Below are positions 1 to 64,000 of a stretch of DNA of 64,000 nt, piece by piece. The position numbers and the translations under genes are program-made. Position 1 is the stretch's first letter. Every line of letters begins with the position of its first letter. This DNA comes from Pseudovibrio exalbescens DSM 16456 (lineage in GTDB: Bacteria > Pseudomonadota > Alphaproteobacteria > Rhizobiales > Stappiaceae): assembly GCF_000422785.1 (NCBI RefSeq), contig NZ_KE383918.1, forward strand, positions 155,748 to 219,747. The letters run 5' to 3'. Under the pieces are notes generated by a model. The model did no database searches and was not told the origin of the DNA. It saw only the letters and a program-made list of their open reading frames with translations.

Positions 1-653
1 GGTGTGAACGTGATCGTTTCCTGAGACTCGCCTGAGATATAATCAATCAATGCTTGTCCGGGTTGGCTCAGGACACTGAGCAATCCGATCGTTGCCACCA
101 CCAGAACGCTAAGGCCAATAGCGAGCATGGTTCGCTGGCGATGGAGGCGCTGCTGTTTGCGCAGAAGGTATTCAATGCCGTCGCCGCTGCGCCCCTGCTT
201 GCCTCTGGAGGAAGAGTCTCTGGAGCTGCTTCCCCCGAGTTCATCTGAGACAAATCGGCGTATAAACTTTGGTTCATATGTGCCGACAGGCATGACGATC
301 TGTAGAGGGTCATCCTCACCACTGCCGTTGTAGTATTCTTCCAACCGCTTCCGTAGCCGCGATGCCTCTACACGTACGATCGGATCATTTGTCGGGTTGA
401 ATGAGGAGGGACGACCCAAAGCCGTGGTCGCTATGGTATAGCCCTTGATCAGATGGGCTTCTCCATTGAGTTTGGCTTCAACGATAAACCTGAGAAATTG
501 TCGGAGCTGGCTGACGGAGTTGAACTCAGCACTGCCAAGAATGCGCTCAAGCGCCGCTTGCACCTCCTGTTCCGAGATCTCGGCAGGAGCATCGGCAAGT
601 GCATTCTTCTGCGTCACCTCGTCAATGTCCGCAGTACTGTTGCTTTGGTTCAT
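1..653 (-). CDS. Membrane protein with conserved N-terminal signature domain (partial, C-terminus off window)
   Basis: The reading frame is open from an ATG at 653 to the window edge, giving at least 217 residues. Residues about 28-125 carry a pattern found at the N-terminus of many alphaproteobacterial proteins annotated as adenylate cyclase-like, FlgO-like or TPR proteins: LRQFLRFIVEAKLNG, then a GYTIATTALGR stretch, FNPTNDPIVRVEASRLRKRL, YY, and a VGTYEPKF end. A Ser/Arg-rich linker follows, then one membrane helix at about residues 176-196 (LAIGLSVLVVATIGLLSVL). The part beyond the membrane, which would decide the function, lies outside the window. The layout suggests a cytoplasmic, possibly DNA-binding or regulatory, head anchored in the inner membrane as in CadC-type regulators; that role is inference. 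Confidence 0.75.
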   Translation of the reverse strand, partial: MNQSNSTADIDEVTQKNALADAPAEISEQEVQAALERILGSAEFNSVSQLRQFLRFIVEAKLNGEAHLIKGYTIATTALGRPSSFNPTNDPIVRVEASRLRKRLEEYYNGSGEDDPLQIVMPVGTYEPKFIRRFVSDELGGSSSRDSSSRGKQGRSGDGIEYLLRKQQRLHRQRTMLAIGLSVLVVATIGLLSVLSQPGQALIDYISGESQETITFT

Positions 654-970
654 CCACACAGCCTGTTGTCTTTATTTTGCTGTAGCGATGTATGCGCGAT
701 GAGACGCACGGTCACAATAGGTGCACACTACAATTCTTATGTTGAGTTCATACAGTAAATTAAGATTTCCGTAAAACTACGGAAAATTCATGATCGGCAG
801 ACCACGAAGTTTCCACTGTTTCTCTTATTTTCGTTAAGTTTTCCGAGGTTGCGGGGGACAACATGGGTTTTCCCCCCAATTAACTGGTAGGGGAATCGAA
901 CCAGCCTATCAAATGCTGCAAAATCCCGCAGTATTGGGCACGATTCGGCGCAGGGTATTAAGATTATCGA
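654..970. other. Divergent intergenic region
   Basis: Non-coding stretch between the divergently transcribed left-edge membrane protein and the EAL protein. It is AT-rich near 700-790 and must hold both promoters. The only structure I can support is the dyad at 766-785. No convincing sigma-70 boxes or tRNA were found. Confidence 0.5.
766..785. promoter_or_regulatory. Perfect 8-bp dyad, operator-like
   Basis: TTTCCGTA at 766-773 and TACGGAAA at 778-785 are exact inverted repeats separated by AAAC. There is no following T-run in either direction, so an operator for a dimeric regulator is more likely than a terminator. It lies about 112 bp from the start of the leftward gene and 185 bp from the start of the rightward gene. 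Confidence 0.4.
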
Positions 971-2407
971 ATGAGCAGGGCAGCGACACTTTTTATCTTC
1001 GCATGTATGACGATTGTAGCCATTTCCTGCGGTCTGGTCATGATGGTGCAGTTTCAGCGGCCTTTCGGCGAAGCGGCGTCCGTTGCGTTGGCGTTGATGT
1101 GTACCATGATGGTCATCCATTTGGTCATGACGCGAACCCAGGAAAAGAGTGAATTTTCTGAAAGTGTCGAGCGTCTCGAGGACCGTTTGTCAGAGATTGA
1201 TGACGACGTGGTCAACCTTGAAGGACGCATGAGCGGCATGGAAACAAACTTGCCACAACGCACGCGGCAAGAGATTGACCCTGTCTTTGCGGAAGTTGAA
1301 GTGATTGGATCGCTGGTCAAGCAAATGGCAGAGGCGATGGCAGACATGGAGACGCGGCTTGATGACCAGTCGGCCAAGACCATCGCTTTGACCCATTCGG
1401 TCAACGCCCAGCAAGCTTTGCCCTCGAGCCAAGGTCAGATACCGGCATCCAATCAGGCAGCGGTGGGATATACGCCGGATCACAATCCATCCGATGCAAT
1501 GGGAACTATGCGGCACCCCCACGCATCACATAACGTAACTAGTCCTGAGCCTGAAGTCACAACCCAACCACAAGCGGCGCCACGCCGACCTGATCCGCGT
1601 ATGCCGCGCCCGGACGCTGCATTGGCGGCTGAAATCAGTGCTGCACTGGATGCGGGCAGGGTGGATTTGTATCTGCAGCCGATCGTTACCCTGCCGCAGC
1701 GCCGCGTACGCTACTATGAGGCCCTCAGCCGGTTGCGCCGGTTGGATGGTGAGACACTGGAGCCAGTGGAATTCATTGCAGAGGCCGAGCGCACAGGGCA
1801 GATGCCGGCCATTGACAACCTTTTGTTGTTCCGTTCGTTGCAGATCCTCAAGCGCCTGTCCTCCCGAAATAGGGAAGCGGGCTTGTTCTGCAACCTTTCC
1901 CCTTCAACGCTGGTGGACGAGGATTTCTTTCCCGGATTTCTGGAATTCGTGCGTGCCAACGAAACCTATGCGGATCTGCTGATTTTCGAGTTCACCCAAG
2001 CACATGTGGCCGCCATGGGGTTGCTGGAACATGAAAGCCTTGCTGCCCTGGCAGATTTGGGGTTCCGGTTCTCCGTGGATCAAATCACGGATTTGCGCAT
2101 GGACTTCCGGGGACTTGCTGACAAGGGGTTCCGTTTTGCCAAGCTGAACGCCGCACGTTTGCTGCAGCAGGATGAGACGCTTGCTCACGGAAATATCCAT
2201 CCCGCGGATTTCGGAAGCCTACTCCAGCGATATGGTATTGAGCTGATTTCGGATCACGTTGAAGCGGAAACACAGGTGACCGAGCTTCTTGATCTGGATA
2301 TTCGCTGCGCTCAGGGCTATCTGTTCTCGCCGCCGCGGCCAGTAAGAGCTGACATTCTGCAAGGCGCACCTAATCCGCGGCCCATCAAACGTGCTCAGGC
2401 CGGATAA
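971..2407 (+). CDS. Membrane-anchored EAL-domain protein, catalytic site degenerate
   Basis: The 478-residue protein has two N-terminal membrane helices (about 5-25 and 33-52), an acidic coiled coil (about 57-105), a Pro/Ala-rich linker, and an EAL (c-di-GMP phosphodiesterase family) domain from about 218 to 460. The E-A-L motif is kept (YYEALSRLRR), as are CNLSPSTL, a Glu in FEFTQAHV, and the late QGYLF. The central metal site is not: canonical DDFGTGYSS reads DQITDLRMD, and the KID motif reads KLN. In this family the second Asp of DD is needed for metal and activity, so I infer a non-hydrolytic c-di-GMP binder or adaptor rather than an enzyme. It is monocistronic, and the ribosome site ahead of the ATG is weak. 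Confidence 0.85.
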   Translation: MSRAATLFIFACMTIVAISCGLVMMVQFQRPFGEAASVALALMCTMMVIHLVMTRTQEKSEFSESVERLEDRLSEIDDDVVNLEGRMSGMETNLPQRTRQEIDPVFAEVEVIGSLVKQMAEAMADMETRLDDQSAKTIALTHSVNAQQALPSSQGQIPASNQAAVGYTPDHNPSDAMGTMRHPHASHNVTSPEPEVTTQPQAAPRRPDPRMPRPDAALAAEISAALDAGRVDLYLQPIVTLPQRRVRYYEALSRLRRLDGETLEPVEFIAEAERTGQMPAIDNLLLFRSLQILKRLSSRNREAGLFCNLSPSTLVDEDFFPGFLEFVRANETYADLLIFEFTQAHVAAMGLLEHESLAALADLGFRFSVDQITDLRMDFRGLADKGFRFAKLNAARLLQQDETLAHGNIHPADFGSLLQRYGIELISDHVEAETQVTELLDLDIRCAQGYLFSPPRPVRADILQGAPNPRPIKRAQAG

Positions 2408-2462
2408 TCTGGGAAGATTACCCGGCCCGTAGTTTTCATCATCTTGCTGAGATTTGAGAGGC

Positions 2463-3827
2463 CTACTGTATTGGGTCCGTCTGCTCGGCGCCAAACGGTC
2501 CCACAGTGATCACAGAGGGTTCAACGCCCGACAGTAGATTTTGTGCCGCAGCCTTCACCCCCTCCAATGTCACATTCTCAATCAGATCATTGCGTTCGTT
2601 GATGTAATCAATGCCCAGATTCGCGTTCTGAATGCCCACCAACTGGTTGGCAATGGAACTGGAGCTATCGAAACTCAGCGCGTATGAGCCGGTCAGGTAT
2701 GCTTTGGCTTCCTGCAGCTCTTTCGGGCTGGGACCTTCTTTTGTAAGCCGTTTGATCTGATCAGTGATGATCTCAACCGCTTCGGGTGCCTTTTCGCCTG
2801 CGGTTCCCGTATAGCCCATCCAGAGCGCTGTGTGATCTCGTGGTACAAGATACGAGCCTACGGAGTACGCCAAGCCGCGCTCTTCCCGCACTTCGTTGTA
2901 AAGCCAGGAGGAGAACGTGCCGCCGCCAAGAATGTGGTTGGCTACGAATGCCTCCATAAACTGAGGATCATCCCGCTTCAAACCGGGCATGGCGAACTGA
3001 ATCGAAGTTTGCGGTGTGTCGAAAGGCAGGTGCTTGACGACGCCCGTGGCAGGTTCAACCTCCTCAATTTGGGTCAGGCTGCCTGCTTCTGGCAACTCAC
3101 CAAACACCTTGTCGAGGAGAGGGGATAGGTCCTCAGCGCTGATGGCCCCGACAACACCGATCTTCAACCCATCGCGAGCGAAAATCTTTGTGTGCTGTGC
3201 TTCCAGGTCCGCGCTGGTCAGGTTTGAAACGCTCTCAACCGTGCCAGAGCGCGGCCAGCCATAGGGGTGTTCCGGAAACAGCTCCTTCGTGAAAGCCAGA
3301 GCCGCAACGGAATCCGGCCGTTTGAGCGCGCGCTCAATACCGGCTATGGTTTTGGCTTTCATGCGTTCCAATGGTTGAGCGTCAAAACGCGGATCTGTGA
3401 GTGCCAACTTCAAAAGGTCGGTGGTTTCGTCCTTGTTGGCGCTCAGCGTCTTGAAGGAGCCGTAGAAATTATCTCGACCTGCACTAAAGGAAAGGCTCAT
3501 CGTCAAGTCTTCCAGCTTTTGCTGAAAGGCTTGTGAATCAAGCTCGCCCGCTCCCTCATCCAGCATGATGCTCAACAGCGAAGTGACGCCGAGCTTGTCA
3601 GCCGGGTCTTGGGTTGTGCCACCCTCAAATGAGAACTCCATGGCCACGATCGGTACTGTATAGTCTTCAACCAACCATGCCTCGATGCCACCGGGACTTT
3701 CGACGCGCTGGATTTCAATGGCACTGGCTGGCGTAATGGAGAGGCCGCACAAGGCGAGACCGCCGACGACGAAGCCCATCACCTTCCGGTTCAGAGATGG
3801 CCATTTTGATGCAACTTGAATGTACAT
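2463..3827 (-). CDS. M16 family peptidase-like protein, non-catalytic partner
   Basis: 454 residues with an N-terminal signal peptide ending about ITPASA, followed by the two-lobed insulinase-type fold (GGGTFSSWLYNEVREERGLAYSVGS is the typical second-lobe R/Y signature, here quoted only as GTFSSWLYNEVREERG). The zinc motif HxxEH is absent: the equivalent segment reads SLLSIMLDEGAGELD. M16B proteins often work as a pair of one active and one inactive subunit, and the gene just upstream encodes the active type, 12 bp away in the same operon. I infer an exported heterodimeric zinc protease. A GGAG lies 5 bp before the ATG. Confidence 0.88.
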   Translation of the reverse strand: MYIQVASKWPSLNRKVMGFVVGGLALCGLSITPASAIEIQRVESPGGIEAWLVEDYTVPIVAMEFSFEGGTTQDPADKLGVTSLLSIMLDEGAGELDSQAFQQKLEDLTMSLSFSAGRDNFYGSFKTLSANKDETTDLLKLALTDPRFDAQPLERMKAKTIAGIERALKRPDSVAALAFTKELFPEHPYGWPRSGTVESVSNLTSADLEAQHTKIFARDGLKIGVVGAISAEDLSPLLDKVFGELPEAGSLTQIEEVEPATGVVKHLPFDTPQTSIQFAMPGLKRDDPQFMEAFVANHILGGGTFSSWLYNEVREERGLAYSVGSYLVPRDHTALWMGYTGTAGEKAPEAVEIITDQIKRLTKEGPSPKELQEAKAYLTGSYALSFDSSSSIANQLVGIQNANLGIDYINERNDLIENVTLEGVKAAAQNLLSGVEPSVITVGPFGAEQTDPIQ

Positions 3828-3839
3828 GGGATCTCCGGA

Positions 3840-5255
3840 CTATTGAGTTACAGGGGTGGCTGCGGCGGTTTGTTCAGCCGGTAGCAAATAGGACTTCACT
3901 GAGGAGCCGTCGAGGTACTTAGCGGCAACGCGCTGCACGTCCTCGGGCGTAACCGCAGCAATCAACTGGGGCCAGCTTTGCACCTGTTCCACCGTGGACC
4001 CTGTTGTCAGTGCACTTCCAAAGATCCGCGCCATGGTGCTTTGGTCATCTTGAGCATAGATGGTGGACGCGAGCATGGACCGCTGGCTGCGAGCCACTTC
4101 ATCGGCACTGACGCCGTTGGTTATGACATCCTGAACGATACGTTGGATTTCATCTTCCAGCTTATTCAGGTTCTGAGGCTCCTTCGGAACGCCGTAGATC
4201 TTGAACTCTCCCGAATCCAGAGCCGTAGAGCGGTACCAGCTGCCAACCTCGGTTGCCAATTGGTCCTGCACGGCAAGTTGCTTGTAAAGACGGCTGTTGG
4301 TGCCACCGCCGAGTACATCGGCCAGCACGTCCAGAGCTGCCGCATCCCCGTCCGTATCCGTATTGTAGCTGGGGACCAGCCAGCCTTGCTGCAGGGTGGG
4401 CTGTGCGACCTGTGGATCGCTGAGTGTCACCTTCTGAATGCCGGGAAGGGATTGAGCTTGGGACCGGATCCGTTCACCGGGCTCGGCTCGGCGTTCAACC
4501 TGACCATACGTGCGCTCAGCCAACTCCATCACGTGATCAGGTGTCACGTCACCTGCCACAACCAATACTGCGTTGTTGGGCGTGTAGTATCGATTGTAGA
4601 AGCCGATGGCATCATCCTTGTCCAATTGCCGGATTTCATTTTCCCATCCGATTACCGGTATCCCATAGGGATGATTGGGAAACATCATGTGATCAACGGT
4701 TTCGGACAGACGAGCCCCCGGATTGCGATCAACCCGTTGGGCGCGCTCTTGAAGAACCACGTCGCGCTCCGGGATGATCTGCGCATCCGTAAGCACCAGG
4801 TTTTCCATACGGTCCGCCTCAAACGACATCATGGTTTCCAGGTGCTCTTTCGCCACTTGCTGGAAGTAGGCGGTGTAATCTTGAGAAGTAAAGGCATTCT
4901 CACGGCCACCGACAGATGAAACCATGGCTGAGAACTCACCCTCAGGGTGATTTGTTGTGCCCTTGAACATCAAATGCTCGAGGAAGTGGGCGATGCCGGA
5001 TTGCCCCGCAGGCTCATCTGCTGCGCCCACTTTGTACCAAACCATATGGGTCACCACGGGCGCACGGTGATCAGGGATCACAACAACCTTCAGCCCATTT
5101 TCCAGCTCGCCTTCAAAAACCTCACCACCGATGCGAATGTCGCTCATGGCGCTCGCATCCAACAGCTGAACGGGCTCTGCCGACGCCGGCATGGCTAATC
5201 CAAATGACAGGATGAGGAGGGCAGCGGCTCTTTTCACTTTTGATATGCCAACCAC
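3840..5255 (-). CDS. M16 family zinc peptidase, catalytic subunit (exported)
   Basis: Signal peptide (AAALLILSFGLAMPASA) followed by an M16 catalytic domain with the inverted zinc motif HFLEH in SGIAHFLEHLMFKGT at about residue 90, and the downstream Glu helix (NAFTSQDYTAYF). A GTG at 5255 is preferred because AAGGAG at 5263-5268 sits 7 bp upstream; the TTG two codons earlier would overlap this site. It would degrade peptides in the periplasm together with the non-catalytic partner encoded next. The pair starts downstream of the terminator at 5383-5413, so it should have its own promoter in 5256-5382. Confidence 0.9.
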   Translation of the reverse strand: MVGISKVKRAAALLILSFGLAMPASAEPVQLLDASAMSDIRIGGEVFEGELENGLKVVVIPDHRAPVVTHMVWYKVGAADEPAGQSGIAHFLEHLMFKGTTNHPEGEFSAMVSSVGGRENAFTSQDYTAYFQQVAKEHLETMMSFEADRMENLVLTDAQIIPERDVVLQERAQRVDRNPGARLSETVDHMMFPNHPYGIPVIGWENEIRQLDKDDAIGFYNRYYTPNNAVLVVAGDVTPDHVMELAERTYGQVERRAEPGERIRSQAQSLPGIQKVTLSDPQVAQPTLQQGWLVPSYNTDTDGDAAALDVLADVLGGGTNSRLYKQLAVQDQLATEVGSWYRSTALDSGEFKIYGVPKEPQNLNKLEDEIQRIVQDVITNGVSADEVARSQRSMLASTIYAQDDQSTMARIFGSALTTGSTVEQVQSWPQLIAAVTPEDVQRVAAKYLDGSSVKSYLLPAEQTAAATPVTQ

Positions 5256-5382
5256 AAACAATCTCCTTCAATGTTGCTGCAAACTCAGTGCATGCCATGG
5301 ATATAAGGTGAAACGCAGGCCACGGCCCGTGAATTTTTCGTAATCTAGGAGGCGACCGCTTTCAAAATGGTGAGAACGGAAC

Positions 5383-5413
5383 AAAAAAGGGCGCTGAGTT
5401 ACCCCCAGCGCCC
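5383..5413 (-). terminator. Rho-independent terminator of the ileS-lspA-lipoprotein transcript
   Basis: Read on the minus strand, GGGCGCTG and CAGCGCCC form a perfect 8-bp stem around a 9-nt loop and are followed by six T. It lies 37 bp past the stop of the lipoprotein gene and separates that transcript from the M16 pair. Confidence 0.88.
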
Positions 5414-5449
5414 GAAACTTTGTGAAAACCTCTCAAGGGTATGAGCTGG

Positions 5450-6190
5450 TTAGTCGTACTGGCTCATATCAATCGGCTTGCCGGCCTCAATGGCTTCCTG
5501 CTCCCGGCGGGCACGGATTTCATCGCCCTTGTTCACCTCGGGGGCTTTGACTTCAAAACCTGCAACCGGCGTGCTGTAGGTCAGCGGCGGTTCGGTCAGG
5601 TATCGACGTTGCGGCTTGCATTGCTCAGGGTTCTTGATGCAGAAGTCAGTCGTCTCTGCCACTTTCTCACCCTTTGCAGCCCGGTACCGTGCTTGCAGCT
5701 CTTTGAGTTCATCGGGTGACAAGCGGTCTCCATCCAATAGCTCGCGTTCCCGGCGCTCCGCCTCATAGTCGCGTTCGCGGCGTTCACGCCGTTCGCCATA
5801 TTGCTCGCGCAGCGCCCGGTGGCCTTCGAGTTGTTCCGCGGTCAGGCGGTCACCCGGCTCGACTTTGTAAAACTCGCGCAGTTTGGCGATTTCGGCTGCG
5901 CGCCGATCTTCCGGCCAGTTTTCAGCCTTGGCCGTCAAGTCGCCTTCCTCCGGATTTGGAAGTTTTTCGACATCAGGCGGCATCACCAAAGATCCGCGCT
6001 CTGTATATTCTATGGGCTCCACACTGCCGCTCGTGCCAATGAGCAGCCGTTGAACCGCGCCGCTCAATCCTGCCTCTGGATCTTCGGTGCCGTCGCTGAA
6101 ATTGTCAGCGCTCATGCAGCCAGCCAGTCCCAGCCCGATGGCGCACAGAACAGAGGTTCGCAAGATAAATTTCGTGGTTCGGTTCTGCAC
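5450..6190 (-). CDS. Putative lipoprotein of unknown function, charged repeat-like body
   Basis: I chose the GTG at 6190 (246 residues) over the ATG at 6232 because AAGGA lies about 9 bp before it and it gives a classic lipoprotein signal: basic N-terminus, hydrophobic stretch, and lipobox LGLAGC at about residue 25. The mature protein has a LVMPPDVEKLPNP segment and long runs rich in Arg and Glu (GERRERRERDYEAERRE), with a TAEQLEGHRALREQYG / SPDELKELQARYRAAKG similarity hinting at two related helical units. I do not recognise the family; the VMPPD segment is loosely like BamF/DUF3035 lipoproteins, but weakly. It lies just downstream of lspA, the peptidase that would process it. Confidence 0.72.
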   Translation of the reverse strand: MQNRTTKFILRTSVLCAIGLGLAGCMSADNFSDGTEDPEAGLSGAVQRLLIGTSGSVEPIEYTERGSLVMPPDVEKLPNPEEGDLTAKAENWPEDRRAAEIAKLREFYKVEPGDRLTAEQLEGHRALREQYGERRERRERDYEAERRERELLDGDRLSPDELKELQARYRAAKGEKVAETTDFCIKNPEQCKPQRRYLTEPPLTYSTPVAGFEVKAPEVNKGDEIRARREQEAIEAGKPIDMSQYD

Positions 6191-6369
6191 TTTAAAAATC
6201 CTTGATTGCAGCAACAGGGCCCATCTGCTCATGCACGCCAGCTCCCAAGCGTGCGATCAGCGTGACAAAAGGCATGCACCATCCACTTGCATGACGTCAA
6301 GCTTAGACTGAGTAAAAGCGCTTGCCTGTTTGCCCCTACCGTTCATTTATAGCAGCTTTTGCGGCAGCA

Positions 6370-6891
6370 TTAGGGCCCGTCTTTTCTAGAGTTCCCAGAA
6401 AAAAAGCTGTCGTAAATCAGACCAATGGCACCCATCACGATGAACACATCGGCCAAGTTGAATACATACCACGAAAAGTTGCCGACGTGGAAATGCACAT
6501 AATCCACCACCTTTCCATAGTAGACCCGGTCAATGCCATTTCCCAAAGCACCGGCAAGGATCAATCCCAAACAGATGGACAGCAGCCTGTCCTTGGTGCG
6601 CACGCCCCAAATCCAGATGAAAACGGAGGCTGCAATCGTAAACAACGCCAGCGCCCACCGCCCGAACGGCGAGTCCATCTGGAACAGGCCATAAGAAACG
6701 CCGCGATTCCAGACAAGGATAATGTCAATGAAGGGGAGAAGGTGAATGGGTGGGTTTTCCGCCATACGGTAAATGTGCACCACCCAGATTTTGGCGGCCT
6801 GATCAAGGATCAGGCCGACACTGGCGAGCCAAGCGATTAAGGAGCTGTAGCGCCCCCAGAAAAACCGTTGTGTCAGGGTTCCATCCCTCAA
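6370..6891 (-). CDS. lspA: Lipoprotein signal peptidase (signal peptidase II)
   Basis: 173 residues with four membrane helices. The two catalytic aspartates are in the conserved blocks NGIDRVYYGKVVDYVHFH and VFNLADVFIVMGA, and the family VWNRGVSYGLF block is present. It cleaves the signal peptide of diacylglyceryl-prolipoproteins in the inner membrane. The gene follows ileS by 21 bp, the classical ileS-lspA pairing. The start is uncertain: the TTG at 6891 has no clear ribosome site and no in-frame ATG precedes the first helix, so translational coupling to ileS is likely. Confidence 0.95.
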   Translation of the reverse strand: MRDGTLTQRFFWGRYSSLIAWLASVGLILDQAAKIWVVHIYRMAENPPIHLLPFIDIILVWNRGVSYGLFQMDSPFGRWALALFTIAASVFIWIWGVRTKDRLLSICLGLILAGALGNGIDRVYYGKVVDYVHFHVGNFSWYVFNLADVFIVMGAIGLIYDSFFSGNSRKDGP

Positions 6892-6912
6892 GGCTTGAAG
6901 GAATGACGCGGC

Positions 6913-9837
6913 TTAGGCCGCGCCTTCCAGTTCGCGCATGGCCTGAGCATCGCGCAAGGTCAACTCAGGATAATCCGCATCTGTTCCAACCTCCGGCAGG
7001 ATCTTCCAGCAGCGAGCACACTTTTTGCCCTCTGCCAGACCCGGCACCACTGCAACATCGGCCACGTCTTCAAGACGGAAGGCTTCTGCGCTGGTCGGTT
7101 CGCTGGAGAGTGTCAACTGAGATGTAATGGAGATCTCGGCCATATCCAGCCCCTCAAGAGCCGCAAGCAGCTCCGGATCAGTCACATGGACCACGGGGTG
7201 AGCTTCCAGAGAGGCACCAATCCGCTTCTCGCGGCGTTCCACTTCCAGCGCGCCAGTGATCACACGGCGTACTTTGCGCACCTTCACCCACTTTGCCGCA
7301 AGGGTGTCATTGCGCCATTCCGCTGGGACTTGCGGGAACTGTTCCAGATGGATCGAGCCGACGTCTTCGCCATAACGGTGGGTCCAGCATTCCTCCGTCG
7401 TGAACGGAAGGATTGGGGCCATCCAGGTCACCAGATGACGGAACAGCTGCTCTATGACATAGAGCGAAGCCTTGCGTTTGACGGATGACAGCGGGTCACA
7501 ATACAGCGCATCCTTGCGAACATCGAAATAGAACGCGGACAGTTCAACAGTCATGAAGTTGAACAGCACCGAGAACACGCGCTTGAAGTCAAAAGCGTGG
7601 TAGCTGTCTCGCACCAGCTTGTCCAACTCGGCCAATCGGTGCAGCATCAGCTGCTCCAACTCCGGCATGTCGGCGACGGCGACTTCGTCACCTTTGTAGT
7701 GCGCCAGAGAGCCGAGCATGAAACGAAGCGTGTTGCGCAGTTTCCGATAGGAATCCACATTGGTCTTGATGATGGACGGACCGATACGCTGGTCTTCGGC
7801 ATAGTCAACCGATCCCACCCACAAGCGCAGAATATCTGCGCCGTATTGCTTGATCACGTCCTGCGGTGCCACCGTGTTGCCAAGCGACTTGGACATTTTG
7901 CGCCCATGCTCATCCATGGTGAAACCATGGGTCAGAACCGCATCATAAGGGGCGTGGCCGCGCGTGCCGCAACTCTCCAGCAGCGATGAGTGGAACCAGC
8001 CGCGGTGCTGGTCGGTGCCTTCCAGATACAGCACGTAGTCTTCACCGCCGAGGCCCTTGCGGTTCGGGTTCAGGTCTTCCCGGGGCTCCATGCAGAAGGC
8101 ATGGGTTGATCCTGAATCGAACCAGACGTCGAGAATGTCATCCACCTTCTCGAAATCATCAGAGCTATAGTCGTTCCCAAGGAAGCGCTCCTTGGCGTCC
8201 TCGGCAAACCAGGCGTCGGCACCTTCTTCGCGGAATGCGGCGCTGATACGGGCATTGACCGTTTCATCCTGCAGGATTTCGCCTGTCGCCTTGTTCACGA
8301 AAATCGTGATTGGAACACCCCAGGCGCGTTGACGCGAAAGGACCCAATCGGGACGGCTCTCGATCATGTTGTGAATGCGGTGTTGGCCGCTGACCGGCAC
8401 AAATCGTGTTTCCGCAATGGCCTTGAGAGCCCGGGCCCGCAGAGTGTCGCCTTCACCTTCCAGTTCCTTGTCCATGTAGACAAACCACTGGGGGGTGTTG
8501 CGGAAGATCAACGGAGCCTTGGAGCGCCACGAGTGCGGATAGGAGTGTTTTACTTTGCCGCGTGCAATCAGAGCGCCAACTTCAAGCAGTTTGTCGATGA
8601 CTGCCTTGTTGGTGGTACCTTCACCGCCCTTGCGGTTCAGGATGTAGTGGCCCTCAAACAACGGCACATGCGGGTAGTAAGAGCCATCCTCCTGTACGGT
8701 GAGTGGAACTTGTTCCGTACCAGCCTTTGCAAACGTTGCCCGGTTTTCCAGGAACATCTGGAAGTCGTCCGCACCATGACCCGGAGCGGTATGAACAAAG
8801 CCCGTACCTGCGTCATCAGTAACGTGGTCACCGGCCAGCATCGGCACGTAGAAGTCGAAGTAACCATCGGCGCCTTCTGCACCACGGAACGGGTGGCCGC
8901 AGAATTCGATCTTGGAGGGATCAACATCTGCAACGCGCTCGAAAGCTTCAACTCGAGCCGCCTTGAACACGTCTGCCGCCAGATTGTCGGCCAGAACAAG
9001 CTCTTCTCCGACTTTTGCCCAGTTGTCTTGCGGAGCCTCGGTCACCTTGTAAAGGCCATAGGAGATGGAGTGGGAGAACGAGACAGCGCGGTTGGCCGGG
9101 ATCGTCCACGGAGTCGTGGTCCAGATCACCACGTTTTTGCCAACAAGGCTGTCGTCGCCGGTCAAAACCGGGAATTTTACCCAGATCGTGTGGGATTCGT
9201 GATCCTGGTACTCCACTTCGGCTTCGGCCAGAGCTGTCTTCTCAACAACCGACCACATGACTGGCTTGGAGCCGCGGTACAGCTGTCCGGACATGGCGAA
9301 CTTCATCAGTTCCTCGGCAATGATCGCCTCGCTGTCGAAGTTCATCGTCAGGTATGGGTTGTCCCAGTCGCCCTCGATGCCCAACCGCTTGAACTCGTCG
9401 CGCTGTACATCGATCCACTTGGCTGCAAAATCGCGGCATTCCTTACGAAACTCGTTGACCGGGATTGCATCCTTGTTTTTGCCCTTTTTGCGATACTGCT
9501 CTTCGATTTTCCATTCGATCGGCAGTCCGTGGCAGTCCCATCCCGGTACATAATTGGAATCGTATCCCTGCATCTGCATGGCACGGGTCACGATATCCTT
9601 GAGCACCTTGTTCAGGGCGTGGCCGATGTGGATGTTGCCATTGGCATAGGGAGGTCCATCATGCAGGATAAACTTGGGTTTGCCCGCAGCCTGCTGACGC
9701 ATTACACGATAAAGGTCCTGATCTTCCCAACGTTTCAGGATCTTGGGCTCGTTCTTTGGCAGGCCCGCCCGCATGGGAAAATCGGTTTTTGGCAGATTGA
9801 GCGTTTCGGAATAATCGCGGCTCACGGTCTCGGTCAT
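6913..9837 (-). CDS. ileS: Isoleucyl-tRNA synthetase
   Basis: 974 residues, class I synthetase charging tRNA-Ile. The HIGH motif is HIGH in [14 protein letters not shown] (about residue 70), the KMSKS loop is [10 protein letters not shown], and the editing domain has [12 protein letters not shown]. The C-terminal zinc ribbon is atypical: the first pair is there (KCARCW), but the second Cys-x2-Cys pair normally found about 16 residues later is missing, the segment reading [15 protein letters not shown]. The reading frame runs cleanly to the stop, so this is not an obvious frameshift. First gene of the ileS-lspA-lipoprotein transcript; ribF lies upstream on the same strand but is separated by two permease genes. 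Confidence 0.97.
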
Positions 9838-10198
9838 CTTAATAGATCCGCAGTTCTGGGCTCTTGGCCCTCTGTATTCTGGAGATTAAGCGCAAAAATG
9901 CGCTGTAAATGCGTTCGTGGGGCCGCACGCGTTTCGGCGCAGGCCTTGTCTTCCCGGTCCTTCTGGGCGCGTCAGTGTGCGCAGCCACGGAAGGCCGGGC
10001 CAATAATTCGAAATGCGGCTCCAATATGTATAGCTAGACAGGAACTCATCAGATTTACCAGTTCACGCAACATAAGCAGTGCATTTAGCAGCGATTTCGG
10101 CAGGAATAAAGGCCTGTCTTCAGGCTTGCCCTCATTTCCTCTCAGCGAAACTCATCGGCTCATCCAGGAAACCTCAAGTCACACGCGTGTGCTTGTGG
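9838..10198. other. Intergenic region upstream of ileS
   Basis: About 360 bp without a supportable gene. It separates the EamA permease stop from the ileS start and probably carries the ileS promoter and leader. No T-box-like structure or terminator with a T-run was recognised. Confidence 0.45.
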
Positions 10199-11137
10199 CT
10201 ATTGCGTAGCGCGTTGAGCTTTGGCCACCTTGCGTTCGCGGTATGCGATGTAAATGCCACCTCCTGCTATCAAGGCCACACCAATCCACACGGATGACTC
10301 AGGGATGTCGCCAAACACCAGGTACCCGATCAACGTGGCACTGATTATTTCGGTGTAGTTCAATGGTGCAAGGGCTGACGCGGGCGCGCGCTCAAAGGCC
10401 ATGACAACCAAACCGTGGGACACAAGAGAAATGGCGGCAACAAGAAGGAACAGAGGCATCACGTCCATCGGCGGTGTGGTCCAGGCCGCTGGTGCAAAAT
10501 CGAGAAGAGACGCGATCAATACCAGCGGTCCCAGCAAGACGATGCCTGACAGGCCAACGGTAAACTGCGTTCCCAAAAGGCTTGTGGATCCTGAAAGCTT
10601 GCGGGTGAACATCAGGTAGGTCGCAAAGGAAGTTGCGGCGCAAAGCGGGAGCAGCGAGTAGAGCCCCAACGCATTGGTTCCGGGTCGAATGATGATCAAT
10701 GCACCCACCATGCCAATTGCAACGGCAGACCAGCGCCGTATTCCCACTTGTTCTTTCAGGAAGACTGCGGAAAAAACCGTGAGGATCATGGGTTGCACAA
10801 AAAAGATCGCGATCGCATCGGCCAGCGGCATGTATTTGACAGCGCTAAAGAAAAACAGTGATGCGATTGCCAGACAGCTGCCGCGGATCAGCTGCAGGCG
10901 GTTCATCTCACGCACAATCGAGCCGACACTGCGGCCAAAGCACAGGCCCAGACCCAAGGCAAACAGGCTTTGCAGGGCAAAGCGGACAAAGGCGACCTGT
11001 ACCGGAGAAACATAGTCTGCCAGATACTTCGCGGTAGCGTCCATCGCCGGCAGAATGGACATGCCCGCCATCATCAACAGAATGCCGGAGAGTACGTTGG
11101 CGTTCGGAGCGCCACTATCAGGAGTGGAACGGGACAT
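10199..11137 (-). CDS. EamA/DMT-family permease (paralogue 1)
   Basis: 312 residues from the ATG at 11137, matching the usual 300-residue, ten-helix drug/metabolite transporter size; upstream TTG/GTG starts would add about 40 non-hydrophobic residues. Two EamA repeats are visible, the first starting LSGILLMMAGMSILPAMDATAKYLADY and the second in AAISLVSHGLVVMAFERAPAS, ending in a basic tail (YREREVAKAQ-like). Substrate unknown. It is a clear paralogue of the next gene upstream, sharing KYL-DY, PLADAIAIFFVQPMILT and FERA-AS-LAPL-Y-EIISATLIG, so the pair probably arose by tandem duplication. Confidence 0.88.
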   Translation of the reverse strand: MSRSTPDSGAPNANVLSGILLMMAGMSILPAMDATAKYLADYVSPVQVAFVRFALQSLFALGLGLCFGRSVGSIVREMNRLQLIRGSCLAIASLFFFSAVKYMPLADAIAIFFVQPMILTVFSAVFLKEQVGIRRWSAVAIGMVGALIIIRPGTNALGLYSLLPLCAATSFATYLMFTRKLSGSTSLLGTQFTVGLSGIVLLGPLVLIASLLDFAPAAWTTPPMDVMPLFLLVAAISLVSHGLVVMAFERAPASALAPLNYTEIISATLIGYLVFGDIPESSVWIGVALIAGGGIYIAYRERKVAKAQRATQ

Positions 11138-11285
11138 GGTTTCTAACAGTGCAATGGAGTGACAGGCGTCGGCCAGCGACGAAGCGATACCTGTGGCTTG
11201 CCCAAGTTGCGCGCCGAATGCAAGCCTTTTAACCCGGTTCGTCACATGCGGTCTTAACAACCGTAATGCTGCAAGCAGTTCACGC

Positions 11286-12245
11286 TCAGGGAGGGCTGAT
11301 CTTGTTGGCGCGGGCTGCGATCCGCTCTCTGTGAGCCAGATAGATACCGCTGGCCGCCAGAATGCCCACGCCCAGCCAGACGGCGGTATCGGGAATCTCG
11401 TTGAAGAAAAAGAACCCGATCAGGGTTGCTGAAATGATCTCTACATAACTGAGTGGCGCAAGAAGGGAGGCGGAGGCTCGCTCGAACGCCATGATCAAAA
11501 GGCCTTGGCCCGCCAGGGCGAACGCGGCCAGGAACACAAGGAAAAACGAGGGAACGAGCCAGCTATCGGGCCGGGCTTCAAGAACGGGTGGTTCCCCAAG
11601 GCCGAGAACCATCATCACAAGAAGAGCCGGGACCATGACTATTGTTCCGGTCAGGCCGATGGCCAACTGCGCCCCCAAAACGGAGGCTTGTCCGGAGAGC
11701 TTGCGCGTCATCATGAGATACAAGGCAAAAGCGGTTGCCGCGCCCACTGGCAACAACGCATAGATGCCGAAAATGCCAGATCCCGGACGGACGATTACCA
11801 GCACTCCGATAAATCCGAATAAAACGGCGGCCCAGCGGCGCGGCCCTACGTCCTCTTTCAAGACCACGGCGCTCAGGCCAGTCAAGATCATGGGCTGAAT
11901 GAAAAAGATGGCGATAACGTCGGTCAGCGGCAGGTATTTGAAGGCCACAATGAATTGCAATGAGGCCAGTACCAGAAAACTGGCGCGAAAAATCTGCACA
12001 GGGGTCAGCTCACGCCACAGGTTTGACAGGCGAATGCCTTTGGCAAAGGCAATGACCACCACCATCGCTGTTTGAACGCCGAACCGAAATACCGCGATCA
12101 TGAGCGGTGAGAAGTAGTCCGAGAGGTACTTCACCACACCGTCCGACCCGGAGAGCAGGAACAGGCCGCAACAGAAAAACAACACGCCTTGAAGTCCAGG
12201 GCTGAATAACCCGGTTTGTGCAGGCGCTGAACGCTTGATCGCCAT
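11286..12245 (-). CDS. EamA/DMT-family permease (paralogue 2)
   Basis: 319 residues, ten predicted membrane helices in two EamA repeats (GVLFFCCGLFLLSGSDGVVK at the start, AFALAGQGLLIMAFERASAS in the second half). The block PLTDVIAIFFIQPMILTG and SYVEIISATLIGFFFFNEIPD are nearly shared with the neighbouring permease. It would export small metabolites or amino acids, but nothing specifies the substrate. Located between ribF (36 bp upstream) and its paralogue on the same strand. Confidence 0.9.
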   Translation of the reverse strand: MAIKRSAPAQTGLFSPGLQGVLFFCCGLFLLSGSDGVVKYLSDYFSPLMIAVFRFGVQTAMVVVIAFAKGIRLSNLWRELTPVQIFRASFLVLASLQFIVAFKYLPLTDVIAIFFIQPMILTGLSAVVLKEDVGPRRWAAVLFGFIGVLVIVRPGSGIFGIYALLPVGAATAFALYLMMTRKLSGQASVLGAQLAIGLTGTIVMVPALLVMMVLGLGEPPVLEARPDSWLVPSFFLVFLAAFALAGQGLLIMAFERASASLLAPLSYVEIISATLIGFFFFNEIPDTAVWLGVGILAASGIYLAHRERIAARANKISPP

Positions 12246-12280
12246 CCGAAGTGTCCTTTGACGGGCGCGGAGGGGCGCAC

Positions 12281-13279
12281 CTACATTTGAGGTAGAGTGG
12301 TATCCAGATCAGAAAGCGGACGCAGTGATGCGATCATGGCCCGCGCTTCTGCGCTATCTTGGTCCATTTGGGCAATCAATGCGTTAACACCGTCGAACTT
12401 CATTTCAGGGCGAATGAAGCCAACGAAGTAGACCGTTAGCATCTTGTCATAGAGGTCGCCCGCAAAGTCGAAAACATGCACTTCCAGTAACGGCGCGCCA
12501 TCGTCAAAGGTCGGGCGCCGCCCAAACGATGCCACCGCAGGGTGAACCTCACCCTCGATCTTGACCTGAACGGCATACACGCCATGCCGCAGCTCCGCGT
12601 TGGGTGCCAGTGCGAGATTGGCAGTTGGATATCCTAGATCCCGTCCCCGCTTCTCGCCGTGCTGTACCTTGGCCTCGGTGAAATAGCGGTAGCCCAAAAG
12701 CGCATTTGCCAGCGCAATGTCGCCTGTTGCCAGCGCGGCGCGCACCCGAGAAGAGGAAATGACTTCACGATTCTCGTCTTCTTGTGGGTCGACAATGCGC
12801 ACGCTGAAGCCATGGGTGTCGCCCGCCTCCTTCAAGAACTGCGGGGTGCCTTGGCGCGCTTTGCCGAAATGGAAATCATAGCCGGTGATGCTCTCGCTGA
12901 TCGCCATGGTATCGATCAGGATATCGCGGACAAACGCCTCGGCGGACAGGCCGGCAAATTCTTTCGTAAAGGGAAGTTCAAGCAAGCCATCGAAGCCAAG
13001 CGCTTTCAGTATTTCTGCTTTGGCATGACTTGGGGTTAGTCTGAAAACTGGTTCAGAAGGCTTGAAGAACGTGCGCGGATGCGGTTCGAATGTCATTACC
13101 AGCGCAGGTACACCGCGGCGCGCGGCTTCATCCAGTGCATACTGCAGCACGGAGCGATGGCCACGATGAACGCCGTCGAAATTTCCTATCGCAACAACCC
13201 CGCCCTTCAGCCCCTCCGGAAACGAGGCGAGGTCGGTAATATGATGAAACGGTTTCGTAGAGGCTGGCGCAGCGTGCAT
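12281..13279 (-). CDS. ribF: Bifunctional riboflavin kinase / FMN adenylyltransferase
   Basis: 332 residues. The N-terminal FAD synthetase half carries the nucleotidyltransferase motif GNFDGVHRGH (about residue 32) and SSSRVRAALATGD. The C-terminal flavokinase half has the GYRYFTEAKVQHGEKRGRDLG block followed by YPTANLAL, and LEVHVFDF. It makes FMN and FAD from riboflavin in the cytoplasm. In many proteobacteria ribF directly precedes ileS-lspA; here two permease genes sit between them. No FMN riboswitch is visible upstream. Confidence 0.96.
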   Translation of the reverse strand: MHAAPASTKPFHHITDLASFPEGLKGGVVAIGNFDGVHRGHRSVLQYALDEAARRGVPALVMTFEPHPRTFFKPSEPVFRLTPSHAKAEILKALGFDGLLELPFTKEFAGLSAEAFVRDILIDTMAISESITGYDFHFGKARQGTPQFLKEAGDTHGFSVRIVDPQEDENREVISSSRVRAALATGDIALANALLGYRYFTEAKVQHGEKRGRDLGYPTANLALAPNAELRHGVYAVQVKIEGEVHPAVASFGRRPTFDDGAPLLEVHVFDFAGDLYDKMLTVYFVGFIRPEMKFDGVNALIAQMDQDSAEARAMIASLRPLSDLDTTLPQM

Positions 13280-13403
13280 AAAAACAGTCCCAGATTAAGG
13301 CCATGAGTGATGGCGACACTTGCCGGTTTGCAGTGTTTACGTCAAGCGTCACCAAAAGCCAATGTTGTTGGCAACGGAAGTACGCGCCACGCCAGAGACA
13401 GGT

Positions 13404-13859
13404 TTAGTGCCCTTCAAGCTTTTCCGGGGCGTCCTCTGCCAATGGTACTTTCACCAGCGCTTCCCCTTCGAGGACGATCGTATCACCCACGGTGCAGGTG
13501 CAAGTGAGTCGGGCCCGGTGCCCTTTTTCGATCAGTTCGGCGACTGTCACGACCACATGAATTTCGTCTCCGATGTGGACAGGGGCCTTAAAATTTAGAG
13601 TTTGAGATAAATAAATAGCACCTGGGCCCGGAAGTCGGGTGCCAAGTATGGCTGAGATAAGGCTCGCGGTATAAAGACCGTGAGCGATCGGCGTCTTGAA
13701 CGGCGTTTTGGCAGCAAAATGCTGAGAAAGATGAATGGGATTGCGATCACCCGAAAGCTCTGCAAAGCCGATAATGTCTTGAGCCTTAACGGTTTTTACC
13801 AGCTCTTCGGACATGCCGACATACAGGTCCTCGTAGGATAGGGCGCGTAGATGAAGCAT
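13404..13859 (-). CDS. MaoC-family (R)-specific enoyl-CoA hydratase-like protein
   Basis: 151 residues from the ATG at 13859, chosen because AGAGGA lies 6 bp upstream; a farther start would add 15 residues. The hot-dog hydratase motif is complete: ELSGDRNPIHLS with the catalytic Asp and His, then the AKTPFKTPIAHGLYTASLIS overhang segment and GAIYLSQTLNFKAPVHIGDEI. The family (PhaJ and relatives) hydrates trans-2-enoyl-CoA to (R)-3-hydroxyacyl-CoA. The gene is alone upstream of ribF and divergent from cheY; no polyhydroxyalkanoate genes are nearby, so the physiological substrate is open. Confidence 0.9.
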   Translation of the reverse strand: MLHLRALSYEDLYVGMSEELVKTVKAQDIIGFAELSGDRNPIHLSQHFAAKTPFKTPIAHGLYTASLISAILGTRLPGPGAIYLSQTLNFKAPVHIGDEIHVVVTVAELIEKGHRARLTCTCTVGDTIVLEGEALVKVPLAEDAPEKLEGH

Positions 13860-14134
13860 GCTGTATCCTCTGAAGTCTGAGGGGGAGAAGGAAAAATGGT
13901 GCAATGCAGCATGGCGAGTGTACGCACCCTGTTAATAAACTGCAATTGCTTTAATTCGCTGAACAGCTGCAATTGTAATATTAACCTAACCTTCAGAGGC
14001 GGGTGATAGTTCACGAGTGAGCAGGTCAACGGACCCATCCCGCAAACTACGTAGACCGGGTGGGTGCTGCGCCGTTGACTGGCCTAAGGAATTGCGTGGG
14101 GCAAGCAGGCCCAGCTGACAACATGGAGATGTAC

Positions 14135-14518
14135 ATGGCACTTGATCTTCAGATGCCAATTCTGGTTGTTGATGATTACAAGACCATGATTCGGATCATC
14201 CGGAATTTGCTGAAGCAGCTCGGCTTCAGCGACATTGATGATGCGGCGGATGGAGCTGAAGCATTTGAGAAAATGAAACAGCGTCGGTACGGCCTGGTTA
14301 TTTCTGACTGGAATATGGAACCGGTAACGGGCTACGAGTTGCTGAAACAGGTGCGTCAAGATGCGAACCTGAGCAAGACGCCATTCATCATGGTGACGGC
14401 AGAATCCAAAACGGAAAACGTGATCGCGGCCAAAAAGGCTGGCGTGAACAACTACATTGTGAAGCCGTTTAATGCGCAGACGCTAAAAGGCAAAATCGAA
14501 GCCGTGTTTGCGGAATAA
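14135..14518 (+). CDS. cheY: CheY-type single-domain response regulator
   Basis: 127 residues from the ATG at 14135, which has GGAG 6 bp upstream; this gives the usual CheY length, and upstream starts add a tail not found in CheY. All receiver positions are present: acidic pair VVDD, phospho-acceptor Asp in LVISDWNM, Thr in MVTAES, and Lys in VKPF. It is expected to relay phosphorylation to the flagellar switch. The next gene in the same direction is a CheZ-like phosphatase 190 bp downstream, so the two probably act as a switch and off-switch. There is no kinase in the window. Confidence 0.93.
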   Translation: MALDLQMPILVVDDYKTMIRIIRNLLKQLGFSDIDDAADGAEAFEKMKQRRYGLVISDWNMEPVTGYELLKQVRQDANLSKTPFIMVTAESKTENVIAAKKAGVNNYIVKPFNAQTLKGKIEAVFAE

Positions 14519-14709
14519 GACTGGCGAACGCGTCCTGTCTCGAGAAAATGGAGGTCACGCGCCAGCGATATGGCGTGGTTTATGCGTGACCTGACCGTGA
14601 GGCATAGGGATCAACCCAAGGAAAGGCCCCTCCGGGATCGCTGCGATCTTACGGAAACAGGTGAGGTGTGTCTGTCCATTGTCTGTGCTGCCCATGAAGG
14701 AACCCATCA

Positions 14710-15411
14710 ATGGCCATCAAGAAAGCCGATGTGAAAAATGTAATCGCATTCCTTGAAGAGAACCGGACCCGCAATACGGAAGTCACGTTGAATGACGTGA
14801 TCAAGTTGGCGGAGGTCATGGCCAGTTCCATCAGGGATCTGGTGCACAGTACAAGTCCATCCATCACCGATGAATTTTCAGCCATCAGCTTTGAAATCAA
14901 GCGGATGAAGGATGAGATCGGGCGACTTCGTGTTTCAGACATGAAGCACAATCGCATTCCGGAAGCCGGCCGTGAACTGGATGCCATCGTCACCTCCACG
15001 GAAGAAGCCACCAATACAATCATGGAGTCGGCTGAAGCCATCATGGCGGCCGATACCTCTGATGCCGAAGCCTATCAGGCGGAAGTCACCAAGCAGGTGA
15101 TGGAGATTTTTGAGGCCTGTGCGTTTCAGGATATTACCGGCCAACGCATCTCAAAGGTTGTGAATACGCTGAACTTCATCGATCAGCGCGTATCCAAGTT
15201 CATTGAAGAAATGCGGCTCGCGCAGGAACAGGAAGAGCATCAGCATGAAGAAACGCCCGAAGAGCGCCGCGCGCGGGAACTGATTCTGCATGGCCCGCAG
15301 CACAATGGCGAAGGGGTGTCGCAAGATGACATCGATGCCTTGTTGAACGGGGATGACAAGGGAGGCGACAGCGGCTCAAGTCAGGATGATATTGATAAGC
15401 TTTTCCCGTAA
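14710..15411 (+). CDS. cheZ: CheZ-like CheY-P phosphatase with tandem CheY-binding-like tail
   Basis: 233 residues, almost entirely helical, as expected for the long four-helix bundle of CheZ. The catalytic block FQDITGQRISKVVNTL matches the CheZ motif in which the Gln acts on phospho-CheY. The C-terminus is unusual: after an acidic linker it carries SQDDIDALLNG and, 12 residues later, SQDDIDKLFP at the very end. Each resembles both the CheZ C-terminal CheY-P peptide and the FliM N-terminal SQxEIDALL peptide. AAGGA lies 8 bp before the ATG. It lies 190 bp behind cheY and is followed by a strong terminator. Symbol assigned by motif; sequence outside the motif is divergent from enterobacterial CheZ. 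Confidence 0.85.
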   Translation: MAIKKADVKNVIAFLEENRTRNTEVTLNDVIKLAEVMASSIRDLVHSTSPSITDEFSAISFEIKRMKDEIGRLRVSDMKHNRIPEAGRELDAIVTSTEEATNTIMESAEAIMAADTSDAEAYQAEVTKQVMEIFEACAFQDITGQRISKVVNTLNFIDQRVSKFIEEMRLAQEQEEHQHEETPEERRARELILHGPQHNGEGVSQDDIDALLNGDDKGGDSGSSQDDIDKLFP

Positions 15412-15418
15412 AAGCGCC

Positions 15419-15447
15419 GGAGCGGGCCCGTAGCCCGCTTCCTTTTT
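15419..15447 (+). terminator. Rho-independent terminator after cheZ
   Basis: AGCGGGC at 15421-15427 pairs with GCCCGCT at 15433-15439 around the loop CCGTA, extended by GG/CC with a one-base bulge, and followed by five T. It lies 8 bp after the cheZ stop and faces the convergent HAD gene. Confidence 0.85.
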
Positions 15448-15467
15448 GGGGTGGTAACGCGTGTGTT

Positions 15468-16328
15468 TTACCAAACAAGACGATTGATTGCTGCCTTTGC
15501 GTGAAGCCCGTTTTCCGACAAGAGATTAGTTACATCTTCGGCTGTCGGGTGTTCGCCGAGAGCTTCAGCATGAATGCCCTGCGTGACAAACAGGCAATCA
15601 ATCTGTTGCCCGTTCGCACCCTTCACGTCAGTTGGCATGCCATCCCCGATGGCCAGAATTCGGCTGCTGTCCAGCGCCCGGTCACATTTGCCAGCAAGGC
15701 GCGCAACCGCCAGATCATAGATGGGGGCATGGGGTTTGCCCATGATGATCGCATTGCCGCCCATCTCGCCGTAAAGCTTGGCCAAGGCGCCTGCGCACCA
15801 CACCAGCTTGTCGCCTTGTTCGGCAACAACATCCGGGTTGGCGCACAACAGCGGTACGCCGCGCCCAATCAGTGGCTCAAACAGAGGACGATAGTCTTCG
15901 GGCGTTTCGCTGCGTCGATCGAAAAGACTGGTGCAAAGCACCAGTTCAGCATCCTCAGCCTCGGTAAATTTAAGCCCCAGATCCATATAGGAGCTGGCAT
16001 TGTCTTCACGGCCCACATGGTAAATCGCCCGTGGCTGCGTGTCCCGCAGGTGTTGGCGGACCACATCGCCAGAGGTCGTGATGTCATCCCAAGCGCTATC
16101 AGGGATTCCCATGGCACGTAGATGGTCGGCAATAAAGGTGTTGGGGCGAGGGGCATTGGTAAGCAATACCACTCGGCCGCCTTTCTGCTCGCGATAGCGC
16201 GTCAGTGCGTCAACCACACCGCGCCGTGGGCGCTGTCCGTTGTGAAGAACGCCCCAGACGTCGCAAAGAACGCCGTCGTAATCTTCACAGATCTCAGAGA
16301 AACCGTTAATCAGAGGAATGGGGGACAT
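15468..16328 (-). CDS. HAD-superfamily class IIA hydrolase (TIGR01459 type)
   Basis: 286 residues from the ATG at 16328, which has AGGAG 7 bp upstream; the GTG two codons earlier is too close to that site. Motif I is YDGVLCDVWGVLHNG, motif II LLTNAPRP, and motif III/IV GDGMPTDVKGANGQQIDCLFV. This subfamily is widespread in alphaproteobacteria; the fold is that of nucleotide and sugar phosphatases (NagD-like), and the substrate is unknown. Convergent with cheZ and divergent from mutL. Confidence 0.88.
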   Translation of the reverse strand: MSPIPLINGFSEICEDYDGVLCDVWGVLHNGQRPRRGVVDALTRYREQKGGRVVLLTNAPRPNTFIADHLRAMGIPDSAWDDITTSGDVVRQHLRDTQPRAIYHVGREDNASSYMDLGLKFTEAEDAELVLCTSLFDRRSETPEDYRPLFEPLIGRGVPLLCANPDVVAEQGDKLVWCAGALAKLYGEMGGNAIIMGKPHAPIYDLAVARLAGKCDRALDSSRILAIGDGMPTDVKGANGQQIDCLFVTQGIHAEALGEHPTAEDVTNLLSENGLHAKAAINRLVW

Positions 16329-16498
16329 GCGCACGCTCCTGCTTCAGAGCCTGAAGGGTCTGGTGATGAGTGTCAGTTTGGTCTGCTTTTGGGTCTTGCC
16401 CCGTGCTAAACCGTTTTAGCTCAGCAGGCATCGGGTAGCCGACCGCTGCGGTAAAGTCCAGCCCGGTTTTCATTTAGACGTCAGTTCATGGAGGCGGA

Positions 16499-18436
16499 AT
16501 GGCCGTCAAACAGCTCAGTGATACGGTGATTAACAAGATCGCGGCCGGTGAAGTCATCGAGCGTCCGGCAAGCGTCATCAAAGAGCTGGTCGAAAACGCC
16601 GTAGACGCTGGCGCGACCCGCATAGAGGTGGTCACGGCGGCTGGCGGCAAGAGCATGATGCGCGTTACCGACAATGGCTTGGGCATGACACAACAGGACC
16701 TTACGTTGGCTGTGCAGCGTCATTGCACATCCAAACTGATGGATGATGACTTGTTGTTGATCCGCACGATGGGCTTTCGCGGCGAGGCGCTGCCGTCGAT
16801 TGGGTCTGTAGCGCGGTTGGAAATCTCAACCCGCCATCAAAGCGAGCCGCATGGATGGAAGATTGACGTCAATGGCGGTGTGAATTCTGACGTTGTGCCC
16901 GCTGCCCTGAATCAAGGGACACGGGTAGAGGTCAAGGACCTGTTCTTTTCCGTACCGGCGCGGCTGAAGTTTTTGAAAACGGATCGTGCAGAGACCATGG
17001 CCATCAACGAGGTGGTCAAACGCATCGCTCTGGCCAACCCCGGCATCCGTTTTTCCATGGCAGGTCCCGATCGCCGCGATACCGAATATCCGGCCTGTAC
17101 GGGCGACAATGCCCATCTGGCCCGGATTGGGCAGATACTTGGCGTGGACTTTACAAAAAACGCGCTGGAAATCGATGCGGAACGGGAAGGGGTGCGTTTG
17201 TCCGGTTTTGCAGGCCTGCCCACGTTTCACAGGGCCAATGCGCAAAGCCAGTTCTTCTTTGTGAACGGGCGTCCGGTTCGCGACAAGCTCCTTCTTGGCG
17301 CGTTGAGGGCTGGATATGCGGATGTTTTGGCCCGCGATCGTCATCCGGTTGTTGTGCTGAACGTGGCGCTCGACCCTCAACATGTCGATGTCAACGTGCA
17401 CCCGGCAAAGGCCGACGTGCGCTTTCGTGACGGTCAGTTGGTCCGAGGCTTGATTGTTGGGGCGTTGCGCCATGCTTTTTTGGCTTCGGGCCATCGGGCA
17501 TCTACGGCTAACACGCAGGCGACGGTGCAGGCCATGCGCCCGGTTGGCGAGGGGGGCTCCGGCGGTTCGGCGGCGCCATTCCGCACCCACAGCGGTGCCA
17601 GCACATATCGCCCGCCACGTGAGGAATATGCGCCGCGTGATTATGCATGGCAGCAATCTGATTTTCGGCCTGAAGCTGGCAGCTCCAATGAAACACATGG
17701 ACCGGCTGGTCAAACACCGTTTTTCAGCGGTACTGAGCACTCTGCTCCAGTTGCACCTTCAGGCGTCGCCGAAGCGCAAGCGCCTTTTGAGAGCTTGGAA
17801 CAACCCTCTGCTGACGCTCGTGCATTCGCCGAGGGCGTGCCTGACGATCGTGAGGCTTTCCCATTGGGAGCGCCACGCGCGCAAGTCCATGAAACCTATA
17901 TCATCTCACAGACCCGGGATGGGCTCGTGATCGTCGACCAGCATGCGGCCCACGAGCGATTGGTTTATGAACGGCTGAAAGCCGAGCTGGCCAGCCAGAA
18001 GGTGCCGACGCAGCTGTTGTTGATCCCGGAAGTTGTCGAACTGCCTGAGGACGAAGTGGGGCTTTTGGAAGAACGCGCGGCTGAGTTGGAGGAAGTCGGG
18101 TTGGTGTTGGAGCGCTTCGGGCCCGGCGCAATTGCGGTTCGGGAGACACCTGCCATGCTCAAGCGTCTCAATATCAAGGCCTTGATCAAGGATTTGGCAG
18201 ATGATTTCGCTGAATGGGAAACCTCCTCCCGGCTGCGTGAAAAGTTGGATCATGTCGCCGCAACTATGGCCTGCCACGGATCTGTGCGGGCAGGGCGTCG
18301 CATGAGGCCTGAGGAGATGGACGCGCTGCTGAGGGAAATGGAAGTGACACCCAAGTCGGGCCAGTGCAATCACGGTCGTCCTACCTGGATTGAGTTGAAG
18401 CTGAGCGACATTGAGCGCCTCTTCGGGCGTTCGTAA
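16499..18436 (+). CDS. mutL: DNA mismatch repair protein MutL
   Basis: 645 residues. The N-terminal GHKL ATPase (about 1-330) shows [26 protein letters not shown], and [14 protein letters not shown] variable Pro/Ala-rich linker (about 340-450) leads to the C-terminal dimerisation domain with the endonuclease motif [12 protein letters not shown] (DQHAx2Ex4E) plus [12 protein letters not shown] and [12 protein letters not shown]. It therefore should be a nicking MutL as in bacteria without MutH. GGAGG directly precedes the ATG at 16499. Cytoplasmic partner of MutS and the sliding clamp. Confidence 0.97.
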
Positions 18437-18917
18437 CCAGGCATTTCCGACTGCAAGGGATCCCTGTCCGGAGCAGTGCCGTGGTGCGAGTTTGCGGTGC
18501 ATTAGGCGGTGCTCTGCGGGTATATGATGATTGAGCGCACTACTATAATCGCGGCTTCAGACGTTTTTTACTGTGCTTGGTTGGGCCTGCCGAATAGGCA
18601 ACGGTATTCCGGTGTGCCCTGCTGTTGTTTGCGGTTCCTTCGTGCTGTTCATCAGTGTGAGAAGAACCAGCGATGAGTGCTGGGTTGCACACGAAAGAAC
18701 AGGTTTTAGGTGAGGCTGTGGTTGGTGCGACCCGGGACGGTTAAGAGCCCTGCCTGTGCTTGCAATTCCAGAAAGGTGAGCGACAAGTGCCTGTTGCATC
18801 TGTAACACTTTCTTGCTCGGCGTTGGCCGGCTGGTAGGAATACAGAGGTTGCTGCATTCGTGCTACCCATGGAGTGGAAAACTGGCTGGCGCTGGTTGTA
18901 TTGGCGCAGGTCGTGTT

Positions 18918-19004
18918 AATTGACCCTGATCCCTGATCCCTGATCCCTGATCCCTGATCCCTGATCCCTGATCCCTGATCCCTGATCCCTGATCCCGGTC
19001 AATT
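18918..19004. repeat. Heptamer minisatellite, ten CTGATCC units, inside a palindrome
   Basis: Ten exact copies of CTGATCC run from 18926 to 18995. They are enclosed by AATTGACC (18918-18925) and its exact complement GGTCAATT (18997-19004). The perfect identity of the units points to recent slippage, so copy number is expected to vary between strains. It is outside any gene. Confidence 0.95.
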
Positions 19005-19087
19005 CTTCATTCAAAAGACTGATGTTTACAGCAAGGCGTGCAGGTGGCTTTGCGTGTGTTGTCGAATAAGCGGACCCTTAAACGTTT

Positions 19088-19116
19088 TCAGCCGCGCAGG
19101 GTGACTGCGCGGCTGA
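19088..19116 (-). terminator. Strong hairpin after the first porin, probable terminator
   Basis: TCAGCCGCGCAG and CTGCGCGGCTGA make a perfect 12-bp stem around a 5-nt loop, about 20 bp past the porin stop. There is no T-run on the minus strand (AAACGTTT follows), so it may act as an mRNA 3' stabiliser or a weak terminator. Confidence 0.6.
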
Positions 19117-19135
19117 TGGGTTCTGCTAAGTGGCC

Positions 19136-20473
19136 TCAGAAGTCCCGCTGAACTCGGATGAGAACAGTGATGATGTCATTGTCACTTGGCGTGGTGAGCG
19201 TGGACCCACCGGGAGATACCGCGTTATCAAAGGAGATGTTGCGGTAACCCAGTTCCGTACCAATCTCGAAGCCGCTGACCGGCGTCCAACCGACTTTTGC
19301 GTTCAAGTCGAACTGATCAAAGTCGTAGAAGTTCTTGTTGTCAGCTTCGGCGTAAGACAGCTGAAGTGCTGAGTTGAACTCAGGTGTCCACTCGGTGTAG
19401 AAACCACCGGCGATGGACCAACCTTCAGAGGTACCGGACTGATTGCGCGTAGATTCTCCGACAAGTCCTGTCGGGAAGATATCTGTTGCATCAAAGACGG
19501 TTGCGCCCCAGTCACTGTGGATGTAGCCGAGAGCCCCGTTGGCGTATCCGCCCTGCAAGGCGAAGAAGGTTCCGCTCAAGAAGTTGCTGAAGTCAAGTTC
19601 AACACCGGCGCCGATAGCCCATCCCACTTCTCCGCTTGCGACGGAGGACAGGTACCGAACTTCCTGAACCGCACCCATCAACTGAGCGCTACCCCAGCCC
19701 TGGTCCACACGAATGTTACCAACAATGTTGGGCCAACGGTGTCCGCCGTATCCTTGGCTGTATGCAGGACCGCCAGCAGGCTGTGGATACAGGTAGGAGC
19801 CAACGTACAGGCCTTGCTGACGGAACGAACGGTCTTCAAAGGCCAATGATGCCGAGAAGCCGTTTCCGAAGTCTGCCGTGTAACCGGCAACCCATGGGTT
19901 GTCATCGGAATAGGCAACCGTCGTGATGGCACCGTAGGCATAACCGGTCCAGAAGTCGTAGAACGACTTGGCCTTACCAACGGTGAGGCCGCCAAACTGA
20001 ACGAAGGCGTAATCCAGCGTCAGCGAAGTCCCACCGGCAGAGCCGAATGATCCTACGTTATTGTCATTGCTTGGCCGGTCAACAACCGTTGAGGGCCTTG
20101 CATTGCTGTTGGCGCTGAACGTTGGTGTATCCACGGTGGCAAACATGTCGATGTAAGCGCGCAACAGGCCGTATTCGGTCTGCGTACGAGCATCCATCCG
20201 CAAGTAACCACGAGCGCGGGTCGATGTGTCGTTCAGGGTGCGGCGGTCCCAGTTGTTGGGGGCATCACCAAAGTCATTCCAACGGTATTCAGCACGGACA
20301 CGACCCCGGATCCGCAAGCAGGTTTCAGTGCCGGGAATGAAGAAGTAACCGTCGCCGTATGCGTCACAGATCTGGACGTAATCTACGGGCTCCGGGGCGA
20401 CGGGAAGATCCGCCGCATAAGCGGGGACTGCACCCATAGCGAGTGCTGCTGCAGTAAGTGTAAGTTTGCGCAT
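19136..20473 (-). CDS. Alphaproteobacterial outer-membrane porin (Porin_2/Omp2 family), copy 1
   Basis: 445 residues from the ATG at 20473, which has GGAG 7 bp upstream and gives a clean signal peptide MRKLTLTAAALAMGAVPAYA. The mature protein begins ADLPVAPEPVDYVQICDAYG, has the conserved Cys pair (QICDAYGDGYFFIPGTETC), then alternating beta strands and ends in VQRDF with the terminal Phe needed for outer-membrane assembly. The block RMDARTQTEYGLLRAYIDMF is typical of Omp2a/Omp2b-like porins. General diffusion of small hydrophilic solutes is the family role. Long AT-rich leader upstream. Confidence 0.94.
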   Translation of the reverse strand: MRKLTLTAAALAMGAVPAYAADLPVAPEPVDYVQICDAYGDGYFFIPGTETCLRIRGRVRAEYRWNDFGDAPNNWDRRTLNDTSTRARGYLRMDARTQTEYGLLRAYIDMFATVDTPTFSANSNARPSTVVDRPSNDNNVGSFGSAGGTSLTLDYAFVQFGGLTVGKAKSFYDFWTGYAYGAITTVAYSDDNPWVAGYTADFGNGFSASLAFEDRSFRQQGLYVGSYLYPQPAGGPAYSQGYGGHRWPNIVGNIRVDQGWGSAQLMGAVQEVRYLSSVASGEVGWAIGAGVELDFSNFLSGTFFALQGGYANGALGYIHSDWGATVFDATDIFPTGLVGESTRNQSGTSEGWSIAGGFYTEWTPEFNSALQLSYAEADNKNFYDFDQFDLNAKVGWTPVSGFEIGTELGYRNISFDNAVSPGGSTLTTPSDNDIITVLIRVQRDF

Positions 20474-21323
20474 TTTCGACTCCTGGTTTGGGTCCTTACC
20501 CACTCCTTTTACTAGGTAAAAATCACGTTATACTTGTCTCAATAAAATATAAGAGCAAGCAAACTCTGTTTTTATTGTGATACGCGAATTCCCTGTGCCA
20601 ATTGATTGCACCTGATCTCTTAATCATCAATAACTCGATTAAAAATAACGCAGGGTAAGTAATCGTCAGTGGGGAGCTGTTTCATTCCTGCAACGGTTTT
20701 CCATCAAAACTGTCAGAACTACATAATATGATAGAGTGGGTGCCTCCTGAATTACTTTAACTATCTGTTATTAAAGAGATTCGTGGGTGATGGCGCAGAG
20801 ACTGATATAAGTGGTGGGAGTCGACGAGTAAGGGGTATTGGACGCCTTCAGGGACGAATCAAGAGACTTGGAAGTCGCCGATTGCTGATTTGTTGTTTAT
20901 GGTAAAAAATATCAAACATAAAGTAATGGAAAGTAATGATTGAGTTTGGTTTGTGATCATTTCGGTGTGGGGCGTCGGGCTGGGCGCATCGTGAGGTGCT
21001 TGCCGCTCGCGTGGTGACCTGCACTTCCGTTCAGTATCAACGGCGGTATGGATTCATTGTGAGAAAGCCGGGGGCGGGGGAGTTTTGAGCTGCGCTGCAC
21101 CGCGTGCGCGATCTCGCGCCCTGTGTGCGTGTCCAGATGCAATGTGCGTCCGGATGCGTTCGTGCGTTCGTTCGTTTGAAAGAAACCGTGAAGATGGGCG
21201 TTCAGTTCCGCGCTATGGCGTTTGGTATACCTTCAAGGGCGCGGAAAGTGACCGAAAACGGTCTAGAAGCCTGCGATCTTCTGGTGAGCAGATCCCGGTC
21301 CAACGGCAAAGTGGTGGCTGAGG
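20474..21323. other. Intergenic region between the two porins
   Basis: About 850 bp. The part near 20480-20950 is clearly AT-rich compared with the surroundings and should hold the promoter and leader of porin copy 1. I found no reliable -35/-10 pair, small ORF or terminator for copy 2. Confidence 0.5.
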
Positions 21324-22631
21324 TTAGAAATCACGTTGAACGCGGATCATCCAGGTCATGATGTCCTGATCGCGAGGACGCGAAATTGGTTGCGGCCCGC
21401 CGGGTGCTGTTGCGTTGTTGAAGTCCAGATGGCGATAACCGACCTCGGTGCCGATCTCAACGTTGTTCACTGGCGTCCAGATCGCGGTGGCAAGAACATC
21501 TGTTTGCTGCACATCCCAAAAGAGTTTGTTGTCCGCTTCAGCATAAGATGCTTCAAAGACGGTGCTAAAAGTTCCACTCCAGTACTTTTGCAAACTGCCA
21601 ACCACCGACCACGCTTCACCCGTACCACTGCCGCGCCGTGGGGCGCTGCCGCCACCGGTTGGAAATACGGTACTGGCATCATAAACCGTCGCGCCCCAAT
21701 CGCTGTGCGCATAGGCCAGTGCCCCATACGCGTAGGTAGACTGCAGAGCGAACCGAGCATCACCCATGAAGGGCAAGTTCAGCTTCACACCACCGCCAAT
21801 GGCAAATCCCACATCGCCGTCAGGTAGCGATGACAGATATCTGACATCATGCAGGGCACCCATGATCTGGGCGCTTCCCCAACTGCCATCAAAGCGCAGA
21901 TTTCCCACAACATCGGGCCAACGCTGGCCAGCATATTCCTGACTATAGGACGGATCCAGATTGAGATAAGGCCCGACAAACAGCCCTTGTTGGCGATAGG
22001 CCCGATCCTCGAAGGAAAGTGAGGCCGAGATGCCTTGCGACAGGGGCAGGGTGTAGGCAGCGACCCATGGCTTGACATCCGAATACGCTGTCGCAGTTAC
22101 AGCGCCAAAGGCGTAGCCGGTGAAGAAATCATAAAACGACTGCGTCTTTCCCGCAGTCAAACCGCCAAATTGCACGAAAGCATAGTCCAGCCCCAAACTG
22201 GTGCGCCCGGCAGGGTCAAAACTACCTTGCTGGTTGTCATCGGATGGGCGGTCAACCACTGTTCCTGTTGTTTCCGAAAAGCTCGGCGTATCCACGGTAG
22301 CAAAGAGATCGATATAGGCACGCAACAAGCCATATTCGGTCTGCGTGCGAGCATCCAGCCGAGCATACCCACGGGCGCGCATGGTGGTCGCGTTTTGTGT
22401 CCGTCTGTCCCATGCATTGGGCTCATCACCGAAGTTGTCCCAGCGCAACTCTGTCCGAACGCGCCCCTCCACCCGAAGACACGTATCAGTACCCGGCAAT
22501 ACAAAAAAGCCTTCGCCAAATGCATTGCAAATCTGCACATATTCTGCAGGTGCCGTTTCGGGCAAATCCGCGGCCGTCCCGTAGGAGACGGGGAGGGTGA
22601 GAGAAAGGACGCTGATCGCAAAACGACGCAT
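21324..22631 (-). CDS. Alphaproteobacterial outer-membrane porin (Porin_2/Omp2 family), copy 2
   Basis: 435 residues from the ATG at 22631, with GGGAGG 8 bp upstream and signal peptide MRRFAISVLSLTLPVSYGTA. It keeps the Cys pair (CNAFGEGFFVLPGTDTC), the RLDARTQTEYGLLRAYIDLF block, and the C-terminal VQRDF of copy 1, and the two align along their whole length. Differences cluster in segments expected to be surface loops. The tandem pair resembles the omp2a/omp2b arrangement of Brucella, although that pair is divergent and this one is in the same direction. Confidence 0.94.
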   Translation of the reverse strand: MRRFAISVLSLTLPVSYGTAADLPETAPAEYVQICNAFGEGFFVLPGTDTCLRVEGRVRTELRWDNFGDEPNAWDRRTQNATTMRARGYARLDARTQTEYGLLRAYIDLFATVDTPSFSETTGTVVDRPSDDNQQGSFDPAGRTSLGLDYAFVQFGGLTAGKTQSFYDFFTGYAFGAVTATAYSDVKPWVAAYTLPLSQGISASLSFEDRAYRQQGLFVGPYLNLDPSYSQEYAGQRWPDVVGNLRFDGSWGSAQIMGALHDVRYLSSLPDGDVGFAIGGGVKLNLPFMGDARFALQSTYAYGALAYAHSDWGATVYDASTVFPTGGGSAPRRGSGTGEAWSVVGSLQKYWSGTFSTVFEASYAEADNKLFWDVQQTDVLATAIWTPVNNVEIGTEVGYRHLDFNNATAPGGPQPISRPRDQDIMTWMIRVQRDF

Positions 22632-23033
22632 CAGGGCGCCTCCCGGTTCACGCACGCACACTACCACAGACCACCCACAGCAATGCACTGGGTGCTCATG
22701 ATAGGATGCTAGTTATTTGAGTTTCGATGACTCCATGAATAGGGACAAATACGCTTTCTATCAGTAGTTTAGATACATTTACCACAGTTGTTGCTGTTAA
22801 TTGTCAGTTGTTTCGATGTGATATTGGGGAGATTGTCAATTAATATGGATATAAATAATCAATTTATAAATGAGGGATACTTGATCTTGTTTCGCCTGTT
22901 GCCGCGTCCGGTCATGAATCACTGCGTATAATCAACCTCTAGCTTTTCGGGCGGAGGTTGATGAGGCGCACCGTCACAAAGGCTTTGAAGCGGCGTTCTG
23001 CGTTGGCAGCATGGTGTTTAAGCAATTGCCCGG
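22632..23033. other. Intergenic region upstream of porin copy 2
   Basis: About 400 bp. 22700-22890 is markedly AT-rich and probably contains the porin promoter. No gene seen. The repeat island begins at 23034. Confidence 0.45.
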
Positions 23034-23863
23034 CTGGCCCGGGCTCGTTGGCCGGGGTGACCGCAGAGGGAGAGGGAATGCTGTCATCCTCACGCTCGCT
23101 GGACTATCTGGAATCGCAACCCCATCAGCGGCACTATAAAGCGGCACAGCGTTTGTGAGGCCCGCCAGACTGGGCTCCCCACGCGTGTCATCCCGGACAA
23201 GCGCAGCGCAGATCCGGGATCCAGCAGGCACTACGGCGTGCTGTGGTTTTCAAGGTTGATGCTAAGTGTTTCCCTGCGGCGCTGGATCCCGCGTCAAGCG
23301 CGGGATGACGGCTGCAAAAAAAGGTGCGAGGCTGTGAGCTAATGAAACCGACGCCCCTTTCCACCCCACCACTGTCATGCCGGCCCCCGAACCGACATCC
23401 AGAGTCACTAAGCCCGGCGGGTGCGGCAGAGGTCCGGCCGGACCCCGGCTCGTTGGCCGGGGTGACGGTGTTAGGGTTTAGAACCGGTTAGCCAATGGAA
23501 CGGACGCGCCTATTCTCCCCACGCGTGTCATCCCGGACAAGCGCAGTGCCGATCCGGGATCCAGCAGGCACTACGGCGTGCTGTGGTTTCCAAGGTTGAT
23601 GCTAAGTGTTTCCCTGCGGCTCTGGATCCCGCGTCAAGCGCGGGATGACAGCCTGCAATGAAGCACGAGGCTGTAAGCGAGTGAAACCCGTGCGACTATC
23701 CTACCCAACATTGTCATACCGGCCCCCGAGCCGGTATCCAGCCTGACAGGCGCTCCACCTCCGCACCGTCGTCATGCCGGACATCGATCCGGCATCCAGA
23801 GCCACAAAGCTCGACGGGTGCGGCAGAGGCCCATCTGGACCCCGGCTCGTTGGCCGGGGTGAC
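23034..23863. repeat. Hairpin-repeat island 1
   Basis: Ten short hairpin elements of 28-38 nt. All begin GTCA(T/C) and end CCAG when read in one direction, but have different stems. Type A (stem CCCGCGC): 23282-23309 and 23622-23649. Type B (CCCGGA, 38 nt): 23187-23224 and 23527-23564. Type C (CCCCGGC): 23034-23061, 23438-23466 and 23835-23863. Type D (GCCGGA): 23771-23799. Type E (ACCGGC): 23713-23741. An apparent E/D hybrid: 23374-23402. The linkers are also conserved, so a composite unit B-A-E-D-C of about 340 bp occurs complete once (23527-23863) and in shortened form once (23187-23466). This looks like a REP/BIME-type mosaic. No coding capacity. Confidence 0.9.
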
Positions 23864-23960
23864 AGCAGAGTGAGAGGAGATGTTGCGATTGTTACAAGAG
23901 CGGGCGTACCAGCGGCGTTCAAGGCTGTGTGCGGCGGCATTGCAGATCAGGATACGCCCT

Positions 23961-23981
23961 GATAGCCTTGACAGGGCTATC
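23961..23981 (-). terminator. Hairpin overlapping the rsmD stop codon
   Basis: GATAGCC and GGCTATC form a perfect 7-bp stem with a 7-nt loop; the rsmD stop lies in the right arm. There is no T-run, so intrinsic termination is uncertain. Confidence 0.35.
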
Positions 23982-24534
23982 CAGTGTAACGCAGGAGGGC
24001 GATTTGGCTATCGCCTTGTTTGCGCTGATCAACCAGCTCACATCCCTGCGGAACCATGAGCGCAGCGCGGGCATCTTCTTCCCAAACGATCACGGCGCCG
24101 GATGAAAGCCATCCACCGTCAATCGCGCTGGCCAATGCCGCTTCTCCCAACTCCTTGAGGTAGGGAGGATCCATGAACACCAGTGAAAACGGCTCCATGG
24201 TGCCCACGACCCCCAGTGCTGTCGCATCGCGGCGCAAAATCTTGGTGGCGCCCATCAGACCGGTCGCTTCGATGTTGCTGCGGATCAACCCGCGCCCTTC
24301 CACACCCATTTCAACAAAGGTGCAGTAACGCGCGCCCCGGCTCATGGCTTCAATGCCAAGGGCGCCGGTACCGGCAAAAAGATCCAGCACCCGTGCATCA
24401 TGAACCGGATTGTTGTCTCCGTGCACGAGAATGTTGAACAGCGTTTCTCTCAACCGGTCTGATGTCGGACGGGTATCCTGAGACTTGGGTGTGGCCAGAG
24501 CAGTGCCACGAAAACGTCCCCCAACAATGCGCAC
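23977..24534 (-). CDS. rsmD: 16S rRNA (guanine-966-N2)-methyltransferase
   Basis: 185 residues. RsmD hallmarks are present: MRIVGGRFRGTAL at the N-terminus, TRPTSDRLRETLFNIL, the SAM-binding loop VLDLFAGTGALGIEAMSRGA, and the catalytic DPPY motif (FMDPPYLKE). It methylates G966 of 16S rRNA. Start is a GTG at 24534, 3 bp after the stop of the pseudouridine synthase gene, so the two are translationally linked. Part of the segment bracketed by the hairpin islands. Confidence 0.95.
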   Translation of the reverse strand: MRIVGGRFRGTALATPKSQDTRPTSDRLRETLFNILVHGDNNPVHDARVLDLFAGTGALGIEAMSRGARYCTFVEMGVEGRGLIRSNIEATGLMGATKILRRDATALGVVGTMEPFSLVFMDPPYLKELGEAALASAIDGGWLSSGAVIVWEEDARAALMVPQGCELVDQRKQGDSQIALLRYTG

Positions 24535-24537
24535 GTC

Positions 24538-26184
24538 TTACTTTCTCCCTCTGGGTGACGAAGGCTTGAAACCGCCGGGCTTGCGACCGCGTGGGCCTCT
24601 GCCGGTATCGCCGCGGCCCTCGCTGGATCCGCGTCCCGGCCCCTTGTTACCCAAGGGCTTGCCGCCGGGCTTGCTGCTGGGTTTGCCAGGGCCACGACCC
24701 CGCCGCGGGGCCGGCGCTTCCCGATCCTCACGGGCTTCGGCGGCTTTTCGCGCAACGGGGCTCAAGGTATCAAAGCCGCCGCGCTGCGCCCGCACACCTG
24801 TTCGGCGGATATCCGGCTTCTTGGCCTCTGAAGCCGGGCGCGGTGCGTCGTCCTTCGGGCGGACATACTCTGCCTCGCTGCCATCAGCAGACCATACGCG
24901 CATAGGCTTTGTTGGCCGCCCCTCACCTTGGTCATCCCGACCTGAGCGGGACGGGGCGCCACGCCCTGCGCCGCGTTCGTTGCGATCATACCGGGTGGGC
25001 GCTGCGCGGTCCTGTCCGCGCGAAATGCCCTTGCGGGCACCAAATGGATGGCCGCGTTCATCAGAATCCTGCCCGCGATCCTTGTCACGACTTGCCGTGT
25101 CTGGCGTGGCGTGCACGGTGGCACGCCGGTCGTCCTTGCGCTTCTTCTGCTTGGCCAGTAGCGCTTCGGCTTCCTTGGCAGTCATCCAACCGCCACCTGC
25201 GCGCCCCTTGTTGGCGTTCTTTTTCTTTTTGTCCGCCTCCTGCTTGGGGGCGGGCTGATGCAGGATTGGCGCATCAAAATCCAGTTCGGCCTGCTCAACC
25301 AGACGTTCGCCCAGCTGGTCGCGCAACACGCGTCCACGAATTTCCCGCAATTCCCCTTCGCCCAAGTCGCCAAGCTGGAACGGACCGAAGGAAATCCGGA
25401 TCAATCTGTTCACCGACAGACCGAGATGCTCGAGAATTTTCTTGACCTCGCGGTTCTTGCCTTCGCGCAGGCCGATGGTCAGCCAGACGTTGTCCTTGCG
25501 AACGGTGTCCAGCGTCGCTTCAATCGCGCCGTAAAGAACGCCGTCAATGGCGACACCGTCCTTGATGGCATCCAACTGTTCCTGAGTGACCTTGCCAAAG
25601 GCGCGCACACGGTAGCGGCGCAGCCAGCCGGTGGTTGGCAGTTCGATCACCCGCGACAGCCCACCATCGTTGGTCAGCAGCAAAAGGCCTTCCGTGTTGA
25701 TGTCCAGACGGCCCACGGTAACAACGCGCGGCATGTCATTGGGAAGCACATCAAAAATGGTCTTCCGCCCCTCGGGATCATTGTTGGTGGTCACGGTCCC
25801 TCTTGGTTTGTGGAACAGCCACAAACGGGTGCGCTCGCGCTGGGGCAAAGGCTCGCCATCCACCACGATCTTGTCCTTGGGGGTTACGGTGAAGGCTGGC
25901 GTGGTCAATACGGTGCCGTTGACGACCACCCGTCCGGCCTCAATCCAGGTTTCCGCTTCGCGGCGCGAACACAGCCCGGCCCGAGCCATGGTTTTTGCAA
26001 TGCGTTCGCCGGACAAGACGGCTTGCGGTGCCGCGTTGCCGCTTGCTGCCGGTTTATCCGCCTTTTTCGTCCTGGTGTCTTTTCCGGGTTTGCCGGTTTT
26101 TGCTGCTCGCGGTCCCTTCACAGGGGCGTTTTTGGCAGTTTTACGTTTGGCTTTGTCGTCGGTTTTGTCAAAGCGCTTGGTCAT
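24538..26184 (-). CDS. rluB: RluB-family pseudouridine synthase with long disordered basic tail
   Basis: 548 residues from the ATG at 26184 (MTKRFDK); an upstream start would add an unlikely 28-residue leader. A Lys-rich N-terminal extension (about 1-65) leads to an S4 RNA-binding domain ([20 protein letters not shown] to VVDGEPLP), then the RsuA/RluB/E/F catalytic domain with Asp in [18 protein letters not shown] and [19 protein letters not shown]. From about residue 320 on, roughly 230 residues are Arg/Lys/Gly/Asp-rich and low in complexity ([13 protein letters not shown] at the end), probably RNA-contacting and unstructured. Likely target: 23S rRNA helix 89 region as for RluB; the symbol is by family. 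Operon with rsmD. Confidence 0.88.
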
Positions 26185-26436
26185 CAGTCGGGCCTGTCTT
26201 GAATTGGGGGCCTGTACGGCCGGGTCGGGCGGCGCTGACAACAGCACGTGGCGCCTCAAAGCGCGCAAATAGCCCGACGTTGGATAATAGTTGACGCGTC
26301 ATAGCAGACACAAGGAATAAGGCAACTCCTTGCAGTCCGCACAAGAGCTTTTTTGGCAAAAAATGCACGGGGGTAAGCATGGCTGCAACAGCTGCGACAG
26401 ATGACAGCAGGGCCCGGGCGCGCTAGCTTCTGGCGC

Positions 26437-26895
26437 ATGACGTCAACACTCCACAACTCCGGCTTCATGGATCAGGCATTGCAAGAGGCGCGCCTTGCAC
26501 AGCAACGCGGTGAAGTGCCCATTGGGTGTGTGGTCGTGAAAGAGGCACAAGTGGTTGCCCGCGCCGGCAACCGGACACTGGAACTGAACGACCCGACCGC
26601 ACATGCGGAAATTCTGGCCATTCGGCAGGCGGGTGCGGTTTTGGGGTCCCAACGTCTGGATACCTGCGATCTTTATGTGACGCTGGAGCCGTGCACCATG
26701 TGCGCTGGCGCAATTTCCTTCGCCCGCATTCGGCGGCTGTACTACGGCGCAGCGGACGAAAAAGGCGGCGGCATAGAACACGGTGCGCGGTTTTTTTCTC
26801 AAGCCACCTGCCATCATGCACCAGAGGTCTATGGCGGTCTTGCGGAGCGGGATTGTCAGCACTTGCTGCGCGCGTTTTTTCAACAACGGCGCTGA
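26437..26895 (+). CDS. tadA: tRNA-specific adenosine deaminase
   Basis: 152 residues. The zinc deaminase motifs are complete: PTAHAEILAIRQ with the catalytic HAE, and PCTMCAGAI with the two Cys ligands. It converts A34 to inosine in the tRNA-Arg wobble position. The start is uncertain: ATG codons at 26401, 26437 and 26467 are in frame, none with a strong ribosome site; 26437 gives the usual length. Divergent from the pseudouridine synthase. Confidence 0.93.
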   Translation: MTSTLHNSGFMDQALQEARLAQQRGEVPIGCVVVKEAQVVARAGNRTLELNDPTAHAEILAIRQAGAVLGSQRLDTCDLYVTLEPCTMCAGAISFARIRRLYYGAADEKGGGIEHGARFFSQATCHHAPEVYGGLAERDCQHLLRAFFQQRR

Positions 26896-27046
26896 AGAAC
26901 TGTTTCAACCCGGTCGTCAATTGGTCGAAAATCGTGATGAGTGCTCGGTTGAGTTTACGGGTGGGTGCGTTACCATTGCTTCTTGGCAATAGTTGACGGC
27001 TTGCGGCGCGGATGCGCTGTGCCCTGTCAAGCAGAACGAGGTAGAC

Positions 27047-27307
27047 ATGCTGAAACTGATCGTGACGCTGCGCGCCGATGACCCCAAGAAGTGGATGGAA
27101 AATCACGAAAACCGTGTTGAAAGCCTGAAGCACGTTGCAACGGATGTGTGCAGCTATATGGACCCGGCCGGTTCGGGCCACGTCGGGCTGACCATGACGG
27201 TAACCGACCAGACGGCATTGAACGAGGTTCTGATGTCGGACGAGACCATTCAGCGGATGCGAAATCATGGTGGCGCCGGCGAGCCAAAATTCCTCGTCAG
27301 CGTATAG
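27047..27307 (+). CDS. Small protein of unknown function (86 aa)
   Basis: Starts at the ATG at 27047 with GAGG 6 bp upstream. The sequence (MLKLIVTLRADDPKKWMENH, later GHVGLTMTVTDQTALNEVLM and GGAGEPKFLVSV) alternates strands and helices like a small ferredoxin-type fold, and the codon use matches its neighbours, so it looks real. No signal peptide, no metal-binding motif; a single Cys. I do not recognise the family. It follows tadA by 150 bp and converges on the patatin gene. Confidence 0.65.
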   Translation: MLKLIVTLRADDPKKWMENHENRVESLKHVATDVCSYMDPAGSGHVGLTMTVTDQTALNEVLMSDETIQRMRNHGGAGEPKFLVSV

Positions 27308-27358
27308 GGCGTGCCATTAAAGCTGCCCCGGTACCTTCAGTCGGCGTTGGCCCATCCT

Positions 27359-27381
27359 CCAGCATGGTTCAGCCATGCTGG
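27359..27381. terminator. Perfect hairpin between convergent genes
   Basis: CCAGCATGG (27359-27367) and CCATGCTGG (27373-27381) form a perfect 9-bp stem around TTCAG. It includes the patatin stop codon and lies 52 bp after the stop of the small upstream protein. No T-run either way; possibly a shared mRNA 3' end. Confidence 0.4.
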
Positions 27382-28319
27382 CGGGCTGCCGGGTTGTCCG
27401 GTCGCTCCCCCTTGTGGGCAATGTGGCGCCCCCCTTGCGTGATTTTCTCCTCGATCACCAGCTCAAGCTTGCGCTTGACGTCCTCGCGCACCGGCGCGCT
27501 GGCACTCAAAATTTCGTCGGTCTTCAGAAAATCCAGTACCTGAAACCGCTCAATGTCCGGGCGCACGAGAATATCCGGATGTCGGCGCTTCAACTTGCCC
27601 AGCGTGATCGACTGCATGAGGATCTGCATGGCGCCGAACATGGACTCGGTGCCTTTGGGGAGTTTGCGATCGTCTCGCCGCGTGGGTCGGCCCACCACAT
27701 CCACCGCGATCAGGATGTCGCAGGTATCCGGCAAAACATCAAACGGTAGCGGATTGACGACGCCACCATCAATCAGGACGCGATCCTCCCATTCCACGGG
27801 TCGGAACACGTAGGGGATGGCGATGGAGGCGGCAACGGCCTGCATGGCGGGGCCGGCGCGCAGGATCAACTCGCTGGAATTGTAGTAGTCCGCCGTGATC
27901 ACAGACATGGGAATTGGACAGTCTTCCAAGCGATCGGGCAAGGCGCCTTCTGTGAAAATTTCCAGTACTTTCATGGAGTTGAACTGCATCAGGCCAGTGC
28001 CGGAAAACATTTCCGACAATTTCTTGGGGCGCAGCGCCCACAGCTTGGACATCAACGCGTTGCGTTCACCGAAGACACGTTGCACCAAGTCGATAATGTC
28101 ATTGCCGCTCATGCCACTGGCATAGCCTGTGCCAATCAGCGCGCCGATCGATGTTCCTGCGACGGCACACGGCTGAATGCCAAGGTCGTCAAGGGCTTGC
28201 AGAACCGGAATATGGGAGAGTCCACGCGCACCACCGCCGCCAAGAGCTACTCCGATGCGAGGTTGAGACATGCCGAGATCCGATCCGTTGCTGTACTGGT
28301 CACTGAGTGCGGCCACCAT
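27369..28319 (-). CDS. Patatin-like phospholipase
   Basis: 316 residues from the ATG at 28319 (AGGAG about 11 bp upstream); a later ATG at 28271 (MSQPRIG) is also possible and would begin right at the domain. The patatin catalytic set is complete: oxyanion loop GGGGARG, nucleophile elbow GTSIG, and Asp in LIDGGVVNP. The family hydrolyses acyl esters of phospholipids or other lipids. No signal peptide, so cytoplasmic or membrane-associated. Its body resembles the RssA/NTE-like bacterial patatins. Divergent from the acetyltransferase gene. Confidence 0.9.
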   Translation of the reverse strand: MVAALSDQYSNGSDLGMSQPRIGVALGGGGARGLSHIPVLQALDDLGIQPCAVAGTSIGALIGTGYASGMSGNDIIDLVQRVFGERNALMSKLWALRPKKLSEMFSGTGLMQFNSMKVLEIFTEGALPDRLEDCPIPMSVITADYYNSSELILRAGPAMQAVAASIAIPYVFRPVEWEDRVLIDGGVVNPLPFDVLPDTCDILIAVDVVGRPTRRDDRKLPKGTESMFGAMQILMQSITLGKLKRRHPDILVRPDIERFQVLDFLKTDEILSASAPVREDVKRKLELVIEEKITQGGRHIAHKGERPDNPAARQHG

Positions 28320-28516
28320 AAGCAACTCAGCTCCTGCTGCCAAATTGATTGTGCATTTGTGGCACCAAAGATGCGGGTTCCGTGACATTTTCCATCGCGC
28401 TCGCCATGGCCTCGCAAACTGGCCTGTGATAGGCCGAACACCTCCCGGATTTGCGGGCAAGGCAGACTTCCCGTTTCAAACCGGTTTGCTATTAAGCTCC
28501 GGATAGGACCGTTTTC

Positions 28517-29146
28517 ATGAACTACTTTGATAGCCCTTTTGAAGGCAAGCCGCTCGACGAACAGGTGACCAATCGCAATATCAAGGTTGGCCGCTACAGC
28601 TATTATTCGGGGTATTATCACGGGCACAGCTTTGATGATTGCGCCCGCTATCTGGCGCCGGACAGAGACGATGTCGATCAGTTGATTATCGGAAGTTTCT
28701 GTTCCATTGGTTCCGGTGCCGTCTTCATGATGGCTGGCAATCAAGGCCATCGCACCGATTGGATCAGCACATTCCCGTTCTTCTACCAACAAGACCCCGC
28801 GTTCGAAGGAGCACAGGACGGATTCCGGCGCGCCGGCGATACAGTGCTGGGAAATGATGTGTGGGTTGGATCCGAGGCCATGATCATGCCCGGTGTGACC
28901 ATTGGCGACGGCGCCGTCATCGCGAGCCGTGCGGTCGTCACAAAGGACGTGCAGGCATACCAGATCGTCGGATCCAACCCGGCAAAGCCTATTGGTTTCA
29001 GATTCAGTGCCCCCGAAATCGCGCAGTTGCTGGAGATGCAGTGGTGGAACTGGCCTGATGAGCACCTGAAAGAGTGCATGCCGTTGTTTTCAAGCTCAGA
29101 CGTCAACGCGCTGCACCAGTATTGGCAAGCACACATCAAGAGCTGA
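28517..29146 (+). CDS. catB: CatB-type (xenobiotic) O-acetyltransferase, candidate chloramphenicol acetyltransferase
   Basis: 209 residues, the exact size of type B chloramphenicol acetyltransferases. The left-handed beta-helix hexapeptides are visible ([36 protein letters not shown]). The xenobiotic acetyltransferase loop reads [17 protein letters not shown], with the catalytic His in it, and the N-terminus [16 protein letters not shown] and [16 protein letters not shown] closely resemble the Agrobacterium CatB sequence as I remember it. It would acetylate chloramphenicol or a related alcohol with acetyl-CoA. The base composition is not obviously foreign. It abuts hairpin island 2. Actual resistance is inference. 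Confidence 0.87.
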
Positions 29147-29231
29147 ACAGCCGCAAAGCCGGAACGACATCGGTGGGGTGGAAAGGGGCACGGGTTCCAC
29201 TGGCTCACAGCCTCGTGCTTCATTGCAGGCT

Positions 29232-30025
29232 GTCATCCCGCGCTTGACGCGGGATCCAGAGCCGCAGGGAAACACTTAGCATCAACCTTGAAAACCACAG
29301 CACGCCGTAGTGCCTGCTGGATCCCGGATCTGCGCTACGCTTGTCCGGGATGACAGGCGTGGGGAGAATAGGCGCGTCCGTTCCATTGGCTAACCGGTTC
29401 TACACCCTAACACCGTCACCCCGGCCAACGAGCCGGGGTCCAGCCGGACCTCTGCCGCACCCGCCGGGCTTAGTGACTCTGGATGCCGGATCAAGGTCCG
29501 GCATGACAGTGGTGGGAGGGGAGCGCCTGTCATGTTGGATACCGGCTCGGGGGCCGGGATGACGCTGGCAGGGAGGCCAGTCTGGCGGGCCTCATAAACG
29601 TTGTGCTGCTTTATAGTGCCGCTGAGGGGGCTGCGATTCCAGATAATCCAGCGGGCGTGAGGATGACAGCATTCCCTCTCACTCTGCAGTCACCCCGGCC
29701 AACGAGCCGGGGTCCAGTCGGGCCTTTGCTATACCCGCCGGGCTTTGGGACTATGGATGCCGGATCGATGTCCGGCATGACGACGGTGCGGAGGTGGAGC
29801 GCCTGTCATGTTGGATACCGGCTCGGGGGCCGGTATGACAATGCTGGTTAGGATAGTCGCACGGGTTTCACTCGCTCACAGCCTCGTGCTTCATTGCAGG
29901 CTGTCATCCCGCGCTTGACGCGGGATCCAGAGCCGCAGGGAAACACTTAGCATCAACCTTGAAAACCACCGCACGCCGTAGTGCCTGCTGGATCCCGGAT
30001 CGGCGCTGCGCTTGTCCGGGATGAC
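29232..30025. repeat. Hairpin-repeat island 2 (inverse of island 1)
   Basis: Ten elements of the same five types as island 1 but in the opposite overall orientation: A 29232-29259 and 29903-29930; B 29317-29354 and 29988-30025; C 29415-29443 and 29689-29717; D 29479-29507 and 29753-29781; E 29535-29563 and 29811-29839. Read on the minus strand the order from the right is B-A-E-D-C, a spacer, E-D-C, B-A. The 29685-30035 stretch is, by eye, more than 90% identical to the complement of 23520-23880. Elements sit 80 bp after catB and 48 bp before purD's stop. No coding capacity. Confidence 0.9.
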
Positions 30026-30072
30026 AGGCGTGGGGAGGAGAGGGCGGTGGGTTTCTCCAAATTCGGGAAGTG

Positions 30073-31353
30073 TTATCCCTGCTGCTCGCGTTCAATGGCG
30101 CGCCAGCCAATGTCGGTACGATTGAAGCCTTTTGGCCAGTCAATCTTCTTGATGGCAGCGTAGGCCTTGGCCTGGGCGTCGGATACGGTCTTGCCGCGGG
30201 CGGTCACGTTCAAAACCCGCCCGCCTGCTGCGGTCAGAGCGCCATCCACGAGCTTGGTGCCCGCATGGAAAATCTCCACGTCCGGATCCTCAGCCGCAGC
30301 CGCCACTCCCTTGATCACCGTGCCGCGCTCATAGCTGCCGGGATATCCATTGGCGGCCATGACCACGGTGACGGCCGGTTCGTCCGTCCATTCGGTTTCC
30401 AGATCATCAAGAATACCTTCAGAACATGCAAGCAGTGCGGGCAGGACATCGCTCTTCAGGCGCATCATCAGCACCTGACATTCCGGATCGCCGAAACGCA
30501 CATTGTACTCAATCAGTTTGGGGCCATCAGAGGTGATCATCAGGCCCGCGTAGAGAACGCCCTTGAAGGGGCAACCCTGATCCTTCATGTCCTTGATGGT
30601 CGGCTTGATGATCTGCGTCATGACACGCTCTACCATTTCTTCGGTCATGACCGGAGCAGGCGAATAAGCGCCCATGCCGCCCGTGTTGGGGCCTGTGTCA
30701 TTGTCAAAGGCGCGCTTGTGATCCTGGGCTGTCGCCAGTGGCAGGGCATTCTCGCCATCGGACAAGACGAAGAAACTCGCCTCTTCGCCTTCCAGAAACT
30801 CCTCAATCACAACCTCGGCGCCAGCGGCCCCAAAGGTGCCGTCAAAGCACTCATCAATGGCCCTCAATGCCTCTGCCTCGGTTTGGGCAATGGTAACGCC
30901 TTTGCCTGCGGCCAGCCCATCGGCCTTGATCACAATCGGGGCGCCCTGTGTCTTCACGTAGCTCTTGGCAGCCTCGGCAGTGTCGAACCGACCATAAGCA
31001 GCGGTCGGAACGCCAGCGCGCATGCACATTTCCTTTGTGAACGCCTTGGAGCCTTCCAGACGCGCGGCCGCCTGAGACGGCCCAAAGGTGCGGATGTTGG
31101 CCGCTTCCAGCGTATCAGCCAGCCCGTCGACCAACGGGACTTCCGGCCCCACGACGACAAAGCTGATGGCGTTCTCCTCGCAAAAATCAACCACGGCGTC
31201 GTGATCGCTGACGTCCAGCGTGACATTCTGTGCCAGTTCTTCCGTGCCCGCATTGCCGGGTGCAACGAAGAGCCTGTTCAAAACCGGGGATTTGGCCAAA
31301 GCCCAGGCCAGAGCATGTTCACGGCCGCCAGAGCCGATGAGAAGAACGTTCAT
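30073..31353 (-). CDS. purD: Phosphoribosylamine-glycine ligase
   Basis: 426 residues, the usual PurD length. N-terminal Rossmann segment [38 protein letters not shown]-grasp region with [33 protein letters not shown] and the metal-binding [15 protein letters not shown]. It makes glycinamide ribonucleotide, step 2 of de novo purine synthesis. Monocistronic here; its 3' end runs up to hairpin island 2, so the repeats will be in its 3' UTR. Confidence 0.97.
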
Positions 31354-31474
31354 GGTGGTGTAACCCTGAATTTTGAGTGGGGGACAGGCGCGGTCCCGAT
31401 CCGTCTTTGTCTGGAGGAGCCTCTAGCATGACTGCTGAGCTGCGTAAACGAAACAAAGGGGAGGACTCTGTAAA

Positions 31475-31957
31475 ATGCCGCGTATTTCCTACCAAGCGCA
31501 GTCCGTGACGCCGTTCAACCAGAGCCTATTCCTGACCTATGTAAAAGAACAGGTTGCTTTGGGGCAGCTGGCGCTCACGGATGCGGATATGGCACTGCTG
31601 CGCATTTTGCTGGTGGATGCCTCTGAGGGGCAGGCATGGGTGCTGACGGAAAACGGTGTGCCCTGCGGCTTTGCAGTCTGCGGTTTTTTGCTCTCCGTGG
31701 CGGCCGGAGGGCGGATCGCCGTATTCGATTTTCTCCATGTGCCAAACGGCCTTGCGAGCCCATTGGCCTGGGTGACCCTGCTGGCGCGCATCGAAGATGA
31801 CCTGAGAACCCTCGACATTCATCAGATGGTGGTGGACGTTCAAACGCAGGAACATGCAAAAAAAACGGCCCTAATTGAGCGTGCGTTCTTGACCTTGACA
31901 CCTGTGACCATGAAAAAGTCTCTCACGGTTGATGACCAGCAGGGAGATCTTGAATGA
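31475..31957 (+). CDS. Conserved hypothetical protein, possible GNAT fold
   Basis: 160 residues. The C-terminal segment (ALIERAFLTLTPVTMKKSL) resembles the end of GNAT acetyltransferases, where a helix is followed by a final strand, and IAVFDFLHVPNGLASPLAWVTLL could be the acyl-CoA-binding strand and helix, but the usual Q/RxxGxG/A loop is not clear. Its stop overlaps the ubiA start (ATGA), so the two are translationally coupled. Function not assigned. Confidence 0.65.
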   Translation: MPRISYQAQSVTPFNQSLFLTYVKEQVALGQLALTDADMALLRILLVDASEGQAWVLTENGVPCGFAVCGFLLSVAAGGRIAVFDFLHVPNGLASPLAWVTLLARIEDDLRTLDIHQMVVDVQTQEHAKKTALIERAFLTLTPVTMKKSLTVDDQQGDLE

Positions 31958-32895
31958 TCAGCTTTCTCAGGACCAAGGACACAGGCCCGGTTGCCGATGC
32001 GGTCAAACGTCATTGGGTTGATACGGTGTTGCCAGCACCGGTGCGGCCTTATGCGCGTCTGGCCCGCTGGGAACGCCCCATCGGCTGGTGGTTGCTGTTA
32101 TGGCCCTGTTGGTGGTCGCTGGCCATGGCAACAGCCCATGTCGAGGCCTCCATGATCAACCTTTGGTATCTGGTGTTGTTCTGGGTTGGCGCGGTGGCCA
32201 TGCGCGGCGCGGGCTGTACCTACAATGATCTTGTGGACCGCGATATCGACGACAAGGTTGAACGAACCCGCTCGCGCCCTATTCCCGCCGGGCAGGTGAC
32301 ACCACGTCAGGCGCTGGGCTTTCTTGTGATTCAGGCGCTGGTCGGGTTGTTGGTACTGGTGCAGTTCAACATCTTCACCATCCTGTTGGGCCTGGCCTCG
32401 CTGGCTGTGGTGGCCTTGTACCCCTTCATGAAACGGGTAACCAATTGGCCTCAACTGTTTCTCGGGCTTGCGTTTTCGTGGGGAGCGCTGGTGGGCTGGG
32501 CGGCAACCACGGGCTCGTTGTCAATGGCGCCGGTGTTCTTGTATCTGGGCGGCATTTTGTGGACCATCGGCTATGACACGATTTACGCCCATCAGGACAA
32601 AGAGGATGATGCCATTGTCGGTGTTCACTCCACGGCCCGCCTGTTTGGAGAAAAAACCCGGCTTGCATTGGTGATCCTGTATGGCGGCGCCACGCTGTTG
32701 TTTGCGACTGCTGTCTTTTTTGCCGGGCTCAGCTGGCCGGCCTATGCAGGGGTGGCCGCTGGTGCGGTGCACCTTGGGTGGCAAATGAAGAAGCTGGATA
32801 TAGACAACCCCGACGAGTGCCTGAGGTTGTTCAAATCCAATGCTCAGTACGGGTGGCTGCTGTTTGCCGGCATGCTCTTGAGCATCTGGGTGTGA
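31954..32895 (+). CDS. ubiA: 4-hydroxybenzoate polyprenyltransferase
   Basis: 313 residues with about eight membrane helices. Both prenyl-diphosphate-binding Asp-rich motifs are present: NDLVDRDIDDKVERTRSRPI and DTIYAHQDKEDDA. It joins the polyprenyl chain to 4-hydroxybenzoate in ubiquinone synthesis at the inner membrane. Start overlaps the preceding gene by 4 bp. Ubiquinone feeds the respiratory chain ending in the oxidase encoded at 46.9-52.3 kb. Confidence 0.95.
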   Translation: MISFLRTKDTGPVADAVKRHWVDTVLPAPVRPYARLARWERPIGWWLLLWPCWWSLAMATAHVEASMINLWYLVLFWVGAVAMRGAGCTYNDLVDRDIDDKVERTRSRPIPAGQVTPRQALGFLVIQALVGLLVLVQFNIFTILLGLASLAVVALYPFMKRVTNWPQLFLGLAFSWGALVGWAATTGSLSMAPVFLYLGGILWTIGYDTIYAHQDKEDDAIVGVHSTARLFGEKTRLALVILYGGATLLFATAVFFAGLSWPAYAGVAAGAVHLGWQMKKLDIDNPDECLRLFKSNAQYGWLLFAGMLLSIWV

Positions 32896-32918
32896 ACGAC
32901 GCCCCGGATCGTCTGCTG

Positions 32919-33503
32919 TCAGGATACATCACAGGCTGGGAGAGGCGCGATCGGTTTCATGAGCGCGCCATTGCCCGGCTCTCGTGCGACTAGAAAACGG
33001 GGGCGATGACGGGTCGGGCCATGTTTCTTGCGCCGCGCGCAAGGGGTGGTCATCCAAAGCCGTTGCGGTGCGTTGGCGACACGGCTCAGCCCGGTATCTG
33101 CATCGGCCATCAACAGCGGAAGAGCCAGAGCCTTCGCCCAGAGTTGCCATTCCGCGACGATGTCGGTCAGATCATCGGCATCCAGCAGAGGAATGCAAAG
33201 GCCATTTCTGCGGTGACGCAGTTCAAGCCGCATGCGTGGCAGATCCGAGTTGACGGGCCGTATGACAACCGCGATCCCGTCAAAATCAGAGGTCGCATAT
33301 TGGCGTCGCACCCGAACAGGGCCAACCATTTCCACGGTTTGCACCTGGTCGCGATCCAACACGACACCTATTTCAGTCTGAGACCGCGCGCCGCTCTGAA
33401 ACGGTGCGACAGTGGCTTTGAATGTGATGGGAAGCCGGCCGGGGTTCGATACGGTGATGAACCCCGGCGCCTTGGCTTCCATGGAAGTTTGGTGACGCCC
33501 CAC
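32919..33503 (-). CDS. Hypothetical protein, DUF6101-like
   Basis: 194 residues from a GTG at 33503 (an ATG at 33482 is an alternative). Strand-rich, basic; the pattern VEMVGPVRVRRQYATSDFDGIAVVIRP, LRHRRNGLCIPLLDADD, and the end RHRPRFLVAREPG resemble the rhizobial DUF6101 proteins as I remember them. No signal peptide or membrane helix. Function unknown. Convergent with ubiA (23 bp apart). Confidence 0.55.
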   Translation of the reverse strand: MGRHQTSMEAKAPGFITVSNPGRLPITFKATVAPFQSGARSQTEIGVVLDRDQVQTVEMVGPVRVRRQYATSDFDGIAVVIRPVNSDLPRMRLELRHRRNGLCIPLLDADDLTDIVAEWQLWAKALALPLLMADADTGLSRVANAPQRLWMTTPCARRKKHGPTRHRPRFLVAREPGNGALMKPIAPLPACDVS

Positions 33504-33777
33504 GACACTACCCTGTTTGATGCGCCCGTCTGTTTATTTGTTATGCGGGCTGGTTATGACCCTGAGTTTAGGGGGAGGGCGTCGGCATCTGCTTAAGAAA
33601 CACGGTTAAATTTCCGTGTTTTTAAAGAGGGTTAGCAAATGGTGACCACAATGGGGCAGACTGGGAATCCGGCGTGGGTTCCCTTATGGGTCGCGCATAT
33701 GGGGGCGGGCACGACGAAATATTGTTCTCCCGCGCTTGCTCGTGCCCCGATTGCATCCTAAACACCAAGGAGAAGAG

Positions 33778-33795
33778 ATGGAGGCCGAAGACTGA
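33778..33795 (+). promoter_or_regulatory. Five-codon leader ORF overlapping the pmbA start
   Basis: AAGGAG at 33767-33772 lies 5 bp before an ATG that opens ATG GAG GCC GAA GAC TGA. The stop overlaps the pmbA start as TGATG. This arrangement would make pmbA translation depend on termination of the leader. GGAGG inside the leader lies 10 bp before the pmbA ATG and could act independently. Confidence 0.45.
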
Positions 33796-35138
33796 TGACC
33801 GACGTAAAAGCCAAATCGCAATTGGAAGAGCATGCCCTGCGTCTTGTTGAGGCGGCACAGAAAGCCGGCGCAGACGCCGCCGATGCTGTGGCGGTAACCG
33901 GATCTGCACTGGGCGTGCAAGTGCGTGAAGGCAAGGTCGAGGCAACGGATCGGTCCGAGGGGGAAGACTTCACCCTGCGGGTTTTTCTGGGCAAACAAGT
34001 GGCAAGTGTTTCCACAAATGCACTGGAATCGCCGGAAAGCCTGGCTGAAAGAGCAGTTGCCATGGCCCGGGTCGTTCCGGAAGATCCGTTTGCTGGCCTT
34101 GCCGAACCTGAGCGGCTTTTAAAAGACATTCCCAGTCTCGACCTGAAAGATCCTCGCGACGTTACCGTGGATGAGTTGACACAACTGGCCCTCGAAGCGG
34201 AAGCGGCCGGACTGGCCGTGGACGGTGTGACCAAGTCCGGCGGCGCAGGTGCCGGCTGGGGTACGTCGGGGCTGGTTTTGGCCACCAGTCATGGCTTCCT
34301 CGGGGCTTATGAACGCTCCCGCACCAGTTTTTCCATGACGGCAGTGGCTGGTGACGGCACGGCCATGGAGCGGGATTACGAGTTTGATTCCCGGACCTAT
34401 TGGGAGGAGCTGTCAGCTGCGGAAGACGTGGGACGGCTGGCCGGGCAACGCGCCGTGCGCCGCCTGAATCCACGCAAGGTCAGTACAACGCAGGTCCCGG
34501 TCATTTACGAGCCTCGCACCGCTCGCTCTCTGCTGGGGCATTTTGCCGGGGCTATCAATGGCGCCAGCATTGCCCGTGGCACCAGCTTCCTGAAGAACTT
34601 CATGGACAAGCAGGTGTTTGCCCGCGGCATCACGATTACCGATGATCCCCACAAACCGCGTGGCGGGGCCACAATGCCGTTCGATGCAGAGGGCGCCGGC
34701 GCCGAGTTGCTGACATTGATCGAGGATGGGGTGTTGCAGACGTGGCTGCTTGATGGTGCTGCTGCCCGTGAACTGGGTCTGACCCCCAATGGGCGTGCGC
34801 GTCGGTCCGGCTCGACAACATCGCCGGGTGCAACCAACCTGACCTTGCAGCCGGGCTCGACAACACCGGAAGAGATGATGAAAGACATCGGCACTGGTTT
34901 GTTGGTGACGGATCTGATTGGCCACGGTGCCAATGGCATCACCGGGGATTATTCCCGTGGGGCCTCTGGTTTCTGGATTGAAAATGGTGAACTGGCCTAT
35001 CCGGTCAGCGAAATCACCATCGCCGGCAATATGAAAGACATGTTCCTGAACCTGACACCGGCCAGTGATCTGGACGATCGCTACGCCGTTGCAACGCCCT
35101 CCGTACGGGTGGAAGGACTGACGATTGCAGGAAGCTGA
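33795..35138 (+). CDS. pmbA: TldE/PmbA, metalloprotease partner subunit
   Basis: 447 residues, the usual PmbA length. Family blocks: VQVREGKVEATDRSEGEDFTLRVFLGKQ, SGAGAGWGTSGLVLATSHGFLG-type beta region, GAINGASIARGTSFLKNFM, and the C-terminal LIGHGANGITGDYSRGASGFWIENGE. It lacks the HExxxH motif found in TldD. TldD and TldE form a protease that matures small peptides (microcin B17) and degrades the CcdA antitoxin in E. coli. The partner tldD is at 44195-45619. Its stop overlaps the next gene by 14 bp. Confidence 0.94.
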   Translation: MTDVKAKSQLEEHALRLVEAAQKAGADAADAVAVTGSALGVQVREGKVEATDRSEGEDFTLRVFLGKQVASVSTNALESPESLAERAVAMARVVPEDPFAGLAEPERLLKDIPSLDLKDPRDVTVDELTQLALEAEAAGLAVDGVTKSGGAGAGWGTSGLVLATSHGFLGAYERSRTSFSMTAVAGDGTAMERDYEFDSRTYWEELSAAEDVGRLAGQRAVRRLNPRKVSTTQVPVIYEPRTARSLLGHFAGAINGASIARGTSFLKNFMDKQVFARGITITDDPHKPRGGATMPFDAEGAGAELLTLIEDGVLQTWLLDGAAARELGLTPNGRARRSGSTTSPGATNLTLQPGSTTPEEMMKDIGTGLLVTDLIGHGANGITGDYSRGASGFWIENGELAYPVSEITIAGNMKDMFLNLTPASDLDDRYAVATPSVRVEGLTIAGS

Positions 35139-35919
35139 TAGGGAAAACATCGCGGATCTGGACCTTTTGGTGGATGCGGCCAAGGAAGGGGGGCAGATCG
35201 CTCTCTCGTATTTTGGCAACAATCCGCGCACCTGGATGAAGGAAGGCGACAGCCCGGTATCCGTGGCGGATATCGAGGTGGACGAATTTCTCGCCGACAC
35301 ATTGCGCCGGGCCCGCCCTGAGTACGGCTGGCTCTCCGAGGAAACCGAGGATGACCTCAGCCGGCTTGACAACGCCCGGATTTTTGTCGTGGACCCCATA
35401 GATGGCACGCGCGCGTTTCTGGAAGGACGCACGGAATGGTGTCTGTCATTGGCTGTGGTGGAGAACCAGCGGCCCGCTGCGGGCGTGATCTATTGCCCGG
35501 TGCGCGATGAAATGTTCACCGCTGTTATTGGGCAGGGGGCGTTTTTGAATGGCGAACGCATAACGGTTGGCGAACTGGACACCCTCAACGGGGCCAATGT
35601 GGCGGGACCGAAGACACTGCTGGACTCGCAGGAGGCCAAAGCATCCGGGCTGGTGTACGCGCCTTATATCCGATCTCTGGCCTACAGATTCGCCATGGTT
35701 GCGGCTGGACGGCTGGATGCCGGCATGGCGCGAGCTAGAGCCCGCGATTGGGACCTTGCGGCAGCTGATGTTCTCCTTGCGGAAGCTGGTGGACAGCTGG
35801 TGGATATGCACGGAAATCGGCTTCTCTACAACAAATCAACCACAAAACATCCGGCTCTGCTGGCGTCTGCGCGTGGACTGTTTAATAAGCTTCAGGTAAT
35901 GGCTACTACCTATGAGTAG
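35125..35919 (+). CDS. Inositol monophosphatase family protein (CysQ-like)
   Basis: 264 residues. The lithium-sensitive phosphatase metal motifs are there: GWLSEETEDD, the signature VVDPIDGTRAFLEG, and WDLAAADVLLAEAGGQLVD. Members act on inositol phosphates or on 3'(2')-phosphoadenosine 5'-phosphate. The start is a TTG at 35125 inside the end of pmbA, with GGAAGGA about 7 bp upstream; no in-frame ATG lies before the first conserved helix. First gene of a run with DUF4170, DUF374, waaA and lpxK, which suggests a tie to envelope synthesis. Confidence 0.88.
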   Translation: MQEADRENIADLDLLVDAAKEGGQIALSYFGNNPRTWMKEGDSPVSVADIEVDEFLADTLRRARPEYGWLSEETEDDLSRLDNARIFVVDPIDGTRAFLEGRTEWCLSLAVVENQRPAAGVIYCPVRDEMFTAVIGQGAFLNGERITVGELDTLNGANVAGPKTLLDSQEAKASGLVYAPYIRSLAYRFAMVAAGRLDAGMARARARDWDLAAADVLLAEAGGQLVDMHGNRLLYNKSTTKHPALLASARGLFNKLQVMATTYE

Positions 35920-35969
35920 CCACGCTTATTTTCATGTCTAACCGCGCAAATTGGGTGTTGGAGAAAACA

Positions 35970-36212
35970 ATGTCTGAGCAAGAAAATTCGAAACAACTGC
36001 TGCATCTCGTCTTTGGGGGCGAGCTGGACGATCCCAGTACGTTGCATTTCCGCGACCTCGAAGATCTGGATCTGGTCGGCATTTACCCGAATTACGCAGA
36101 GGCGCACAAGGTCTGGAAAGCCAAGGCGCAGAGCACGGTCGACAATGCGCACATGCGTTATTTCATCGTCCACATGCACCGTTTGCTTGATCCGGAAAAC
36201 GAGGGTAAATAG
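35970..36212 (+). CDS. DUF4170 family small protein
   Basis: 80 residues from the ATG at 35970 (GGAG 6 bp upstream). Contains KQLLHLVFGGELDDPSTLHF, DLDLVGIYPNYAEAHKVWKA, and MRYFIVHMHRLLDP, the usual DUF4170 layout. The family is restricted to alphaproteobacteria and is recurrently found between the inositol-phosphatase and lysophospholipid-acyltransferase genes, as here. Soluble; function unknown. Confidence 0.88.
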   Translation: MSEQENSKQLLHLVFGGELDDPSTLHFRDLEDLDLVGIYPNYAEAHKVWKAKAQSTVDNAHMRYFIVHMHRLLDPENEGK

Positions 36213-36259
36213 GCGCCGGCTTCACGGGGAAGTCGACGAGCTCTTATGAATGGACAGAA

Positions 36260-36949
36260 ATGCTGAAGAAGTTGGGCCGCCACCCCATTGTTCTAAAGGT
36301 ACTCGGCAATGCGTTGGCCTATTATTTGTGGCTGGTGCGCAGAACAAGCACACTTACCATGGAGCCAGCCAACTTCTATGAGGAATACGCTTCCGAACAG
36401 CCTTTCGTTCTCGCCATGTGGCATGGCCAGCACTTTATGGTGCCGTTTGCGCGGCCCAAAGACTGGCCATGCAGTGTCATGATCTCTCGCAGCAATGACG
36501 GGGAGATCAACGCCATTGCCGCTTCCAAGCTTGGGATTGGCCTTATCCGTGCTTCCGGCTCTCAGCGCCAAGACCAGATCGCCAAACGCGGCGGTGTGCG
36601 TGGTTTTGTAGCTGCCTTGCGCGCCCTCAAACAGGGCACCACCATGGGGATGACCGCAGATGTGCCAAAGGGCCCTGCGAGAAAAGCGGGCATGGGTATT
36701 GTTCAGCTTGCAAAACACTCCGGTCGCCCGCTGCTTCCCATTGCTATTGCAACCAGCCGACACTACGATTTTAACAGCTGGGACAAAGCCAGCCTGAACC
36801 TGCCTTTCAGCAAGATCGGTCTGGTTTTTGGTGAGCCCATTCCAGTACCAGAAGATGCCAGTGAGGCTGATCTGGAAATGTACCGCCTGAAACTGGAAAA
36901 CGCCATGAACGAGGTCACTGACAAAGCCTATGCCATCGCCAAGGGATGA
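36260..36949 (+). CDS. DUF374 lysophospholipid/lipid A acyltransferase-like protein
   Basis: 229 residues with one N-terminal hydrophobic segment (LKVLGNALAYYLWLV). The DUF374 blocks are present: VLAMWHGQHFMVPFA, SRSNDGEINAIAASKLG, SGSQ, GMTADVPKGPARKAGMGIVQLA, and LPIAIATSR. The His in WHGQH and the Asp in TADVPKGP are the expected catalytic positions. In the neighbourhood of waaA and lpxK it most likely acylates a lipid A precursor or a related lipid on the cytoplasmic face. Confidence 0.9.
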   Translation: MLKKLGRHPIVLKVLGNALAYYLWLVRRTSTLTMEPANFYEEYASEQPFVLAMWHGQHFMVPFARPKDWPCSVMISRSNDGEINAIAASKLGIGLIRASGSQRQDQIAKRGGVRGFVAALRALKQGTTMGMTADVPKGPARKAGMGIVQLAKHSGRPLLPIAIATSRHYDFNSWDKASLNLPFSKIGLVFGEPIPVPEDASEADLEMYRLKLENAMNEVTDKAYAIAKG

Positions 36950-36959
36950 TAAGCCTAGG

Positions 36960-38267
36960 ATGGCGTCGGCCCTGCTGACGGCCTTCCGAACGGTCGGTGT
37001 GACCGCAACTCCGTTCTTGAGGTTCTTCCATCAACGGCGCGTGCGCGCCGGCAAGGAGGATCCGGCACGGCGCGGGGAGCGCTTCGGCATTGCCTCTCAA
37101 CCGCGCCCTGCGGGCAAACTCGTCTGGATTCATGCGGCGAGTGTCGGGGAGGCCAACGCCGTGTTGCCGGTCGTCAAGGCCATGCTTGATGGCGGCCTTT
37201 CCGTTGTGCTGACAACCGGAACCCTGACTTCCGCACAGGTGGTCGCCCAAGTGCAACTTGAGGGCTTGATCCACCAGTTCGTGCCCTATGACACTTTGCC
37301 CAACATGCGCCGCTTCCTGAGCCACTGGCAGCCGGACCTCGCCATTACGGTGGAATCCGAGATCTGGCCGGTGATGATATCAGAGCTGAAACAGCGCGGC
37401 ATACCGTTGGCCGTGATCAATGGGCGCATGTCGGAAACTTCGTTTCGCAATTGGCAACGCGCGGGCAACCTGTCCAAGGCCGTGTTCGGTGCCGTGGATC
37501 TGGTCGTTGCCCAGTCTGCTGAGGATGCACGTCGTTTTGAAGCGCTGGGCGCTGGCGCCACATGCAATTCAGGCAACATCAAGTTTGATGGTCAGCCCCT
37601 GTCCTATGATGCGGCGGTGGTGGCAGCGTTGCAGCAAGAGATTGGGGAGCGCCCGGTCTGGTTGGCGGCAAGTACACACCCCGGCGAGGAAACCCAGATT
37701 CTGGAGACCCACCAATTGCTGGGCCCGCGGTTTCCCGATTTGCTCACGATCATTGTGCCACGCCACCCCAAACGCGGAGACCTGATTGCGCAGGAGGTTA
37801 AGGGGTTTGGCATGAGCGTTGCAAAGCGTTCAACGGGTGATCCCATCACAACACAGACCCAAGTCTATCTGGCGGACACCCTTGGGGAACTCGGGGTGTT
37901 CTACAAGCTGTGCCCCATTGTATTCATGGGCGGCTCGCTGGTGCCGATCGGTGGACATAACCTGCTGGAGCCGGCGCAGATGCATTGTGCTATTTTATCT
38001 GGCGGAAAAACGACCAACTTTGCGGCAGTCTATCGCCAATTCAATCGCGAGGGTGGGGCTTTGAAAGTGGCCAATCCTGCTGCCTTGGCTGAGGCCGTTG
38101 AGCGGTTGTTGACACATCCGGATGAGGCAGATGCCCTGGCCCTGAAGGCGCAGGAGTTGGTCGCGGCCGGTGCAGGGGCGCTGGATCAAACCTTGAAGGC
38201 GCTGGCGCCTATCCTGCCTGAGGCGGTGTCCGGAAAGGCCCGTGAACAATCAACGGGTGAGGTATAA
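36960..38267 (+). CDS. waaA: 3-deoxy-D-manno-octulosonic acid (Kdo) transferase
   Basis: 435 residues from the ATG at 36960, 11 bp after the previous stop; an ATG at 36930 would overlap that gene and add ten residues. Family blocks: HAASVGEANAVLPVV, VPYDTLPNMRRFLSHWQPDLAI, VESEIWPVMISELKQRGIPL, NGRMSETSFRNW, and the GT-B C-terminal GGSLVPIGGHNLLEPAQM. It adds Kdo to lipid IVA at the inner membrane. Operon with lpxK (3 bp gap). Confidence 0.96.
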   Translation: MASALLTAFRTVGVTATPFLRFFHQRRVRAGKEDPARRGERFGIASQPRPAGKLVWIHAASVGEANAVLPVVKAMLDGGLSVVLTTGTLTSAQVVAQVQLEGLIHQFVPYDTLPNMRRFLSHWQPDLAITVESEIWPVMISELKQRGIPLAVINGRMSETSFRNWQRAGNLSKAVFGAVDLVVAQSAEDARRFEALGAGATCNSGNIKFDGQPLSYDAAVVAALQQEIGERPVWLAASTHPGEETQILETHQLLGPRFPDLLTIIVPRHPKRGDLIAQEVKGFGMSVAKRSTGDPITTQTQVYLADTLGELGVFYKLCPIVFMGGSLVPIGGHNLLEPAQMHCAILSGGKTTNFAAVYRQFNREGGALKVANPAALAEAVERLLTHPDEADALALKAQELVAAGAGALDQTLKALAPILPEAVSGKAREQSTGEV

Positions 38268-38270
38268 GAA

Positions 38271-39299
38271 GTGCCTCGTAAATCCCCGGGTTTTTGGTGG
38301 TCACCCACCCTGACGTGGCAATCCATTGCGTTGGCCCCTGCTGGGGCCATTTACGGCCTTGTTGCAGGAACGCGCATGAAACAGGCCCCGCGCTACACCG
38401 CGGCAGTGCCCGTGATCTGCATTGGCAACTTCACGGTTGGTGGATCGGGCAAGACCCCATTTGCCTTGGCTCTTGCCAAGCTGTTGCGCCAAGCTGGCTA
38501 CAAGCCTGCGTTTTTGCTGCGTGGTTATGGCGGGGCGGCCAAGGGGCCTGTGGCCGTCGAGCCGGCCCTACATCGGGCCGAGGATGTGGGTGATGAAGCC
38601 TTGCTGCTGGTGCGCAGCGCGCCGACCTTCGTGAGTGCGGATCGGGTGAAGGGGGCTCAGCTGATTGAGCGTTCCGGGGCTGATGTCATTTTGATGGATG
38701 ACGGCTTTCAAAATCCATCCCTTTACAAGGATATAAGTCTGGTCGTGGTGGATGCGGCAACCGGGTTTGGCAACAACCAGTGTTTGCCCGCAGGCCCCTT
38801 GCGGGCACCTGTAGCAACACAAATCGGTCATGCCGACCTGATGATCCTCGTGGGGGAGGGGGCTGGCGAGAAGAAGGCCTTGCGCAGTGCAGCCCGGCGC
38901 GGTCTGGAAGTGATCCGGGCTCGTATCACAGCCCAATACCCGGACAGCGTGGATGGGGAAAAGGTGGTTGCATTTGCCGGCATCGGACGGCCACAGAAGG
39001 TCTTTGACACCCTTCAGACGGTTGGCGCAGAACTGGTGGAGACCCTGGAGTTTCCAGACCATCACGCCTATACGGAAGAGGATGCGGAATACATCTTGAG
39101 CCTGGTGGAAGGGAAGGACCTATTGCCTGTCACCACGTCCAAGGACTTCGTTCGTATCAAGGGAAGTGCTCAGCCCCAACTGGCGCGGTTGGCCTCAAAA
39201 ACAGCGGTTCTGGACGTGGAAATGAAACTCGGCGATCCGGACCGTCTCATGGCCGTTTTGACCAAGAGACTGCAGGATCGCCGGTATTCTCGCCCCTGA
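38271..39299 (+). CDS. lpxK: Tetraacyldisaccharide 4'-kinase
   Basis: 342 residues. Walker A GNFTVGGSGKTPFALAL near residue 50, GYGG, DDGFQNPSLYKD (conserved substrate/metal region), and HHAYTEEDAEYI. It phosphorylates the 4' position of the lipid A disaccharide. GTG start at 38271 with GAGG 8 bp upstream, 3 bp after waaA. The order waaA-lpxK is reversed relative to the pathway (LpxK acts before WaaA) but common in alphaproteobacteria. Last gene of the plus-strand cluster. Confidence 0.96.
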   Translation: MPRKSPGFWWSPTLTWQSIALAPAGAIYGLVAGTRMKQAPRYTAAVPVICIGNFTVGGSGKTPFALALAKLLRQAGYKPAFLLRGYGGAAKGPVAVEPALHRAEDVGDEALLLVRSAPTFVSADRVKGAQLIERSGADVILMDDGFQNPSLYKDISLVVVDAATGFGNNQCLPAGPLRAPVATQIGHADLMILVGEGAGEKKALRSAARRGLEVIRARITAQYPDSVDGEKVVAFAGIGRPQKVFDTLQTVGAELVETLEFPDHHAYTEEDAEYILSLVEGKDLLPVTTSKDFVRIKGSAQPQLARLASKTAVLDVEMKLGDPDRLMAVLTKRLQDRRYSRP

Positions 39300-39322
39300 G
39301 TGCAAGCCGATATCGGTGGAGG

Positions 39323-39550
39323 TCAGGCTTCGCGACCGGATTCCTCGTAGCGCTTGTTGGCTGCAATTACGTCCACATAGGCCTCCTGACGGGACACGCT
39401 CCAATACTTGAGCTCATCCAGAGGAATGACTTCTCCAGTGACGGCGCAGCGCACGAAATCGCCAGCGGACAGGATTTGAAAGTCGCCGTCCAGATAGCGA
39501 ATTTTGGCTTCGTTGGGAACGCGGGGGGTATCCATTCTGTTCATCATCAT
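39323..39550 (-). CDS. DUF2093 family small protein
   Basis: 75 residues. AKIRYLDGDFQILSAGDFVRCAVTG, IPLDELKYWSVSRQEAYVD is the DUF2093 pattern, restricted to alphaproteobacteria. A single Cys, no signal, function unknown. Convergent with lpxK with only 23 bp between, a linkage often seen in this order of genes. Confidence 0.9.
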   Translation of the reverse strand: MMMNRMDTPRVPNEAKIRYLDGDFQILSAGDFVRCAVTGEVIPLDELKYWSVSRQEAYVDVIAANKRYEESGREA

Positions 39551-39605
39551 CGCAATAGTTCCTGTTTAAGCGCTAAATAACGTGGCTGCCTGCAAAAAGC
39601 CAGCC

Positions 39606-41039
39606 CTAGCGATTTCGCAGGGGCTGGCCAGCCTCAAGGGCGGCACCTGTCATGTCTGGTGCCGCGCTGGCGGGCGCGTTCTGGTGTTGGTGGCGTTCCT
39701 TGAGTTTGCCGAGTGTGCGCCAACAGATGATTTGTGCCGCCACAGCAAACAGAACTCCACCAATGGCCTGACCTGCAAGCACGCCATTGGCGCCATAAAG
39801 TGCACCGCCAACCCAAGTAAAGGGAATGGTGCCCAGCGTTGCGCGCCCCCAGTTGAATAGCGTGGAGTAAAGCGGGTAGCCCAGATTGTTGAAGGCTGCA
39901 TTGGTGACAAACAAGGCCGCGTTGAACAGGAAGCCGGCTGCGGCGAAGGTGCAGAAGAACGCCAGCAAGCTGCGGCTGTCGCCCGAGGCATTGAAGAAGT
40001 CCGCCAAAGGCTCCTGCATCAGGTACAACAAGAACCAGGCCAGAAGTGAATAGGTCACAACGAACTTGAGGGCATCGCGCAATGCCTGGCCAAGCCGATC
40101 GAACAGGCCGGCGCCAAGGTTCTGACCCAGAATGGGGCCAACCGCGCCCGAAAGTGCGAACAATGCGCCAAAAGCAACGGGAATGACCCGGCCAACAATG
40201 GCCCAACCGGCCACTGCTCCATCACCATAGGCGGAAATCTCGTAGGTAACCCAGGCGTTGCCAACGGGGGTAGCCACGTTGGTCAGAACGGCGGGAAGGG
40301 CGACCGCCATCAATGCTTTCAAATCTGGACGCAGGTAAGCCATTTCCGGTAGGGCCAGAAGGTGGTGGTACCGCGTGATGGCCCAAAAGCCGACCAGCAC
40401 CATGAAGACCCGTGAAGCAACGGAAACGATAGCGGCGCCCGTCAGCCCCATGTCCAGCACGAAGATGAAGATCGGATCGAAAACCGCGATGACAACACCG
40501 CCGAGCAGGGTCAGATACATGGCCCGCTTGGCATCTCCCACGGCACGCAACAACGCCGACAATGCCATGCTCAAACACAAGAGCGGCATGGAGGGAATGA
40601 CGATCTGCAAATACCACAGCGCGAATTCGTAGGTGTCACCACGCGCCCCAAGGGCGGCGACGATGTCCCCCAGAAAAGGGTAGGCGAGAGATACGATAGC
40701 CGCGGAAATGGCAAAGGCTGCCATCAACGATGTGCCCGCCATGCGCCGCGCACCATCCAGATCTTCTGCGCCCAGACGCCGGGATACGTTGGCGCTGGTG
40801 GCAATCGACAAACCTATGCCGACAGCTGTGTTGAAGAATACGATCGTCCCGGCATAACCAATCGCCGCTGCCAGTTCGGCTATGCCGAGCTGAGAGATGT
40901 AAAAGAGATTGGCAAAATCAACGATAAAGATCGCAACCAGCCCAATGGAGCCAGTGGATGTCATCACGAGAACGTGGCGCATCGTTGAGCCACGGGTGAA
41001 TTTGGCCGGCTGCCGTGCCGCCGGACGGGGGGAGGTCAT
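39606..41039 (-). CDS. MATE family efflux transporter
   Basis: 477 residues from the ATG at 41039; farther upstream starts would run into the regulator gene. Twelve membrane helices in two related halves; blocks such as IVDFANLFYISQLGIAELAAAI, GIGLSIATSANVSRRLGAED, and GAVGPILGQNLGAGLFDRLG are typical of MatE. It is an antiporter driven by Na+ or H+ exporting cationic compounds. Transcribed after the MerR-type regulator with 8 bp between, so probably under its control. No Shine-Dalgarno is clear, which fits coupling. Confidence 0.9.
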   Translation of the reverse strand: MTSPRPAARQPAKFTRGSTMRHVLVMTSTGSIGLVAIFIVDFANLFYISQLGIAELAAAIGYAGTIVFFNTAVGIGLSIATSANVSRRLGAEDLDGARRMAGTSLMAAFAISAAIVSLAYPFLGDIVAALGARGDTYEFALWYLQIVIPSMPLLCLSMALSALLRAVGDAKRAMYLTLLGGVVIAVFDPIFIFVLDMGLTGAAIVSVASRVFMVLVGFWAITRYHHLLALPEMAYLRPDLKALMAVALPAVLTNVATPVGNAWVTYEISAYGDGAVAGWAIVGRVIPVAFGALFALSGAVGPILGQNLGAGLFDRLGQALRDALKFVVTYSLLAWFLLYLMQEPLADFFNASGDSRSLLAFFCTFAAAGFLFNAALFVTNAAFNNLGYPLYSTLFNWGRATLGTIPFTWVGGALYGANGVLAGQAIGGVLFAVAAQIICWRTLGKLKERHQHQNAPASAAPDMTGAALEAGQPLRNR

Positions 41040-41047
41040 GGGTGCTG

Positions 41048-41479
41048 TCAGTTCTTGTTTTGTTGTAGTGGCAGCGGCGTATCCGCCGACAATGTTTCTA
41101 TTACGCGGCATTCTTCAATGCGCCCATCACAGCGGTGGTCCAGCATGCGGGTCAGTTCCGAGCGCAACAGTTCCAGCCGTTTGATCTTGGCTTCCACTTC
41201 GGCCAGGTGGGCAGCGGCAATCTTGTCAGCGTCCTTGCACACGGCCTCCGGATGCTTGCTGAGTTCCATCAGCTCGGAAATCATCTCCAGCGAAAAACCA
41301 AGATCGCGACCATGGCGAATGAAGGCCAGTCGCCGAAGGTGCTCTTCGGTATAGCGCCGCTGGCCGCCTTCCGTCCGGGGCGGGGCGGGCAGCAGACCGC
41401 GCTGTTCATAAAAGCGAATGGTCTGGACCTTGGTGCCGGTGCACTGGGCCAAAGCCCCTATGGAATAGTCCTGTGCCAT
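41048..41479 (-). CDS. MerR-family regulator with metal-sensor cysteines
   Basis: 143 residues from the ATG at 41479. The winged-helix part reads YSIGALAQCTGTKVQTIRFY, EQRGLLPAPPRTEGGQRRY. A long dimerisation helix follows, with Cys in AVCKDA, HRCDG and EECRVIETL. This order and spacing resemble the three metal-binding Cys of MerR/ZntR/CadR-type sensors (helix start, helix end, C-terminal loop) although the last two are 7 rather than 9 residues apart. So a thiophilic metal is a likelier signal than a drug, even though the linked gene is a MATE exporter. Confidence 0.9.
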   Translation of the reverse strand: MAQDYSIGALAQCTGTKVQTIRFYEQRGLLPAPPRTEGGQRRYTEEHLRRLAFIRHGRDLGFSLEMISELMELSKHPEAVCKDADKIAAAHLAEVEAKIKRLELLRSELTRMLDHRCDGRIEECRVIETLSADTPLPLQQNKN

Positions 41480-41549
41480 GGCGAGCCTCATAAAACTACA
41501 ATGACTGGAGGGTTATGTGGCTCGCATTAAAAGTGTTTTCAAGCACAAA

Positions 41550-43355
41550 TCAAGGATGATTGCTTTCCCGAGGACGCGCTTCGGCTTCTGAACGTTCCTG
41601 TTCTTCCCGTGGCGTCCGCTGGTGAAGCATCTCTGCCCCGGCATAAGTGCCGCCTTCCAGTTGAAGTTGCAGACGTTCTTCATCGCGCGCACGCACATCG
41701 GCCTCGATCTCGGAAATCCGATCTTGAGGCAATCCAAGAAACGACAGAGCTGCCCGACCAAACACGAGACTGCTCTCGAACGTCTCGCGAATCTGGAAAT
41801 CCACGCCCAGTCGATGCAGATCAAGCGCATGGGCGCGGTCCGTCGCCCGGCAGTAGATCGCGGCATTGGGAAACTCGGCGCGGATCTGCTTTACAGCCTG
41901 ACGCATGATCTGGTCATTCTCGATGCAAAGGGCAATAAGCGTCGCCGTGTCTCCACCTGCTGCTTTGAGGACGTCAAGTCGTGTGGCGTCTCCGTAGTAA
42001 ATGCTGTAGCCCAACTTGCGGGCATAGTTGATGCGATCGGGTCGGTTGTCCAGCGCGGTAATCGAGATGCCTTCGGAGGTCAGCATTTGCGAGACCATCA
42101 TCCCGAAACGGCCGAAACCTACAATCAACACACTTGGATGGGCCGTACCAAAGCCCTCGATCTGCTCGGCAGGAACACCGGCCTTTTTCAAGCGCCGGGC
42201 CAGAAAATCAAGTCCAAGACCGGCAAGCGGTGTCAGCAACATGGACAGGATCACGATGGCCGTGAGGATATTGTTGGTATCACTGGGCAAGATTGCGCTG
42301 CCCGAGGCGGCGGCAAACAGCACGAAGGCAAACTCACCCCCTTGAGGCAGGGTCACGGCAATACGCAGTGCATCGGAGTTGGAGGAGCCGAATGCACGGG
42401 CGAGCCCCCAGATGATGCTCCCTTTCAGGATCATCAGAGCCAGAACACCCACGGCGACAATCAACCAGTTGGCGGCGATGATGTCCAGCTGCAGGGCCAT
42501 GCCGACTGCGATGAAAAACAGCCCCATCAACAATGAGCGGAAGGGCTCGATGTCTGCTTCAAGAGTGTGGCGGAAGCTTGATTCAGCCAGCATGACACCG
42601 GAGAGAAACGCGCCCAACGCCATGGACAGCCCAACAAGCTGCATCAAGCCGGCGCTGCCAAGGGCAACAAGCAGAGCTGCCGCCAACATGACCTCGCGCG
42701 CCCGGCTGCTGGCCAGGAAACTGAAGATCGGTGAAAGCAGGAAACGACCGACAATGACGACGAGGGCCACCGCCCCCACCAGCATGGCCACTTCAATGGC
42801 GACGTCTGTATAGGATTGCTGTCCCATCTTGGGTGTCAGAAGCGAGACCATGGATAGCAACGGCACAATGGACATGTCCTGAAACAGCAAGATGCCGAAT
42901 GCGCGCTGGCCGTAAGGCGCGCTCAGTTGCCCGCGCTCCTGCAGGATTTGAATGGCGAATGCCGTTGAGGACAGGGCCAGACCAAAGCCGGCCACCAGCG
43001 CCACATTGGTAGGCTGCCCCAAAAGCCAGAAGATCGCGCAGAGCACCACGCCGGTTATGATGACCTGCGCGGACCCAAGGCCAAAGATGTCCCGTTTCAT
43101 TTTCCAGAGGCGGGCGGGCTCAAGTTCGAGCCCTATGACAAATAAGAGGAGTACAACCCCCAGTTCCGCAAAAGTGAGGATCTGTTGAGGCTCCTCAAAA
43201 AACTTCAGGCCGAAGGGGCCGATGATAACCCCGGCCACAAGATAACCCACCACAGACCCCAGACCGATACGCTTGGCAAGGGGGACCGCCACCACGGCGG
43301 CAGAGAGAAACATGATGGTCTCGACGAAAAAGGGCGGGACATGGGGGGCGGCCAT
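41550..43355 (-). CDS. CPA2-family cation:proton antiporter (KefB/KefC type)
   Basis: 601 residues: a 12-13 helix Na+/H+ exchanger domain (about 1-385, with GLELEPARLWKMKRDIFGLG and GALAFGLALSSTAFAIQIL-like core), then an RCK_N/TrkA_N domain from about 410 with the nucleotide loop VGFGRFGMMVSQML, ITALDNRPDRI and YYGDATRLDVL. It should exchange K+ for H+ under control of NAD(H) or a glutathione adduct. There is no adjacent KefF/KefG-like ancillary gene. The tail is acidic and Arg/Glu-rich. Confidence 0.92.
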   Translation of the reverse strand: MAAPHVPPFFVETIMFLSAAVVAVPLAKRIGLGSVVGYLVAGVIIGPFGLKFFEEPQQILTFAELGVVLLLFVIGLELEPARLWKMKRDIFGLGSAQVIITGVVLCAIFWLLGQPTNVALVAGFGLALSSTAFAIQILQERGQLSAPYGQRAFGILLFQDMSIVPLLSMVSLLTPKMGQQSYTDVAIEVAMLVGAVALVVIVGRFLLSPIFSFLASSRAREVMLAAALLVALGSAGLMQLVGLSMALGAFLSGVMLAESSFRHTLEADIEPFRSLLMGLFFIAVGMALQLDIIAANWLIVAVGVLALMILKGSIIWGLARAFGSSNSDALRIAVTLPQGGEFAFVLFAAASGSAILPSDTNNILTAIVILSMLLTPLAGLGLDFLARRLKKAGVPAEQIEGFGTAHPSVLIVGFGRFGMMVSQMLTSEGISITALDNRPDRINYARKLGYSIYYGDATRLDVLKAAGGDTATLIALCIENDQIMRQAVKQIRAEFPNAAIYCRATDRAHALDLHRLGVDFQIRETFESSLVFGRAALSFLGLPQDRISEIEADVRARDEERLQLQLEGGTYAGAEMLHQRTPREEQERSEAEARPRESNHP

Positions 43356-43534
43356 GAAAAGATTGTTCCTGATTTTTGACGGTTAATGGGGGCGTCTTGG
43401 CATAATCTCCTCGAAGGATAGCGATAATTACTCAACGAGCAATTACAGAATATACCCAAATTGGGCAGGACGGCTCAGGCCGGCCCGACAAGCTGTTGCA
43501 GGTGCCGGTCGTCAGATCAGGAAGGTGAGCACTC

Positions 43535-44161
43535 TCAGTGATCGAGCAGGTTGTGGTCCGTCAAGACGCGCTTCAGGCCTTTGAAATCCTCAAAAAGGTG
43601 TGTCTTGAGGCCTGCTTTCTGTGCACCTTCAATATTCGTTAGCTTATCGTCAACGAAAAGTGTGGCGTGGGTAGGGTAACCGTAGCGTTCGCACAGATCG
43701 CGAAAAATTTGTGGATCAGGTTTGCGGCGTCCAAACTCGGCCGAAACGTGAATGTTTTCTCCAAATATCTCGACAAGCTCCGGCGCACAGATCTCCAAGC
43801 CTTGCTTGTATAGCATGTTGTTGTTGGTAAGTACCGCTGCCTCAACGGTTTCCGCAACCATGTTGGCCAGCGCCAATACGTGCGGACTGGGCCGCATCAT
43901 GGAACGGCGAACCCGAAAAAAGTCATGGGCAGCCAGTGGCGAGCCGAGCCGCGCGGAAAACCCGGCGAGGTAGGCCTCTGCCGTGTCCGGGGTGCCGGCA
44001 TCGGCGTCGTCATCAAACCCACTGCCCCAGATCGCGGCTTCCACTTCCTCGGCAGGGCGACCGGCCAGACGGGCAAAAGCCTCCACCCGCCCTTTCTCGT
44101 CGAAGTCATAGAGGACGCCGTCCTGATCGACAATGACAAACTCAATCGCGTTAGACATCAT
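43535..44161 (-). CDS. HAD-superfamily hydrolase (phosphoglycolate phosphatase/haloacid dehalogenase-like)
   Basis: 208 residues. Motif I VIVDQDGVLYDFD, motif II AAVLTNNNMLYK, Lys and motif III/IV EFGRRKPDPQIFRDLC and LFVDDKLTNIEGAQKAGL. The cap is the small helical C1 type. Substrate unknown. It is 33 bp downstream of tldD on the same strand and probably co-transcribed with it. Confidence 0.88.
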   Translation of the reverse strand: MMSNAIEFVIVDQDGVLYDFDEKGRVEAFARLAGRPAEEVEAAIWGSGFDDDADAGTPDTAEAYLAGFSARLGSPLAAHDFFRVRRSMMRPSPHVLALANMVAETVEAAVLTNNNMLYKQGLEICAPELVEIFGENIHVSAEFGRRKPDPQIFRDLCERYGYPTHATLFVDDKLTNIEGAQKAGLKTHLFEDFKGLKRVLTDHNLLDH

Positions 44162-44194
44162 AGGTCAGTTCCGTTTGGCTGGAGCCGAGGGGGA

Positions 44195-45619
44195 TCAGGT
44201 CGCCGTGCCACCCACTGTCATGGCGTTGATACGCATGGAGGGTTGCCCCACGCCAACCGGGACGCCCTGACCTGCCTTGCCGCAAGTACCAATTCCCGGA
44301 TCCAGTTTCATGTCGTTGCCGATCATGGAAACACGGGTCAAGGCATCCGGTCCATTGCCAATCAGCATGGCACCCTTGATGGGCGCTCCGACTTTGCCGT
44401 TCTCGATCTTGTAGGCTTCAGTGCAAGAAAACACGAACTTGCCGGAGGTGATATCCACCTGCCCGCCGCCAAAGGAGACGGCGTAAATCCCGTCTTTGAC
44501 GCTCTCGATGATTTCTTGCGGATCCTTATCACCATTCTCCATGACAGTATTCGTCATGCGTGGCATGGGCTGATGCTCAAAGGACTCCCGGCGACCGTTT
44601 CCGGTTGGTGTCATGCCCATCAGGCGTGCGTTTTGCCGGTCCTGCATGTAGCCCACAAGGATACCATCTTCAATCAGCGGGGTGCGATTGGTCGGCGTGC
44701 CTTCATCATCCACGGACAAGGAGCCGCGGCGCTTTGCAATCGTCCCGTCATCCACGATGGTGACGCCCTTGGCGGCTACGCGTTCCCCCATCAAACCCGC
44801 AAAAGCCGAGGTCTTTTTCCGGTTGAAGTCGCCTTCAAGGCCATGACCGACCGCTTCGTGCAACAAAATACCGGGCCAGCCGTTGCCGAGAACCACATCA
44901 AACGTGCCTGCTGGGGCCGGAATGGCCTCAAGGTTGACAAGAGCCTGCCTCAAGGCTTCGTCGACGGCCTGCTGCCAGCTCGTTTCCGCGACGAACTCGC
45001 CGAAACCTTCTCGGCCGCCAAGGCCAAAACTGCCCGATTCCTGACGATCGCCGGACCCGGCGACAATCGAAACGTTGAAACGCACCAGCGGACGCACATC
45101 TCTGACCCGATAGCCATCGGCGCGCAGGATGTCGACCGTTTTCCAGTTGCCGACGATGGAGACGGTTACCTGCTTGACCCTTGGGTCTTTGGCGCGGGCA
45201 TAGGCATCCACCTTCTGAAGCAGCTGAACCTTTTCTTCAAAGCTTGGTGAACCAATAGGGTTCTCGTCCGTGTAAAGCTTTTGATTGGTGCGTGCCGGGC
45301 CGTCGGCATAGGTGCCGCTGTACCCGTCCTGTACGGATTTGACCGCATCACTGGCGCGCTTGAGGGCAGCCTCGGAGATTTCACCGGAATGCGCATAGCC
45401 GGTTGCTTCGCCAGCAACAGCTCGTAGACCAAAACCGTGCGAACTGTCAAAACTGGTGGATTTCAAGCGGCCATTATCAAAAACCAAGCCCTCACTCTGC
45501 GTGTATTCCAGATAAAGCTCGCCGTCGTCAGCGCTGGCCAGCGCCGTCTTGGTGAGGGCAATAGCCTGCTCTTCACTCAAGTCCGCATTGGCTAACAGGT
45601 CGATACGATGCTCACTCAT
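44195..45619 (-). CDS. tldD: Metalloprotease TldD
   Basis: 474 residues. The zinc site HExxxH reads LLHEAVGHGLEGDFNRK at about residue 260. Other family blocks: GLRAVAGEATGYAHSGEIS, KTSAFAGLMGERVA, DDGTIAKRRGSLSVDDEGTP, and the C-terminal CGKAGQGVPVGVGQPSMRI. Active subunit of the TldD/TldE peptidase; the partner pmbA is at 33795-35138 on the other strand. GAGGAG lies 7 bp before the ATG. Confidence 0.96.
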   Translation of the reverse strand: MSEHRIDLLANADLSEEQAIALTKTALASADDGELYLEYTQSEGLVFDNGRLKSTSFDSSHGFGLRAVAGEATGYAHSGEISEAALKRASDAVKSVQDGYSGTYADGPARTNQKLYTDENPIGSPSFEEKVQLLQKVDAYARAKDPRVKQVTVSIVGNWKTVDILRADGYRVRDVRPLVRFNVSIVAGSGDRQESGSFGLGGREGFGEFVAETSWQQAVDEALRQALVNLEAIPAPAGTFDVVLGNGWPGILLHEAVGHGLEGDFNRKKTSAFAGLMGERVAAKGVTIVDDGTIAKRRGSLSVDDEGTPTNRTPLIEDGILVGYMQDRQNARLMGMTPTGNGRRESFEHQPMPRMTNTVMENGDKDPQEIIESVKDGIYAVSFGGGQVDITSGKFVFSCTEAYKIENGKVGAPIKGAMLIGNGPDALTRVSMIGNDMKLDPGIGTCGKAGQGVPVGVGQPSMRINAMTVGGTAT

Positions 45620-45851
45620 GGAATACTCCTCAACGTACAGGTGGCAGGCGACAGGCCTTGAATGCCCTTGGTAAGATAAGGGCGGCTGACCGGTGGTCCA
45701 GAGGGGTAGGGATGCACCTTTCGCATCGGGAATGCAAGCCGCAACAAGGTGTGTCCAGAAGGGAGGTCCTCAAACCCGCCACATCTGGTGGGTTTTGATG
45801 GGGCAGAGCTAGCGGTGCGCGGTCTTCATTGGCGGCTTTGGCAAGCCTCAT

Positions 45852-45884
45852 AAAAATGGCCGCCTCAAAGGACGGCCGTTTTTT
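45852..45884 (-). terminator. Rho-independent terminator after the IalB gene (possibly bidirectional)
   Basis: GGCCG (45858-45862) and CGGCC (45873-45877) form the stem with an extended, mismatched neck and a small loop, flanked by five A on the left and six T on the right. On the minus strand it is followed by five T and lies 28 bp after the IalB stop. Confidence 0.75.
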
Positions 45885-45912
45885 CAGCTAAGGCATGTAT
45901 CGCGGGTAATGA

Positions 45913-46431
45913 TCAGGGCAGCGCCTTGAAACCCTCGGAAAAGCCTTTGAGGGAAATGGGAATGCCAATGCCTTCTTCCGGTGTCTGGAAGATGATGAAA
46001 GTCGCCAGCCCACCCTTCTGAAGCTTGCTGATCAGTTCGCTGCCAAGCATGACCTCTGCAACACAGCCGTTTGGCAGGCAGCGCACGAATGCGGCGCGCC
46101 CGATGTCTTCATCATCAATGCGAAGTCCCAGGCCTGAGGGCAGAAGTACGCCCAGGGGCGCCAAAACCCGAAGGATGCTGCCCTGCTTGTCTGCAGTGTT
46201 CAGCACAATCACGGTAAGGCCGACATTTTCACGATCTTCGGCCGTGACATTCTGGATAAGGGCACATTGTTCGCTTTCGGCGCCGGGCGGCATGTCACAT
46301 CGCAACTGCCAGTCATCATAGACCGCTTTGACATCTCCCTGTGCGATGGCGGCTCCGGACAGACCCATCGTAACGACAGCCGCGACGGTCGCGGCGATTA
46401 GCCCTCTAACAAAGCGGTGCAGGCAATTCAA
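45913..46431 (-). CDS. Invasion-associated locus B (IalB) family protein
   Basis: 172 residues: signal peptide (LIAATVAAVVTMGLSGAAIAQ) and then the IalB fold, with DDWQLRCDMPP, CALIQNVTAED, VIVLNTADKQGSILRVLAPLGVLLPSGLGL and the Cys pair FVRCLPNGCVAE. Start is a TTG at 46431 with GGAGG 12 bp upstream; an ATG nearby is out of frame. Secreted or periplasmic. In Bartonella, IalB assists erythrocyte invasion, but the family is common in free-living rhizobia and has a general, undefined envelope role there. Confidence 0.9.
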   Translation of the reverse strand: MNCLHRFVRGLIAATVAAVVTMGLSGAAIAQGDVKAVYDDWQLRCDMPPGAESEQCALIQNVTAEDRENVGLTVIVLNTADKQGSILRVLAPLGVLLPSGLGLRIDDEDIGRAAFVRCLPNGCVAEVMLGSELISKLQKGGLATFIIFQTPEEGIGIPISLKGFSEGFKALP

Positions 46432-46909
46432 AGCTCATCCTCCGATACCGGTGCAATGCGCGCACCCCTTGCGGTGCACGAATCGAAATTCTTAAAGTCA
46501 GACCCCTGCTGCGAAAACTGACGATACTGCGGGAACGTATAGCACCAACCAAAGGATAATGACATCAATCGGGCACGGGATATCCAAAAATAGCTTTATT
46601 ACCGTGGTTTTCGCTGTCCCTGCCTGCCCTATAGTAATAAGTATGTAGGTGAAAACTCATAGGAAAGCTTGCGGTGTTCAAGCTGTTATGATTTGTCTCT
46701 CTGCATTGATATTTATCAAAAGTACGTGTGGCAAAACGTCGCTGAGACGTACGTGCAATCGCGTATTTTAGCATGGTAAGCTAAAGTGTCGCATCGTAAG
46801 GCTGCTTGGGAAGGTCGGCCTCACACGCCCCTACCGTAAGGGGAGTAAGCGCGATGCGCAACAGGTTTCAAGCTGTTCGGCAGCTGTTGAGGGATAGGGA
46901 GCACAGGAC
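46432..46909. other. Intergenic region upstream of the cox operon
   Basis: About 480 bp between the divergent IalB gene and ctaC. It must hold the cox promoter. A short hairpin CCCCT/AGGGG at 46828-46843 lies about 65 bp before ctaC. No small gene was recognised; a 69-codon minus-strand frame at 46565-46774 lacks support. Confidence 0.45.
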
Positions 46910-49520
<2,611 letters not shown>

Positions 49521-49543
49521 GACGCATCTCGCATGACAGATAC

Positions 49544-49566
49544 CCCGGGGCTGGCCGAGCCCCGGG
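49544..49566 (+). ncRNA. Intercistronic stem-loop between ctaD and ctaB
   Basis: CCCGGGGCT and AGCCCCGGG are a perfect 9-bp GC-rich stem with the loop GGCCG, 23 bp after the ctaD stop. It is followed by ATTGAAAAAA on this strand, not T, so it may protect the ctaC-ctaD mRNA 3' end and lower expression of the assembly genes downstream. An mRNA structure, not an RNA gene. Confidence 0.55.
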
Positions 49567-49659
49567 CATTGAAAAAAGGGGGAGACGGGTCATCCGCGTA
49601 TGATCCGTATATGAGGGCCGGACAGAAACAGGTCCCGAACGAGAACAAGAGGTGAGTGC

Positions 49660-50598
49660 ATGACGCTCCTGGAGCAGACACAAACGATCCGTGAAGACAC
49701 CAGCGCAAGCGTTGGCGGGATGGGCTCCGTCGGTGACTATGTTGCGTTGCTGAAACCCCGCGTCATGTCGCTGGTTATTTTCACTGCTTTGGTGGGTATG
49801 GTCCTTGCTCCAGCCTCGCAACACCCCGTGCTTGCCGCCATCTCGCTGCTGTGTATCGCAATCGGTGCAGGTGCCTCTGGCGCCCTGAACATGTGGTGGG
49901 ATGCAGACATAGATCGCATCATGTCCCGAACCCGTAATCGACCTATCCCCGCTGGCAAGATCACGCCGTCAGAGGCATTGGCGTTTGGCGCCACGCTCTC
50001 CGGTGGGTCTGTGTTGGTCTTGGGATTGGTTGCCAATTGGGTGGCAGCGGGCCTGTTGGCGTTCACAATCTTTTTTTACGTGGTGATTTATACCATGTGG
50101 CTGAAGCGCACGACGCCTCAAAACATCGTCATCGGTGGCGCAGCGGGCGCATTGCCCCCAGTGGTCGGGTGGGCCGCCATGTCGGGTACCGTGAGCGTGG
50201 AAAGTATCGCGCTGTTCATGATTACCTTCACGTGGACGCCGCCGCATTTCTGGGCATTGGCACTGGTGAAGAACGGTGACTACAAGGATGCGGGCATTCC
50301 GATGATGCCGGTGGTTGCGGGCGAAACCGCAACCCGTCATCAGATCCTTCTTTACTCGGTTATCCTGCTGCCGGTTGGCATGGCTCCGTACTTTTTGGGT
50401 TACGCAACGCTTTGGTATGGCGTGGCCGCCGGTCTGATGGGCGCTGCCTTCCTCTACTACGCGGCGCGCGTCTGGCAGCATCGGGAAGGCGAGCTTGCCC
50501 GCAAGGCGGCTCTGTCCCTCTTCAAATTCTCGTTGCTTTACCTGGCCGGCCTTTTTGCCTGGTTGCTGGGTGAGAACGTGGTCGCAGGAGTGCTTTGA
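49660..50598 (+). CDS. ctaB: Protoheme IX farnesyltransferase (haem O synthase)
   Basis: 312 residues with eight or nine helices. The UbiA-like prenyl motif [21 protein letters not shown] and the loop [24 protein letters not shown] are present, and [13 protein letters not shown] is typical of CtaB/CyoE. It farnesylates haem B for haem A of subunit I. GAGG 7 bp before the ATG. Confidence 0.96.
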
Positions 50599-50600
50599 AC

Positions 50601-50768
50601 ATGGCAAGCAAGACGGACACCACCGAACACACTCTGAGTGCTGATCAGCAAAAGAAACGGCGCGGGCGGTCCATCGCCCTTGCAGTGGCATTGGCGGCTT
50701 TGGTCGCGATCTTTTACGCGGTGACCATCATCAAGCTTGGTCCCGGCGTAATGGATCGACCCTTGTAA
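50601..50768 (+). CDS. coxF: CoxF-like small membrane protein (55 aa)
   Basis: A 55-residue frame beginning 2 bp after the ctaB stop, with GCAGGAG 10 bp upstream. A hydrophilic, charged N-terminus (QQKKRRGR) precedes one membrane helix (SIALAVALAALVAIFYAVTI) and a short tail KLGPGVMDRPL. The position between ctaB and ctaG and the one-helix layout are those of the small CoxF protein of alphaproteobacterial cox operons. Probably assists oxidase assembly; function poorly known. Confidence 0.82.
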   Translation: MASKTDTTEHTLSADQQKKRRGRSIALAVALAALVAIFYAVTIIKLGPGVMDRPL

Positions 50769-50792
50769 GGGAGTGGAGGGACCGAATACATC

Positions 50793-51407
50793 ATGACGCA
50801 CCACGATCAGACCAAAGCTCAAAACCGGCGGAACGGGAAAGTGGCCCTGATCTGTGTCGGCATCTTTGCCGGCATGGTGGGAATGGCCTATGCAGCGGTC
50901 CCGCTTTACGATCTGTTTTGCCGAGTGACAGGTTATGGTGGCACCACCCAGCGCGCCGATGCGGGCAGCCAAACCATTCTTGATCGTGAAATCATAGTGC
51001 GGTTCGACGCGAACACCTCCTCGGGCCTGCCGTGGGACTTTGAAGCGGAAACCCGCACGGTTCGTGTCAAACTCGGCCAGATGGCCGAGGTGTTTTACAA
51101 GGCGGAAAACCTGTCTGGGCACCAGACAGTGGGAACCTCCACTTTTAATGTGACGCCTGCCGAGATGGGGGGCTACTTCAACAAGATCGATTGTTTCTGC
51201 TTTACCGAGCAACCTTTGGTGGCCGGTGAGAGCGTTGACATGCCTGTTCTTTTCTTCATTGACCCGGCCATGGACGAGGATGACCGGCTCGACAAGGTCA
51301 AAGAAGTCACGCTGTCGTACACGTTCTTTCCGGTGAAGGAAAAGCAGAGTGATGAAACCGCTTCCGTTGTGACGGACGAGGGCACACAACGCGGAGCGAA
51401 GCTATAG
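50793..51407 (+). CDS. ctaG: Cytochrome c oxidase assembly factor CtaG/Cox11
   Basis: 204 residues: one N-terminal helix (VALICVGIFAGMVGMAYAAVPLY) and a periplasmic beta-sandwich. Conserved Cys in LFCRVTGYGGTTQ and the copper-binding CFCF in KIDCFCFTEQ. It inserts copper into the CuB site of subunit I. 24 bp after coxF. Confidence 0.96.
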   Translation: MTHHDQTKAQNRRNGKVALICVGIFAGMVGMAYAAVPLYDLFCRVTGYGGTTQRADAGSQTILDREIIVRFDANTSSGLPWDFEAETRTVRVKLGQMAEVFYKAENLSGHQTVGTSTFNVTPAEMGGYFNKIDCFCFTEQPLVAGESVDMPVLFFIDPAMDEDDRLDKVKEVTLSYTFFPVKEKQSDETASVVTDEGTQRGAKL

Positions 51408-51459
51408 AGCGCTCCACGACAAGGAGGGATGCGCGTGGTGAATACTGGGGAGCATAGGA

Positions 51460-52347
51460 ATGGCTGAAGCTCATAGCAAAGACCATGATTATCATATTAT
51501 AGAACCGAGTCCGTGGCCGTTTATCGCTTCAGTGGGAACGCTCATTCTGGCTATTGGCGCCATTGGTTACATGCGCATGGCCAACAACGACAGCGTGGGG
51601 TTCTTTCCCTATATTGCTGAAGACGGGTCGCCATCCTACGCCATTGACTTGACGGGATGGGGACTGTTCGTCATTGGCTTGGCGATTGTGCTGTACACCA
51701 TGTTCATGTGGTGGCGTGATACGGTGCGCGAGTCGCATGCGGGCCATCACACGCGGGTGGTGTCGCTTCACCTGCGGTATGGCATGATCCTGTTCATTGT
51801 GTCAGAGGTCATGTTCTTCGTGGCCTGGTTCTGGGCGTTCTTCGATGCCTCGCTGTTCTTCGCCGAACCGGCGCAATATGCACGCGTGGAGCACACCGGG
51901 GGTGTTTGGCCGCCGCAGGGCATTGAGACCTTTGATCCGTGGCATTTGCCGCTGCTCAACACCTTGATCCTTCTTCTGTCCGGTACCACTGTGACATGGG
52001 CGCACCACGCCTTGTTGCATGAAGACCGCGAAGGCTTGAAGTGGGGTTTGGTGGCAACGGTCACGCTGGGCTTGCTGTTCACGATCCTTCAGGCTTACGA
52101 GTACAGCCATGCGGCCTTTGGTTTTGCCGACAACATTTATGGAGCCACCTTCTACATGGCGACCGGGTTCCACGGCTTTCATGTGATTGTCGGGACCATT
52201 TTTCTGGCTGTTTGTTTGCTGCGGGCCGGTGCGGGTCATTTTTCGTCCAAGAAGCATTTCGGCTTCGAAGCCGCGGCCTGGTATTGGCACTTCGTGGACG
52301 TTGTGTGGCTGTTCCTGTTCGCCTCCATCTACATCTGGGGTGGATGA
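51460..52347 (+). CDS. ctaE: Cytochrome c oxidase subunit III
   Basis: 295 residues with seven helices. Blocks [62 protein letters not shown] and [16 protein letters not shown] are the subunit III signature. Ends the cox operon; terminator 22 bp later. Confidence 0.98.
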
Positions 52348-52368
52348 GCCCTATGTAATTTCAGATAG

Positions 52369-52394
52369 AAAGGGCGGCGCAGCCGCCCTTTTTT
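52369..52394 (+). terminator. Rho-independent terminator of the cox operon
   Basis: AAAGGGCGGC and GCCGCCCTTT form a perfect 10-bp stem around GCA, merging into a six-T tract. Located between ctaE and the DUF983 gene. Confidence 0.93.
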
Positions 52395-52451
52395 GTTGTA
52401 AGGTCAGCTTCAGACCGTGTTGACGCGTTAGGAAAGCCACGGAGGAAACAA

Positions 52452-52850
52452 ATGGGAGAGCGCAACCCGTCTCGATCCGAGGCGCGGCATGCAGTGCCGA
52501 ACCCAGTTGCAACAGGCTTGCGGGGGCGTTGTCCACGTTGCGGACAAGGGCCGTTGTTCGCCGGTTTTCTGAAGGTTCGCGATCACTGTGAGACCTGCGA
52601 TCTTTCGTTTGCCTCCGCAGATTCCGGCGATGGTCCGGCGGTTTTTGTGATCATGTTTATCGGCATGATCGTTGTTGGCCTCATGCTGCTGGTTGAGATG
52701 AATTTTCAGCCTCCGGTGTGGGTGCACATGGCGCTCTGGATACCGCTGACCATTGCTTTGGCACTGGGCCTTCTCAGACCGTTGAAGGGCCTGTTGATCG
52801 TTTGGCAGTACACGCACCGGGCGGCGGAGGGTAAACTGGATGAAGATTAA
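52452..52850 (+). CDS. DUF983 family zinc-ribbon membrane protein
   Basis: 132 residues: an N-terminal zinc-ribbon (GRCPRCGQGPLFAGF, CETCDLSF) followed by two membrane helices (VFVIMFIGMIVVGLMLLVEM; WIPLTIALALGLLRP). DUF983 commonly lies between subunit III and SURF1 in alphaproteobacteria, which ties it to oxidase biogenesis, though its function is not shown. Overlaps SURF1 by 11 bp. Confidence 0.92.
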   Translation: MGERNPSRSEARHAVPNPVATGLRGRCPRCGQGPLFAGFLKVRDHCETCDLSFASADSGDGPAVFVIMFIGMIVVGLMLLVEMNFQPPVWVHMALWIPLTIALALGLLRPLKGLLIVWQYTHRAAEGKLDED

Positions 52851-53862
52851 ATGGCCATGGAAGAAGACCGGCCCTGATCCGGCAGAGGAAACCGATCTTG
52901 ACGTGAGCGATCTGGAGTTCTGGCCCCCCGACGAGGCGGAAGCCGAAGCAGCAGAGCCGCCCTCCGAAAAGGTGAAGCCATTTTGGCGTCAGTATCTTTG
53001 GTTGACGTTGTTCACGTTGATTTCCTTTGGCTTCCTGCTGTCGCTGGGGTTCTGGCAGTTGGAGCGACTGGAATGGAAAGAAGCCCTGATTGCCCGCGCC
53101 ACGGAACGGGTGAAAGAAGCCCCCCTGCCGGCCCCTGGACCCGCAGCGTGGCCGGAGCTTTCGTCTGATGTGATCGATTATATGCCCGTTACCTTGACCG
53201 GTCGGTTCATTCTTGGCGAACTCTACTATTTCGACACACTCAACAAACCTCGAGGGCCCTATGGCGGGCAGGGATATTTTGTATACGCTCCGTTTGCTAC
53301 TGAAGAAGGTTGGATTGTCCTCGTAAATCGCGGATTTGTCCCCATTGACCGCAAGGAGCAATCGACGCGGCTTGGTTCGGCCCCGCCCAAGGAGAGGCTG
53401 GAGTTGACTGGGTTGGCGCGCCGGGCGGAAACCCCCAGTTTCGTGTCACCCAGTGCCAACCACGAGACCGGCGAATGGTTCGTTCGCGAGCCGGACAAGA
53501 TGGCCGAAGCCTTGGGTCTGGATCCGGAACGTACGGCTCCATACACCATTGATGTGAATGAGCGCACTGCAACCGCTGGCGACTTGCCGCAGCCGGGCGA
53601 AACCCGGCTCAGCTTCCGCAACAACCACCTGCAATATGCATTTACTTGGTTTGGGTTGGCGGCAACGCTGATCGCAGTCTATATCGCTTTCCGCATCAGC
53701 ATGTGGCGCAAGGGACGCAAGGGAGAGACGGTGGATCCGGATGAAGAGGACGACCTTGATCTTGTGCCACCTCCAGACGTTCATGATCGCCCGAGCCGGG
53801 ATCCGAAGAAGCAACTTGAGGCCGAGTTTCAAAACATCAAGAACCGGCGTTCGCGAAAATAG
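52840..53862 (+). CDS. SURF1 family oxidase assembly protein
   Basis: 340 residues, two helices at about 50-71 and 265-286 enclosing a periplasmic domain. GFWQLERLEWKEALI near the first helix, FDTLNKPRGPYGGQGYFVYAP, and WIVLVNRGFVP are SURF1 motifs. It helps assemble haem a3 into subunit I. Long charged C-terminal tail rich in Asp/Glu then Arg/Lys. Translated by overlap with DUF983. Confidence 0.94.
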   Translation: MKIKWPWKKTGPDPAEETDLDVSDLEFWPPDEAEAEAAEPPSEKVKPFWRQYLWLTLFTLISFGFLLSLGFWQLERLEWKEALIARATERVKEAPLPAPGPAAWPELSSDVIDYMPVTLTGRFILGELYYFDTLNKPRGPYGGQGYFVYAPFATEEGWIVLVNRGFVPIDRKEQSTRLGSAPPKERLELTGLARRAETPSFVSPSANHETGEWFVREPDKMAEALGLDPERTAPYTIDVNERTATAGDLPQPGETRLSFRNNHLQYAFTWFGLAATLIAVYIAFRISMWRKGRKGETVDPDEEDDLDLVPPPDVHDRPSRDPKKQLEAEFQNIKNRRSRK

Positions 53863-53976
53863 CCGTGTTAGCAAGGATGGCTGGGGCTAGCCTCTTGGGC
53901 TGGCCTCTAAGGAAGGCGTAGCCCAAGGAGAGACCGAGCCTCTCCCTGGTGATTGGCCTGTATGAGGCCCGTCAAA

Positions 53977-54462
53977 TCAGAGCAGTTCCAGAACGGCTTC
54001 TGCAGTAGAAACGGTCGCATCGCCCGGCGAGTCTTCCACATTCAGCGCAGAAACGACACCGTCTTTTACGATCATGGCGTAACGCTGTGAGCGCACGCCC
54101 ATGCCAAAGCCGGAGGCGTCCAGCTCCATGCCGATCGCCTTGGTGAAATCGGCGCTACCATCCGCAAGGAACACGATATCGTTGCCTGCGCCCGTCTGTT
54201 TGGCCCAAGCGTCCATCACGAACACGTCATTCACCGCTACAACGGCAATCTGATCTACGCCGTTTGCCTTCAAGGCAGCTGCGTTTTTCTGAAAGCTGGG
54301 CAGGTGGTTCATGTGGCAAGTGGGCGTAAAGGCTCCCGGTACTGCGAAAAGAACAACCGTCTTGCCGTCAAAAATCTCGCTTACGGTCAGGTTTTTAGGC
54401 CCGTCTTCGCCCGGTGTCTTGAAGGTGGCATCCGGTAGTTTATCGCCAACTTTAATGGTCAT
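53977..54462 (-). CDS. Peroxiredoxin (Prx5/AhpE-like thioredoxin-fold peroxidase)
   Basis: 161 residues from the ATG at 54462 (MTIKVGDKLPDATF, the natural Prx5 N-terminus); the 23 extra residues upstream are unlikely. The peroxidatic Cys is in PGAFTPTCHMNHLPSF, with the Thr and Arg (GVRSQRYAMIV) of the active site. No second conserved Cys for a typical resolving partner. Reduces hydrogen and alkyl peroxides. Reads convergently with SURF1. Confidence 0.93.
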   Translation of the reverse strand: MTIKVGDKLPDATFKTPGEDGPKNLTVSEIFDGKTVVLFAVPGAFTPTCHMNHLPSFQKNAAALKANGVDQIAVVAVNDVFVMDAWAKQTGAGNDIVFLADGSADFTKAIGMELDASGFGMGVRSQRYAMIVKDGVVSALNVEDSPGDATVSTAEAVLELL

Positions 54463-54632
54463 GGGTCCTGTCTCCAATCGGAACGTGGCTTGCGTTGCGA
54501 CCTTTGGGGCCGCGCGCCCCGCGCGGCTCACCCGCGCGGGGAAAGACTATACTGTAAGATGTGGGGCCATGTGCCGACCACTTTCCCTAGACCTAGGATA
54601 TTAACGTATAATCGCAAGCGTTTGAGCCGGGG

Positions 54633-55493
54633 TCAGGACTTTTTTTTCACTTCGTCCGGAAGGGGTATGTGGGTTTTGTGTTCAACAGAACCATTGGGCG
54701 TAACCAGCGTCAGGGTCAGATCCAATCCGTCTTGGCTGCGGGGGAAGCCGGTCAAAGGCAAGTGCCAATGCGCGGTGTTCTGGTCCATCTCAACTAGCTC
54801 CGGAACGCCGTTGTAAGAACCAGCGGGGCCTTCAACGAACAGGTCAACGGCATCCTGAGGTGCAGATACTGCGGCAGCGATTGCCAGCACTGGCTTGGCC
54901 TCGCCTTCTACGATTTCAACCTTGGAAAAGGGGCCTGCCTCGTCCGTGGTGCGAGCTGGCAGGCTCGCAAAGGCGGAGTTGATGATCGCATCGGCGTCCG
55001 GATCAGCGGCCCCTGTACGCGGCAGGACAAGGGAAAGCTGCTGCTCTGCGGGAATACAGATGTGCTGACACACGCCGAAGCTCACGGTCATGTTGACTAC
55101 TGCGGTTCGGTTTGCACTTTCTCGTTGCAATACCAATGGCAAGACCACTCGGTCTTTGTAAACCAGAGAGGTAGAAAAACCATCGCTGTAGCGCTTTGGG
55201 GCCGGAAACAGCAACTCCGCATCCGCCAGATTGGTTGATCCGGAAAATGTCGCTTCCGTTGGAATGCCCGCTTCGCCCGGATACCGCCAATAGGTATGCC
55301 ATCCCGGCTCCAGCTTGAACTCCAGCCCCGCCTTGTAGGTCCCGTCGGGCTCGGCGGTACTGGCACGGATCAGGCGCACGGCGCCGCCCTCCATACGCTG
55401 CCATTCCGTGCCGATCGCAAGATCGGCAACAGCGGGAGAAGATAAGGAGACGGCCAGTATGGCCATGAGGGAAAAGGCAGTTTTCACTTTCAT
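54633..55493 (-). CDS. Periplasmic DsbD-alpha-like protein (DsbC/DsbD N-terminal domain)
   Basis: 286 residues: signal peptide (FSLMAILAVSLSSPAVA) and an immunoglobulin-like domain related to the N-terminal domain of DsbD, with GWHTYWRYPGEAGIP and the redox pair VCQHICIPAEQQLSLVLP. There is no membrane-spanning or thioredoxin part as in full DsbD, so it must depend on another membrane thiol carrier such as CcdA, not seen here. Likely passes electrons to a periplasmic disulfide. Monocistronic. Confidence 0.88.
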   Translation of the reverse strand: MKVKTAFSLMAILAVSLSSPAVADLAIGTEWQRMEGGAVRLIRASTAEPDGTYKAGLEFKLEPGWHTYWRYPGEAGIPTEATFSGSTNLADAELLFPAPKRYSDGFSTSLVYKDRVVLPLVLQRESANRTAVVNMTVSFGVCQHICIPAEQQLSLVLPRTGAADPDADAIINSAFASLPARTTDEAGPFSKVEIVEGEAKPVLAIAAAVSAPQDAVDLFVEGPAGSYNGVPELVEMDQNTAHWHLPLTGFPRSQDGLDLTLTLVTPNGSVEHKTHIPLPDEVKKKS

Positions 55494-55714
55494 ACAGTCC
55501 GTTTACAGAACCCGCCGCTTGCTTGCCAATGACAAACATCTCACTTGGGTCAAATCTTCGCGAGCTATTGTTAGTAGTGAGGTACAACAGCAATGATATT
55601 CTGGATATTGGACAAACAACCGGTAAAAATTCCAAGTCCAAGATTGAAAAGGTGACGCAATAGGGTAGGCTTCGAAAGGACACGCGCCCAGTATGGTAGG
55701 GAGTAGGTTTTGTC

Positions 55715-56311
55715 ATGCCGTCAGAAGATAACACCAGTTACATGGACGGACAGTTTCTGATCGCGATGCCTTCCATGGAAGATGGACGGTTCGCGCATTC
55801 AGTCATCTACCTGTGCGCGCATTCCGATGAAGGGGCGATGGGGATTGTCCTCAATCAGCCAGCCAACAACATCACCTTTGAAGAACTGCTCAGTCAGCTG
55901 GAAATTTTGCCGGAAGGCGATGATATCTTGCTGCCTTCAGACCTGCGCGACATGCAGGTGCATCGTGGCGGGCCGGTGGAAACCGGGCGCGGGTTTGTTC
56001 TGCATTCCGATGATTTTTATATCGAAAATTCCAGTTTGCCGATTCAGGAAGGCGTTTGCCTGACGGCAACGGTGGAAATTCTGCGTGCCCTTGCTGAAGG
56101 CCGCGGGCCCAAGCAAGCCATGCTCGCTCTAGGTTATGCGGGTTGGGCGCCGGGTCAGCTGGAGGCGGAAATCCACGCCAATGGCTGGCTCACCTGCAAA
56201 GCGGAGCCATCTCTGATTTTTGATGTGGACTCGGATGCCAAGTGGCGCACAGCCTTGGGGCTTATGGGGATAGATCCCGGCATGTTGTCCAGCGAGGCAG
56301 GTCACGCCTGA
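55715..56311 (+). CDS. YqgE/AlgH family protein
   Basis: 198 residues. [56 protein letters not shown] and [16 protein letters not shown] are the family signature. Cytoplasmic; named AlgH for an old link to alginate regulation, with no established biochemical function. Divergent from the DsbD-like gene. Confidence 0.94.
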
Positions 56312-56547
56312 CCCTCACAAACGTATCTGCAGCTGTTCAGTGGTGCCGGTTTCACATTGTGGATGACAGACGCTGTTTGGCTTGTGTTCATGGGTGCATC
56401 CGCCATCGAAACCTGCTATTCCCGTCTTTCGGCAAAACTACAGTCTCGGGCACGCCAGCGCGCTTGCCCGAGATGGTTGCTGTCGCTACGGTGCACACCC
56501 TTGGAAGGGTAAGAGCGCCCGAGATATCTGGTCGTAAAGGATTGTAA

Positions 56548-57957
56548 GTGGTGAGATACGTAAGTACGCGCGGTGAAGCTCCTGAACTGAACTTTTCCGA
56601 GGTCTTGCTCACAGGGTTGGCGCGTGATGGCGGGTTATATGTCCCAGCCCAATGGCCGCAGTTTTCGGCAGAAAAGATCGCCAGCCTTGCGGGAAAACCC
56701 TACATCCACGTTGCTTATGAAGTGATTGCGCCATTCGTTGGAGATGCCATTGCCGAGGCCGACCTCAAGAAGATGATTGAGGCAGCCTACGCGACCTTTG
56801 CCCACGAAGCGGTGACGCCTCTGGTACAGACCGGACCGAATACTTTCGTCCTGGAACTGTTCCACGGCACGACCCTGGCTTTCAAGGACGTAGCCATGCA
56901 GTTGCTGGGTCGCTTGATGGATCACGTGCTGACAGAGCAGGACAAGCGGGCCACCATTGTCGGCGCTACTTCGGGCGATACAGGTGGTGCCGCCATTGAT
57001 GCCTTCCGCGGTCGGGAGCGCACCGATGTTTACATTCTTTTCCCGAATGGCCGGGTTTCTACCGTACAACGTCGCCAGATGACGACTGTTTCGGATGAAA
57101 ACATCCACGCTTTGGCTCTGAACGGCAATTTTGATGATTGTCAGGCAATCCTGAAGGACTTGTTCAACGACTTCTCGTTCCGTGAAAACGTGTCCTTGGC
57201 GGGTGTGAACTCCATCAACTGGGCCCGTATAGTGGCGCAGATCGTTTACTATTTCACAGCCGCCACTGCGCTGGGCGCGCCTCATCGCAAGGTGTCCTTC
57301 ACGGTGCCAACGGGCAACTTCGGCGATATATTCGCCGGGTACGTTGCCAAGAAGATGGGACTGCCAATTGACAAGCTCGTTATTGCGACCAACAGCAATG
57401 ACATCTTGGCGCGCACGCTGGAAACCGGCCGCTACGAGACGCGCGGTGTGGTCCCAACCACGTCGCCTTCCATGGACATTCAGGTGTCTTCCAATTTCGA
57501 GCGCTTGTTGTTTGAAGCCTCCGGTCGTGACGGGGCGCAAATTCGTCGTTACATGGGTGGGCTGAAGCAGTCCGGTGGTTTTGCATTGGAAGAGAGCGTT
57601 CTGACAGCCGTACGCCGTGAGTTCGCCGCTGGGCGCGCCTCGGAAATCGAGGTAGCTGCGACCATCAAGCATACGCTGGACCAGTCGGCCTATCTGTTGG
57701 ACCCCCATACCGCGACCGGCGTGCATGTGGCCAAGGCTCATACCACGGACAGCGTGCCCATGGTCGTGCTGGCCACGGCGCATCCCGCGAAGTTCCCGGA
57801 TGCCGTCAAAGACGCGAGCGGACGCTATCCTGAGCTGCCAGCTCATTTGAGCGATCTTTATGATCGGGAAGAGAACTATACGGTACTCGCCGCGCAAACG
57901 GATGCTGTGCAGGATCAGGTATTGCTGACCGCGCGCGCCGTGAATGCGAAGGTGTAA
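56548..57957 (+). CDS. thrC: Threonine synthase
   Basis: 469 residues, PLP-dependent. N-terminal RYVSTRGEAPELNFSEVLL, the PLP Lys in GTTLAFKDVAMQ, the phosphate loop GATSGDTGGAAIDAF, and VPTGNFGDIFAGYVAKKMGLP are typical of the long ThrC class. Converts O-phosphohomoserine to threonine. The start is GTG at 56548 or the next codon GTG at 56551; AAAGGA is 6-9 bp upstream. Directly followed by an M16 peptidase gene. Confidence 0.97.
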   Translation: MVRYVSTRGEAPELNFSEVLLTGLARDGGLYVPAQWPQFSAEKIASLAGKPYIHVAYEVIAPFVGDAIAEADLKKMIEAAYATFAHEAVTPLVQTGPNTFVLELFHGTTLAFKDVAMQLLGRLMDHVLTEQDKRATIVGATSGDTGGAAIDAFRGRERTDVYILFPNGRVSTVQRRQMTTVSDENIHALALNGNFDDCQAILKDLFNDFSFRENVSLAGVNSINWARIVAQIVYYFTAATALGAPHRKVSFTVPTGNFGDIFAGYVAKKMGLPIDKLVIATNSNDILARTLETGRYETRGVVPTTSPSMDIQVSSNFERLLFEASGRDGAQIRRYMGGLKQSGGFALEESVLTAVRREFAAGRASEIEVAATIKHTLDQSAYLLDPHTATGVHVAKAHTTDSVPMVVLATAHPAKFPDAVKDASGRYPELPAHLSDLYDREENYTVLAAQTDAVQDQVLLTARAVNAKV

Positions 57958-57958
57958 G

Positions 57959-59242
57959 ATGCCAGTAAAATGTACTCGTCTTGAAAACGGCCTGACCGTT
58001 CTTACCGACACCATGCCCCACCTCAAGACAGCGGCTCTCGGTGTCTGGGTGAAGACCGGGGCGCGCAGCGAAGAGGCAGTTGAAAACGGCCTTACGCACC
58101 TGCTGGAGCATATGGCGTTCAAGGGAACCAAGAACCGCTCTGCTCTTGATATTGCTGAGGAAATAGAGGCCGTTGGCGGCGATGTCAACGCGTCGACGAG
58201 TGTTGAGCACACAAACTACTACCTTCGTATGTTGGCGGAGGATGTGCCCCTCGGAATTGATATTCTCGCCGATATTCTTCAGCACTCGGTCATCGATATG
58301 GATGAGCTGACCCGCGAAAAGCAGGTGATCCTTCAAGAGATTGGCGCCGCACTGGATGCCCCAGAAGACCAGGCGTTTGACCAACTGCTGGAGACCGCAT
58401 GGCCAGCGCAGTCGCTCGGGCGCCCGATACTTGGCACGCCGGAGACGGTGCGCAGCTTCCAGCCGGATACGATCCGGGCCTATATGGCAAAGCATTATAC
58501 GGCCTCAAACATGGTTTTGGCCGCATCCGGGCAGGTTGATCACGAGGCCGTCGTTGCTCTTGCCATCGAAAAGTTCTCGTCGTTGAGAACAGAGCCCGCA
58601 GTGGCTCATGAACCGGCGAAATATGTCGGCGGCGAATGCTTCATCAAGCGCGAGTTGCAGGAAGTCCAGATCGTTCTCGGGTTTGAGGGATGTTCCTTCC
58701 ACGATGAAGATTATTATGCCGTTCAGATTCTTGCCTCGGTACTGGGTGGTGGAATGTCGTCGCGGCTTTTTCAGGAGATCCGTGAGAAACGAGGCCTGTG
58801 TTACTCGATCTATTCCTTCCACTGGGCGTTCGAAGACAGTGGGCTGTTTGCCATTCATTCGGCGACAAGCGCCGAGCACGCCGGCAGTCTGATGGATGTT
58901 CTGATGGAGCAACTCAACATAGCTGTGACCGAGTTGCAGGAAAAAGAGCTGGATCGGGCCAAGGCTCAAACACGTGCCGGATTGATGATGGCGCTGGAAA
59001 GCCCGGCGGCGCGCGCGTCTCAGATGGCACGCCAAACCCTGATCTATGGTCGCACAATTGATCCTGAGGAGTTGCGCAGGCGCGTCGATGCCGTCACTCT
59101 GGCAGACGTGCAGCGCGTTGCAGGGCGCATTTTCCATGGAGGCAAGCCGACACTGGTACATGTCGGACCAGAGTCGGACATGCCGTCACTGGCCACAGTG
59201 GAGGGTAAACTGAACGAGGCACGGACCGTCTTGGCCAAATAA
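57959..59242 (+). CDS. M16 family zinc peptidase (mitochondrial processing peptidase-like)
   Basis: 427 residues from the ATG at 57959, one base after the thrC stop, with AAGG 8 bp upstream. Zinc motif HxxEH in LTHLLEHMAFKGTKNR and the third ligand Glu in DVNASTSVEHTNYYL-type region; second-lobe signature GGGMSSRLFQEIREKRGLCY. Unlike the pair at 2.4-5.3 kb it has no signal peptide and is close to the mitochondrial processing peptidase beta family. Probably cytoplasmic. The linkage thrC-M16-GNAT is common in alphaproteobacteria. Confidence 0.95.
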   Translation: MPVKCTRLENGLTVLTDTMPHLKTAALGVWVKTGARSEEAVENGLTHLLEHMAFKGTKNRSALDIAEEIEAVGGDVNASTSVEHTNYYLRMLAEDVPLGIDILADILQHSVIDMDELTREKQVILQEIGAALDAPEDQAFDQLLETAWPAQSLGRPILGTPETVRSFQPDTIRAYMAKHYTASNMVLAASGQVDHEAVVALAIEKFSSLRTEPAVAHEPAKYVGGECFIKRELQEVQIVLGFEGCSFHDEDYYAVQILASVLGGGMSSRLFQEIREKRGLCYSIYSFHWAFEDSGLFAIHSATSAEHAGSLMDVLMEQLNIAVTELQEKELDRAKAQTRAGLMMALESPAARASQMARQTLIYGRTIDPEELRRRVDAVTLADVQRVAGRIFHGGKPTLVHVGPESDMPSLATVEGKLNEARTVLAK

Positions 59243-59273
59243 CGCGGCCGAATGAAACAGGGGAGGCATGACC

Positions 59274-59912
59274 TTGGATGTCATGTTCTTTCGCTTCTCG
59301 GGGGGCGAGGAGCAGCCGACACTGACCACCAGAGAGGTCGTCATGCGACCTCCGGTATTCAGTGATTATGAAGCCTGGTGTCAGGTGCGGCTGGAAAGTC
59401 GAGAGTTTTTGCAGCCGTGGGAGCCGACGTGGCCGCCCACGGACTTGCTGCGTACGGCTTTCAAAGCGCGAATTCGCCGCTATGCCAAGGACCGGCGGGA
59501 AGGTACTGGCTACACGTTTTTTCTGTTTCACCGCGAAACCGGTGCCTTGCTCGGGGGCATCACCTTGTCAAACGTTCGTCGCGGCGTGACGCAATCCGCA
59601 ACGCTGGGGTACTGGATGGGCGTCAACAGCGCTGGCAAGGGGCTCATGCGCCAATCGGTTTCGCGTTTGTTGTTGTTTGTCTTCGAGGATCTGAAACTCC
59701 ACCGGGTCGAGGCTGCTTGCTTGCCGCACAACACGGCCTCCATTAACCTGCTCAAACGGGTTGGCTTTCGCGAGGAGGGGTACGCCCGTCGGTATCTCTA
59801 CATAAATGGTCAGTGGCAGGATCATATTCTCTTCGCAATCCTGAAAGATGACGTTGAGTATTCTGACACATTTTCGCCGCAAAACGAGCGGGATGGGGAT
59901 AACAGGCGATAG
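59274..59912 (+). CDS. GNAT family acetyltransferase (RimJ/RimL type)
   Basis: About 213 residues. GNAT motifs: GALLGGITLSNVRRG, TLGYWMGVNSAGKGLMRQSV (acetyl-CoA loop), LHRVEAACLPHNTASINLLKRVGF, EEGYARRYLYINGQWQDHIL. RimJ acetylates the N-terminus of ribosomal protein S5. Start: GGAGG at 59262-59266 is 7 bp from the TTG at 59274, whereas it almost abuts the in-frame ATG at 59268; hence TTG is preferred, two codons shorter. Likely an operon with the M16 gene. Confidence 0.88.
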   Translation: MDVMFFRFSGGEEQPTLTTREVVMRPPVFSDYEAWCQVRLESREFLQPWEPTWPPTDLLRTAFKARIRRYAKDRREGTGYTFFLFHRETGALLGGITLSNVRRGVTQSATLGYWMGVNSAGKGLMRQSVSRLLLFVFEDLKLHRVEAACLPHNTASINLLKRVGFREEGYARRYLYINGQWQDHILFAILKDDVEYSDTFSPQNERDGDNRR

Positions 59913-60022
59913 CTTGGCAGGTTGGACGTGAAACAAAAGCCATGCCGCGATAAATAAACGGGCATAGAGTGGGGCTGTTTATTTTGGGGCATTCATTGGG
60001 GCAACTTGTACGGAGTAATGCG

Positions 60023-62899
60023 GTGCGCGAGTTTATTACGCGATTTTTGGTTGTGGTCTGTACGCTCATTGCTCTGAGCGGGGCACGTGCATTCGCGTTG
60101 GAGGCCGTCGTCGTGCCCCAGGACGTGGATGCTCTCGACCTGACCAACGTAATCGACATCTACACCCAGCAGGCCTCAAGCGTGCAGGTTTCCACGGCCC
60201 CCGGAACCGACGGCATCGTGCGGCGGATCGAAGTGCGCTCCACCGATGACAAGGCGTCGTACTGGGGTGTTTTCGCCCTGTCCAACCCCGGTGATGAACA
60301 GCTCGACCGCCTGCTTGTGGCACCGAACTACAAGATGGTGAACGCTGGCGTGCTGCGCCCTGATCTGGGAGCTCAGCGCATTACTTCCGTAACACCCAGT
60401 CAGGGCATTCCGCCGGAGCGCGAGGAAAGCGCTGAAGCGGACGTGTTTCGGATCACGCTTGATCCGGGTGCTGTCGTCACCTTCGTGGCGGAAATGCACA
60501 CACAAAAGCTGCCGGAACTGCGCCTCTGGAAGCCGGAGGCGTATAAAGACAGCATCAATGCCTATTCTCTGTACCGAGGCATTGTGCTTGGCATTGCCGG
60601 TCTTCTGGCACTGTTCCTGACCATTCTGTTTGTGGTGAAGGGAACGGTTCTGTTTCCCGCTACCGCAGCAATGGCGTGGGCTGTCATGGCCTATCTTTTC
60701 ATTGATTTTGGCTTCTGGAACCTGGTCTTTGGCCGGACTTTCATGCAGGTGCAGCTTTACCGCTCGTTCGCCGAAATCAGTTTGACTGCCGCCCTTCTGG
60801 TTTTCCTTTATGCGTACCTGAACCTCAATCGCTGGAATATTCACTACAGCCATTTGGCTCTGTCTACGTTGGTGATTGGCGTTGGCTTGTTCGGACTGGC
60901 GTTCTGGGATCCGACCATCGCTGCCGGTTTTTCACGCATTCTGTTTAGCGTTATTGCCTTTGCCGGGTTTGCGTTGATCATACTGCTGGCCTTCCAAGGG
61001 TACGAACGCGCCATCATGCTTGTGCCGACATGGTTCCTGTTGTTGGTGTGGATGCTGGGCGCATGGGCGACCTCTGTTGGCGCATTGAACAATGATCTGG
61101 CCCAGCCTGCGTTGTCCGGCGGCCTTGTGTTGATTGTCTTGCTCATCGGCTTCACAGTCATGCAGCACGCCTTTGCGGGTGGTTCGCTCAATGACGGGAT
61201 GGTTACCGATATGGAGCGCAAGTCGCTCGCCCTGACGGGCTCCGGTGACATCATCTGGGATTGGGACGTCGATCGCGACCGGATTTACACCAGCCCCGAG
61301 TTGAAAGAGACCCTCGGGCTGCACCCTCAAGCGCTTGATGGTCCTGCCCGTGAGTGGTTGGATTATCTGCACCCGCAGGACCGGGATTTGTTCCGAGGCA
61401 CGCTGGATGCGGTGATCGATCAGCGCCGGGGCAAGGTCAACCAGATTTTCCGTCTACGCGGTCTTGATGGGCATTACCGCTGGTTCCGCCTGAGAGGCCG
61501 GCCTGTGGTGGGGTCGGATGGTGAAGTGGTTCGCTGTGTCGGCACGTTGTTCGATGTGACCTCGCAGAAGATGGCGGAAGAGCGCCTGATGCACGACGCC
61601 GTTCACGACAACCTGACCGGATTGCCGAACCGGGAACTGTTCATGGACCGCGTGAATGCCGCTATCGCCCGCTATCGTGCCGAGGGAACCGGCTGTCCAA
61701 CTCTGGTGCTGCTGGATCTTGACCGCTTCAAGCAAGTGAATGACAGCATTGGCCAGGCCGCAGGCGACTCCATGCTGTTGACTGCCGCTCGGCGGTTGTC
61801 ACGCCAGATGAAACCGCAGGATTCTCTGGCCCGCATTACCGCAGATACCTTTGCCATTCTGATCGTGTCGGAACAGGAAGCAGAGAGCATTGCAGCATTT
61901 TGTGAGGAAGTCCGCACAATCTTGCGTACGCCCGTGAAGTTTGGCGAACGCGAAGTGTTCCTGACTGCGTCCATTGGTACTGCGATCTTTGAAGGTGAAA
62001 ACGAACGTGCAGCCGATCTCATGCGCGATGCCGAAATCGCCTTGAACCACGCCAAGCGACTGGGCGGGGACCGGGTGGAAGTGTTCCGTCCCACACTGCG
62101 GCCAATCGCTCAAAACACCCTGGCACTCGACAACGACCTGCGCACGGCCCTCCAAAAAGACCAGATCAAGGTATTTTTCCAGCCGATCATTCGGCTCTCG
62201 GACAAATCCATCGCCGGTTTTGAGGCCTTGGCCCGTTGGGAGCATCCCTCAAAGGGGTTGATCTCTCCGGCAGACTTCATTCCGATTGCGGAGGAAACCG
62301 GCCTCATCAACGAGCTTGGTCTCACCATTCTGGATCGGGCTGCCGTTCAGTTGGCGCAATGGCAACGCCAGTTCAAGCATTCCGTACCGCTGTTCGTGTC
62401 GGTGAACATTTCTTCACGCCAACTGCTCAAGCATGACTTGATCAATGATGTGAAAGCGGTTCTTTCACGCACAGCGTTGACGCCGGGGTCCTTGAAACTG
62501 GAATTGACTGAATCCCTCGTCATGCAGAATCCGGAGTTCTCCGTTCGTGTGCTGGAACGCCTGCGCGGATTGGGGGCAGGCTTGTCACTGGATGATTTTG
62601 GCACCGGCTACTCGTCGCTGAGTTACCTGCAACGCTTCCAGTTTGACACGATCAAGATTGACCAGTCATTTGTCCAACCCAACGGCAACAGCGCCCGTCC
62701 TGTTATCCTGCGCTCAATCATCGCTCTCGGACATGACCTGGGCATGGAAGTTGTCGCAGAAGGGGCGGAAACCGAGTCCGACTCGCTCGAGCTCTATCAG
62801 ATGGGCTGCGAGTACGCACAGGGCTACCTCTACGGCCAGCCCATGACGGCTGCTGATGCCGGCAAGCTGCTCACGGAGCAGCATCGCCATACAGCATGA
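60023..62899 (+). CDS. 7TM-sensor/PAS/GGDEF/EAL protein: c-di-GMP phosphodiesterase with degenerate GGDEF
   Basis: 958 residues from the GTG at 60023, chosen because GGAG sits 7 bp upstream and it produces a proper signal peptide (FLVVVCTLIALSGARAFA). The ATG at 59969 would place 18 extra residues ahead. Order: periplasmic beta-rich sensor (about 25-185), seven membrane helices (about 190-390, 7TMR-DISM-like), PAS (about 415-520, GDIIWDWDVDRD), GGDEF (about 530-690) and EAL (about 700-950). In GGDEF the signature reads ITADTF, so no cyclase activity is expected. The EAL domain is intact: FEALARWEHP, NISSRQL, KLELTESLVM, LDDFGTGYSSL, IKIDQSFV, GYLYGQP. Confidence 0.92.
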   Translation: MREFITRFLVVVCTLIALSGARAFALEAVVVPQDVDALDLTNVIDIYTQQASSVQVSTAPGTDGIVRRIEVRSTDDKASYWGVFALSNPGDEQLDRLLVAPNYKMVNAGVLRPDLGAQRITSVTPSQGIPPEREESAEADVFRITLDPGAVVTFVAEMHTQKLPELRLWKPEAYKDSINAYSLYRGIVLGIAGLLALFLTILFVVKGTVLFPATAAMAWAVMAYLFIDFGFWNLVFGRTFMQVQLYRSFAEISLTAALLVFLYAYLNLNRWNIHYSHLALSTLVIGVGLFGLAFWDPTIAAGFSRILFSVIAFAGFALIILLAFQGYERAIMLVPTWFLLLVWMLGAWATSVGALNNDLAQPALSGGLVLIVLLIGFTVMQHAFAGGSLNDGMVTDMERKSLALTGSGDIIWDWDVDRDRIYTSPELKETLGLHPQALDGPAREWLDYLHPQDRDLFRGTLDAVIDQRRGKVNQIFRLRGLDGHYRWFRLRGRPVVGSDGEVVRCVGTLFDVTSQKMAEERLMHDAVHDNLTGLPNRELFMDRVNAAIARYRAEGTGCPTLVLLDLDRFKQVNDSIGQAAGDSMLLTAARRLSRQMKPQDSLARITADTFAILIVSEQEAESIAAFCEEVRTILRTPVKFGEREVFLTASIGTAIFEGENERAADLMRDAEIALNHAKRLGGDRVEVFRPTLRPIAQNTLALDNDLRTALQKDQIKVFFQPIIRLSDKSIAGFEALARWEHPSKGLISPADFIPIAEETGLINELGLTILDRAAVQLAQWQRQFKHSVPLFVSVNISSRQLLKHDLINDVKAVLSRTALTPGSLKLELTESLVMQNPEFSVRVLERLRGLGAGLSLDDFGTGYSSLSYLQRFQFDTIKIDQSFVQPNGNSARPVILRSIIALGHDLGMEVVAEGAETESDSLELYQMGCEYAQGYLYGQPMTAADAGKLLTEQHRHTA

Positions 62900-62930
62900 G
62901 GTGAATCGGTATCCTGAGGTGTGGATGGCT

Positions 62931-62951
62931 TGAGGGCTGAAACGGCCCTCA
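62931..62951 (+). terminator. Hairpin after the GGDEF/EAL gene, possible terminator
   Basis: TGAGGGC and GCCCTCA make a 7-bp stem with a 7-nt loop, 32 bp past the stop. No T-run. Confidence 0.3.
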
Positions 62952-63039
62952 CCAACCGGACGAGACGATGTCTGGAAACACTCTGGATTAGCGGGATCGA
63001 GCCGTTCTGCTCAAAGCATCAGTGGATGCCGATGCGAGA

Positions 63040-63972
63040 TCACATAGCCGTAATTACTGGCACTGTTGTGCGACCAATGGAAATCTCCAGAGGGGTACCG
63101 CCATATGGCTCGCCGTCGATCTGGACAGCGGCGGGGCGGTAGGATTCGATGTATGCCTGCTTGGTCTTGATGATCTGAACGTCCTTGGCCTTGTGCAATG
63201 TACCCATCCACAAACGCAGCCCATAACGGATCAAAGCGAGGGGGTTGTCCTTGGCCAGCAGAACAAGCGTCAGTCCGTCCTCAAGAACAGAGCCTTCGGT
63301 AAACAAGCCGTAGCGGCCGCCATAATGCTTGCCATTGGCCGCGATGACCATTCTGCATTCGGTTGTGGTTGTATCGGCCTTGACGCGAAAGATGCAGCGC
63401 CGCCGCGTCCACGCCAACCGAAACGCGGTGTGAATGTACGCAATCTTGCCCAGTTTGCGTTTCAGTCTCAGCGGGAGCAGGTGTACGACTTCCGCATCAA
63501 AACCAGTGGACGCCATGATGTAAAAGGGCCGCCCGTTTGCAAGGCCATGATGAAGCGCCCGCGGCTTGCCGGTTGCAAGAAGGTTCGCAAGGGCTTGGGG
63601 ATCGCGTGGGATGTCGAGTTCGCTGGCCAGAACATTGGCAGTGCCGAATGGGATGATTGCCAGTGCGGGTTTGAAAGCTCGTTCCTGCAAGGCCTGTGCA
63701 GCTTCGTTGATGGAGCCGTCTCCCCCGGCCACTGCCACGATGTCCACATCAAGGTCAGGGTGCGCGCAAGTCTCCGCAATCTCTCCCACATGCTTGGTCA
63801 GACGCAATTCGACCGAGCTGCCCACAGTTTCCAACCGAGTGACAATCTCCGACAGTGTTTCCTCACGAAAGTGGCTGGCGGTGGGATTGGCAATAATCAG
63901 AATGCGGCGGGTAAACTGAGAAGGGGCGTCGGTCCTTTCTTGCGCTTCAGGCGTGGGAAGCGGACCTGTCAT
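63040..63972 (-). CDS. Diacylglycerol kinase family lipid kinase (YegS-like)
   Basis: 310 residues from the ATG at 63972 (AAGGA 9 bp upstream; a GTG one codon earlier is possible). DAGK catalytic pattern: ILIIANPTAS, VAVAGGDGSINEAAQAL (glycine loop and ATP site), AIIPFGTANVLASELDI, STGFDAEVVHLL, and the C-terminal VQIDGEPYGGTPLEI. Phosphorylates a lipid such as diacylglycerol or phosphatidylglycerol on the cytoplasmic face. Convergent with the preceding EAL gene. Confidence 0.93.
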   Translation of the reverse strand: MTGPLPTPEAQERTDAPSQFTRRILIIANPTASHFREETLSEIVTRLETVGSSVELRLTKHVGEIAETCAHPDLDVDIVAVAGGDGSINEAAQALQERAFKPALAIIPFGTANVLASELDIPRDPQALANLLATGKPRALHHGLANGRPFYIMASTGFDAEVVHLLPLRLKRKLGKIAYIHTAFRLAWTRRRCIFRVKADTTTTECRMVIAANGKHYGGRYGLFTEGSVLEDGLTLVLLAKDNPLALIRYGLRLWMGTLHKAKDVQIIKTKQAYIESYRPAAVQIDGEPYGGTPLEISIGRTTVPVITAM

Positions 63973-64000
63973 CACTCGTGATCCTTGGATGTTGTCGATT

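Follow-up and report, generated by a model that had tools for sequence, protein, structure and literature searches.

CGTC-tagged REP hairpins of Pseudovibrio exalbescens: head-to-head heterodimers and BIME-like arrays at gene ends

The hairpin repeats in a 64,000-nt stretch of the Pseudovibrio exalbescens DSM 16456 genome (the window) are REPs of the CGTC-tagged superfamily, a kind already described by Di Nocera, De Gregorio and Rocco in 2013 (PMC3733652). The reading preferred here, with a probability of roughly 0.64, is that these CGTC REPs occur largely as head-to-head heterodimers, that many of the dimers are tandemly repeated as BIME-like arrays downstream of genes, and that the arrays turn over by dimer. 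It is built on the covariation of the stems, a heterodimer rule, preferred spacings, the position of the elements relative to genes and the differences between two species at common sites. The novelty lies in the comparative facts, namely a shuffle-tested heterodimer rule, different arrays at common sites and no detectable Y1_Tnp, which sharpen the question of how such repeats spread without settling it.

A recount in the window, requiring GTCA(T/C), an 8-bp stem paired at every position (G-T allowed) and a CC tail, gives 17 hairpins, of which 8 lie within 23187-23863 (island 1) and 9 within 29232-30025 (island 2) (Table 1). An earlier, sequence-only reading had the elements start with GTCA(T/C) and end in CCAG, and named five stem forms. 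The start and all five stem forms are borne out in the window, but the CCAG end is found in 14 of the 17 hairpins only, the others ending in CCGG (23438-23466), CCAT (29753-29781) and CCAA (29811-29839). A looser scan accepting at least 5 pairs finds 23 matches in the window, compared to 1-6 per sequence in a set of 10 second-order Markov copies. R1, a covariance model built from typed elements of the same genome, recovers 20 hairpins, 10 per island (those at 23034, 23374 and 29535 score lower), together with one marginal match outside the islands at 35713 (15.7 bits). The 138-nt unit 23515-23652, which holds the REP at 23527, is 96% identical to 23175-23312, and islands 1 and 2 have blocks of up to 363 nt in common (94% identity). 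Judged by eye, the blocks common between islands do not consistently terminate where hairpins do. Of the perfect REPs in island 1, the one nearest to the rsmD-like gene is located 114 nt beyond the stop of that gene. On the other side, two porin-like genes in tandem (19136-22688) adjoin island 1; the second matched PF02530 and the first was so judged from the similarity of its translation.

Table 1. REP elements of island 1, with island 2 and the neighbouring genes (positions in the window)
Feature	Position	Strand	Basis
Degenerate CGTC-type REP	23034..23061	-	R1 18.6 bits, E 0.0045
REP, stem ATCCCGGA, loop 15 nt, class Z	23187..23224	+	scan, R1, recount
REP, stem ATCCCGCG, loop CTTGA, class X; head-to-head with 23187, spacer 57	23282..23309	-	scan, R1
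Degenerate REP	23374..23402	+	R1 28.9 bits
REP, stem ACCCCGGC, class Y, tail CCGG	23438..23466	-	R1 35.9 bits, recount
REP, class Z	23527..23564	+	scan, R1
REP, class X; head-to-head with 23527, spacer 57	23622..23649	-	scan
REP, stem ATACCGGC, class Y	23713..23741	+	scan, R1
REP, stem ATGCCGGA, loop 6 nt, class X by the redefined loop classes	23771..23799	+	scan, R1
REP, stem ACCCCGGC, class Y; head-to-head with 23771, spacer 35	23835..23863	-	scan, R1
Island 2: 10 REPs between convergent genes	29232..30025	.	R1, block comparison, gene calls
rsmD-like gene	23977..24534	-	PF03602 among the families of 42 flank proteins, probably from this gene
Porin gene (PF02530), other side of island 1 from the rsmD-like gene	21324..22688	-	Pfam match

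The elements are not confined to one locus. The strict pattern GTCAYNCCGN{8,20}CGGNRTCCAG matches 125 places in the genome and its reversed form none, R1 gives at least 148 matches genome-wide, and a scan allowing at most one unpaired position in the 8-bp stem and requiring a CC tail gives 149 elements in the window and 21 other stretches, a number that is a lower bound. An element lies within 300 nt in seven of nine contig ends examined in this genome (L017, L018, L020, L025, L027, L076 and L078); the draft assembly thus breaks in arrays, and the true array size is probably underestimated. A run of N between 7693 and 8390 of a further array (L029) may be an assembly gap.

CGTC REPs are defined by an unpaired CGTC (or TGTC, CCTC) tag, an 8-9 bp stem opening with A-T pairs, a short unpaired tail that is mostly CCA, and loops of 4-5 nt with exceptions (PMC3733652). 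Complementary stem variants and head-to-head heterodimers are already known among them, the latter with "no obvious explanation", and the repeats are stated to be located at gene ends, mainly in alphaproteobacteria, and not to be associated with transposase genes. Clusters are described as rare, with Neisseria and Wolbachia as exceptions, which is a statement of frequency and not a criterion (PMC3733652). The Pseudovibrio elements share the YGTC tag, the stem, the CCA tail, the stem variants, the heterodimers, the gene-end sites and the lack of a transposase, but differ in their frequent clusters, in loops as long as 15-27 nt and in the pairing of unlike loop classes. The base preceding GTC, itself required by the scan, is C or T in 115 of the 149 elements, G in 31 and A in 3, and C or T in 139 of 143 elements of the related genome G008, introduced below. 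Stem pair 1 is A-T in 147/149 elements and pair 2 is T-A or C-G in 145/149, under a scan that demanded 7 of 8 pairs and a 5' arm opening with A and then T/C. The CCA tail, of which CC was required and the third base was free, is present in 146/149 elements here and 141/143 in G008. Loops in this genome measure 5, 6, 15, 25 or 27 nt, compared to the 4-5 nt tabulated, with exceptions noted, in PMC3733652. Clusters are not rare, as at least two elements occur in 42 of the 45 islands fetched, from stretches chosen where matches were listed.

The GTAG tag is absent, the tag being GTC followed by the A of the stem, which sets the elements apart from GTAG REPs and REPINs. The REPINs of Pseudomonas fluorescens are of the GTAG type. 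Regular spacing, alternating orientation and tandem repetition, the hallmarks of BIMEs, are all present, with some islands of another form. E. coli REPs fall into the types y, z1 and z2, joined as y-z1 or y-z2 mosaics (PMC8266576), so that sister stem types within one array are not as unusual relative to enterobacteria as the sequence-only reading supposed. E. coli BIMEs resemble the Pseudovibrio arrays in their mixed REP types and inverted, often tandem pairs (PMC8266576), but have a GTAG tag, a bulged stem and a RAYT in the genome (TnpA-Ec). The P. fluorescens REPINs are similar in having an inverted doublet as the apparent unit and ordered tandem clusters, but are linked to RAYTs (PMC3116915). 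Stenotrophomonas BIMEs are partly hybrid, and "selection for complementary mutations" has been suggested for them (PMC2817692), while Neisseria dRS3, classed as CGTC-1, forms large clusters (PMC3733652) and is likened here by description. The open-licence literature yielded no description of these repeats for Pseudovibrio: the genus name has 0 occurrences in the available text of PMC3733652, a genus-wide Pseudovibrio paper uses "palindromic" for CRISPRs only in the portion available (PMC5959193), and a letter search of the literature for three repeat strings found none.

The second arm of the stem changes so as to stay complementary, as had been claimed from the letters alone. Among 21 distinct elements, 98.8% of 168 stem cells pair; 4 of the 8 stem pairs never vary and 4 change on both sides. 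The covariation score is 0.429, compared to 0.122 in shuffles and at most 0.053 with slid partners. In a wider set of 74 distinct rows from 137 matches, whose alignment was fitted to the model, 97.2% of cells are paired and the covariation is 0.373 versus 0.103 when shuffled. The number of pairs varying on both sides is not above shuffles, being reached in 195/500 and 334/500 of them. A few elements with a mismatch were included in these counts. Three loop classes, drawn after the data had been seen and then redefined once, are distinguished: X is mostly CTTGA, Y has 6 nt and is mostly CCCCGA or CTCCGA, and Z has 15-27 nt. At stem position 3, class X of this genome contains C-G, G-C and A-T, class Y contains C-G, A-T and G-C (four of its G-C cases fall in X after the redefinition), and class Z contains C-G, G-C, G-T and A-T. 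Compensated types thus occur within each of the three classes, meaning that in this genome stem position 3 has been compensated in separate loop classes; the claim that structure is kept while sequence changes is upheld at four stem positions and inside separate loop classes. In G008, position 3 varies in class Z only and is fixed in X and Y, with G-T intermediates in 24 of 62 class Z elements.

Neighbouring elements within 100 nt are, as is typical of CGTC REPs, predominantly arranged head to head, with the tags outward: 46 pairs are head-to-head, 22 tail-to-tail and 12 direct in this genome, and 42, 16 and 5, respectively, in G008. Identical arms are found in 0 of the 88 head-to-head dimers of both genomes. 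This corresponds to 0/46 in this genome versus 5.8 expected (p 0.003) and 0/42 in G008 versus 9.1 expected, with none of 2000 shuffles as low. Both members have the same loop class in 3/88 dimers, two of which look like class-edge cases. Tandem dimer copies and islands common to both species are not independent, so the 88 dimers, and the 33 islands used for gene context, overstate the sample; counting each combination once per island, the same loop class occurs in 3/66 versus 23.2 expected, the lowest of 10,000 shuffles being 9.

A possible, though on balance doubtful, explanation of this rule is clearance, as suggested for heterodimers in PMC3733652: identical inverted hairpins would form long perfect palindromes that SbcCD-type nucleases delete. 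It is compatible with the main reading and would account for the complete absence of identical arms here and in G008 and for their rarity elsewhere (1/24, see below), but descent from a few mixed dimers gives the same pattern. Moreover, mixed dimers still fold jointly: in the minimum-energy RNA folds of the 88 dimers, counted with no shuffle control, the tags pair together in 71 and the tails in 59. Of these folds, 29 contain the separate hairpin of the first element and 32 that of the second, both together forming in a minority, so that a cloverleaf fold of the dimers is no more than a candidate. Extension of the dimers into an outer stem averages 0.86 pairs versus 1.13 in shuffles and is thus not above them.

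The spacings within dimers cluster near 35, 57-59, 63-66 and 70-71 nt although the spacer sequence diverges. Spacers of 32-37 nt make up 26/46 dimers here, where 35 nt leads, versus 12/42 in G008, where 63-71 nt leads and spacers of 63-66 and 70-71 nt account for 17/42. Single-linkage clustering of the spacers proved too loose and was replaced by families at 72% identity; 15 of the 34 such families have founders at 32-36 nt. Beyond the two species, 40 loci from 25 genomes, chosen for holding matches, yielded 24 dimers in 12 of the genomes; 23 of these dimers have unlike arms and one identical arms. A spacing of 31-36 nt is seen in 15 of the 24, with 11 of the 15 from a single genome (G115), and in only 4 of the 12 genomes. 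G115, from another family of the order, carries BIME-like arrays (L188-L191) with a spacing of 31-32 nt, in which GCCGGC stems with a 5-nt loop are paired with CACCGG, CACCCG or TGCCGC stems with a 7-nt loop.

Among the genomes sampled, this genome is closest to P. exalbescens, and G008 is the related genome taken as P. exalbescens M63 (RsmD is 83% identical to the P. exalbescens M63 protein). Alignment of the flanks of 25 islands here with those of 20 islands in G008 yields 8 common sites at which both flanks align. With a type taken as arm plus loop length and the sites compared by eye, the stem types are alike at 2 sites and different at 6, one of the six sharing a type. One common site holds four GCCGCA/CCCCGGC dimers here and four CCCGCA/GCCGGA dimers in G008, spaced at 34-35 nt with spacers from different families. 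At a further site (L015 here, L151 in G008), with 95% identical flanks, a single dimer in G008 stands against four of its type in this genome. Contraction accounts equally well for the single dimer, since no match to the DNA between the dimers was found in anything else examined. The flank identity of ~95% at L015/L151, compared to 71-89% at most common sites (one side of L023 reaches 96%), could possibly reflect recent exchange between the species. At the flank of a second gene the two species carry different elements. The common sites show that some island sites predate the divergence of the two species, with contents that differ in place. The stem-swapping raised by the sequence-only reading is thus seen as different dimers at common sites, but not as an exchange of single arms. 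The rsmD island looks newer than the common sites: no elements lie within 1.5 kb of rsmD in any of the 15 congeners, and the flanks are too diverged to define a junction.

Gene-end placement agrees with that of CGTC REPs (PMC3733652). Using simple hexamer-based gene calls and dropping 12 islands at contig ends, 33 of the 45 islands have both flanks called, of which 17 lie between convergent genes, 16 between tandem genes and none between divergent genes. Background gene pairs at the same loci, including the island-bearing ones, comprise 28 convergent, 86 tandem and 25 divergent pairs (Fisher 0.005 for divergent). No gene family common to the islands was seen beside them, the commonest Pfam families occurring twice among 42 flank proteins of this genome. 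Such positions, and the G-U pairs in the stems, would suit selection at the RNA level, with the hairpins acting at the 3' ends of mRNAs in protection, in termination or as RNase cleavage sites. This is considered very unlikely, as the strand is balanced in tandem islands (59 elements with transcription and 52 against, a test weakened by head-to-head pairing), the rsmD site is common to none of the 15 congeners, and an Rfam search of 20000-26000 at E up to 1 gave no match.

In the preferred reading of dimer-wise turnover, the machinery that copies or tolerates the elements would read the folded hairpin and its unpaired ends and not the stem sequence, so that compensated stems would stay in the family. 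Arrays would grow and shrink via tandem amplification and recombination between like units, replacing stem types dimer by dimer, and the rare new islands would originate from copied dimers or copied modules of several dimers. The arrays may persist because gene ends tolerate them, for which a benefit to the host is not needed.

The RAYT/TnpA-REP gene that the sequence-only reading proposed to look for elsewhere in the genome was not found, as no Y1_Tnp (PF01797) match at E 0.001 is present in this 99.92% complete genome. It is improbable, yet in line with the parallel to REPINs and BIMEs, that the hairpins were dispersed by a RAYT cleaving them at the GTC tag, one that has since disappeared from this genome or was supplied by a transient element. 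Across 150 genomes of the order, repeats occur in 18/24 genomes with Y1_Tnp versus 64/126 without (p 0.043, uncorrected for kinship), a weak positive association from a scan that scored 49 candidates per genome under strict filters and may miss weak carriers. Within the genus, 9 of 16 genomes also have a Y1_Tnp match, in some cases a broken one. However, 64 of the 82 repeat-bearing genomes of the order have no Y1_Tnp, and in a set of 41 related genomes that includes this one, repeats occur in 34 and Y1_Tnp in 14. None of the nine family members from other genera has Y1_Tnp, although all carry repeats (3-54 R1 matches each), and the two congeners without R1 matches (G001 and G013) both have it, the G013 copy with internal stops. 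A present-day Y1_Tnp is therefore not required, while past action may have taken place. The surroundings of 42 Y1_Tnp hits at 40 loci, selected in favor of longer frames, contain a GTCAT..ATCCAG pair within 300 nt in one case (G067) and a lone hairpin of this form, 536 nt away, in another (G048). At 8 Y1_Tnp loci from the genus, which partly overlap with these 40, R1 has no match. In agreement with CGTC REPs, the elements do not flank tyrosine transposase genes, the one nearby pair in 42 hits being judged fortuitous. A relaxase gene (PF03432) located 762 nt from one island was rejected as a mobilizer, with matches in 11/41 genomes and none in the repeat-rich G008.

The 2013 description left unanswered how CGTC REPs are spread (PMC3733652), and no enzyme for them is named in the available portions of PMC6006769 and PMC12306157. 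Under the preferred reading, the copying enzyme would be other than anything detectable as Y1_Tnp in this genome. A more specific proposal, itself unlikely, is that the replicating unit is an obligate heterodimer of unlike loop classes, head to head at a few set distances (mostly 35 nt here), in which a single-strand non-Y1 enzyme, the missing mobilizer of CGTC REPs across alphaproteobacteria, would recognize one member as the left end and the other as the right. The heterodimer rule is a concrete prediction for any candidate enzyme or clearance model, and ~150 copies without a detectable Y1 transposase, together with a related species carrying different dimers at the same sites, make this genome a good test ground for the spread of CGTC REPs.

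The G067 locus, where the repeats lie ~190-260 nt from Y1_Tnp, was considered as a CGTC "REPtron" and dropped, since an identical second copy of its 754-nt unit has no such repeats in its 6.5-kb stretch. Both copies (L110 2916-3669 and L111 2822-3575) end in their own GTAAACTGTCACC-type repeats. The unit encodes a Y1 transposase of ~230 residues and has many related repeats around it, as an element with its own terminal repeat family.
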